A stretch of 35,288 nucleotides of DNA from Mesorhizobium sp. (GTDB lineage Bacteria > Pseudomonadota > Alphaproteobacteria > Rhizobiales > Rhizobiaceae): contig JAIPUZ010000036.1 in assembly GCA_022833215.1 (NCBI GenBank), forward strand, positions 1 to 35,288. The letters are read 5' to 3'. Below, piece after piece: positions 1 through 35,288 of this stretch. The number at the start of each line of letters is the position of its first letter. Positions within the stretch are counted from its first letter, which is position 1. The notes beneath the pieces were generated by a model. It saw only the letters and a program-made list of their open reading frames with translations. It made no database searches and was not told the origin of the DNA. The translations under genes were made by a program, and so were the position numbers.

Positions 1-10
1 GGCCATCGCT

Positions 11-385
11 TTAGCTCCCCCGATAGGTGGAGTATCCGTAGGGCGATATCAGTAAAGGCACATGATAGTGCTTCGGTTCCGCCATGCCAAACCGGATCGG
101 CACGATGTCGAGGAAAGCGGGCTCCGGCAATGCCGTGCCCTGACCGCGCAGATAGTCGCCGGCAGCGAAAACCAGCTCGTACTCGCCGGTACGGAATTCC
201 TCTCCCGCCAGAAGCGGCGCGTCGCAGCGGCCATCCGAGTTGGTGACGACGGTCTTGAGAAAGGTGCGCTCACCCGCCTCAACGCGAAACAGCTCTATGG
301 AAAGTCCCGCCGCCGGTTTGCCGGATGCCGTATCGAGCACATGTGTCGTCAGACGGCCACCCGCCGCCTCTGCCTTCGCTCCCAC
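11..385 (-). CDS. uraH: 5-hydroxyisourate hydrolase (transthyretin-like)
   Basis: Hydrolyses 5-hydroxyisourate, the product of urate oxidation, to OHCU in the cytoplasm. The 124-residue protein has the family hallmarks: an N-terminal RLTTHVLD segment (His15) and the diagnostic C-terminus HYHVPLL...[11 protein letters not shown] at residues 106-124, ending exactly on YRGS. The start is a GTG with GGGAGG seven bases upstream. This adds about ten residues before the conserved RLTTHVLD, somewhat longer than usual. The gene diverges from puuE-uraD, whose UraD domain acts on its product, so the two transcripts serve one pathway. The operon probably continues off the left edge. Motif recognition is strong; the exact start is less sure. 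Confidence 0.95.
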
Positions 386-587
386 CTGTTCGCCTCCCGT
401 TCAAGGTACGCCGGATATGCAATCCACGCCGGAATTGCAGCAGTTGATTGTGCGTCATTTAGCGGCGCGGCATAAGGGCTGCCGCCCGACCGGAGCCCAA
501 AAACACTTTCAAATTTTTTGAGGGGAATGCCACACCTTCCCTTTGGATACTCTGTCGATGGAAATTGCCAGCCTGGAGCTTTCGAAC
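386..587. promoter_or_regulatory. divergent intergenic region uraH / puuE-uraD
   Basis: About 200 bases lie between the two purine catabolism transcripts and should hold both promoters. I see no convincing -35/-10 pair. The only symmetric element is an A/T-rich TCAAA-N3-TTTGA at 509-521, which could be a repressor half-site pair but may be chance in an A/T-rich patch. No small gene is supported here. Confidence 0.35.
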
Positions 588-2021
588 ATGCGTTATCTGC
601 GTGACATGCGCGGCTATGGAGCCAATCCACCGGATGCGGCATGGCCGGGCGGTGCGCATGTCGCGGTGCAATTCGTGGTCAATTACGAGGAAGGCGGTGA
701 AAACTGCATCCTTCACGGCGACAAGGCGTCCGAGGCTTTCCTGTCGGAAGTAACGGGTGCGGTGCCATGGCCGGGCAAGCGCCACTGGAACATGGAATCC
801 ATCTACGAATACGGCGCTCGCGCCGGCTTCTGGCGGCTGCACCGGCTGTTCACGCAGGCGGACGTGCCGGTCACCGTCTACGGCGTCGCCTCCGCGCTTG
901 CCCGCTCGCCCGATCAGGTCGCCGCCATGCAGGCGGCAGACTGGGAAATCGCCTCCCACGGCCTGCGCTGGATCGACTATCGCGACCACGAGGAAGAAGC
1001 CGAGCGCGCCGACCTCATCGAAGCGATCCGCCTGCACACGGAAGTCGTCGGCGAGCGGCCGCGGGGCATGTATCTGGGGCGGACGTCGGTCTGGTCGGTC
1101 CGGCTGGCCGCAGCCGAAGGCGGCTTCGACTACATTTCCGATACCTATGACGACGACCTGCCCTACTGGCTCGACCATGACGGCCACGGCAACGCCATCC
1201 CGCCGCAACTGGTCATCCCCTACACGCTCGACGCCAACGACATGCGCTTCGCCATTCAGGCAGGCTTCACCGAGGGCGAGCAGTTCTTCACCTATCTGAA
1301 GGACGCATTCGACACGCTTTATGAGGAAGGCAAGGGCGGCAAGGCGAAGATGATGTCGATCGGCCTGCATTGCCGCCTGATCGGTCGCCCGGGCCGCGTG
1401 GCGGCGCTGAAGCGCTTCATCGACTACGTCAGGAGCCACGACAAGGTCTGGCTGCCGCGCCGCATCGACATTGCCCGGCACTGGAAGGAGCATCATCCCT
1501 ACAAACCTGCAGCGCTGCGTCCCTCCCGCATGGACGAGGCAAGCTTCGTCAAGACGTTCGGCGGCATCTTCGAGCATTCGCCATGGATCGCCGAGCGCGC
1601 ATGGAAGCTGGAGCTCGGTCCGGCCCATGACAGTGCCGGCGGGCTGCACAATGCGCTGTGCCGCGTTTTCCGCTGCGCCAGCGAAACGGAGCGTCTGGGC
1701 GTGCTCACCGCTCACCCCGATCTTGCCGGCAAGCTGGCACAGGCGAGGCGCCTGACACCTGAATCGACCGCCGAGCAGGCTTCTGCAGGGCTGGATGCAC
1801 TGACCGACGAGGAGCGCGAAACCTTCACCCGGCTCAATGCCGCCTATGTCGAGAAGTTCGGCTTCCCCTTCATCATCGCGGTCAAGGACAATACGAAGGC
1901 GAGCATCCTCGCCGCCTTCCGGACCCGTATCGACAACGACCGCGCCACGGAGTTCGCCACGGCGTGCCGGCAGGTAGAGCGCATCGCCCTGCACCGCCTC
2001 AGAGATCTCCTTCCCCTGTAG
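588..2021 (+). CDS. puuE: allantoinase PuuE fused to OHCU decarboxylase UraD
   Basis: A two-domain purine catabolism enzyme of 477 residues. Residues 1 to about 305 are a polysaccharide-deacetylase-fold (NodB-like) PuuE allantoinase with GYGANPPDAAWPGG near the start and VNYEEGGENCILHGDK. It opens the allantoin ring to allantoate. From about residue 310 (RPSRMDEASF) to the end is a UraD domain that decarboxylates OHCU to S-allantoin, with the AHPDL catalytic histidine at residue 376 and the FGFPFI motif. The start at 588 has GGAG nine bases upstream and matches PuuE N-termini; an in-frame ATG at 558 and TTG at 543 lack a ribosome site. The fusion joins two successive steps. allE follows after 10 bases. 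PuuE enzymes are metal-independent, unlike AllB. Confidence 0.93.
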   Translation: MRYLRDMRGYGANPPDAAWPGGAHVAVQFVVNYEEGGENCILHGDKASEAFLSEVTGAVPWPGKRHWNMESIYEYGARAGFWRLHRLFTQADVPVTVYGVASALARSPDQVAAMQAADWEIASHGLRWIDYRDHEEEAERADLIEAIRLHTEVVGERPRGMYLGRTSVWSVRLAAAEGGFDYISDTYDDDLPYWLDHDGHGNAIPPQLVIPYTLDANDMRFAIQAGFTEGEQFFTYLKDAFDTLYEEGKGGKAKMMSIGLHCRLIGRPGRVAALKRFIDYVRSHDKVWLPRRIDIARHWKEHHPYKPAALRPSRMDEASFVKTFGGIFEHSPWIAERAWKLELGPAHDSAGGLHNALCRVFRCASETERLGVLTAHPDLAGKLAQARRLTPESTAEQASAGLDALTDEERETFTRLNAAYVEKFGFPFIIAVKDNTKASILAAFRTRIDNDRATEFATACRQVERIALHRLRDLLPL

Positions 2022-2031
2022 GATTCCAATC

Positions 2032-2886
2032 ATGGACATGACCGCCATGCCAAAACGTTCCTATTACGCTCCGCAAGGCGGTCTGCCGCCACAAAGCGAT
2101 CTGATCACGGACCGCGCCGTTTTCACGGACGCCTATGCGGTGATACCGCGTCGGGAGTTCAGCGACATCGTCGCTTCCTATCTGCCTTTCTGGGAAAATA
2201 CGCGCCTGTGGGTCATCGCCCGCCCGCTCTCCGGCTTCGCCGAGACCTTCTCGCAATACATCATGGAAGTGCAGCCGGGCGGCGGCAGCGACCGGCCCGA
2301 GCCGGATGCTGATGCCGAAGGCATTCTGTTCGTGGTCGAGGGCGAGATTGCCGTGACGCTCGACGGCACGACCCATCGGCTCACCCCCGGAGGCTATGCC
2401 TTCCTGCCGCCTGCCAGCGGCTGGACATTGCGCAACGACAGCCAGGAAACGGCCCGCTTCCACTGGATTCGCAAGGCTTACGAGTTCGTCGACGGCGTCG
2501 ACGTGCCCGACCCGATCTTCACCAACGAGAACGACATCGAGCCGGTGGCGATGCCGGACACGGACGGAAAATGGGCGACCACCCGCTTCGTCGATCCGGC
2601 AGACATCCGCCACGACATGCATGTCACCGTCGTCACCTTCAAGCCAGGCGGCATCATTCCCTTCCCAGAAACCCACGTCATGGAGCACGGCCTCTATGTG
2701 CTGGAGGGCAAGGCGGTCTACCGCCTCAATCAGGACTGGGTCGAGGTGGAAGCCGGCGACTACATGTGGCTACGCGCCTTCTGCCCGCAGGCATGCTATG
2801 CGGGCGGGTCCGGCAATTTCCGCTACCTGCTCTACAAGGACGTGAACCGGCACGCGGCTCTCGGCGGCTTCGGGAGACAGGGATGA
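2032..2886 (+). CDS. allE: (S)-ureidoglycine aminohydrolase, bicupin
   Basis: Releases ammonia from (S)-ureidoglycine to give (S)-ureidoglycolate, the step between allantoate amidohydrolase and AllA. The 284-residue protein is a bicupin. The N-terminal cupin spans roughly residues 70-140 (VVEGEIAVTL, PPASGW). The C-terminal cupin carries the metal-site signature ETHVMEHGLYVLEG, a downstream CPQACYAGG glutamine, and YKDVNRH close to the end, matching the AllE/UGHY family. It follows puuE-uraD by 10 bases with AGGA eight bases before the ATG. Its stop overlaps the allA start as ATGA, so the two are probably translationally coupled. In-frame ATGs at 2038 and 2047 are alternative starts. Confidence 0.93.
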   Translation: MDMTAMPKRSYYAPQGGLPPQSDLITDRAVFTDAYAVIPRREFSDIVASYLPFWENTRLWVIARPLSGFAETFSQYIMEVQPGGGSDRPEPDADAEGILFVVEGEIAVTLDGTTHRLTPGGYAFLPPASGWTLRNDSQETARFHWIRKAYEFVDGVDVPDPIFTNENDIEPVAMPDTDGKWATTRFVDPADIRHDMHVTVVTFKPGGIIPFPETHVMEHGLYVLEGKAVYRLNQDWVEVEAGDYMWLRAFCPQACYAGGSGNFRYLLYKDVNRHAALGGFGRQG

Positions 2887-3392
2887 ACGGCACCATCGTC
2901 GCCAGACCGCTGACGCGTGACAGCTTCGCGGACTTTGGCGATGTCATCGATACCGATTGCGACACCCACTATCCGATCAATGCCGGCAAATGCGAGCGCT
3001 ATCATGACCTCGCGAAGGTGGAAGCGACCGGACCGAACTGCCGGGTGCTGATCTCCATCTTTTGCGGAACGCCCTACGCGTTTCCGCACAGGCTCTCCAT
3101 GGTCGAGCGTCACCCGCTCGGCAGCCAGGCGTTCGTTCCCTTGTCGCCGCGCCCCTTCGTGGTGATCGTTTGCCCGGATGGGCCGGACGGCCCCGGCACG
3201 CCGCAAGCCTTCGTCACAGCGCCGGGACAGGGCGTCAACTATCATCGCAATGTCTGGCACGGCGTGCTCACGCCTGTCGGCGAACCGCAGAACTTCGTCG
3301 TGGTCGATCGCGGCGGCGACGGCTCCAATCTCGAGGAATTCTACTTCTCGCATCCTTATGAGATCCGCCTGCCGGAAGGATTTCAGGCATGA
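2883..3392 (+). CDS. allA: ureidoglycolate lyase
   Basis: Splits (S)-ureidoglycolate into glyoxylate and urea, the last step of the pathway in this operon. The 169-residue product has the normal AllA length and cupin-like fold: NAGKCERYHDLA early, RLSMVERHPLGSQAFVPL in the middle, and GVNYHRNVWHGVL with the histidines of the active-site region, then VVDRGG. The ATG at 2883 overlaps the allE stop by four bases and its own stop overlaps the next gene as ATGA. A longer open frame runs upstream inside allE, but nothing in it resembles AllA. Urea and glyoxylate would feed urease and malate synthase or glyoxylate carboligase, none of which is in this window. Confidence 0.95.
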   Translation: MNGTIVARPLTRDSFADFGDVIDTDCDTHYPINAGKCERYHDLAKVEATGPNCRVLISIFCGTPYAFPHRLSMVERHPLGSQAFVPLSPRPFVVIVCPDGPDGPGTPQAFVTAPGQGVNYHRNVWHGVLTPVGEPQNFVVVDRGGDGSNLEEFYFSHPYEIRLPEGFQA

Positions 3393-3982
3393 GCGACGTT
3401 TCCCTGATCGACCGCCTTCTCGACGTCATCGAGAACGATATCGTTCCGAAGACAGCCGAGGGAGTGGCGAAGGGAAACAAGCTTTTCGGCGCGGCGCTGC
3501 TGCGCAAGTCCGACAGGTCGCTGGTTCTGGCCGAAACCAACAACGAGATTGAAAACCCGCTCTGGCACGGCGAAATGCATTGCCTGAAGCGCTTCTATGA
3601 GATGCCGAAGGCCGAACGCATCGAAACCGCAGACGCGATTTTCCTCTCCACGCATGAGCCATGCTCGCTATGCCTTTCAGCGATCACATGGGCCGGTTTC
3701 GACAATTTCTACTACCTTTTCAGCCATGAGGATTCCCGCGACAGCTTCGCCATTCCCCACGACCTGAATATCCTTAAGGAGGTCTTCAGGCTGGAACCGG
3801 GCGGCTACAATACCGGGAACGCCTACTGGAAAAGCTTTTCAATTCGAAAACTGGTGCGCGAAGCGCCCGAAGAAGAGCAGGAGCGGCTGGAAAAGCGCAT
3901 TTCGGCTATTTCCTCCCGCTATGACGACCTGTCCGCCGCCTATCAGGCGGGAAAGAATCAAAACGATATCCCGTTGAATTAA
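3389..3982 (+). CDS. zinc-dependent nucleoside/base deaminase family protein, substrate unknown
   Basis: A 197-residue member of the cytidine/deoxycytidylate deaminase superfamily. The zinc site is visible as HGEMHC (His60, proton-shuttle Glu62) and PCSLC (Cys92, Cys95). HGE replaces the usual HAE or CAE. A charged helical tail of about 50 residues after the core is longer than in TadA or guanine deaminase. Its start overlaps the allA stop, making it the fourth gene of the purine-degradation operon. The steps encoded upstream need no deaminase of this fold, so it may act earlier (for example guanine to xanthine) or on an unknown ureide or purine derivative. Fold and metal site are clear; the substrate is inference. 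Confidence 0.82.
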   Translation: MSDVSLIDRLLDVIENDIVPKTAEGVAKGNKLFGAALLRKSDRSLVLAETNNEIENPLWHGEMHCLKRFYEMPKAERIETADAIFLSTHEPCSLCLSAITWAGFDNFYYLFSHEDSRDSFAIPHDLNILKEVFRLEPGGYNTGNAYWKSFSIRKLVREAPEEEQERLEKRISAISSRYDDLSAAYQAGKNQNDIPLN

Positions 3983-3989
3983 CAACTTT

Positions 3990-4179
3990 TCTGTTTGCGA
4001 CATTTCGAAGCGTCGCATCCGAACGAGGTCTTTGAAATTCGTTCGCGGAAATTGGCGATTTTAGCCTTCAAACCCGCTTGGGACAGCGGTTCTTGTCTGT
4101 TTGCGACATTGAATTCAACCGGAGGCAGCGGCACGCTTGCTCCAGTTGCGACATGCAAATTACGCCAGCGCATGTCGCA
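3990..4179. repeat. cluster of TTGCGACAT elements, direct and inverted
   Basis: Four copies of TGCGACAT lie in the spacer before the ABC transporter. Two are direct and embedded in an identical 15-mer, TCTGTTTGCGACATT, at 3990-4004 and 4096-4110. The third (4147-4156) and fourth (4170-4179) form a perfect inverted repeat, TGCGACATGC-N13-GCATGTCGCA. The first copy also pairs with a nearby GTCGCA (4012-4017), giving TGCGAC-N10-GTCGCA. The last pair ends 17 bases upstream of a candidate -35 box, the usual place for an activator site. I know of no regulator assigned to this motif. Confidence 0.7.
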
Positions 4180-4196
4180 TACAGTCCGGTTACGGG

Positions 4197-4226
4197 TTGA
4201 CCCAGACCGCATTATTCATCGTAATT
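4197..4226 (+). promoter_or_regulatory. candidate sigma-70 promoter of the ABC transporter operon
   Basis: A -35-like TTGACC at 4197-4202 is followed after 17 bases by a weak -10-like CGTAAT at 4220-4225, in an A/T-rich stretch that leads into the binding-protein gene at 4281. The weak -10 and the symmetric TGCGACATGC pair just upstream fit an activator-dependent promoter. This is prediction by eye. Confidence 0.4.
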
Positions 4227-4280
4227 GAAAAAATAAAAAGCGGCCGCAGGGTCGAACCACAGAGTGAGGGAGCTCTAAAA

Positions 4281-5873
4281 ATGTCAGGCGAACTGGATTT
4301 TCTAAGCCGTGCGGTTGCAACAGGCAAACTCAGCCGGCGCGATTTCCTCGGGCGCGCCGCGGCGCTTGGCGTCGGCGCGGCAATGGCGAACACGATTCTC
4401 GCCACAGCGGCCCGTGCGCAGACGCCGCAAAAAGGCGGTGCACTCAAGATGGGCCTCGTCGGGGGCGAATCCACCAACAGCCTCGACCCGGCCCAGTTCC
4501 TGACGCAGGTGCCGCAGAATTTCGGCTCCACCTGGGGTGAACTGCTGGTGCTCCAATCGCCGGAAGACGGCACCGCCCAGCCGGTTCTGGCGGAATCGTG
4601 GGACGCTTCCGACGATGCCACCGAATGGGCGTTCAAGATCCGCAAGGGCGTCACTTTCCACAACGGCAAGGATCTCACTCCCGATGACGTTGCCCAGACC
4701 ATCCGCCGCCATTCCGATGAGAACACGAAATCGGCCGCGCTCGGCGTACTGGGCGATATCGACGAGGTCGCGGTGGACGGCGACAACGTCGTCTTCAAGC
4801 TCAAGCGCGGCAATGCCGACCTGCCCCTCCTGCTGACGGACTACCATCTGATCATCCAGCCGAACGGCGGCTACGACGACCCGACCGCCGGCATCGGCAC
4901 CGGCCCCTACAAGGTGGAGGTGAACGAACCCGGCGTGCGCCACATGTCGGTGAAATATGACGGCTACTGGCGCGACGATGTCGGCCATGTCGATTCCGTC
5001 GAGGTGATCGTCATGAACGACACCACCGCCCGCATGGCGGCGCTGCAATCCGGTCAGGTGCACATCATCAACCGCGTGGAACCCAAGACCGTCGCCCTGC
5101 TCAAGCGCGCGCCCGGCGTCGTCGTCGTCAACGTGCCCTCCAAGGGCCACTATATCTTCCCGATGTTCTGCAACACCGCGCCGTTCGACAATGCGGACCT
5201 GCGCATGGCGCTCAAACTGGCCATCGACCGCGAGCAGATGGTGCAGCAGATCATGCAGGGCTACGCCTCGATCGGCAACGATTTCCCGATCTCCAAGAGC
5301 TATGCCCTTTATCCGGAAGGGATAGAGCAGCGGACCTACGATCCTGACAAGGCCAGGTTCCATCTCGAGAAATCCGGCCACAGCGGGCCGATCCTGCTGC
5401 GCACCTCCGACGTCGCCTTCCCCGGCGCCGTGGATGCCGCCCAGCTCTTCCAGCAGAGCGCGGCAAAAGCCGGCATCCAGATTCAGGTACAGCGCGAGCC
5501 GGGCGACGGCTACTGGACCGAGGTCTGGAACAAGCAGCCTTTCTGCGCCTCCTACTGGGGCGGTCGCCCGACACAGGATTCGATGTATTCGACGGCTTAC
5601 ATCACCGGCGCCGACTGGAACGACACGCGCTTCTTCAACGAGAAGTTCGACAAGATCATCCTTGAGGCGCGCGCCGAACTGGACAGCGCCAAACGCACGG
5701 AAATGTACCGCGATGCGGCCATGATCGTGCGCGACGACGGCGGCCTCATCCTGCCCATGTTCAACGACTTCATCGATGCCCATCGCGAGGAAGTGCAGGG
5801 CTGGGTCATGGACCCGAACCACGAAACCTCCAACCTCAAGGCGGCCATCCGTGTCTGGCTGAAGCAGGGTTGA
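4281..5873 (+). CDS. ABC transporter substrate-binding protein, dipeptide/nickel family (SBP_bac_5), Tat-exported
   Basis: Periplasmic binding protein of 530 residues in the DppA/OppA class. The N-terminus has a twin-arginine motif, SRRDFLG, followed by a hydrophobic stretch and an ARAQ-type cleavage region near residue 48, so it is probably exported folded. Family features include a VLAESWDASDDATEW segment, FKIRKGVTFHNGKDLTPDDV, and the C-terminal YRDAAMIVRDDGGLILPMFNDF block. The start at 4281 has GAGGGA about nine bases upstream. An open frame extends further upstream through the repeat cluster but lacks signal-peptide logic. It heads a four-gene transporter operon. This class carries peptides, nickel, opines, and other amino compounds; the substrate cannot be read from the sequence. 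Confidence 0.9.
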   Translation: MSGELDFLSRAVATGKLSRRDFLGRAAALGVGAAMANTILATAARAQTPQKGGALKMGLVGGESTNSLDPAQFLTQVPQNFGSTWGELLVLQSPEDGTAQPVLAESWDASDDATEWAFKIRKGVTFHNGKDLTPDDVAQTIRRHSDENTKSAALGVLGDIDEVAVDGDNVVFKLKRGNADLPLLLTDYHLIIQPNGGYDDPTAGIGTGPYKVEVNEPGVRHMSVKYDGYWRDDVGHVDSVEVIVMNDTTARMAALQSGQVHIINRVEPKTVALLKRAPGVVVVNVPSKGHYIFPMFCNTAPFDNADLRMALKLAIDREQMVQQIMQGYASIGNDFPISKSYALYPEGIEQRTYDPDKARFHLEKSGHSGPILLRTSDVAFPGAVDAAQLFQQSAAKAGIQIQVQREPGDGYWTEVWNKQPFCASYWGGRPTQDSMYSTAYITGADWNDTRFFNEKFDKIILEARAELDSAKRTEMYRDAAMIVRDDGGLILPMFNDFIDAHREEVQGWVMDPNHETSNLKAAIRVWLKQG

Positions 5874-5883
5874 GACGCACCTG

Positions 5884-6846
5884 ATGGGAAGTGCGCTTAT
5901 CCTGCGGCTGATCGCCCAGCGTCTCGCGCTGGGCGTTCTCCTCCTTTTCGCCGTCTCGGTGCTGATCTTCGCCGGCACGCAGATTCTTCCGGGCGATGTG
6001 GCCCAGTCGATCCTCGGACAGGCGGCAACGCCCCAGGCGCTGGAGAATCTCCGGCGCGAGCTCGGCCTCAACGATCCGGCCTATATCCGCTATTTCCGCT
6101 GGCTTGGCGGCGTGCTCACCGGCGATTTCGGTACCGCGCTCTCCAACCGGCGCGATATTGCGGAAGCGCTCGGCGGGCGGCTGTGGAACACGCTGTTCCT
6201 TGCCGGCTGCGCGGCGGTGATCTCGGTGCCGCTCGCCATTCTGCTCGGGCTGCTGGCCGTGCGCTACCGCAACGGCATCATCGACAAGGCGATCTCCGGC
6301 TTCGCGCTTGCCTCGACCTCCCTGCCCGAATTCTTCATCGGCTATCTGCTGATCCTGTTCTTCGCCGTTGAGCTGCAATGGTTTCCGGCCAGCTCGACCG
6401 TTTTCGACACCATGTCGTTCGGCGCGCGGTTGCAGGCCATCGCCCTGCCGGCCATCACGCTGACGCTGGTGGTGCTGGCGCACATGATGCGCATGACGCG
6501 CGCGGCGATCCTCAACGTCATGCAATCGGCCTATATCGAGACGGCTGAGCTCAAGGGGCTTTCCGCCTTCGACATCATCCGCAGGCATGCCATGCCCAAC
6601 GCCGTGGCGCCCATCGTCAATGTGGTGATGCTCAACCTTGCCTATCTCATCGTCGGCGTCGTCGTCGTGGAGGTGATCTTCGTCTATCCTGGCATGGGCC
6701 AGTATCTGGTCGACCATGTCTCCAAGCGTGACGTGCCGGTGGTGCAGGCCGTGGGCCTGATCTTCGCCGCCGTCTATATCGGCCTCAACATGATCGCGGA
6801 CATCGTGGCCATTCTGGCCAATCCCCGCCTCAGGCATCCGAAATGA
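5884..6846 (+). CDS. ABC transporter permease, DppB type
   Basis: Inner-membrane permease of 320 residues, the first of the two channel subunits. It starts with the characteristic N-terminal helix (RLALGVLLLFAVSVLIFAGTQILPGD), then QAATPQALENLRRELGLNDP and a LGGVLTGDFGTAL segment. These are typical of DppB/OppB/GsiC proteins. Several further hydrophobic helices follow. The cytoplasmic coupling loop that contacts the ATPase reads ETAELKGLSAFDIIRRHAMPNA, a good EAA-type motif. It lies ten bases after the binding-protein gene and is followed after nine bases by the second permease, so all four genes are likely co-transcribed. Confidence 0.93.
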   Translation: MGSALILRLIAQRLALGVLLLFAVSVLIFAGTQILPGDVAQSILGQAATPQALENLRRELGLNDPAYIRYFRWLGGVLTGDFGTALSNRRDIAEALGGRLWNTLFLAGCAAVISVPLAILLGLLAVRYRNGIIDKAISGFALASTSLPEFFIGYLLILFFAVELQWFPASSTVFDTMSFGARLQAIALPAITLTLVVLAHMMRMTRAAILNVMQSAYIETAELKGLSAFDIIRRHAMPNAVAPIVNVVMLNLAYLIVGVVVVEVIFVYPGMGQYLVDHVSKRDVPVVQAVGLIFAAVYIGLNMIADIVAILANPRLRHPK

Positions 6847-6855
6847 GGACCGCGC

Positions 6856-7686
6856 GTGCTTGACCTGAAACGCATTCCGCTGAGCGCCCTGATCGGCCTT
6901 TTCCTGACAGCGCTGTTCCTGTTCGCGGCTCTGTTCGCACCATGGATCGCTCCCTACGGAAATGGCCAGATCGTCGGCGACGTATGGGGGCCGATGTCGG
7001 CCACACATCTGCTCGGCACCGACAATCTTGGCCGCGACCTGCTCTCGCGCATGATCTACGGGGCGCGCATCACCATCTTCATCGCGGTGGCAGCCACGGC
7101 GCTCTCCTTCATCCTCGGCTCCGTGCTCGGCTTTACCGCCGCGGTGGTGGGCGGATGGATCGACCAGACCATGTCGCGCTTCGTCGACCTTCTGATGTCG
7201 ATCCCGACACTGATCTTCGCGCTGGTGGTGCTTTCCGTCCTGCCGTCGACGCTGATCACCCTCATCCTCGTCATGGGCATTCTCGACGCCACCCGCGTCT
7301 ATCGCCTTGCACGTGCCGTTGCAGTCGACATCAACGTCATGGACTTCGTGGAGGCTGCGAAACTGCGCGGCGAAGGCCGGTCCTGGATCATCTTCCGGGA
7401 AATCCTGCCAAATGCGCTGTCGCCGCTGGTCGCCGAGCTTGGACTGCGTTTCATCTTCGCGGTTCTGTTCCTGTCGGCGCTCTCCTTCCTCGGCCTCGGC
7501 GTGCAGCCACCGGACGCCGACTGGGGCGGCATGGTCAAGGAAAACAAGGACGGCATCGTGTTCGGCATCCCGGCTGCGCTGATCCCGGCCGGGGCCATCG
7601 CTCTGCTGGCGATCTCGGTGAACCTCGTGGCCGACTGGGTGCTGAACCGAACCTCCGATCTGAAGGGAGGCCGCGGCAATGGCTGA
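6856..7686 (+). CDS. ABC transporter permease, DppC type
   Basis: Second channel subunit, 276 residues, of the DppC/OppC class. It shows the short cytoplasmic N-terminus and first helix, then the periplasmic HLLGTDNLGRDLLSRMIYGARIT block diagnostic of DppC-like permeases. The EAA-like coupling loop is VEAAKLRGEGRSWIIFREILPNALSPL, and LSFLGLGVQPPDADWGGMV is near the C-terminus. The start is GTG at 6856 with GAGGA six bases upstream. Its stop overlaps the ATPase start by eight bases, indicating translational coupling. Confidence 0.93.
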   Translation: MLDLKRIPLSALIGLFLTALFLFAALFAPWIAPYGNGQIVGDVWGPMSATHLLGTDNLGRDLLSRMIYGARITIFIAVAATALSFILGSVLGFTAAVVGGWIDQTMSRFVDLLMSIPTLIFALVVLSVLPSTLITLILVMGILDATRVYRLARAVAVDINVMDFVEAAKLRGEGRSWIIFREILPNALSPLVAELGLRFIFAVLFLSALSFLGLGVQPPDADWGGMVKENKDGIVFGIPAALIPAGAIALLAISVNLVADWVLNRTSDLKGGRGNG

Positions 7687-9349
7687 ACAGACGAAGGCGA
7701 ACCCGCACGGCCCCGCCACGGGCACGCTGCTCGACATCCGCAACCTGCGCATCGAGGCGACCGTCTACCCTCCCGGCGAAGATCCGAAGAACGTCGTCAT
7801 CGTCGATGACGTGTCGCTCACCGTCGAGCGTGGCAAGGTGCTGGGGCTGATCGGGGAATCGGGAGCCGGCAAGTCCACCATCGGCCTGTCGTCCATGGGC
7901 TATGGCCGCGGAGGCGTGCGCATCACCGGTGGCGAGGTCATCCTCAACGGGCGCGACATCCTCAGGGATGAGCGGGGCCTGCGCAAGCTGCGCGGCAAGG
8001 AGGTGTGCTATGTCGCGCAGTCGGCGGCGGCCGCCTTCAACCCCGCGCACAAGCTGATGCGGCAGGTGGTCGAGGCCACGCTGGAACATGGCGTGTCGAG
8101 CCGCGAGGAGGCCGAAAAGCGGGCCGTGGACCTGTTCCGCCAGCTCAGCCTGCCCGATCCCGAAAATATCGGCGACCGGTATCCGCATCAGGTTTCCGGC
8201 GGGCAGTTGCAGCGCGTGATGACGGCAATGGCGCTGTGCTCGAAACCCGACCTCATCGTCTTCGACGAGCCGACCACGGCGCTCGACGTCACCACCCAGA
8301 TCGACGTGCTGGCGGCGATCAAGAAGGCGATACGGGACACGGGCGTGGCGGCGCTCTACATCACCCACGACCTGGCCGTCGTGGCGCAGGTGTCGGACGA
8401 CATCATGGTGCTGCGCCACGGCAAGACGGTGGAATGGGGCGATACGCGCCAGATCATCGAGAAGCCGAAGCAGGATTATACGAAAGCTCTCGTTTCGGTT
8501 CACGCCATCGACCACGAGGAACATGCGCCGACGCCAGTGCCGCTCCTTACGGTCGACAACGTCACCGCTTCCTATGGCGACGGCAGGGTGAAGGTCCTGC
8601 GCGATGTGAGCGTCGATATCCACCCTGGCCAGACGCTCGCAGTCGTCGGTGAATCCGGCTCCGGCAAATCCACGCTGGCGCGCGCCATCACCGGCCTGCT
8701 GCCCCCGGAAAACGGCTCGATCACCTTCGATGGCCGCACGCTCGCCAACAGGCTGGCGGACCGTCCCAAGGAGGACCTGCGCCAGCTCCAGATGATCTAC
8801 CAGATGGCGGACGTGGCCATGAACCCGCGCCAGACGGTCGGCACCATCATCGGGCGGCCGCTGGAGTTCTATTTCGGGATGCGCGGCGCCGAGCGTAACG
8901 CCCGTGTGGCCGAACTTCTCGACAAGATCGAAATGGGCAAGGGATTTGCCGACCGTTATCCGGCGGAATTGTCGGGTGGCCAGAAGCAGCGCGTGTGCAT
9001 CGCGCGGGCGCTGGCGGCAAAGCCGAAGCTCATCATCTGCGACGAGGTGACCTCGGCGCTCGATCCGCTGGTCGCGAACGGCATTCTGAAGCTGTTGCTC
9101 GAACTTCAGGCAGAGGAAGACGTGGCTTACCTGTTCATCACGCATGATCTGGCGACTGTGAGAGCCATCGCCGACTCCATCGCCGTGATGTATCGCGGCG
9201 AACTGGTGCGCTATGGGCCGAAGAGCAAGGTCCTCACCCCGCCCTTCGACGCTTATACCGATCTCCTGCTGTCGTCCGTTCCCGAGATGGAGGTCGGCTG
9301 GCTGGAAAAGGCAATCTCGAACAGGCGCATGGAGGCGGCGGGCAACTGA
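7679..9349 (+). CDS. ABC transporter double ATP-binding protein (DppD-DppF type fusion)
   Basis: Energises the transporter. The 556-residue protein holds two complete nucleotide-binding domains. The first has Walker A GESGAGKST (residues 59-67), signature VSGGQLQR and Walker B LIVFDEPT. The second has Walker A GESGSGKST (about residue 324), signature LSGGQKQR and Walker B LIICDEVT. Each half ends in the TALV/DLLL-type segment of peptide-class ATPases. The fusion replaces separate DppD and DppF subunits and is common in this family (GsiA/YejF-like). It is the last gene of the operon. Its end converges with the carnitine-type operon across about 50 bases in which I see no good terminator. Confidence 0.95.
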   Translation: MAEQTKANPHGPATGTLLDIRNLRIEATVYPPGEDPKNVVIVDDVSLTVERGKVLGLIGESGAGKSTIGLSSMGYGRGGVRITGGEVILNGRDILRDERGLRKLRGKEVCYVAQSAAAAFNPAHKLMRQVVEATLEHGVSSREEAEKRAVDLFRQLSLPDPENIGDRYPHQVSGGQLQRVMTAMALCSKPDLIVFDEPTTALDVTTQIDVLAAIKKAIRDTGVAALYITHDLAVVAQVSDDIMVLRHGKTVEWGDTRQIIEKPKQDYTKALVSVHAIDHEEHAPTPVPLLTVDNVTASYGDGRVKVLRDVSVDIHPGQTLAVVGESGSGKSTLARAITGLLPPENGSITFDGRTLANRLADRPKEDLRQLQMIYQMADVAMNPRQTVGTIIGRPLEFYFGMRGAERNARVAELLDKIEMGKGFADRYPAELSGGQKQRVCIARALAAKPKLIICDEVTSALDPLVANGILKLLLELQAEEDVAYLFITHDLATVRAIADSIAVMYRGELVRYGPKSKVLTPPFDAYTDLLLSSVPEMEVGWLEKAISNRRMEAAGN

Positions 9350-9403
9350 TGCCGCCGCTCCGCTATACTCCCCCGGAAGGCAGGCGCCTGTCCGGAAACG
9401 CGA

Positions 9404-9598
9404 TCATTCCTGCAACCAGCAGGAAACCAGCGCCATGCTCGACATGAGTTCGCCCGCCGGATGGGGCTGGTAGCCGCCGACCTTGTCTGAAACGGCGTCC
9501 ACCCAGTCGTTGAACACGGGGATGATCGCCCCGCCTTCATCGCGCACCATGAGAGCGATGTCGCGATACAGGGCCTTGCGCTTCGAATAGTCCGCCAT
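9404..9598 (-). pseudogene. C-terminal remnant of a second ABC substrate-binding protein
   Basis: A 64-codon frame directly after caiD reads like the end of a dipeptide-class binding protein. KRKALYRDIALMVRDEGG and IIPVFNDWVDA line up with KRTEMYRDAAMIVRDDGG and ILPMFNDFIDA in the intact protein encoded at 4281-5873, and both end in WL-K/Q. By eye about 24 of 62 positions agree, so it is a paralogue and not a recent copy. The remaining 450 or so residues are absent, because caiD abuts it. An ATG lies one base after the caiD stop, so a short peptide could still be translated. Probably a deletion scar of a transporter once linked to this operon. Confidence 0.75.
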
Positions 9599-9599
9599 C

Positions 9600-10382
9600 T
9601 CACCTGCCCTTCCAGACAGGATCGCGGCCTTCGGCGAAGGCGCGCGGACCTTCGGCATGGTCCTCGGAATCGTAGAGGATATCGACGGTCGGCAATTGCC
9701 GGCGCGTGACCTTGTTCATCGCCTCCTGGAAGGGCAGCCCTTCTGCGATGCGCACCGTTTCCTTGATGGCGGCGAACACAAGCGGCGGGCCGCTTTCCAG
9801 CAGCCGGGCGACTTCCCACACACGCTCTTCCAGCCTGTCGGCAGGCAGCACCTCGTTGACGAGCCCCCAGCGCCGGGCTTCCGCTGCATCCATCCAGCGG
9901 CCGGTGAAGAGCAGATCCATCGCGACGTGATAGGGCATGCGCTTCGGCAGCTTGATCGTGGCCGCATCGGCCAGCGTGCCGGCGCGGATTTCCGGCAGCG
10001 CGAAGCTGGAATGCCCGGAGGCGTAGATGAGGTCGCAGGAAAGCGCCAGCTCGAAGCCTCCGCCAACCGCCATGCCGTTGACGCAGGCGATCACGGGCTT
10101 GTTGAGGTCGCGCAGTTCCTGCAAGCCGCCGAAGCCGCCGACGCCATAGTCGCCATCCACCGCATCGCCGCCTGCGGCAGCCTTCAGGTCCCACCCGGCG
10201 CTGAAGAATTTCTCGCCGGCCGTCCGCACGATGGCGACGCGCAGTTCCGGATCGTCCCGGAACGCCCTGAAAGTTTCGCCCATCAGCCGCGATGTGGCCA
10301 AGTCGATGGCGTTGGCCTTGGGCCGGTCGAGCGTGACTTCAAGGATGCCGCCCTCGCGGCGGGTTTTCACGACATCGGACAT
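9600..10382 (-). CDS. caiD: carnitinyl-CoA dehydratase (crotonase family)
   Basis: Reversibly hydrates crotonobetainyl-CoA to L-carnitinyl-CoA. The 260-residue protein follows CaiD of E. coli closely as I remember it: ILEVTLDRPKANAID at the start, EKFFSAGWDLKAAA with the oxyanion-hole region, VNGMAVGGGFELAL, and the typical C-terminus EGPRAFAEGRDPVWKGR. It is the last intact gene of the minus-strand operon and overlaps the end of the CoA-ligase gene by 16 bases. CaiD resembles general enoyl-CoA hydratases, but the WKGR ending and operon context favour the betaine substrate. Confidence 0.88.
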   Translation of the reverse strand: MSDVVKTRREGGILEVTLDRPKANAIDLATSRLMGETFRAFRDDPELRVAIVRTAGEKFFSAGWDLKAAAGGDAVDGDYGVGGFGGLQELRDLNKPVIACVNGMAVGGGFELALSCDLIYASGHSSFALPEIRAGTLADAATIKLPKRMPYHVAMDLLFTGRWMDAAEARRWGLVNEVLPADRLEERVWEVARLLESGPPLVFAAIKETVRIAEGLPFQEAMNKVTRRQLPTVDILYDSEDHAEGPRAFAEGRDPVWKGR

Positions 10383-12493
10383 AAAGCCTCCTCCTTATCC
10401 GGGACCGCGACAGGAGCCGGACGCAGCACCAGCAGCGCATCGGCAATCCACGCGCCCATTCCCTGTTCGCAGACGATCAGCGGGTTGATATCCAGTTCCT
10501 CAATCTCGCGCGCGTGGTCGAGGACGTAACCGGCCAGCGCATGGATCGCATCGACGGCCGCAGCAAGATCGGCTTTTTCGCGCCCGCGATAACCATCCAG
10601 AAGCGGGAACAGCCGAAGGCTGCGCAAGCCGGCTTCGATCTCTGCCGGCGAGGCAGGCAGGAGCAGGGTTGTGCTGTCCTGAAGAAGCTCGACCAGAACG
10701 CCGCCGCTGCCCAGCGTCATCACGGGTCCGAAAACCGGATCGCGCGTCACGCCGACGATCAGTTCCGCCACCGCGCCCGAAACCATCCGCTCGACATAGA
10801 GGCCCTGCCCCAGCGCCATGAGCTTTTCAGCCTGTGCGCGAACCTCGCCACCTGATTTCAGGTTGAGTTTCACCGCGTCCAGTTCGCTCTTGTGGGCCAC
10901 GCCAAGCGCCTTGAGCGCCACCGGAAAGCCCAGCCGTTCTGCGGCAGCCACGGCTTCTTCCACGGTTGAAGTGCGCAGGCCGGCAGGCACGGCAAGCCCG
11001 GCGGCGGCAAGACGCGCTTTCGCCTCAGCTTCATCGGGCACCGTTGCCTGCCCGCCTGGAGCACCGTCCACGCCAGCCGCAAGCACCTTCTCCGGAGCGG
11101 GCTTTGCCCATACCTCGCCGATGAACGCCGCCGCCTCGGCCGCCTCCAGCGCTTCCGCGATGCCATGCAAAGGCACGATTCCGCGCGCGATCATCTGTTC
11201 GGCATGATGCTCCGGCAGATTTTCCGGCATGGTGGCGACGATGGCCCCGCGCGCGCCGTTGGCCTTCAATGCCGCCTCGAAGGCGGAGGAGGCAGTTGCC
11301 CAGTCGGCATCCGAGCAACGGTCCGCGCGCGGATAGTCGAGCACCAGCATGTCGAGATCGAACCCGCCTTGCACGAAAATGCCGAACGCCGCCTGCATCG
11401 CCGGACCGTCGTTCCAGATGAAGGTGTGGTAGTCGAGAGGATTTGCCGGCGCGACCAGCGGGCCGAGCACCTCGCGCACCTGCCGGCGGTGGTCCGCAGA
11501 AAGCGACGGGAAGCCCACTCCCCGACCGACCGCAGCGTCCGCGATCACCGAGGCTTCCCCGCCGGAACAGCTCATCGACGACAGGCGGCGCCCCGGCAGG
11601 GGGCCATGGACATGGACGAGCTTCAGCGCTTCCAGCAAGGAGGGGATAGAACCGACACGGGCAATGCCCAGCCGCCGCAGAAAGGCTTCGGAGCCGGCAT
11701 CGGAACCGGCCAGCGACGCCGTGTGCGAAATGGTGGCCGCGCGGGCCTGTTCGGAACGGCCAACCTTCATCGCAACAATGGGCTTGGCGAGTTCGCGGGC
11801 GCGCGCGGCCAGCCTTTCGAACCCGGAAACGCTGTCGAACCCTTCGATGTGCAGGCCAAGGCAGGAAACGCGTTCATCTTCGATCAGACCAAGGGCCATG
11901 TCGGACAGGCCGGTCTGCGCCTGGTTGCCCGCCGTCATCAGATAGGCCACCGGCAGGCCGCGCTGCTGCATCGACAGATTGATGGCGATGTTGGAGGACT
12001 GGGTGATGATGGCAGCGCCACGTTCGCCGGGTTTCAGCCGCCGCCCGCCATGCTGGTCCGGCCACAGCAGCGCCCCGTCGGCATAGTTGATGAGGCCATA
12101 GCAGTTGGGGCCGATGACGGGCATGTCGCCCGCCGCCGCAATCAGCTCCCGTTGCAGGCGCGCGCCTTCCCCCTCGTCCTCTCCGGCTTCCAGAAAACCG
12201 GAGGCGAAGCAGATGGCCCCGCCTGCCCCCATCGCCGCCAGCTCGCGGACGATCCCGATGGTGGCGAAACGGTTGACGCCGATGAACACCGCATCCGGCG
12301 CGCCCGGCAATTCCGCCAGCGAGGCAAAGGCGCGAACGCCCTCGATCCCGGTGCGCCTGGGATGAACCGGCCACACCTCGCCGGCAAACCCCATTTTCAG
12401 CGATTGCACGACCGCATTGGGAGCGTATGCCCCGCCGCCGATCACGGCGATGGACTTTGGCCGCAACAGGCGTTCGAGGCGGTTTACCGACAC
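10367..12493 (-). CDS. ADP-forming acyl-CoA synthetase, fused alpha-beta subunits
   Basis: A 708-residue NDP-forming acyl-CoA ligase (acetyl-CoA synthetase ADP-forming type). It has an N-terminal CoA-binding Rossmann domain (PKSIAVIGGGAYAPNAV), a succinyl-CoA-ligase-like domain with the phospho-histidine motif ISHTASLAGSD (His257), and a C-terminal ATP-grasp domain (GFPVALKALGVAHKSELDAVKLNL). Such enzymes interconvert acid + CoA + ATP with acyl-CoA + ADP + phosphate and are reversible. Within this operon the likely substrates are gamma-butyrobetaine, crotonobetaine, carnitine or betaine. The GTG start lies one base after the acyl-CoA dehydrogenase stop. Substrate assignment is inference from context. 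Confidence 0.88.
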   Translation of the reverse strand: MSVNRLERLLRPKSIAVIGGGAYAPNAVVQSLKMGFAGEVWPVHPRRTGIEGVRAFASLAELPGAPDAVFIGVNRFATIGIVRELAAMGAGGAICFASGFLEAGEDEGEGARLQRELIAAAGDMPVIGPNCYGLINYADGALLWPDQHGGRRLKPGERGAAIITQSSNIAINLSMQQRGLPVAYLMTAGNQAQTGLSDMALGLIEDERVSCLGLHIEGFDSVSGFERLAARARELAKPIVAMKVGRSEQARAATISHTASLAGSDAGSEAFLRRLGIARVGSIPSLLEALKLVHVHGPLPGRRLSSMSCSGGEASVIADAAVGRGVGFPSLSADHRRQVREVLGPLVAPANPLDYHTFIWNDGPAMQAAFGIFVQGGFDLDMLVLDYPRADRCSDADWATASSAFEAALKANGARGAIVATMPENLPEHHAEQMIARGIVPLHGIAEALEAAEAAAFIGEVWAKPAPEKVLAAGVDGAPGGQATVPDEAEAKARLAAAGLAVPAGLRTSTVEEAVAAAERLGFPVALKALGVAHKSELDAVKLNLKSGGEVRAQAEKLMALGQGLYVERMVSGAVAELIVGVTRDPVFGPVMTLGSGGVLVELLQDSTTLLLPASPAEIEAGLRSLRLFPLLDGYRGREKADLAAAVDAIHALAGYVLDHAREIEELDINPLIVCEQGMGAWIADALLVLRPAPVAVPDKEEALCPMS

Positions 12494-12494
12494 A

Positions 12495-13658
12495 TCAGCC
12501 TCCCACCGCCCTCAACAGGGCACGCGAAACGATGTGACGCTGGATTTCAGACGTGCCTTCCCAGATGCGCTCGACACGGGCGTCGCGCCAGATGCGCTCC
12601 AGCGGCAGGTCGTCCATCAGGCCCATGCCGCCATGGATCTGGATCGCCTCATCCGCCACGAAAGCCAGCATCTCCGTGGCCTTCAGCTTGGCCATGGCCA
12701 TGTCCTGATCGGTTACAGTACCCTGATCGTACTTCCACCCGGCTTCCAGAACCATCAGCTCGGCCGCCTTCAGTTCCGTCGCCATATCGGCCAGCTTGAA
12801 CGACACGCCCTGGAACTTGCCGATCTGCTGGCCGAACTGCTCACGCTGGGCGGCGTAGTCGATGGCGTGGGAAAGCGCCCGTTCGGCTCGCCCGAGGCAG
12901 GTGGCGCCGACTTGCAGGCGGGTCGCGCCCAGCCAGCTGTTGGCCACCTCGAAACCCTTGTGGACCTCGCCCAGCACCTGGCTCTTGGGCAGCCGGCAAT
13001 TGTCGAACTCCAGGACCGAATTGGTGTAGCCGCGATGCGAGACGTTGCGATAACCGTCGCGCACGGTGAAGCCGGGCGTGCCCTTGTCCACGAAGAAGGC
13101 GGTGATCTTCCTGCGCTTGCCGCGCGGCCCGTCCTCCTCGCCGGAGGCCATGAAACAGATGGCGAAATCGGCAATGTCGGCATGGCTGATGAAATGCTTG
13201 GTGCCGTTGAGCACCCAGTCGTCGCCATCCTGCACGGCGCTTGCCTTCATACCGCGCAGGTCCGATCCCGCACCGGGCTCTGTCATCGCCAGACAGTCGG
13301 ATTTTTCACCACGAATGCAGGGATAGAGATATTTCTCCTTCTGCTCGTCCGTTCCCGCAAGCAGGATGTTGGAAGGGCGCGCCACGCAGGTCCAGTGCAG
13401 CGCATAGTTGGCGCGGCCGAGTTCCTTTTCGTAGAGCAGCCACGTAACCGTATCGAGCCCCGCGCCGCCCACCTCTTCCGGCATATTGGCGGCGTAGAGG
13501 CCGGCAGCGATGGCCTTTTGCCTGATCTCCGCAACCAGTTCGGGGCGCAGATGCCCTGTGCGCTCCACCTCCGCCTCATGCGGATAAAGCTCGTTTTCGA
13601 CGAAAGCGCGCGTGGTTTCGACAATGGCGCGCTGCTCCTCACTCAGCCCGAAATCCAT
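12495..13658 (-). CDS. acyl-CoA dehydrogenase, CaiA-like (probable gamma-butyrobetainyl-CoA dehydrogenase)
   Basis: FAD-dependent acyl-CoA dehydrogenase of 387 residues. Visible are the FAD/substrate signature CLAMTEPGAGSD, GTKHFISHADIADF, the flavin-contact segment AAQREQFGQQIGKFQG, and the C-terminal IHGGMGLMDDLPLERIWRDARVERIWEGTSEIQ, with the catalytic glutamate in EGT. In this operon it would oxidise gamma-butyrobetainyl-CoA to crotonobetainyl-CoA, the substrate of CaiD, or run in reverse as in CaiA. The ATG at 13658 begins MDFGLSEEQR, the usual family N-terminus; the open frame continues upstream without similarity. It starts four bases after the carnitine dehydrogenase stop. Confidence 0.87.
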   Translation of the reverse strand: MDFGLSEEQRAIVETTRAFVENELYPHEAEVERTGHLRPELVAEIRQKAIAAGLYAANMPEEVGGAGLDTVTWLLYEKELGRANYALHWTCVARPSNILLAGTDEQKEKYLYPCIRGEKSDCLAMTEPGAGSDLRGMKASAVQDGDDWVLNGTKHFISHADIADFAICFMASGEEDGPRGKRRKITAFFVDKGTPGFTVRDGYRNVSHRGYTNSVLEFDNCRLPKSQVLGEVHKGFEVANSWLGATRLQVGATCLGRAERALSHAIDYAAQREQFGQQIGKFQGVSFKLADMATELKAAELMVLEAGWKYDQGTVTDQDMAMAKLKATEMLAFVADEAIQIHGGMGLMDDLPLERIWRDARVERIWEGTSEIQRHIVSRALLRAVGG

Positions 13659-13662
13659 CGCC

Positions 13663-14676
13663 CTACACCTTCTGCCCGGAAGCGCGCTTCGCCAGCCTGG
13701 CCGTGTAATCGTTGAGCAACTCGCCTGCTCCCCAGCCCCTGCCGTCGTTCTGGCGGCCAAGCGCCTGCATCATGGCGACGAGGTTGTCGTCGCGGATCTG
13801 CTCCAGTTCGCGGATCGACCATTTTCCGGACTGCTCGTCGGACTGGCCGGCAATCAGATCCACCAGTTCATCGTTGAATTCCGGCACATCGGTCAGCTTC
13901 GTCCACGGCCATTTCAGGCAGGGGCCGAACTGAGCCATGAAATGGCGCATACCGGCCTCGCCGCCAGCGATGCGGTAGACCTGGAACATGCCCATCTGCG
14001 CCCAGCGCAGACCGAAGGAATAGCGCATGATGTCGTCGAGTTCCTCGACGGTGCAGATGCCGTCCCTGATCAGCCACAGCGCCTCGCGCCACATGGCCTC
14101 CAGCAGCCGGTCACCGACGAACGCCTCAATCTCCCTGCGCACCACCACCGGCTTCATGCCGATGGAGGCATAGATTTCCTTTGCCTTTTCGATCGTATCC
14201 GGTGCGGTCGCCTCACCGCCCACCACCTCGACCAGGGGCAGCAGGTAAACCGGATTGAACGGATGGCCGACCACCAGCCGCCCGGGATTGCGCTTCATCG
14301 CGACCTGCATGTCGCTCGGCTTGATGCCGGAGGTGGACGATCCGATGACGGCATCAGCAGGAGCATGCTCATCGATTTCGGCAAGCACCTTGTGCTTCAG
14401 TTCAAGCCGCTCCGGCACGCTCTCCTGAATGAAGCCGGCATCCGCCACAGCCTCCGCGATGGTTTTTGCGAAGGTGAGCGTGCCTTCCCGCGGCAAGCCT
14501 TCCGGGCACATCTGCCGGTAGGCGCGACGCGCGCCCTGCATGACCGCGTCCACCTTGCGGGCGGCTTCCGGGTCGGGATCGAAAATCGAAACGTCGATGC
14601 CGTTGAGCAGCAGGCGCGCCACCCAGCCGGCGCCGATCACCCCGCCGCCGACGGCGGCTGCCTTGTGAATGGTCAT
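13663..14676 (-). CDS. lcdH: L-carnitine 3-dehydrogenase
   Basis: Oxidises L-carnitine to 3-dehydrocarnitine with NAD+. The 337-residue protein belongs to the 3-hydroxyacyl-CoA dehydrogenase fold: Rossmann glycine motif GGGVIGAGW at residues 10-18, GSSTSGI near 112, the catalytic HPFNP (His138), and YSFGLRWAQMGMF in the C-terminal helical domain, a segment I associate with carnitine dehydrogenases. Some rhizobial relatives are fused to a C-terminal betainyl-CoA thioesterase; this one is not, and no thioesterase gene is nearby. The ATG at 14676 is thirteen bases from the BKACE stop. Also called cdhA in Pseudomonas. Confidence 0.9.
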   Translation of the reverse strand: MTIHKAAAVGGGVIGAGWVARLLLNGIDVSIFDPDPEAARKVDAVMQGARRAYRQMCPEGLPREGTLTFAKTIAEAVADAGFIQESVPERLELKHKVLAEIDEHAPADAVIGSSTSGIKPSDMQVAMKRNPGRLVVGHPFNPVYLLPLVEVVGGEATAPDTIEKAKEIYASIGMKPVVVRREIEAFVGDRLLEAMWREALWLIRDGICTVEELDDIMRYSFGLRWAQMGMFQVYRIAGGEAGMRHFMAQFGPCLKWPWTKLTDVPEFNDELVDLIAGQSDEQSGKWSIRELEQIRDDNLVAMMQALGRQNDGRGWGAGELLNDYTARLAKRASGQKV

Positions 14677-14689
14677 GATTGCGCCTCCC

Positions 14690-15607
14690 TCAGATCGCCA
14701 GCGGCGCGCGCTTGGTGAGATTGAGCTTCCTGCGCACCTCTTCGGGCCCAATGACGCGCGCCCCCAGATTTTCCACAATGCTCACGGCGCGCTCCACAAG
14801 CTGGGCGTTGGTGGCGAACTGCCCCTTGCCGAGCCACAGATTGTCCTCCAGCCCGACGCGGACATTGCCGCCAGCCAGCACCGCCGCCGCCGCATAGGCC
14901 ATCTGGTTGCGGCCGAGCGCGAAGGCCGAGAATGTCCATTCCTTCGGCACATTGTTGACCATGGCCATGAAGGTGTTGAGGTCGTCCGGCGCGCCCCATG
15001 GCACCCCCATGCAAAGCTGCACCAGGGCGTCGGGGGCCAGAACGCCTTCCTTCACCAGTTCCTTCGCGAACCACAGATGGCCGGTATCGAAGGCTTCGAC
15101 CTCGGGCTTGACGCCCATTTCGGTCATCATGGAGCCCATCGCCCGCAACATGCCGGGCGTGTTGGTCATCACATAGTCGGCCTCGGCGAAATTCATGGTG
15201 CCGCAGTCGAGCGTGCAGATTTCAGGCAGGCACTGGCGCACATGCTCCACGCGTTCCGCAGCACCCGCCATGTCGGTGCCCTGCTCCTTCAGCGGCAACG
15301 GCGCCTCGGTGGAACCGAACACCATATCGCCACCCATGCCGGCGGTGAGGTTCAGCACCACGTCCACATCGGCGTCGCGGATGCGCTCCGTCACCTCGCG
15401 GTAGAGATGGATGTCGCGGCGGGGCGCTCCGGTCTCGGGGTCGCGCACATGGCAGTGCACGATTGCCGCCCCCGCCTTCGCGGCCTCGATAGCGGACTCG
15501 GCAATCTGCTGCGGCGAGCGTGGCACATGCGGGCTGCGGTCCTGCGTACCGCCGGATCCGGTTACGGCACAGGTGATGAACACCTCGCGATTCATCTCGA
15601 GCGGCAT
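14690..15607 (-). CDS. BKACE family beta-keto acid cleavage enzyme (3-dehydrocarnitine:acetyl-CoA)
   Basis: A 305-residue DUF849/BKACE enzyme with a TIM-barrel fold. These zinc enzymes react a beta-keto acid with acetyl-CoA to give acetoacetate and a new CoA thioester. The zinc-binding HCHVRDP motif is at residues 51-57, preceded by AAKAGAAIV, and TAGMGG and ALGRNQMAYAAAAVLAGGNVRVGLEDN follow, all typical. Next to carnitine dehydrogenase the expected reaction is 3-dehydrocarnitine plus acetyl-CoA to betainyl-CoA plus acetoacetate, the CdhC step of Pseudomonas. It is the first gene of the operon, with AGGAGGAGG a few bases before the ATG. An in-frame ATG four codons on is an alternative start. 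Confidence 0.88.
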   Translation of the reverse strand: MPLEMNREVFITCAVTGSGGTQDRSPHVPRSPQQIAESAIEAAKAGAAIVHCHVRDPETGAPRRDIHLYREVTERIRDADVDVVLNLTAGMGGDMVFGSTEAPLPLKEQGTDMAGAAERVEHVRQCLPEICTLDCGTMNFAEADYVMTNTPGMLRAMGSMMTEMGVKPEVEAFDTGHLWFAKELVKEGVLAPDALVQLCMGVPWGAPDDLNTFMAMVNNVPKEWTFSAFALGRNQMAYAAAAVLAGGNVRVGLEDNLWLGKGQFATNAQLVERAVSIVENLGARVIGPEEVRRKLNLTKRAPLAI

Positions 15608-15683
15608 TGGGCGTCCTCCTCCTTTTGACGTTCGCCATCATTGCACGCTTGCAGGCTTCTGCTTTGCGTTTTACGAATGCAAA
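15608..15683. promoter_or_regulatory. divergent promoter region with palindrome, BKACE operon / CdhR-like regulator
   Basis: The 76-base space between the divergent regulator and the catabolic operon contains a palindrome, TTTGCGTT-N5-AATGCAAA (15663-15683), with half-sites of eight bases that differ by one purine/pyrimidine exchange. It ends on the base before the regulator ATG. A smaller symmetric element, TGCA-N4-TGCA, lies at 15642-15653. The palindrome is a good candidate operator for the GlxA-type regulator, perhaps also giving autoregulation. No experimental motif known to me matches it. Confidence 0.5.
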
Positions 15684-16664
15684 ATGGCAAAAAGCGAAAA
15701 GACGACAATCTTCCGCGCCGAGCACACACCGCTCAAACTGACATTCCTGCTGTTTTCCGGCGCCTCGATCATGTGCATTGCCTCGGCCATAGATCCACTG
15801 CGTGCCGCCAACCGCATCGCCGGCGAGCGCCTCTTCGATTTCAGGCTGGTGTCGATGAACGGCGAGCCCGCCATGACCACCAGCGACCTGCCGGTGCCGG
15901 TGAGCGGACGCTTCGACCCGCGTGAGAGCACCGATGTCGTCGCCGTCATCGGCGGGTTCGGGATGAGGCAGCAGGGAACCGCCGCCCTGCTCGCCGCTCT
16001 GCGGCAGGCAGCGCGCCCGGCGCGCGCCATCGGCGGCATCGAGGCCGGCACATGGCTGGTCGGTCGCGCCGGATTGCTGGAAGGCCGCGCCGCCACCACC
16101 CACTGGGAGGATCTGGAGGATTTCGCCGCCGCCTTTCCCGGCGCCGATGTGCGGCCCGACCGCTACGTCATCGACGGCCCGGTGTTCACCTCGGGCGGCG
16201 CCTCGCCCACCTTCGACCTGATGCTGCACCTGATCCGCGCGCGGCTCGGCATGGCGGTGGCGCTCGATGTCGCCAGCGTCTTCATCTACGACCAGACGCG
16301 CGCCGCGACCGACGCCCAGCCGCTGGTATCGCTCGGCCGCCTCGACGGCTACGATGCACGGCTGGCACAGTCGGTCCGGCTGATGGAATCCCACATCGAC
16401 CAGCCGCTGACCATCGCCGGCGTGGCGCGGCGCGTCGGCCTCACGCCACGGGCGCTGGAGAACATCTTCCGCCGCTCGATCGGGGAGACGCCCGGCGCCT
16501 ATTACCTGCGCCTGCGCCTCAATGCGGCGCGCCGGCTGGTGGCCGACACGCGCCTGCCGATGGCCGACATCGCGGCTCGCACCGGCTTCTCGTCGGCCGC
16601 CACCTTCTCGCGCGCCTTCACCAGGGGGTTCGGCAGGGCGCCGTCCATGCTGCGGGGCAACTGA
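15684..16664 (+). CDS. GlxA/CdhR-like transcriptional regulator (DJ-1/PfpI-like domain plus AraC HTH)
   Basis: A 326-residue regulator with an N-terminal class-I glutamine-amidotransferase-like (DJ-1/PfpI) sensor domain, residues about 15-190, and a C-terminal AraC-type double HTH, residues about 225-326 (TIAGVARRVGLTPRALENIF, then MADIAARTGFSSAATFSRAF). The nucleophile-elbow cysteine of amidotransferases is replaced (GGIEAGTWLV), as expected for a ligand sensor. It diverges from the BKACE-carnitine dehydrogenase operon just as CdhR does from carnitine genes in Pseudomonas, so it probably activates that operon in response to carnitine or a relative. The open frame extends upstream but only the ATG at 15684 precedes recognisable family sequence. 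Confidence 0.87.
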   Translation: MAKSEKTTIFRAEHTPLKLTFLLFSGASIMCIASAIDPLRAANRIAGERLFDFRLVSMNGEPAMTTSDLPVPVSGRFDPRESTDVVAVIGGFGMRQQGTAALLAALRQAARPARAIGGIEAGTWLVGRAGLLEGRAATTHWEDLEDFAAAFPGADVRPDRYVIDGPVFTSGGASPTFDLMLHLIRARLGMAVALDVASVFIYDQTRAATDAQPLVSLGRLDGYDARLAQSVRLMESHIDQPLTIAGVARRVGLTPRALENIFRRSIGETPGAYYLRLRLNAARRLVADTRLPMADIAARTGFSSAATFSRAFTRGFGRAPSMLRGN

Positions 16665-16874
16665 TCAGGCGGCGGCGCTTTGGTCCGGCTCGCCCTGTTC
16701 CAGCAGGCTCCGCATCTGCCTGGCCAGATGCACCTGCATCCGGCTGGCGACGGCACGGTCCCATTCGCCGCAAGCCTGATTCGCGGCCGGGCGCGGCAGC
16801 GCCATCAGCCGGTCGATGATGGAGTCAGTGCCCCCGTTCGACAGGAGGGCGTCGATTTCGCGATCTTCTTGCAT
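16665..16874 (-). CDS. small protein of unknown function (69 aa)
   Basis: I do not recognise this 69-residue protein. It begins MQEDREIDALLSNGG, is mostly helical in character with a hydrophobic/basic middle (MQVHLARQMRSLL), has one cysteine, and lacks a signal peptide or membrane segment. GAGG lies nine bases upstream of the ATG. It runs tail to tail with the regulator with no gap. A TATAAA box around 16907-16913, read on the minus strand, could belong to its promoter. Codon use looks like the neighbours. It could be spurious, but the ribosome site and placement in an otherwise empty space support it. Confidence 0.55.
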   Translation of the reverse strand: MQEDREIDALLSNGGTDSIIDRLMALPRPAANQACGEWDRAVASRMQVHLARQMRSLLEQGEPDQSAAA

Positions 16875-16965
16875 ATCGGCTCGCCTCGTTTCAGCTTGTT
16901 GCGAGGCTCATTTATAGGATGGCCGTGACGGCTTCATGAAGGCAGGAAGGCGGCATTGCGGCGGC

Positions 16966-16982
16966 AAAAGCGGATCGCTTTT
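16966..16982 (-). terminator. possible terminator after the xylB-xylA-GNAT operon
   Basis: A perfect seven-base inverted repeat with a three-base loop, AAAAGCG-GAT-CGCTTTT, lies 40 bases past the acetyltransferase stop. Read on the minus strand it gives a short hairpin ending in a U-run. Only three G-C pairs stabilise it, so it is a weak candidate. Confidence 0.35.
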
Positions 16983-17021
16983 CCATGATTGCCACGATTG
17001 TGCGAAAAGCCGCCGGGTCGG

Positions 17022-17507
17022 CTATTCTGTATTACCCAGCGTCTTTTCGAACAGGATCGTGGTGAGGCCGCTCTGCCATTCCTCGTCCGGATAGCGCCCC
17101 GTTTCGACATAGCCCAACGCCTTGTAGAAGCTCTGGCTCTCCTCGTTGAAGGTGTCGGTTTCCAGCCGGGCCTGCCGCAACCCCTGTGCGGCCATGTCCC
17201 GCTCCGCCCGCTCCATCAGCCGGCGCCCCACGCCCCTGCGCTGGAAGCCGGAGCTCACATGCAGCGCATCGACAAAATCGCCGACGCAATGGATCAACCC
17301 CGCGATCTCGCAGTCGATTTCAGCCACGAGCATGTCGGCGCCGGCACGCTCCACGAAGCGTCCGCCAATATCGGTATCGAGATAGTTGCGAATGGAGGCC
17401 TCGGTGATCTGCGGCCTCCATGTGCTCTCGAACGTATCGCGCAATATGGCCTTCATGGCCGGAAAATCTTGCGGGCGCGCCGGACGCACAATAATCTCAC
17501 CCGTCAT
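17022..17507 (-). CDS. GNAT family N-acetyltransferase
   Basis: A 161-residue acetyltransferase of the GNAT fold. The acetyl-CoA binding motif A is clear: LHVSSGFQRRGVGRRLMERAERDMAAQG, containing the R/Q-x-x-G-x-G loop. It is followed by ARLETDTFNEESQSFYKALGYVETGR, which is motif B with the FYxxxGY pattern. The acceptor cannot be named; proteins, small amines or antibiotics are all possible in this superfamily. It lies immediately after xylA on the same strand and is probably read through from the xyl promoter, but nothing ties it to xylose. The start is uncertain: the ATG at 17507 has a poor ribosome site, and a GTG at 17525, five bases from the xylA stop, would add six residues. Confidence 0.83.
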   Translation of the reverse strand: MTGEIIVRPARPQDFPAMKAILRDTFESTWRPQITEASIRNYLDTDIGGRFVERAGADMLVAEIDCEIAGLIHCVGDFVDALHVSSGFQRRGVGRRLMERAERDMAAQGLRQARLETDTFNEESQSFYKALGYVETGRYPDEEWQSGLTTILFEKTLGNTE

Positions 17508-17527
17508 TTCAGCCCGCGCACTCACAT

Positions 17528-18853
17528 TTACACATAGCGATTGACCACATTCTCCAGATATTCCTGCCGGCCGGAGCGCGGCTGCGGCTCGATGCCGTCC
17601 TTCACCACGCGCTCGGCCACCTGTTCCAGCGTGCGCTTGCCGCCAAGAATCGCGTTGGCCTCCTCGCCGTTCCAGCCGGCATAACGCTCTTCGAGCGGCT
17701 TGATAAGGGCCTTGTCCTCGATCATGCGGGCCGCCGCCTTCAGGCCGCGCGCACAGCAATCCATGGCGCCGACATGGGCGATCAGCAGGTCTTCCGGGTC
17801 GAGCGACTGGCGGCGCAGCTTGGCATCGAAATTGGTGCCGCCGGTGGTGAAGCCGCCGGCCAGCAGCACCTGATAATAGGCCAGCGCCATTTCCGGCACG
17901 TTGTTGGGGAACTGGTCGGTGTCCCAGCCGGACTGGTAGTCGTTGCGGTTCATGTCGATGGAACCGAAGATACCGAGCGCGCCGGCCAGCGCCAGTTCAT
18001 GCTCGAAAGAGTGGCCGGCGAGGATGGCGTGGCCCTGCTCGATATTGACCTTCACCTCCTTCTCCAGCCCGAAATCCCGGAGGAAGCCGTAGACGGTGGC
18101 GACGTCGTAGTCGTACTGGTGCTTGGTCGGCTCCTGCGGCTTCGGCTCGATCAGGATCGTGCCCCTGAAGCCGATGCGGTGCTTGTAGTCGACGACCATC
18201 GAGAGGAAGCGGCCGGCCTGCTCGCGCTCGCGCTTCATGTCGGTGTTGAGCAGGGTCTCGTAACCCTCGCGCCCGCCCCACAGCACGTAGTTCTCGCCGC
18301 CGAGCCGCTTCGTGACGTCGATGCAGGACTTCACCGTGGCGGCCGCATAGGCGAACACGTCCGGATCGGGATTGGTGGCCGCGCCGGCCATATAGCGGCG
18401 GTGCGAGAACAGATTGGCCGTGCCCCACAACAGCTTCACGCCGGTCTCGGCCTGCTTCTTTTCGAAAATGCCGGCGATCTCGTCGAGGTGCGCGGCGCTC
18501 TCGGCGAAGTTCCTGCCCTCCGGGCGCACATCGGCGTCGTGGAAGCAGTAGTAAGGCACGCCGAGCAGCGAGAACATCTCGAAGGCCACATCCGCCTTGA
18601 GGCGCGCCTTGTCCATGTCGTCGTCCTCGCCCCCTTTTGGGAACCACGGCCGCTCGAAGGTCTGGCCACCGAAGGGATCGCCACCCGGCCAGGCGAAGGA
18701 ATGCCAGTAGGCGACGGCGAAGCGCAGATGGTCCTCCAGCCGCTTGCCGAGCACGATCTCGTCGGGATCGTAGAAGCGATAGGCGAGCGGATTGGTGCTT
18801 TCCGGCCCCTCGTAACGGATGGGTTCGATATCGCCGAAGAAGCCGGTGCTCAT
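17528..18853 (-). CDS. xylA: xylose isomerase
   Basis: Isomerises D-xylose to D-xylulose. The 441-residue length is that of the class II (long) bacterial enzymes. Recognisable blocks are [19 protein letters not shown] at the start, [28 protein letters not shown] with the catalytic histidine, [32 protein letters not shown], the metal-binding [32 protein letters not shown], and [20 protein letters not shown]. The ATG at 18853 has AAGGGAG seven bases upstream and overlaps the xylB stop as ATGA, so translation is coupled. The pentose-phosphate pathway would take the xylulose-5-phosphate made by XylB. Confidence 0.97.
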
Positions 18854-20304
18854 GCTGAAACTCCCTTGATGGCAGGATAGAGGGCGCGGTAGCGCCGGTA
18901 GGCATCCGTGTAGGGCTGCGCCAGAGCTGCGTCCGGCTCGACGGTGCTGCTTGTGGCGGGCGGGGTGCACACAGTGCGCGGATCGGCCCCGGTGGCGGCG
19001 ATCAGGCCGAGACGCGCCGCGCCGAAAGCGGCACCGAAATCGCCATCGGCCGGCACGTCCACCGGAATGCCGAGCGCCGTGGCGATGGCCTTGAGCCAGT
19101 AGGGCGAGCGCGAGCCGCCGCCGATGGCCGTCATCCGTTCCAGCCGCGTGCCGGCGATGGCCAGTGCCTCGAGGCTGTCACGGAAGGCGAAGGCGACGCC
19201 CTCCAGAACCGCCTGCGTCAGCGCAGCGCGGTCGCTCTCATGGGCGAGGCCGGCAAAGACGCCCCGGATGGTTGCGTCATTGTAGGGTGTGCGCTCGCCG
19301 GACAGATAAGGCAGGAAGGTCAGGCCCGATGGGGCCTTGAGATCGTCGCCAAGCTCTGTGGTGAGGTCACCCGCCTTGCGGTCGGTGATGCTGGCCAGCC
19401 AGTTCAGCGAATCCGTGGCCGAGAGGATGACGCCCATCTGGTGCCATGTCTGCGGCAGCGCATGGCAGAAGGTATGCACGGCGCTGGCCGGATTGGGCAG
19501 GTAGGCGGCATTGGCGGCGAACAGCACGCCGGAGGTGCCGAGCGAGACGAAGGCATGGCCTTCGCCCACCGTGCCCATGCCGCAAGCCGAGGCCGCATTG
19601 TCCCCTGCCCCGCCGGCAATCGGGATGCCCGCCTGCATGCCCCATCTGGAAGCCAGTTCAGCACGCAGCGCACCGGCTGGTTCGGTGCCTTCGACAAGGG
19701 CGGGCATGCGGCTCTCGTCCAGCCCGGTCGCGGCAAGCAGTTCGGCCGACCAGCGCCGCCGGCCAACATCCAGCCATGAGGTGCCAGCCGAATCCGACAT
19801 TTCCGACATGTGCTCGCCGGAAAGCCACAGGCGCAGATAGTCCTTCGGCAGCAGCACTTTCGCGACGCGCGCAAAGATATCCGGCTCGTTGGCCTTGACC
19901 CAGACGAGCTTCGGCGCGGTGAAGCCGGGAAAGACGATGTTGCCGGTGATCTCGCGAAAGCGCGGATCGGCATCGAGCGCGGCAGCTTCGGCATGGCTGC
20001 GCGTATCGTTCCACAGAATGCAGGCGCGCAGCACACGGTCGTCGCGGTCGAGCAGCGTCGCGCCATGCATCTGACCGGAGAGGCCGATGCCCTTCACCGC
20101 CGCCAGTTCCTTCGGATGCGAGGACTTCAGCTCGCCGATGGCGTGCTCGCAGGCTTCCAGCCAATCGGCCGGGTCCTGCTCCGACCAGCCGGGATGCGGG
20201 CGCGAAACGTCGAGAGCACCATGACCGGAAGCGACCGGCCGCTGATCGCCGTCGATCAGCAACGCCTTGACGCCGGACGTACCGAGGTCCAGCCCGAGAT
20301 ACAT
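18850..20304 (-). CDS. xylB: xylulokinase
   Basis: Phosphorylates D-xylulose to D-xylulose-5-phosphate. The 484-residue protein is a FGGY-family carbohydrate kinase. It opens with [18 protein letters not shown] (phosphate-binding motif) and contains [64 protein letters not shown] and the C-terminal [16 protein letters not shown] adenine-binding motif. The ATG at 20304 has GGGAGG six to seven bases upstream and fits the family N-terminus; a longer frame upstream does not. First gene of the xyl operon. Kinase first, isomerase second is the reverse of E. coli order. Confidence 0.97.
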
Positions 20305-20372
20305 GAATTTCCTCCCGATCCGCCACGACAGCGAAAAACCCGAAACGCAAAACCAACCCATATCGTTCGGCG

Positions 20373-20390
20373 ATCCGATTTATTTCGGAT
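20373..20390. promoter_or_regulatory. candidate operator upstream of xylB
   Basis: A perfect six-base inverted repeat, ATCCGA-N6-TCGGAT, sits about 70 bases upstream of the xylB ATG in an A/T-rich stretch of the divergent region. The size and spacing suit a dimeric repressor such as a LacI- or ROK-type xylose regulator. No regulator gene is in the neighbourhood, so the assignment is inference. Confidence 0.4.
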
Positions 20391-20486
20391 ACCGTAAAAA
20401 TTCCCCATTCGCCAGAGAAATGTGTATCGGAGGGCAATCCGCGACAGACACGAACAAATTTTCCCCAGCGCAGGCGCTTTGCCATC

Positions 20487-20516
20487 TTGTCGTCACGAAT
20501 GACAATGTAATAACAT
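20487..20516 (+). promoter_or_regulatory. candidate aztA promoter overlapped by a Zur-box-like palindrome
   Basis: A -35-like TTGTCG (20487-20492) and -10-like ATAACA (20510-20515) are 17 bases apart. The -10 lies inside ATGTAATAACAT (20505-20516), a near-palindrome sharing GTAATAACAT with the site upstream of aztD at 23341-23350. A/T-rich palindromes of this kind are what Zur (the Fur-family zinc repressor) binds upstream of zinc uptake genes. Binding over the -10 would repress transcription when zinc is plentiful. Confidence 0.6.
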
Positions 20517-20555
20517 CACATCGATAGAAACTTCATACGGATCCCAAGCCAGCAC

Positions 20556-21395
20556 ATGGCCGACGCCTGCATCACATTCCGCGACCTGACGCTGGGCTAC
20601 AACAGCCACCCGGCCGTGCACCATCTGTCCGGCGCCGTGCGCAGGGGCTCGCTGACCGCCGTGGTCGGCTCTAACGGATCCGGCAAGTCCACGCTGATGA
20701 AGGGTGTGGTGGGCATGCTGAAGCCGATGGCCGGCTCGGTCGCCGTGACGCCGGGCACGCGGGTCGCCTACCTGCCGCAGCAGTCCGAGCTCGACCGCAC
20801 CTTTCCCGCGCGGGTGGTGGACCTCGTCTCGCTCGGCCTGTGGCCGAAGCGCGGCCTGCTCGGCCGCCACACGGCGCAGGATCGCAAAGTCGTATCTGAA
20901 GCCCTGATGGCGGTGGGGCTGGAAGGCTTCGAGCAGCGGCCTATCGATACGCTCTCCGGCGGTCAGCTCCAGCGCGCCCTGTTCGCGCGGATTCTGGTGC
21001 AGGATGCGGAACTGATCCTGCTGGACGAGCCCTTCAACGCCATCGACGCCAGCACCCTCACCGACCTGATCGCGCTTATCAAGCGCTGGCACGGCGAGAA
21101 TCGTACCGTCATGGTGGTCGTGCACGATCTCGACCTGGTGCGTACCCATTTCCCGGAAGCGCTGCTTCTGGCCCGCAGCCCGGTCGCCTGGGGCGAGGCG
21201 AAGGCGACGCTCGCGCCGGAGAACCTGCTGCGCGCCCGCCAGTTCCACGAAGCGTGGGATGAAAACGCGCCATGGTGCGCCACGGACGACGACCACGACC
21301 ATACGCATGACCATCACGGACATGAGCACCTCCACCATGCCCATGCCCATGCCCATGATGAAGCCGGGCGCGCGGCGCGCGAGAAGGTTGCCTGA
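20556..21395 (+). CDS. aztA: zinc ABC transporter ATP-binding protein AztA/ZnuC
   Basis: ATPase of the zinc importer, 279 residues. Walker A is GSNGSGKST near residue 47, the signature is LSGGQLQR, Walker B is LILLDEPF and the switch histidine is in VVHDLD. The last 35 residues carry a histidine/aspartate-rich tail (DDDHDHTHDHHGHEH, then HAHAHAH), which could bind zinc and sense or buffer cytosolic metal. The tail includes a GCCCAT hexanucleotide run. The gene follows the Zur-box-like promoter by 40 bases and its stop overlaps the permease start by one base. AztA rather than ZnuC is chosen because aztC and aztD follow. Confidence 0.92.
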   Translation: MADACITFRDLTLGYNSHPAVHHLSGAVRRGSLTAVVGSNGSGKSTLMKGVVGMLKPMAGSVAVTPGTRVAYLPQQSELDRTFPARVVDLVSLGLWPKRGLLGRHTAQDRKVVSEALMAVGLEGFEQRPIDTLSGGQLQRALFARILVQDAELILLDEPFNAIDASTLTDLIALIKRWHGENRTVMVVVHDLDLVRTHFPEALLLARSPVAWGEAKATLAPENLLRARQFHEAWDENAPWCATDDDHDHTHDHHGHEHLHHAHAHAHDEAGRAAREKVA

Positions 21396-22270
21396 TGGAC
21401 GCGCTTCACCAGTTTCTTATCGCACCGTTCACCGAATTCGCCTTCATGCAGCGCGGATTGCTGGGCGCGGTGCTCTTGTCGATCAGCGCCTGCCCCATCG
21501 GCGTTTTCCTGATGCTGCGGCGCATGAGCCTGACCGGCGATGCCATGGCCCACGCCATCCTGCCGGGCGCGGCCGCCGGCTTCCTGCTCTATGGCCTGCA
21601 GATCGTCCCGATGACCATCGGCGGGCTGCTGGCCGGCGCCATCGTGGCGCTCGGGGCCGGTGCGGTCTCGCGCCTCACGGTCCAGAAGGAGGATGCCTCC
21701 ATGGCCGCCTTCTACCTGATCTCGCTGGCCCTCGGCGTCACCATGGTGTCGCTGCGCGGCTCCAGTGTCGACCTGATGCATGTGCTGTTCGGCACCGTGC
21801 TGGCGCTCAACAACGCCGCGCTCATGCTGATCGGCATCGTCGCCGCGGTGACGCTTGCCGCGCTCGCCGTGTTCTGGCGCGCGCTGGTGGCGGAATGCCT
21901 CGATCCGCTGTTCCTGCGTTCCGTGTCGCGGCTCGGCACGCCGGTGCATTTCGTCTTCCTCGGGCTGGTCGTACTCAATCTCGTCGCCGGCTTCCAGGCG
22001 CTGGGAACGCTGCTGTCGGTCGGCCTGATGGTGCTGCCGGCCGCCGCCGCCCGCTTCTGGACACAGCGCGTCGAGACCATGGCCGTCCTGGCCATCGCCT
22101 TCGGGCTCGTCTCGTCCATCAGCGGCCTGCTCTTGTCCTATCACGCGGCGCTGCCTTCCGGTCCGGCCATCATCCTTTCCACCGGCATGCTCTATTTCGT
22201 GTCGGTGCTGTTCGGCACGCGCGGCGTGCTGGCAACCCGCCGGCCGCGCCACGCCCACCGGATCGCCTGA
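21395..22270 (+). CDS. aztB: zinc ABC transporter permease AztB/ZnuB
   Basis: Integral membrane channel subunit of 291 residues from the ABC-3 (metal permease) family, with about eight hydrophobic helices. Typical features are the early LLGAVLLSISACPIGVFLMLRRMSLTGDAMAHAILPGAAAGF block, where SLTGDAMAH is the conserved metal-permease motif, GSSVDLMHVLFGTVLALN, and the late ALGTLLSVGLMVLPAAAARF segment. It overlaps aztA by one base and is followed by aztC after 18 bases. It should deliver zinc from the AztC binding protein across the inner membrane. Confidence 0.93.
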   Translation: MDALHQFLIAPFTEFAFMQRGLLGAVLLSISACPIGVFLMLRRMSLTGDAMAHAILPGAAAGFLLYGLQIVPMTIGGLLAGAIVALGAGAVSRLTVQKEDASMAAFYLISLALGVTMVSLRGSSVDLMHVLFGTVLALNNAALMLIGIVAAVTLAALAVFWRALVAECLDPLFLRSVSRLGTPVHFVFLGLVVLNLVAGFQALGTLLSVGLMVLPAAAARFWTQRVETMAVLAIAFGLVSSISGLLLSYHAALPSGPAIILSTGMLYFVSVLFGTRGVLATRRPRHAHRIA

Positions 22271-22288
22271 AAACAGGAAACCTCACGA

Positions 22289-23212
22289 ATGACACTCTTC
22301 AAAAAGCTCGCCTCGGCTTTGATTGTTATAACATTCACGCTGCCTGCCTCGGCGGCGGAAAAGCTCAATGTCATCGCCAGCTTCTCCATCCTCGGCGATT
22401 TCGCGCAAAAGGTCGGCGGAGACCGCATCGAACTGCGCACCATCGTGGGACCCGACAGCGACGCCCATGTCTACGAGCCGAAGCCGGCCGATGCCATCGC
22501 GGTGGCCAAGGCCGATGTGGTGCTGGTGAACGGGCTATTGTTCGAGGGTTTTCTTCAACGCCTGATCGAGGCCAGCGGCACTTCGGCCGAGGTGGTCGAG
22601 GTCAGCAAGGGCGCGGAAATCCTCAACGATCCCGCCGGCGGACATTATCACTACAACGGTGGCAAGGCCGTGTTCCACGAAGCCCCGCTCGATCCGCACG
22701 CATGGCAGTCGGTGGCCAATGCGAAGGTCTATGTGAAGAACATAGAAGAAGCCTTCTGCAAGGCGGATGCCGAAGGTTGCCCGGCCTATCAGGCGAATGC
22801 GAAAGCCTACGGCGCCGAGCTCGACGCGCTGGACAAGGAAATCCGCGACACGGTCGCCTCGATCCCGCAGGATCGCCGCGTCTTCGTGGTTGCCCACAAT
22901 GCCTTCCGCTATTTCGAGCACGACTACGGCATCACCTTCCTCGCCCCGCAGGGCGTTTCGACGGACTCGGAAGCCTCGGCGGCCGATGTCGCCGGCGTCG
23001 TGCGCGAGATCGCCGGACAGCGCGCCACCGCCGTGTTTGCGGAAAACATCTCGAACTCGCGGCTGGTGGAGCAGATCGCCTCGGAAGCCGGCCTGAAACT
23101 CGGCGGCTCGCTCTATTCGGATGCGCTGTCGAAGCCTGACGGAAAGGCCGCGACCTACATCGACATGATGCGCAGCAACCTTGCCACCATCAGGGATGCG
23201 GCCGGTTCCTGA
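22289..23212 (+). CDS. aztC: zinc ABC transporter substrate-binding protein AztC
   Basis: Periplasmic zinc-binding protein of 307 residues (cluster A-I). A Sec signal peptide ends at ASA near residue 22. The four expected zinc ligands are present: His60 (DSDAHVYEP), His137 (LDPHAWQ), His203 (VAHNAF) and Asp278 (YSDAL). The long histidine-rich loop of ZnuA is shortened to GGHYHYNGG near residue 120, as in AztC. It receives zinc directly or from the AztD chaperone encoded next. A perfect palindrome, TGTTATAACA, falls inside its signal-peptide codons (22324-22333) and resembles a Zur half-site pair; it may be coincidental. Confidence 0.93.
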   Translation: MTLFKKLASALIVITFTLPASAAEKLNVIASFSILGDFAQKVGGDRIELRTIVGPDSDAHVYEPKPADAIAVAKADVVLVNGLLFEGFLQRLIEASGTSAEVVEVSKGAEILNDPAGGHYHYNGGKAVFHEAPLDPHAWQSVANAKVYVKNIEEAFCKADAEGCPAYQANAKAYGAELDALDKEIRDTVASIPQDRRVFVVAHNAFRYFEHDYGITFLAPQGVSTDSEASAADVAGVVREIAGQRATAVFAENISNSRLVEQIASEAGLKLGGSLYSDALSKPDGKAATYIDMMRSNLATIRDAAGS

Positions 23213-23234
23213 CCGCGAAGCCGCCGCGCCCTCG

Positions 23235-23272
23235 GGGTCGGCCGGCGCCGTGCATGAGCAGACGGCCGACCC
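23235..23272 (+). terminator. hairpin between aztC and aztD
   Basis: A nine-base perfect inverted repeat, GGGTCGGCC and GGCCGACCC, separated by 20 bases, lies 22 bases past the aztC stop. It has no U-run, so it is not a classical intrinsic terminator. It may partly separate aztABC from aztD or protect the upstream mRNA end. aztD then has its own promoter-like region. Confidence 0.35.
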
Positions 23273-23310
23273 TGTCCTATCCCCCGCGGCAAGGACACCA
23301 GACGCCCGAT

Positions 23311-23350
23311 TTGCGTCCTTTTTACCTCGCCATCTGTAACGTAATAACAT
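23311..23350 (+). promoter_or_regulatory. candidate aztD promoter with Zur-box-like site
   Basis: TTGCGT (23311-23316) and CTGTAA (23334-23339) are 17 bases apart. Immediately downstream GTAATAACAT (23341-23350), inside TAACGTAATAACATTA, repeats the ten-base core found in front of aztA. It abuts the AAGGAG ribosome site of aztD at 23352. Independent zinc-responsive expression of aztD is therefore likely. Confidence 0.55.
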
Positions 23351-23363
23351 TAAGGAGAGAGAT

Positions 23364-24632
23364 ATGAGAAAATTCTTCTACGCAGCCTCGGCGCTGGCGC
23401 TGGGAGCCTGCCTGTGGACCGGCCCCGCGCTGGCCGACGAGGACGACGTGACCGCATGGCGGCTTTTCGTCTCCGACCATGCCGAGCCGGTCGTCAATGT
23501 CATCGACGCGCTCGACGGCGACAAGCTCGACACGTTCCGGATCAAGGGCCCGGCTTCGCTCTACCGCACCGACAGCGGCCAGACCGTGTTTGCCGTGCAG
23601 GGCGGGGCCGGCGCGGTCTCGGTGATCTCCACCGGCATCGCCTTCCACGATCATGGCGATCATGGCGATATCGACGTGGACGAGCCTGAACTGCTCGACA
23701 CAACGCTGGAGGGCTCCAAGCCGGCTCATTTCGTCGAACGGCAGGGCAATGTCGCGCAATGGTTCGACGGCGAGGACAAGGCCCGGTTCTTCACCGAGAA
23801 GGCCGCCCTCGAGGGCAAGCCGCAGGTACGCGAGATCAACGTCGTCGCTCCGCATCACGGCGTGGCGGTGCCCTTCGACAAGCATGCTGTGGTCACCATC
23901 CCCAACCCCGAGGATGCCTCGAAGCGCCCGATCGGCGCCCGCCTCGTCGATGTCGACGGCAAGCAGATCGGCGAGGATGTCGCCTGCCCCGGCCTCCACG
24001 GCTCGGCCGGATCGGGCAGCCTCTATGCGCTCGCCTGCGACACCGGCCTGCTTCTGATCTCGCAGGACGGCGACGTGCCCGAAATCCGGCACCTGCCCTA
24101 TTCCGACAAGCTGCCCGAAGGCAGTTCCTCGACGCTGATCGGCGGCAAGGGCCTGCAATATTTCGCCGGCAATTACGGGCCTGACCGCATCGTGCTGGTC
24201 GATCCTTCGGAACAGGACGCCTTCCGCCTGGTGCAGCTTCCGACGCGCCGGGTGCATTTCGCCGTCGATCCGATCCGGTCGAAATTCGTCTACGTCATCA
24301 CCGAGGACGGACAGCTTCATCAGGTGGACGTACTGAAGGGCGAGATCGCGCATTCGCTCAAGCTGACCGATCCCTATTCCATGGACGGTCATTGGAGTGA
24401 CCCGCGCCCGCGCGTCACCGTAGCCGCCGACAAGGTGTTCGTCACCGACCCGCTGAACGGCAAGATCCACATCGTCGATGCCCGGTCCTTCGAAAAGGCC
24501 GGGGAGATCACCGTCGAAGGCAAGCCCTTCAACATCGTGGCCGTGGGCGGCACGGGCAAGGCGCATGAGGGCGAAGGCCACGAACACGCCGAAGGCGACC
24601 ACGCCCATGAGGAAGGCCACAAGCACGACTGA
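23364..24632 (+). CDS. aztD: periplasmic zinc metallochaperone AztD
   Basis: AztD delivers zinc to AztC in the periplasm. The 422-residue protein has a Sec signal peptide with an ALADE-type cleavage region near residue 24, then a beta-propeller-like body with repeated short motifs (VNVIDALDGDKLDTFRI, LVDPSEQDAFRLVQL, IHIVDARSFEKAGEITV). A histidine/aspartate-rich segment, FHDHGDHGDIDVDEPELLD, occurs near residue 95. The extreme C-terminus is a second His/Glu/Asp-rich tail (HEGEGHEHAEGDHAHEEGHKHD). These fit the zinc sites expected of the family. It lies 151 bases after aztC with its own Zur-box-like promoter, and 60 bases before the GTPase gene. Confidence 0.9.
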   Translation: MRKFFYAASALALGACLWTGPALADEDDVTAWRLFVSDHAEPVVNVIDALDGDKLDTFRIKGPASLYRTDSGQTVFAVQGGAGAVSVISTGIAFHDHGDHGDIDVDEPELLDTTLEGSKPAHFVERQGNVAQWFDGEDKARFFTEKAALEGKPQVREINVVAPHHGVAVPFDKHAVVTIPNPEDASKRPIGARLVDVDGKQIGEDVACPGLHGSAGSGSLYALACDTGLLLISQDGDVPEIRHLPYSDKLPEGSSSTLIGGKGLQYFAGNYGPDRIVLVDPSEQDAFRLVQLPTRRVHFAVDPIRSKFVYVITEDGQLHQVDVLKGEIAHSLKLTDPYSMDGHWSDPRPRVTVAADKVFVTDPLNGKIHIVDARSFEKAGEITVEGKPFNIVAVGGTGKAHEGEGHEHAEGDHAHEEGHKHD

Positions 24633-24692
24633 TCGAAGACCCGGCATCCGCCATTCGACGGGTGCCGGCCCAACCATCCTGCGGAAAGAGCC

Positions 24693-25916
24693 ATGCCAGA
24701 CACAGCCACGCAAAACCGCCGCCTGCCGGTGACGGTGCTCTCCGGCTTTCTCGGAGCCGGAAAGACCACGCTTCTCAACCACATTCTCAACAACCGCGAG
24801 GGCCGCCGCGTGGCGGTGATCGTCAACGACATGAGCGAGGTCAATATCGACGCCTCGCTGGTGCGCGACGGCGGCGCGAACCTGTCGCGCACCGAGGAGC
24901 AGCTCGTGGAGATGACCAATGGCTGCATCTGCTGCACCCTGCGCGACGACCTGCTGAAGGAAGTCCGGCGGCTGTCGCAGGAAGGCCGCTTCGACTATCT
25001 GCTGATCGAGGGCACCGGCATCGCCGAGCCGCTGCCCGTCGCCGCGACCTTCGATTTCCGTGACGAAAACGGCGAAAGCCTGTCCGATGTCGCCCGTCTC
25101 GACACCATGGTCACGGTGGTCGATGCCGCCAATCTGTTGCTGAACTACGGCTCGCAGGATTTTTTGCGCGATCGCGGCGAGATCGCCGGCGATGGAGACG
25201 ACCGCGCCATCGTCGATCTTCTGGTCGAGCAGATCGAGTTCGCCGATGTCGTCGTCCTCAACAAGGTATCCGACACCCCGGCGCACAATCTCGAAATGGC
25301 GCGCAGGATCGTGCGGTCGCTGAACCCCGACGCGGAGCTTGTCGAAACCGATTTTGGCAAGGTGCCGCTCGACAAAGTGCTCGACACCGGCCGCTTCGAT
25401 TTCGACAAGGCCGAGACCCATCCGCTGTGGTTCAAGGAGCTCAACGGCTTCGCCGACCATGTGCCGGAAACCGAGGAATACGGCATCCGCTCCTTCGTCT
25501 ATCGCGAGCGCAGGCCGTTCGATCCGATGAAGCTGAAGGCCTTCGTCAACCGCTCATGGCCGGGCGTGGTGCGCGCCAAGGGCTTCTTCTGGCTGGCCAC
25601 GCGCCCGCATTATGTCGGCGAGCTCAGCCAGGCCGGCGCGCTGGTGCGCACCGGAAAGCGCGGTCTGTGGTGGGCTTCTGTGCCTAAACAGCGCTGGCCC
25701 GACCATCCCGAATGGCATGCGGCGATGCGGCCCTATCTCGACGAGGTCTGGGGCGACCGGCGGCAGGAAATCGTGTTCATCGGCTGCGACCCGATGGACG
25801 AGGCGAAGATACGCGCGGAACTGGATGCCTGCCTCGTTCCGGAGCGGGATTTCCTGCCGGGGCGCTGGCACAGCCTGCCCGACCCTTTCCCGAGCTGGGA
25901 GCCGCGAGCGGCCTGA
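24693..25916 (+). CDS. zigA: CobW/COG0523-family GTPase, zinc metallochaperone ZigA-like
   Basis: A 407-residue G3E-family GTPase. It shows the P-loop GFLGAGKTT (residues 18-26), the CxCC metal-binding motif GCICC (Cys79, Cys81, Cys82), the Walker-B-like [11 protein letters not shown], and the NKVSD guanine-specificity motif. The C-terminal CobW domain holds [13 protein letters not shown] and [10 protein letters not shown]. Zinc-starvation members such as ZigA/ZNG1 pass zinc to essential client enzymes in the cytoplasm. Its place at the end of the aztABCD cluster, probably on the aztD transcript, supports a zinc role over cobalamin synthesis. Client proteins cannot be deduced. Confidence 0.9.
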
Positions 25917-26034
25917 GGCCGCATGGAATTGCAACCGTTCCGCGAGGTGCTTCACGGTTTGTAAACCATGAATACCGAAAATACCTGCGAATGCCGGACC
26001 GAGGGGGCCCGGCCGGTATCGCAGGAACGAGTGC

Positions 26035-26835
26035 ATGTCAAAGCTGCCACGCGACCCGTCGTCGCCAGTTGCCGGGCCAGTCGCCAGGCCAGTTGCCGGG
26101 CCAGTTACAGGCGAAGCCGGTCCGACGACCGCCCTTCCCCGCCGCCTGCTGCTGCAAGGCATGGGCGCGACCGCCCTGATGGCGGCCAGCGGCTGCACCA
26201 CCGGCTCGTCCGGTTTCGACGCCATGAACCTCGATTACACTTCGACCGGCTCGGTCCGCCCGATGCGCCCCTCCATCAGCGTCGACCGGCAGATCACCAG
26301 CCCGGACGTGATGTATGCGGGCCTGACCGATGGCGGTTTTTCCGTGCCGGAAGTGCCCTATCAGAAGATCAAGCCGCAGTTCCGCCGGCAGATCGTGGTC
26401 GATCCGACCGGCGAGGCGCCCGGCACCATCGTCGTCCACACCAAGGATTGCCTGCTTTATCTGGTGCAGCCCGGCGGCGAGGCGATCCGCTACGGCGTCG
26501 GCGTCGGCAAGGCGGGGTTTTCCTGGTCCGGCCGCGCCAACATCCAGTACGGCCGCGAGTGGCCGACCTGGACGCCGCCCCGCGAAATGATCCAGCGCCG
26601 GCCGGAACTGGTGAAATGGCAGAATGGCCAGCCCGGCGGACTCGACAATCCGCTCGGCGCCCGCGCCCTCTACATCTTCCAGAACGGGCAGGACACGCTC
26701 TACCGCATCCACGGTTCGCCCGAATGGTGGAGCATCGGCCAGTCCGTGTCCTCGGGCTGCGTGCGGCTGATCAACCAGGATATCATCGACCTTTACAACC
26801 GCGTCTCCAAGCGCAATCCGATTGTGGTCATCTGA
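26035..26835 (+). CDS. L,D-transpeptidase, YkuD family, probable lipoprotein
   Basis: Cross-links peptidoglycan through 3-3 meso-DAP bridges or anchors envelope proteins to it. The 266-residue protein carries the YkuD catalytic motif HGSPEWWSIGQSVSSGCVR, with His226 and nucleophile Cys242. The N-terminal part has a twin-arginine-like PRRLLLQG followed by a hydrophobic stretch and ASGC, a probable lipobox with the lipid cysteine near residue 54. Before it lies an unusual PVAGPVARPVAGPVTG repeat. The ATG at 26035 has AGGAACGAG just upstream, at the foot of a hairpin. It stands alone, 118 bases after zigA and 86 bases before pfp. Alphaproteobacteria usually carry many paralogues, so the individual role is unclear. 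Confidence 0.9.
   Translation: MSKLPRDPSSPVAGPVARPVAGPVTGEAGPTTALPRRLLLQGMGATALMAASGCTTGSSGFDAMNLDYTSTGSVRPMRPSISVDRQITSPDVMYAGLTDGGFSVPEVPYQKIKPQFRRQIVVDPTGEAPGTIVVHTKDCLLYLVQPGGEAIRYGVGVGKAGFSWSGRANIQYGREWPTWTPPREMIQRRPELVKWQNGQPGGLDNPLGARALYIFQNGQDTLYRIHGSPEWWSIGQSVSSGCVRLINQDIIDLYNRVSKRNPIVVI
26065..26112 (+). repeat. four 12-bp tandem repeats encoding PVAG
   Basis: Units 1 and 3 are identical (CCAGTTGCCGGG); unit 2 differs at two bases and unit 4 at three or four. They encode Pro-Val-Ala/Thr-Gly/Arg four times in the region before the export signal of the L,D-transpeptidase. Whole-codon units keep the frame, so copy number could vary without inactivating the gene. Confidence 0.85.
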
Positions 26836-26921
26836 CCCCGTGGTGAATCGATTTGAATATGCGGCTGCGCGTCGATACAAGACGCGCAATCGTATATGTT
26901 TCGAGCATTCGGGAGGTCGAA

Positions 26922-28085
26922 ATGGCCGGAACTTTCGTTATCGCACAGGGCGGCGGACCGACGGCGGTCATCAACCAGACGCTGGCGGGTGCGGCTCTGG
27001 AAATTCGCAAAAGGCATCCCGGCGCGCGCGTGCTGGGCTCCCTGCATGGTGTGCGCGGCATCCGCGACGACAATTATGTCGACCTCACGGATCTGCCTGA
27101 GGAGCAGTTGCGCCTGATCGCCGGAACACCCGGATCGGCTCTGGGTTCCACCCGCGACAAGCCGGATGCCGCCTATTGCGAGCTGATCCTGTCGGGCCTG
27201 AAGAAGGTCGACGCCGAAGCCTTCATCTATATCGGCGGCAACGACACCGCCGGCACACAGCAGATTCTCAGCGATGCCGCCGGCGGCTCCATCGCCATGG
27301 TGCATGCCCCCAAGACCATCGACAACGATCTGGTGGAGAACGACCACACGCCGGGCTTCATCTCCGCGGCCGAGTTCGTGGCCGGCGCGTTCCTGTCGGT
27401 CGACCTCGATTTCCGCGCCCTCCCCGGCATCTATGTCGGCATCGTCATGGGGCGTCATGCCGGCTTCCTCACCGCCGCTTCGGCCGCATGGCAGCAGGAC
27501 GAAGCGAGCGGACCGCACCTCATCTATGTGCCCGAGCGCGCCTTCGACATTCCACGCTTCATCGATGATGTCCGCGCGACCTATGACCGCCATGGCCGCT
27601 GCGTGGTGGCCGTGTCCGAAGGCGTGTCCACCGCCGATGGCAAGGCGCTGGTGGAAAGCCTCGTGCCGCCGGAGCGGCTGGAGCGCGACCAGCATGGCAA
27701 CGTCAAGCTCTCGGGCAGCGACCTGACCGCCGCTCTGGAGCGGGCGCTGGCCGAGCATCTGCCCGGCAAGCGGGCGCGCGTCGATGCCTTCGGGTTCCTC
27801 CTGCGCGGCTATGTCGGCGCGATCAGCCAGACCGACGCGCGCGAGGCGTTCGAGGCAGGGGCGTTTGCCGTGGAAGTGGCCGGTGAAGGCGGCGGCTCTG
27901 TGGCGCTTCAGCATGACGGCAGCACGGTGCTGAAAAATGTGCCGCTTACCGCCGTCGCCGGCAAGACGCGGCACATGCCGGACGATTTCCTGCACCCACA
28001 GGAAAACCGTCTCAGCGAAGCGGGCCATGCCTATCTGAAACGGCTGGTGCCACCGAAATTCAGGGTCGGCCGGCCCTTCGTCTGA
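26922..28085 (+). CDS. pfp: 6-phosphofructokinase, PPi-dependent type
   Basis: Phosphorylates fructose-6-phosphate to the 1,6-bisphosphate, reversibly if pyrophosphate is the donor. The 387-residue PFK-A-fold protein has the nucleotide/pyrophosphate loop at residues 8-14 (AQGGGPT), GGNDT at 105-109, PKTIDND with the catalytic aspartates at 130-136, and MGRHAGFLTAASA. The second aspartate in GGNDT is the residue that marks PPi-type enzymes (ATP-PFKs have GGDGS), but the first is Asn instead of Asp. The ATG at 26922 has GGGAGG five bases upstream; the frame extends 23 codons further without family similarity. Such an enzyme could complete glycolysis, or work in gluconeogenesis, in bacteria that mainly use Entner-Doudoroff. 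Confidence 0.88.
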   Translation: MAGTFVIAQGGGPTAVINQTLAGAALEIRKRHPGARVLGSLHGVRGIRDDNYVDLTDLPEEQLRLIAGTPGSALGSTRDKPDAAYCELILSGLKKVDAEAFIYIGGNDTAGTQQILSDAAGGSIAMVHAPKTIDNDLVENDHTPGFISAAEFVAGAFLSVDLDFRALPGIYVGIVMGRHAGFLTAASAAWQQDEASGPHLIYVPERAFDIPRFIDDVRATYDRHGRCVVAVSEGVSTADGKALVESLVPPERLERDQHGNVKLSGSDLTAALERALAEHLPGKRARVDAFGFLLRGYVGAISQTDAREAFEAGAFAVEVAGEGGGSVALQHDGSTVLKNVPLTAVAGKTRHMPDDFLHPQENRLSEAGHAYLKRLVPPKFRVGRPFV

Positions 28086-28115
28086 GGCACCGGCAAGAAG
28101 CAGCAGACCGGCCCC

Positions 28116-28826
28116 TCAGGGGCGGCTGTGCCAGTCGTGCGGAATCCCGAAGGTTTGCGCCAGGCCGCTTTCGCCCGCCTTCGTGATCCTGAGCGCACGG
28201 CTGTCCGGCGTGCGCGCGATCCATTTCAGGTCGAGAAGCCGTGCCAGCAGCGCAGCACCCAGCCGGCCGGCCAGATGCGGGCGGCGCTCGCTCCAGTCGA
28301 GGCAGGTGCGGCACAGCGGCCGCTTCGACGGCGAACTGCCGAGATCTATGCCGGTTTCCGCAAGGAAACGCATTCCCGCCGGTGTGATAATGCCCGCGCC
28401 GTCCGCAAGGACGATATGGCCGCATTCCTGCATCGAATCCGCCAGCGCAAGACCGAGCCTTCCGGCGATGTGATCGTAGCAGGTGCGTGCCCGGCGCAAC
28501 GCCTCGTCGCGGGGACCGACCGGATGGTGCCGCTTCGGCCCTTCGGCGGCGAGAACCGACAGGGCCTCGATGACCCGTGCCACCTCCGGCGAAGCCAGCC
28601 GGTAATAACGATGCCGGCCCTGCTTCTGCGGAACCACCAGTTCGGCATCGGCCATCCGGGCAAGGTGCCCGCTGGTGGTCTGGGCCGTCACGCCTGCGTG
28701 GCGCGCCAGTTCGCCGGCGGTCAGGGCCTGCCCGCCCATCAGCGCCGAGAGCATGTTGGCGCGTGCGGGATCGCCGATGAGGGCGGCTACCGCCGCGATG
28801 GTGTTGCCGGATGCAATGTTCGACAT
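28116..28826 (-). CDS. ArsR-family winged-helix transcriptional regulator
   Basis: A 236-residue regulator. Residues 10-95 are an ArsR winged helix (DPARANMLSALMGGQALTAGELARHAGVTAQTTSGHLARMADAELV, then the wing VVPQKQGRHRYYRL). No ELCVCDL-type metal motif is present in the HTH. The rest is an unusually long C-terminal domain with a cysteine-containing segment (LCRTCLDWSERRPHLAGRLGAAL) and another cysteine in ADSMQECGH; it might sense a metal or redox state. ArsR proteins are commonly 100-120 residues, so this is about twice the norm, a type seen in related bacteria. It diverges from the DUF1127 gene across a palindrome. Confidence 0.87.
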   Translation of the reverse strand: MSNIASGNTIAAVAALIGDPARANMLSALMGGQALTAGELARHAGVTAQTTSGHLARMADAELVVPQKQGRHRYYRLASPEVARVIEALSVLAAEGPKRHHPVGPRDEALRRARTCYDHIAGRLGLALADSMQECGHIVLADGAGIITPAGMRFLAETGIDLGSSPSKRPLCRTCLDWSERRPHLAGRLGAALLARLLDLKWIARTPDSRALRITKAGESGLAQTFGIPHDWHSRP

Positions 28827-28870
28827 GGCCGCATTCTACCCGTCCTTGCAGCCGCCGTCAGCCAGCGACA

Positions 28871-28888
28871 TTTCGGCCAATGCCGAAA
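28871..28888. promoter_or_regulatory. palindrome in the arsR / DUF1127 divergent region
   Basis: TTTCGGC-N4-GCCGAAA is a perfect seven-base inverted repeat lying 45 bases upstream of the regulator ATG and about 30 bases upstream of the DUF1127 ATG. Size and location fit an operator for the ArsR-type protein that would control both genes. It could also form a short hairpin in the leader of either transcript. Confidence 0.5.
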
Positions 28889-28920
28889 CATGGGGCGAAC
28901 GACGCGGGATAGGGTATGCC

Positions 28921-29163
28921 ATGTCCTGCACGCCCGATCCCCTCAACGACCATTCCGATTGTGACAGCCGCCGCCTGCATGAGCGGCCCGACGTTTCGCA
29001 CGGCCCGGCCATTCGCCGATTCGTATGGCTGATCTGGCACATCTGGCCGGATCGATACCGCCAGCGCAGCCACCTGCGTGAAATGGAGCCGCATCGGCTC
29101 GACGACATCGGCATCAGCCGTGCCGAGGCCAAGCGTGAAGGCCGCAAGCCTTTCTGGCTTTAG
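28921..29163 (+). CDS. DUF1127 domain small protein
   Basis: An 80-residue basic protein with the DUF1127 domain at its C-terminus: REMEPHRLDDIGISRAEAKREGRKPFWL, preceded by the helix FVWLIWHIWPDRYRQRSH. Small DUF1127 proteins in alphaproteobacteria have been linked to RNA turnover and phosphate or stress responses, and the arginine-rich motif suggests nucleic-acid contact. This one has an extra N-terminal extension of about 35 polar residues. It is divergent from the ArsR-type gene, with a weak purine-rich ribosome site. Domain assignment is firm; its role is not known. Confidence 0.82.
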   Translation: MSCTPDPLNDHSDCDSRRLHERPDVSHGPAIRRFVWLIWHIWPDRYRQRSHLREMEPHRLDDIGISRAEAKREGRKPFWL

Positions 29164-29247
29164 GACGTCACCGCGTTCCCCGGAACACAAAACCGCGTTG
29201 CATGTTCACCGGATGGCACCGGACGGAAGAAGCTCAACCGGGGCCTC

Positions 29248-30696
29248 TCAGCCCGCGGCCTCGTCCCAACCGCTGACCGCCTTCACTTCAAGAAAATCTT
29301 CCAGGCCCCACTTTCCGCCTTCGCGGCCAAGGCCGGACTGCTTGTAGCCGCCGAAAGGGCTGCCATAGGGGCGGCTCGTGCCATTGAGCTGCACCATGCC
29401 GGCCCGCAGCCGGCGCGCCACGCGCTGCGCCTTCGCCTTGTCCTGCGTCTGCACATAGGCTGCCAGCCCGTAGGGCGTGTCGTTGGCAATGGCGACGGCC
29501 TCCTCCTCATTGTCGAATGGGATCATCGCCAGAACCGGCCCGAAGATCTCCTCGCGCGCAATCGCCATGTCGTTGTTCACGTCGGCGAAAATGGTCGGGC
29601 GCACGAAGTAGCCGCGATTGAAGCCTTCCGGCCGGCCAAGGCCGCCAGCGACCAGGCGGGCGCCTTCCCTGATGCCCTTCTCGATCATCGCCTGCACCTT
29701 GGTGAACTGCATCTCCGACGACAGCGGCCCGATATGATCGCCCTCCTCGGCCGGGTTGCCGACCTTGACCGTGGCGGCCACATCCGCCGCAATGCCCACC
29801 GCACGATCATAGACCGGCCGCTCGACCAGCATGCGGGTCGGCGCGTTGCAGGACTGGCCGGTGTTGTTGAAGCAATGCTTCACGCCGCGCGCCACCGCTT
29901 TTTCCAGATCGGCGTCGGCAAAGACGATGTTGGGCGACTTGCCGCCAAGCTCCAGCGCCACGCGCTTGATGGTCTCCGCCGATGCCCTGGCAACGGCGAT
30001 GCCGGCGCGCGTCGATCCGGTAAAAGACATCATGTCGATGTCGGGATGGCGTGACATCGCCTCGCCCACGGTCGGCCCGTCGCCATTGACCATGTTGAAA
30101 ACGCCGGCAGGGAAGCCTGCCTCCTCCATGATCTCGGCAAAGACGATGGACGAGACCGGTGCGATTTCCGAAGGCTTGAGCACCACGGTGCAGCCGGCGG
30201 CGATGGCTGGAACCACCTTCAGCGTTACCTGGTTCATGGGCCAGTTCCACGGGGTGATCAGCCCGCACACGCCGATCGGCTCGTGCACGATCCGCTCCTG
30301 CGTGTTGCGTTCGTCGAGAGGGGCCTCGAACCGATAGTTCCGCAAGGTTTCGATGAACGCCCGGATGTGGCCGGCGCCGCTTGCTGCCTGTGCGTTGAGG
30401 GCCAGCCTGATCGGCGCGCCCATCTCGTCCGAGATGGCCTTGGCCATGTCCTGCATGCGGGCCTCATAGACGTCAGCCAGCCGCTCCAGCGCCGCGACAC
30501 GCTGCTCGCGGCTGGTCACGCTCCAGCTTTCGAAGGCGCGCTTCGCGGCCGAAACTGCCTTGTCGACATCGGCGGAAGAGCCCAGCGAAATGACGGCGAA
30601 TGCCTGCTCATCGGCAGGATTGATGACTTCGAGTTCCCTGGGTTCGACCGGTGCGACCCATTTGCCGTCAATGAAGAAATCCGTCTTGCGCAGCAT
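29248..30696 (-). CDS. NAD(P)-dependent aldehyde dehydrogenase family protein
   Basis: Oxidises an aldehyde to its acid. The 482-residue protein has full ALDH features: LITPWNWPMNQ, LKPSEIAP, FTGSTRAGIAV, the ELGGKSPNIVF motif with the general-base glutamate, NTGQSCNAPTR with the nucleophilic cysteine, and EEIFGPVLAMIPF. The residues do not single out a substrate. I place the start at 30696 because GAGGAG sits seven bases before that ATG but directly touches the ATG at 30702. It is monocistronic, and no pathway genes are next to it. Its upstream region (30697-30782) shows nothing distinctive. Confidence 0.9.
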   Translation of the reverse strand: MLRKTDFFIDGKWVAPVEPRELEVINPADEQAFAVISLGSSADVDKAVSAAKRAFESWSVTSREQRVAALERLADVYEARMQDMAKAISDEMGAPIRLALNAQAASGAGHIRAFIETLRNYRFEAPLDERNTQERIVHEPIGVCGLITPWNWPMNQVTLKVVPAIAAGCTVVLKPSEIAPVSSIVFAEIMEEAGFPAGVFNMVNGDGPTVGEAMSRHPDIDMMSFTGSTRAGIAVARASAETIKRVALELGGKSPNIVFADADLEKAVARGVKHCFNNTGQSCNAPTRMLVERPVYDRAVGIAADVAATVKVGNPAEEGDHIGPLSSEMQFTKVQAMIEKGIREGARLVAGGLGRPEGFNRGYFVRPTIFADVNNDMAIAREEIFGPVLAMIPFDNEEEAVAIANDTPYGLAAYVQTQDKAKAQRVARRLRAGMVQLNGTSRPYGSPFGGYKQSGLGREGGKWGLEDFLEVKAVSGWDEAAG

Positions 30697-30782
30697 GTCC
30701 ATCTCCTCTCATTGCCTGCCCGGCAATAGCTGACATCCGTTCTAGTCGCGGAACGGGGCAAGGCTCAAGGCACCAGCCCGTT

Positions 30783-31313
30783 TTATGGTGAGGCCAGCCG
30801 CTCGCGTGCGTTGCGAGACGGGGCGGGCAGGATGACCGCCGGCAATGTCCTTACCGCCAGCCCGCGCCCCAACGCACCCGCATTGCCGGCATGGCCGGAC
30901 AGCGCCAGCGCCCGCCCGCGAGGCAAAAGCAGACCCTGCGTCAACGGGCCGGGCCTGCGAAATACCCTTGCAAGAAATGGCGTTCGTTGCGAGCGGTCCC
31001 TCGAAAACCGCGCCGCCATCGCCGAGCGCGCGGCATGGATGGCGACTGCCTCCGTCCAGCCATCAAGCAGGCGGGCACCGGGCTCGAGCAACAACAGCCA
31101 GTCACCCTTTGCAGCAAGCACCGCCTCGCCGATACCCCCAGAGATCCACACGCAGCCCGCATGATCCGCGACCGCCTTTGTCCCGTCCACGGAGCCGCTG
31201 TCGCAAACGACGACATCCCGCACCAGCCCTTCGACCGCGCCCGACACCAGCGTGGCCAGCGTACGGGCAAGGCCCTCCTCGTCGTTCCCGGTCTCGATGA
31301 TGACGCTGAGCAT
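30783..31313 (-). CDS. short glycosyltransferase family 2-like protein
   Basis: A 176-residue protein with the start of a GT-A fold: MLSVIIETGNDEEGLARTLATL, then VVVCDSGSVDGTKAVAD and GDWLLLLEPGARLLDGW. In active GT2 enzymes the corresponding positions carry acidic DxD-type residues; here the segment reads EPGA and the acceptor-binding half is missing. It may be a degenerate or regulatory relative, or a minimal transferase. The start at 31313 is chosen because the similarity begins there; a 38-codon upstream extension crosses the divergent promoter of the radical SAM gene. No strong ribosome site is visible before it. Confidence 0.65.
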   Translation of the reverse strand: MLSVIIETGNDEEGLARTLATLVSGAVEGLVRDVVVCDSGSVDGTKAVADHAGCVWISGGIGEAVLAAKGDWLLLLEPGARLLDGWTEAVAIHAARSAMAARFSRDRSQRTPFLARVFRRPGPLTQGLLLPRGRALALSGHAGNAGALGRGLAVRTLPAVILPAPSRNARERLASP

Positions 31314-31425
31314 GAGCGCCTGATAGCTCAAAGGAACGGCACGCGCCAGTTGCAAGCCACTCCATTCCTCGCCCGGACCGAACAAAGTTCTTGATTTGTT
31401 CTTATTTCCGGATAGGAATAATTTC

Positions 31426-32628
31426 ATGGCAATAGCGATTCGACAGTCTCAACCCACACCGTGGGAGAAGGCCAGAATGGAACAGATCGTACAGGCCGAC
31501 GTTGCAGCGTTCGGAACAGGACGCGCCGAAATGGCCAATGCAATGATCGAACAAAGCGGGCTGCGCGCACGACCCGACTGGATTCGCGGGCGGGCGGCAG
31601 GCATCAACCCCTCGGGGCGTTACGAGCCTGTCAGCCGCCATGTCTTCGACGACGGCTGGGAGAGCCTTGAGGAACTGCCGCCGTTCCGGACGGAGGTGCA
31701 GGTGGAACGGCCGCGCACCATCATCACCCGCAACACTTCGCCCGACATTTCCTTCGACCGCTCCATCAACCCCTACAGGGGGTGCGAACATGGCTGCGTC
31801 TACTGCTTCGCCCGGCCGACCCATGCTTTCATGGGCCTTTCGCCGGGGGTGGATTTCGAGGCGAAGCTGTTCGCCAAGCCCGATGCCGCGCGCCTGCTCG
31901 ACAAGGAACTGTCGAAAGACGGCTATACGCCGCGCACCATCGCCATTGGCACCAATACCGATCCTTACCAGCCAATCGAAAAGCAGTATCGCATCATGCG
32001 CGAGATACTGGAGGTGCTGGAGGCGCGCGGCCATCCGGTCGGCATCGTCACCAAATCAGCACTGGTGGCGCGCGACATCGACATCCTGGCGCGCATGGCC
32101 GAACGGGGGTTGGCCAAAGTGGCGCTGTCGATCACCACGCTGGACCGCAAGCTCGCCCGCACCATGGAGCCGCGCGCAGCCACGCCGACGAAGCGGCTGA
32201 AAACAGTCCGCCAGCTTTCTGATGCGGGAATTCCCACATCGGTGATGGTGGCACCCATTATTCCCGGCCTGAACGATCAGGAGATCGAGCGCATTCTCGA
32301 TTCCTCTCTCGCCGCAGGTGCGCGTGAGGCCGGCTATGTGGTGCTGCGCCTGCCGCTGGAAGTCGCGCCGATCTTCAAGGACTGGTTGCTGCGTCACTAT
32401 CCGGACCGCTACCGGCATGTGATGTCCCTGATCCGCTCGATGCGCGACGGCAAGGACTACGATGCGGAGTGGGGCAAGCGCATGAAAGGTGCAGGTCCCT
32501 ATGCCTGGCAGATCGGCCGCCGCTTCGAGATCGCAGCAAAGAAGCTCGGCCTCAACACGCGGCGAACGCCCCTGCGGACCGACCAGTTCATTGCGGGCAA
32601 ACAAAGCGAACAGTTGATGCTGCTCTGA
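31426..32628 (+). CDS. PA0069-family radical SAM protein (SplB-like)
   Basis: A 400-residue radical S-adenosylmethionine protein. The iron-sulphur cluster motif CX3CX2C is at Cys120, Cys124 and Cys127 (YRGCEHGCVYCFARP), within an N-terminal TIM-like barrel that also shows TRNTSPDISFDRSINPYRG and IGTNTDPYQPIEK. It belongs to the group annotated as SplB-like or PA0069, related to spore photoproduct lyase, but it occurs in non-sporulating bacteria; the substrate is not known. The ATG at 31426 has an AGGA-containing ribosome site; a TTG ten codons upstream is less likely. The gene lies 280 bases before rnhB; the space between holds no supported gene. Confidence 0.9.
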   Translation: MAIAIRQSQPTPWEKARMEQIVQADVAAFGTGRAEMANAMIEQSGLRARPDWIRGRAAGINPSGRYEPVSRHVFDDGWESLEELPPFRTEVQVERPRTIITRNTSPDISFDRSINPYRGCEHGCVYCFARPTHAFMGLSPGVDFEAKLFAKPDAARLLDKELSKDGYTPRTIAIGTNTDPYQPIEKQYRIMREILEVLEARGHPVGIVTKSALVARDIDILARMAERGLAKVALSITTLDRKLARTMEPRAATPTKRLKTVRQLSDAGIPTSVMVAPIIPGLNDQEIERILDSSLAAGAREAGYVVLRLPLEVAPIFKDWLLRHYPDRYRHVMSLIRSMRDGKDYDAEWGKRMKGAGPYAWQIGRRFEIAAKKLGLNTRRTPLRTDQFIAGKQSEQLMLL

Positions 32629-32908
32629 ACCCGGAAACCGGACGCCTGACCGGCCATCGCACGCGGACATGTTTCCTTCGATTTCCCGCGATGCCGAAGT
32701 TGCAAGAGTTTTGTACCGCCGCCCGCTTGCCACGCGGAAAAAACGGCAATGCGTATGCGTTCCTGAGTTCCCGTCCTGACGAACTGACGTCCCGGTTCGT
32801 CATCGGCCGGCCGGCGTTCCCCTCGCCGCCGGCTTCCCTTCCCGACGCTTCCCCGGCGGCCGGAAGGGACTTGCGGAGAATCGGGGCCGGTGCGAACCTC
32901 GCCGCATT

Positions 32909-33574
32909 ATGGTTCGTGCACGCCCCGATTCTCCTCTCCTGTTCGAAATCGTTCAACGCCCCGACTTTTCTTTCGAGACTTCAGCGAAAGCCGAGGGCCT
33001 GTGGCCCGTCGCCGGCATGGATGAAGCCGGACGCGGCCCCCTCGCCGGCCCCGTGGTGGCGGCAGCGGTGGTGCTTGATCCGGACAACATTCCGGGCGGC
33101 CTCGACGATTCCAAGCGGCTGAACCACGCGCAGCGCGAGGCCCTGTTCGAAACGATCCTGCATTCGGCCAGGGCGGTCGCCGTTTCTTCCGTATGCGCGG
33201 AAAGCATCGATACCACCGACATCCGCAAGGCCAGCCTTGAAGCGATGCGTCGTTCCGTATGCGGACTTTCAGTCCGGCCAAAGCTGGCGCTCGCCGATGG
33301 CCGCGATGTGCCTCCCGGCCTGCCCTGCCTCGGCCGGGCACTGGTCAAGGGCGACCAGCGCTCCCAGTCGATTGCCGCGGCTTCGATCGTCGCCAAGGTC
33401 ATTCGCGATCGCATGATGATGGATTGCGGACGGCGTCACATGCATTATGGCTTCGAAATCCATATGGGCTATGCCACGGTGCGCCATCGCTCCGCTATCG
33501 TCGCCCACGGCCCGGTGCAAAGGCTGCATCGCATTTCCTTCGCGCCGTTCCGGACGGCCGACAGCGACGCATAA
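32909..33574 (+). CDS. rnhB: ribonuclease HII
   Basis: Removes ribonucleotides and RNA primers from RNA-DNA hybrids. The 221-residue protein has the catalytic block [21 protein letters not shown] (Asp38, Glu39), LDDSKRLN, the central [13 protein letters not shown] carrying the third acidic residue, and [24 protein letters not shown] with the fourth. [16 protein letters not shown] follows, where most homologues have GY.T..H. The ATG at 32909 gives the N-terminus [14 protein letters not shown]. No clear ribosome site is seen, so a slightly different start remains possible. Confidence 0.95.
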
Positions 33575-33641
33575 GCGAAAACACCACTGTACCATCCCAA
33601 AGTATGTCGCCCGGAAGTGGGAACCGGCTTCGGGAAACGAC

Positions 33642-33746
33642 ATGCGTAAAAACAGGAACTTGAAGCGTAAGAAGCGAATCCGAAAGATCGCGGCGCGTAC
33701 TGGGTTTAGCCACCGTCAAAGCCAACACCTGCCTGTCTCCGCATAG
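33642..33746 (+). CDS. possible very basic 34-residue peptide
   Basis: The frame starts MRKNRNLKRKKRIRKIAART and has 13 Lys/Arg in its first 19 residues, then GFSHRQSQHLPVSA. It lies 67 bases after rnhB and 65 bases before a terminator, with only a weak GGGAAA ribosome site. The composition recalls ribosome-associated or nucleic-acid binding mini-proteins, but I recognise no family. It may be chance; base composition is lower in G+C than the neighbours. Confidence 0.35.
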   Translation: MRKNRNLKRKKRIRKIAARTGFSHRQSQHLPVSA

Positions 33747-33804
33747 AACTCCGAACTGCCGCGCACGACGCGGCAGGAAAACGGCTGGCCTCCACTACGC
33801 GCAC

Positions 33805-33837
33805 AAAAAAAGCCGCCGGGTTTCCCCGGCGGCTTTT
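33805..33837. terminator. bidirectional intrinsic terminator of the atp operon
   Basis: A perfect ten-base stem AGCCGCCGGG / CCCGGCGGCT with a four-base loop lies 25 bases past the atpF stop. It is flanked by seven A on the left (33805-33811) and TTTT on the right. Read on the minus strand the hairpin is followed by seven U, a strong terminator for the ATP synthase transcript; on the plus strand it could end the rnhB transcript too. Confidence 0.9.
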
Positions 33838-33861
33838 CAGATTCAGAGTTTTCGGCTTCGC

Positions 33862-34353
33862 TCAGTTCAGGCGGGCCTTGACTTCCTCAACCGACTTTTT
33901 GAACAGGTCGGCATCGGCCTTGCTGTCCGTCTTGTCACCAAGAACCTTGCGGGCAGCTTCGACAGCCAGATCGACGGCGCGGGCCCGAACCTCGCTGACA
34001 GCGTCACGTTCGGCCTGGGCGATCTTCTGCTCGGCCATGGTGGTGCGGCGCGCCACATAGTCTTCGGTCTTGCGCTTGGCCTCGTCAGCCAGAGCGACAG
34101 CCTCGCGCTTTGCGATCTCGACGATCTCGGCGGCTTCCTGCTCGGCTTCCTTGCGCTTCTTCTGGTATTCGGCCAGCAGGGCCTGCGCTTCCTCGCGCAG
34201 ACGCTTCGCTTCCTCAAGCTCGTTGCGAATCCGTTCGGCACGCTTATCGAGCGCTCCGGAGACCATTCCCGGAACCTTGAGGTAAATGCACAGCGCGATG
34301 AAGATCACCAGCGCGATCGTTGCCCAGAGTGTGGCGAGAGATGTTGCGTCCAT
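33862..34353 (-). CDS. atpF: ATP synthase F0 subunit b
   Basis: Half of the peripheral stator that holds F1 to the membrane part. The 163-residue protein has one N-terminal membrane helix (LWATIALVIFIALCIYL, residues about 9-25) and then a long charged coiled coil (RIRNELEEAKRLREEAQALLAEYQKKRKEAEQEAA). It ends KSVEEVKARLN. The ATG at 34353 has AGGGGAC before it; an upstream TTG would add five residues. It follows atpF' by eleven bases and is the last gene of the F0 operon before the terminator. The b / b' pair is the arrangement of photosynthetic and most alphaproteobacteria. Confidence 0.95.
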   Translation of the reverse strand: MDATSLATLWATIALVIFIALCIYLKVPGMVSGALDKRAERIRNELEEAKRLREEAQALLAEYQKKRKEAEQEAAEIVEIAKREAVALADEAKRKTEDYVARRTTMAEQKIAQAERDAVSEVRARAVDLAVEAARKVLGDKTDSKADADLFKKSVEEVKARLN

Positions 34354-34364
34354 GTCCCCTGCCC

Positions 34365-34958
34365 TCAACCTGCGACGGATTTGACGGCGGAAGCCACACC
34401 GGCCTTGTCGGCCTTGCCGACGAGCTGCTCGATGATGGCGGAGGCCGTGGATTCTGCAATGATTCCGACGTCCTTCATGGCGCTGGACTTGATCGAGGCG
34501 ATATGCGCCTCGGCCTCGGCCAGCTTCCTATCGAGCTCGGTCTCGACCTTCTTGCGGGCGGCGTCGGCCTCGGCTTCCGCGGCATCGCGGGCCTGCTGGC
34601 CGATGGCCATGGCGCCGGCGCGGGCCTGCGCCAGTTCCTGTTCATAGGCGGCCACCGCAGCGTCCGCCTCTTCCTTCAGCCTTGCGGCCTGATCGAGGTC
34701 GCCGGCGATCCTGCCGGAGCGCGTATCGACGATGCCGGCAAGACGCGGCATCGCAACCCGCTTGAGGAACAGGTAGAAGAGACCGAACGTGATGGCCAGC
34801 CACACAAGCTGAGAGGCGAAGCTCTCGGGATTGAAGGGCGGAAACAGACCTTCCTCAACGGCCTCATGCGGAACTTCCGTTCCGATGACGATACCCGTCC
34901 CGGTCGCGCCCTGATCCGCAGGAGCCGTTTCTTGCCCGTAGGCTGGTGTCACGAACAT
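34365..34958 (-). CDS. atpF2: ATP synthase F0 subunit b'
   Basis: Second stator subunit, partner of AtpF in a b/b' heterodimer. The 197-residue protein has a polar N-terminal extension of about 45 residues, a membrane helix at FASQLVWLAITFGLFYLFL (about 47-65), the motif RVAMPRLAGIVDTRSGRIAGDLDQAARLKEEAD, and a long alanine-rich coiled coil to the C-terminus. The extension before the membrane helix is typical of rhizobial b' proteins. It is preceded by AGGGACG and lies 58 bases from the atpE stop. Also named atpG in some annotations. Confidence 0.95.
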   Translation of the reverse strand: MFVTPAYGQETAPADQGATGTGIVIGTEVPHEAVEEGLFPPFNPESFASQLVWLAITFGLFYLFLKRVAMPRLAGIVDTRSGRIAGDLDQAARLKEEADAAVAAYEQELAQARAGAMAIGQQARDAAEAEADAARKKVETELDRKLAEAEAHIASIKSSAMKDVGIIAESTASAIIEQLVGKADKAGVASAVKSVAG

Positions 34959-35016
34959 CTTTCGTCCCTGTCATTCGGGCCGGCCGATCTGCAGCGCGGC
35001 CCCGGTCGAAGGCAAA

Positions 35017-35241
35017 TCAGCCGAACAGCGCCAGCAGGGCGATGAGCAGCGAGAAGATGCCCAGAGCTTCCGTCACGGCGAAGCCGAACACGAGGCGGCC
35101 GAACTGGCCGTCAGCGGCGGACGGATTGCGCAGCGCGCCGCCCAGATAGCTCGAGAAGATGTTGCCGAGGCCGATGGCCGCGCCGCCCATGCCAAGGCAC
35201 GCGATACCGGCACCGATGTACTTTGCTGCTTCAGCTTCCAT
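35017..35241 (-). CDS. atpE: ATP synthase F0 subunit c
   Basis: Forms the proton-driven rotor ring. The 74-residue hairpin protein has helix 1 with the glycine-rich packing motif GAGIACLGMGGAAIGLGNIF, the polar loop RNPSAADGQ, and helix 2 with the proton-carrying Glu58 (FAVTEALGIFSLLIALLALFG). The residues around Glu58 show no sodium-binding signature, so proton coupling is expected. AAGGAG lies eight bases before the ATG. The upstream atpB should lie beyond the right edge. Confidence 0.97.
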   Translation of the reverse strand: MEAEAAKYIGAGIACLGMGGAAIGLGNIFSSYLGGALRNPSAADGQFGRLVFGFAVTEALGIFSLLIALLALFG

Positions 35242-35288
35242 TTCTTCAACTCCTTGTGGAATGGCTTTTCAGGTTTCGTCGACGCAGA

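Follow-up and report, generated by a model that had tools for sequence, protein, structure and literature searches.

The carnitine operon studied here most likely belongs to a largely ordinary pathway with one step that may be reversible, and the enzyme that seems to be missing from it, the one that unloads CoA, is most likely encoded at another place in the genome. As we read it, the operon is catabolic and serves both gamma-butyrobetaine and L-carnitine; taken jointly, this whole explanation has a probability of roughly 0.7. The analysis thereby suggests what a widespread ligase, so far annotated as no more than an 'acetate--CoA ligase family protein', may act on, and it points to a specific protein as a candidate for the missing betainyl-CoA thioesterase. 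The DNA comes from Mesorhizobium sp. (GCA_022833215.1), and the window is the whole stretch analysed, positions 1-35,288 of the forward strand of contig JAIPUZ010000036.1 (C36).

A compact operon without a thioesterase

Profile searches with Pfam and NCBIfam models assign five genes with named domains to the minus strand at 9600-15607: a 3-dehydrocarnitine cleavage enzyme (BKACE), a carnitine dehydrogenase (CDH), an acyl-CoA dehydrogenase (ACAD), an NDP-forming ligase and CaiD. The features of the locus, including a regulator and a transporter, are as follows (TE, thioesterase).

14690..15607, minus strand: BKACE, first gene of the operon (PF05853, E 1.6e-98)
13663..14676, minus strand, likely start 14676: L-carnitine 3-dehydrogenase without a C-terminal TE domain (NF005716; CDH tree)
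12495..13658, minus strand, likely start 13658: ACAD, proposed gamma-butyrobetainyl-CoA dehydrogenase (PF00441, PF02770, PF02771; linkage to ligase and CaiD)
10367..12493, minus strand: single-chain NDP(ADP)-forming acyl-CoA ligase, proposed gamma-butyrobetaine:CoA ligase (Pfam domains, PDB sequence matches, residue comparisons, fold match)
9600..10382, minus strand: CaiD-type crotonobetainyl-CoA hydratase (best NCBIfam hit NF002936, E 4.9e-92, 307.9 bits, under the cut-off of 500)
15684..16664, plus strand: GbdR/CdhR-like AraC-family regulator, divergent from the operon (NF052371, E 1.2e-61, under its cut-off)
4137..9349, plus strand: Dpp/Opp-type ABC transporter (binding protein, permeases, ATPase), convergent with the operon (SBP_bac_5, BPD_transp_1, ABC_tran)

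An earlier note had described an operon here with CaiD, BKACE and an NDP-forming ligase, and the domain searches confirm all five genes and their tight packing. By coordinates, 13 bases separate BKACE from CDH, 4 separate CDH from ACAD and 1 separates ACAD from the ligase, while the ligase and CaiD genes overlap by 16; the spacings at locus L003 are 13, 4, 1 and -16. Among the best 80 of 425 candidate loci, 76 have all five genes grouped and the remaining 4 run into a contig end, so the grouping is not due to chance. The regulator, whose mechanical ORF begins at 15411 but whose real start we judge to be near 15684, adjoins BKACE in most of these 80 relatives where the contig extends far enough. 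The transporter is a candidate uptake system; in Rhizobium etli IE4803, genes 61-70% identical to it come after caiD.

The same note held that no thioesterase exists, which proves correct for the operon and incorrect for the genome. Against NF005716, a model of the fused CDH/TE protein, the window's CDH scores 590.2 bits (cut-off 592) and covers only positions 3-334 of 495, and the gap between CDH and ACAD leaves no space for a TE remnant. In the 78 close relatives that have a CDH, the protein ends without an extension in 77 and carries one of 60 residues in the other; a match to the fused TE occurs in none. Whole-genome searches with two hot-dog models, 4HBT and 4HBT_2, found nothing on contig C36, as that note would have it, whereas two relatives of the fused TE are encoded elsewhere, on contigs C92 and C28. 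We also considered the insert of more than 350 bases between BKACE and CDH in 38 of 76 relatives as the missing TE and rejected it: the five that were read resemble one another, and the only one scanned encodes an HD-domain protein. A further insert, between ACAD and the ligase, occurs in 10 of 79 relatives; five of these loci were read, and the one scanned is a DUF2161 protein. Some TEs flagged as separate from CDH were counted as fused: in those re-read, the segment extends past the real start of CDH, upstream and across a stop, and open frames and extension lengths show fusion. The TE-less state of seven other genomes of the same genus was taken from the lack of a TE match near CDH.

The ligase and the proposed gamma-butyrobetaine module

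The ligase belongs to the NDP-forming (ADP-forming) acyl-CoA ligase superfamily: its single chain carries CoA-binding, Succ_CoA_lig and ATP-grasp_5 domains, each above the Pfam cut-off, and a phosphorylatable histidine on the swinging loop. This residue, His257, is histidine in all 65 aligned ligases, the window's included, and aligns with His292 of DddX; the intact His257 and ATP-grasp that had been pointed out before are thus both borne out. DddX is also the closest fold (full-length, TM 0.84-0.85) at 24-25% sequence identity, although by sequence the 4-hydroxybutyrate ligase 8wzu scores slightly above it. In DddX, Trp391 and Phe435 are the aromatic cation-binding residues and Glu432 is the elimination base (PMC8163506); Tyr181, from the same study, was compared as well. 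Phe435 corresponds to W398 of the window's ligase in all three alignments (W in 59 and F in 6 of 65), and Trp391 corresponds to W360, conserved in 65 of 65, in two alignments and to H356 in the third, a PDB sequence match. Tyr181 falls on three different residues in the three alignments. W360 and W398 are therefore candidate cation-binding residues, but W360 is kept in paralogous ligases too, and such residue-based clues to the substrate are soft. Glu432 is D395 in all three alignments, in a column with D 27, A 12, P 12 and others of 65; because the base is not conserved, the DMSP lyase step is not expected.

Twenty loci were fetched because their ligase lies far from CDH or on another contig; the ligase is accompanied by ACAD and CaiD in 18 of them and by CaiD alone in two, none has a CDH of at least 40% identity, and a TE of the fused-domain family occurs in one. 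In ten paralogous ligase loci, seven of which have BKACE and CDH, no TE of this family was found. Of the 30 ligase-bearing genera examined, 24 keep the TE in the cluster. The enzyme is best read as a gamma-butyrobetaine:CoA ligase, the activating role that the earlier note had offered as its alternative and that both the 18 of 20 linkage and the 24 of 30 retention support. The use of gamma-butyrobetaine would then be a separate module of ligase, ACAD and CaiD, joined to the carnitine module in some genera. In the proposed pathway, the ligase would load gamma-butyrobetaine onto CoA through a phosphohistidine at His257, turning ATP into ADP and phosphate, ACAD would oxidise gamma-butyrobetainyl-CoA to crotonobetainyl-CoA, and CaiD would hydrate the latter to carnitinyl-CoA.

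Release of carnitinyl-CoA and betainyl-CoA

The two relatives of the fused TE domain in the Mesorhizobium genome are both stand-alone proteins, at C92:59967-60407 and C28:27544-27975. The C92 protein matches positions 341-494 of NF005716, the TE part (E 2.2e-34), a match that lies below the whole-protein cut-off of that model. In two Phyllobacterium relatives, its orthologue comes after the gene of the carnitine regulator, 35 bases away in L021 and 103 bases away in L067; these proteins are 66% and 63% identical to the C92 TE and form one clade with it (support 100/100). In the same tree a single branch (97/96) separates 17 stand-alone from 33 fused sequences, so the C92 TE is not a detached copy of the fused domain. 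Every one of the 14 TE-less genomes identified in the order set carries a stand-alone TE of this type. In its own genome, the C92 gene neighbours a GlcD-like FAD enzyme rather than carnitine genes, an arrangement retained in 5 of 8 TE loci compared. Since a stand-alone TE is also present in 86 of 239 order genomes without CDH (E <= 1e-80), it may serve another substrate. By genus, stand-alone TEs accompany TE-less operons in 8 of 9 cases against 16 of 34 (p = 0.055), or against 22 of 42 in a widened comparison group (p = 0.064), a weak link.

From this evidence, carnitinyl-CoA would be released by the C92 TE or, plausibly, by the same ligase in reverse. CDH would oxidise free carnitine to 3-dehydrocarnitine, which BKACE and acetyl-CoA would convert to betainyl-CoA and acetoacetate. 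Betainyl-CoA would most likely be hydrolysed by the C92 TE, standing in for the TE domain fused to CDH in related genera.

The earlier note had instead put the ligase in the place of the thioesterase, making ATP as it released betainyl-CoA and/or carnitinyl-CoA; we regard this as unlikely. Combined with forward use on gamma-butyrobetaine, the reversed ligase would be an ATP-neutral recycler of CoA. More generally, though doubtfully, in TE-less lineages one onium-specific ADP-forming ligase could load gamma-butyrobetaine and unload both carnitinyl-CoA and betainyl-CoA, through the phosphohistidine or with ATP formation, thereby conserving thioester energy. If the ligase could run in reverse on these products, aerobic breakdown of carnitine would regain energy that other bacteria forfeit through hydrolysis. 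CDH loci were sampled from 38 of 48 other genomes of the class with a match and from 40 of the order (39 plus G024). All 6 TE-less loci among the 40 carry the ligase, in a sample that leaves out other genera of the order with a ligase beside CDH; in the CDH tree the TE-less state with ligase needs three changes, at least two of them forced by starred branches. The absence of this TE family from 19 of the 20 isolated ligase stretches and from the ten paralogous loci points the same way. Genome G400, whose ligase operon has no TE and in which no TE match reaches E <= 1e-12, would be the clearest case of a two-way ligase, but its ligase is only 44% and its CDH 47% identical, so its substrate may differ.

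Strict replacement of the TE by the ligase, perfect in the order-level sample, fails as a rule at the class level, where f133 and f117 have neither. At that level, two genera (five genomes) have neither an operon TE nor any ligase that matches at E <= 1e-130, and a stand-alone TE is present in each of the five genomes; at two of the five loci lacking both, L146 and L166, no TE gene was recognised in ORF listings read by eye. By genus, TE-less operons number 6 of 30 with a ligase and 3 of 32 without a cluster ligase (p = 0.29), in hand-compiled lists whose genera are not fully independent and several of which, counted as lacking a cluster ligase, carry one elsewhere. This tally omits L150, L156, L157 and L160, with no BKACE nearby, and L155, L158 and L185, which have BKACE; adding the latter three gives p = 0.74 to 1.0. 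With no significant association, release of betainyl-CoA with conservation of energy is not favoured, and it is further weakened by the 24 genera that retain both genes, by the TE relatives in the genome itself and by the Phyllobacterium linkage of the C92 orthologue. Two other routes seem improbable. A class III or SCOT-type CoA transferase encoded elsewhere might pass the CoA of betainyl-CoA or carnitinyl-CoA on to acetoacetate, gamma-butyrobetaine or a different acid, and the genome does encode four CoA_transf_3 proteins and six CoA_trans domains in three places; both families have many other roles, however, and neither occurs on the window's contig. The C28 protein has an equally slim chance of being the betainyl-CoA thioesterase: although it does match the alignment of fused TEs (E 2.3e-28), the match is weaker than that of C92, the branched-chain ABC transporter and thiolase genes next to it suggest a different acyl-CoA pathway, and only 1 of 7 other genomes of the genus tested has a second match to the alignment, a weak one.

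Comparison with known systems

The fused CDH/TE of Rhizobium (NF005716) shares the dehydrogenase part, but its TE domain (341-494) is absent from the window's CDH and is matched by the separate C92 protein. The Rhizobium etli annotation places an acyl-CoA synthetase, a relative of the window's ligase, with a fused CDH/TE and ACAD on one side of it and caiD on the other. DddX, the ATP-dependent DMSP lyase (PDB 7cm9), resembles the ligase in its fold and its phosphohistidine, and in two of three alignments both of its aromatic cation-binding residues (PMC8163506) fall on tryptophans of the ligase; it differs in sequence, at 24-25% identity, and in Glu432. BcoAB of S. meliloti makes gamma-butyrobetainyl-CoA with ATP and CoA and has already been used in print (PMC8364193); by this description it is likewise an alphaproteobacterial ligase that depends on ATP and acts on the substrate we propose. 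The Pseudomonas carnitine route has a separate betainyl-CoA thioesterase. That route to glycine betaine runs through a dehydrogenase, BKACE and DhcAB, and in S. meliloti the CDH also turns betainyl-CoA into glycine betaine (PMC12482172), by a domain that the window's CDH lacks. The window's operon shares the carnitine-to-betaine chemistry of Pseudomonas and differs in having no TE gene of its own, but a gamma-butyrobetaine module joined on.

The operon and its surroundings

The genes encode BKACE (the 3-dehydrocarnitine cleavage enzyme), carnitine 3-dehydrogenase (CDH), an acyl-CoA dehydrogenase (ACAD), an NDP-forming acyl-CoA ligase and a CaiD-type (crotonobetainyl-CoA) hydratase.

15607 to 9600, minus strand: operon of five genes, in the order BKACE, CDH, ACAD, ligase, CaiD
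14676, minus strand: likely start of CDH, within the mechanical ORF, judged from profile matches
13658, minus strand: likely start of ACAD, within the mechanical ORF, judged from profile matches

Gaps of 13 bases (BKACE-CDH), 4 (CDH-ACAD) and 1 (ACAD-ligase) separate the first four genes, ligase and CaiD overlap by 16, and a GbdR-like AraC regulator gene is divergent from the operon. The genome assembly comprises 131 contigs (4.5 Mb). Close relatives were taken as the best 80 of 425 scan candidates, mostly Mesorhizobium and kin; the closest named one is Aquamicrobium defluvii, whose ligase is 95% identical. In 76 of these 80 all five genes are found together, and the remaining four loci are cut by a contig end.

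Among the same best 80, inserts of >350 bases separate BKACE from CDH in 38/76 relatives, many of them Mesorhizobium (e.g. locus L082:7082-7726), and ACAD from the ligase in 10/79 (e.g. locus L018:9252-10001); five of each kind were read and were alike. The one BKACE-CDH insert scanned encodes an HD-domain protein, distant kin of PhnZ/TmpB oxygenases (TIGR03276 E 5.9e-8, below cut-off; PDB PhnZ E 6e-5) and possibly a diiron oxygenase of quaternary amines. The one ACAD-ligase insert scanned encodes DUF2161 (PD-(D/E)XK-like). Convergent with the operon lies a Dpp/Opp-type transporter (4137-9349, plus strand), 61–70% identical to the one behind caiD in Rhizobium etli IE4803 and a candidate importer of carnitine or gamma-butyrobetaine. 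In 27 of the best 80 loci as fetched there is a binding protein with 40% identity or more to that of this transporter.

Thioesterases inside and outside the operon

The earlier note held that no thioesterase (TE) exists here, which is true of the operon but not of the genome. CDH aligns to the profile of CDH with a C-terminal TE domain (NF005716) up to position 334 of 495 only. Of the 78 close relatives with a CDH match (from the best 80 of 425), 77 have no CDH extension and one has 60 residues; none of the 78 has a match to a fused TE, and a stand-alone TE lies nearby in two. A whole-genome search for hot-dog TEs with two models gave 11 matches for 4HBT and seven for 4HBT_2, none of them on the window's contig. 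An alignment of eight fused TE domains, used as query, found clear relatives in two places of the genome, contigs C92 (E 5.8e-38) and C28 (E 2.3e-28). The C28 gene, which lies within the stretch G000:C28:18000-37000, overlaps a branched-chain ABC permease gene at that gene's end, with thiolase, SDR and MaoC genes near.

The C92 protein covers positions 341–494 of the fused model (E 2.2e-34), and its gene adjoins a GlcD-like gene. Its orthologues in Phyllobacterium phragmitis (66% identical) and Phyllobacterium sp. 628 (63%), whose operons are likewise TE-less, are encoded in the same orientation as the regulator gene, 35 and 103 bases behind it. In a TE tree, these orthologues, C92 and a sequence of a same-genus genome form one fully supported clade, and 17 stand-alone and 33 fused TEs fall on opposite sides of one branch; C92 is therefore not a fused domain that has been split off. 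The C92 TE is probably the functional replacement of that domain, the Phyllobacterium orthologues being the strongest evidence.

Ligase or unlinked thioesterase

The ligase had been proposed to sit in the TE's place, releasing carnitine and/or glycine betaine while making ATP. In an order-level sample of 40 fetched loci, the ligase occurs in 22, 16 with a fused TE and six without; the 18 loci without ligase have a fused TE (17) or a separate downstream TE (one). On a tree of 58 CDHs, which took in 17 of the 80 close relatives, the TE-less-with-ligase state requires three changes, at least two of them forced. All six TE-less order-level loci thus carry the ligase, but the apparent rule is undercut by two genera of the class-level sample, f133 (three genomes) and f117 (two): BKACE and CDH are present in them, a TE of the fused-domain family is missing nearby, no ligase matches at E <= 1e-130, and all five genomes encode a stand-alone TE. 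By genus, operons are TE-less in 6/30 with ligase versus 3/32 without (p = 0.29; 0.74 to 1.0 after adding three loci first set aside). A stand-alone TE elsewhere is found in 8/9 TE-less genera versus 16/34 tested operon-TE genera (p = 0.055; 22/42 in a widened set, p = 0.064). In the order set, a C92-type TE occurs in 14/14 genomes found TE-less, in 27/44 other CDH genomes, whose operons were checked for TE only in part, and in 86/239 genomes without CDH. Because of these counts and the f133 and f117 TEs, an unlinked TE accounts for TE loss no less well than the ligase, and it covers the genera without ligase too; neither association is strong.

That the ligase runs backwards, chiefly on carnitinyl-CoA, is a live possibility, kept so by three sets of sequences. 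In one other genome, G400, the compact operon includes the ligase but no TE, and the genome gave no TE match at E <= 1e-12; its ligase, though, is only 44% identical to the window's. No TE of the fused-domain family occurs in 19 of 20 fetched stretches with an isolated ligase module, nor in any of ten with a paralogous ligase, seven of which also have BKACE and CDH. Annotation places a PaaI-type TE close to a ligase in Sinorhizobium numidicum, and CoA transferase genes are present in the window's own genome, none of them on its contig.

The ligase, its module and a likely known counterpart

The isolated loci were chosen for a ligase that is distant from CDH or sits on a different contig. In 18/20 the ligase is found with both ACAD and CaiD, and in the other two (L199, and L197, which lies on a short contig) with CaiD only; BKACE is present in one, and a CDH at least 40% identical in none. 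This company away from CDH places the ligase in a gamma-butyrobetaine module and favours the alternative the earlier note had offered, a predicted role in activating gamma-butyrobetaine. Unlike the other 19, locus L189 (genome G594) has a TE, which shares an open frame with a CDH-like segment that matches poorly (27% identity). Seven paralogous loci (L215-L218, L221, L223, L224) have ligase (~41%), BKACE (~52%) and CDH (~39%), six of them ACAD and CaiD too, which suggests a second related pathway.

The ligase has CoA-binding, Succ_CoA_lig and ATP-grasp_5 domains. By sequence, two solved structures score best: 8wzu, a 4-hydroxybutyrate ligase (E 9.4e-62, matched in two stretches), and 7cm9, which is DddX (E 5.1e-60, matched in a single stretch over residues 11-703); DddX is also the first fold match of the AlphaFold2 model (mean pLDDT 87.9, TM 0.84–0.85). 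As described in PMC8163506, DddX converts a sulfonium substrate to DMSP-CoA, and its cation-binding residues are known from docking and mutation. When 65 ligases are aligned with DddX, W360 (65/65) stands opposite Trp391, W398 (W in 59, F in six) opposite Phe435 and H257 (65/65) opposite His292. The elimination base Glu432 of DddX is instead D395, in a column that is not conserved. Profile comparison gives the same pairing for W360, W398 and D395, and pairwise alignment for W398 and D395, with Trp391 opposite H356 instead; Tyr181, which aligns to three different residues, was left out of use. The ten paralogous ligases (39–43% identical) keep W360 and vary at position 398, where a 29% identical ligase in locus L014 has no aligned residue. 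These residues point, softly, to an onium carboxylate substrate and a reaction without elimination.

In published work (PMC8364193), S. meliloti BcoAB serves, with ATP and CoA, as a gamma-butyrobetaine:CoA ligase; it is likely the known counterpart. The gene row of Rhizobium etli IE4803 runs BKACE, fused CDH/TE, ACAD, acyl-CoA synthetase and caiD, followed by the Opp-type transporter.
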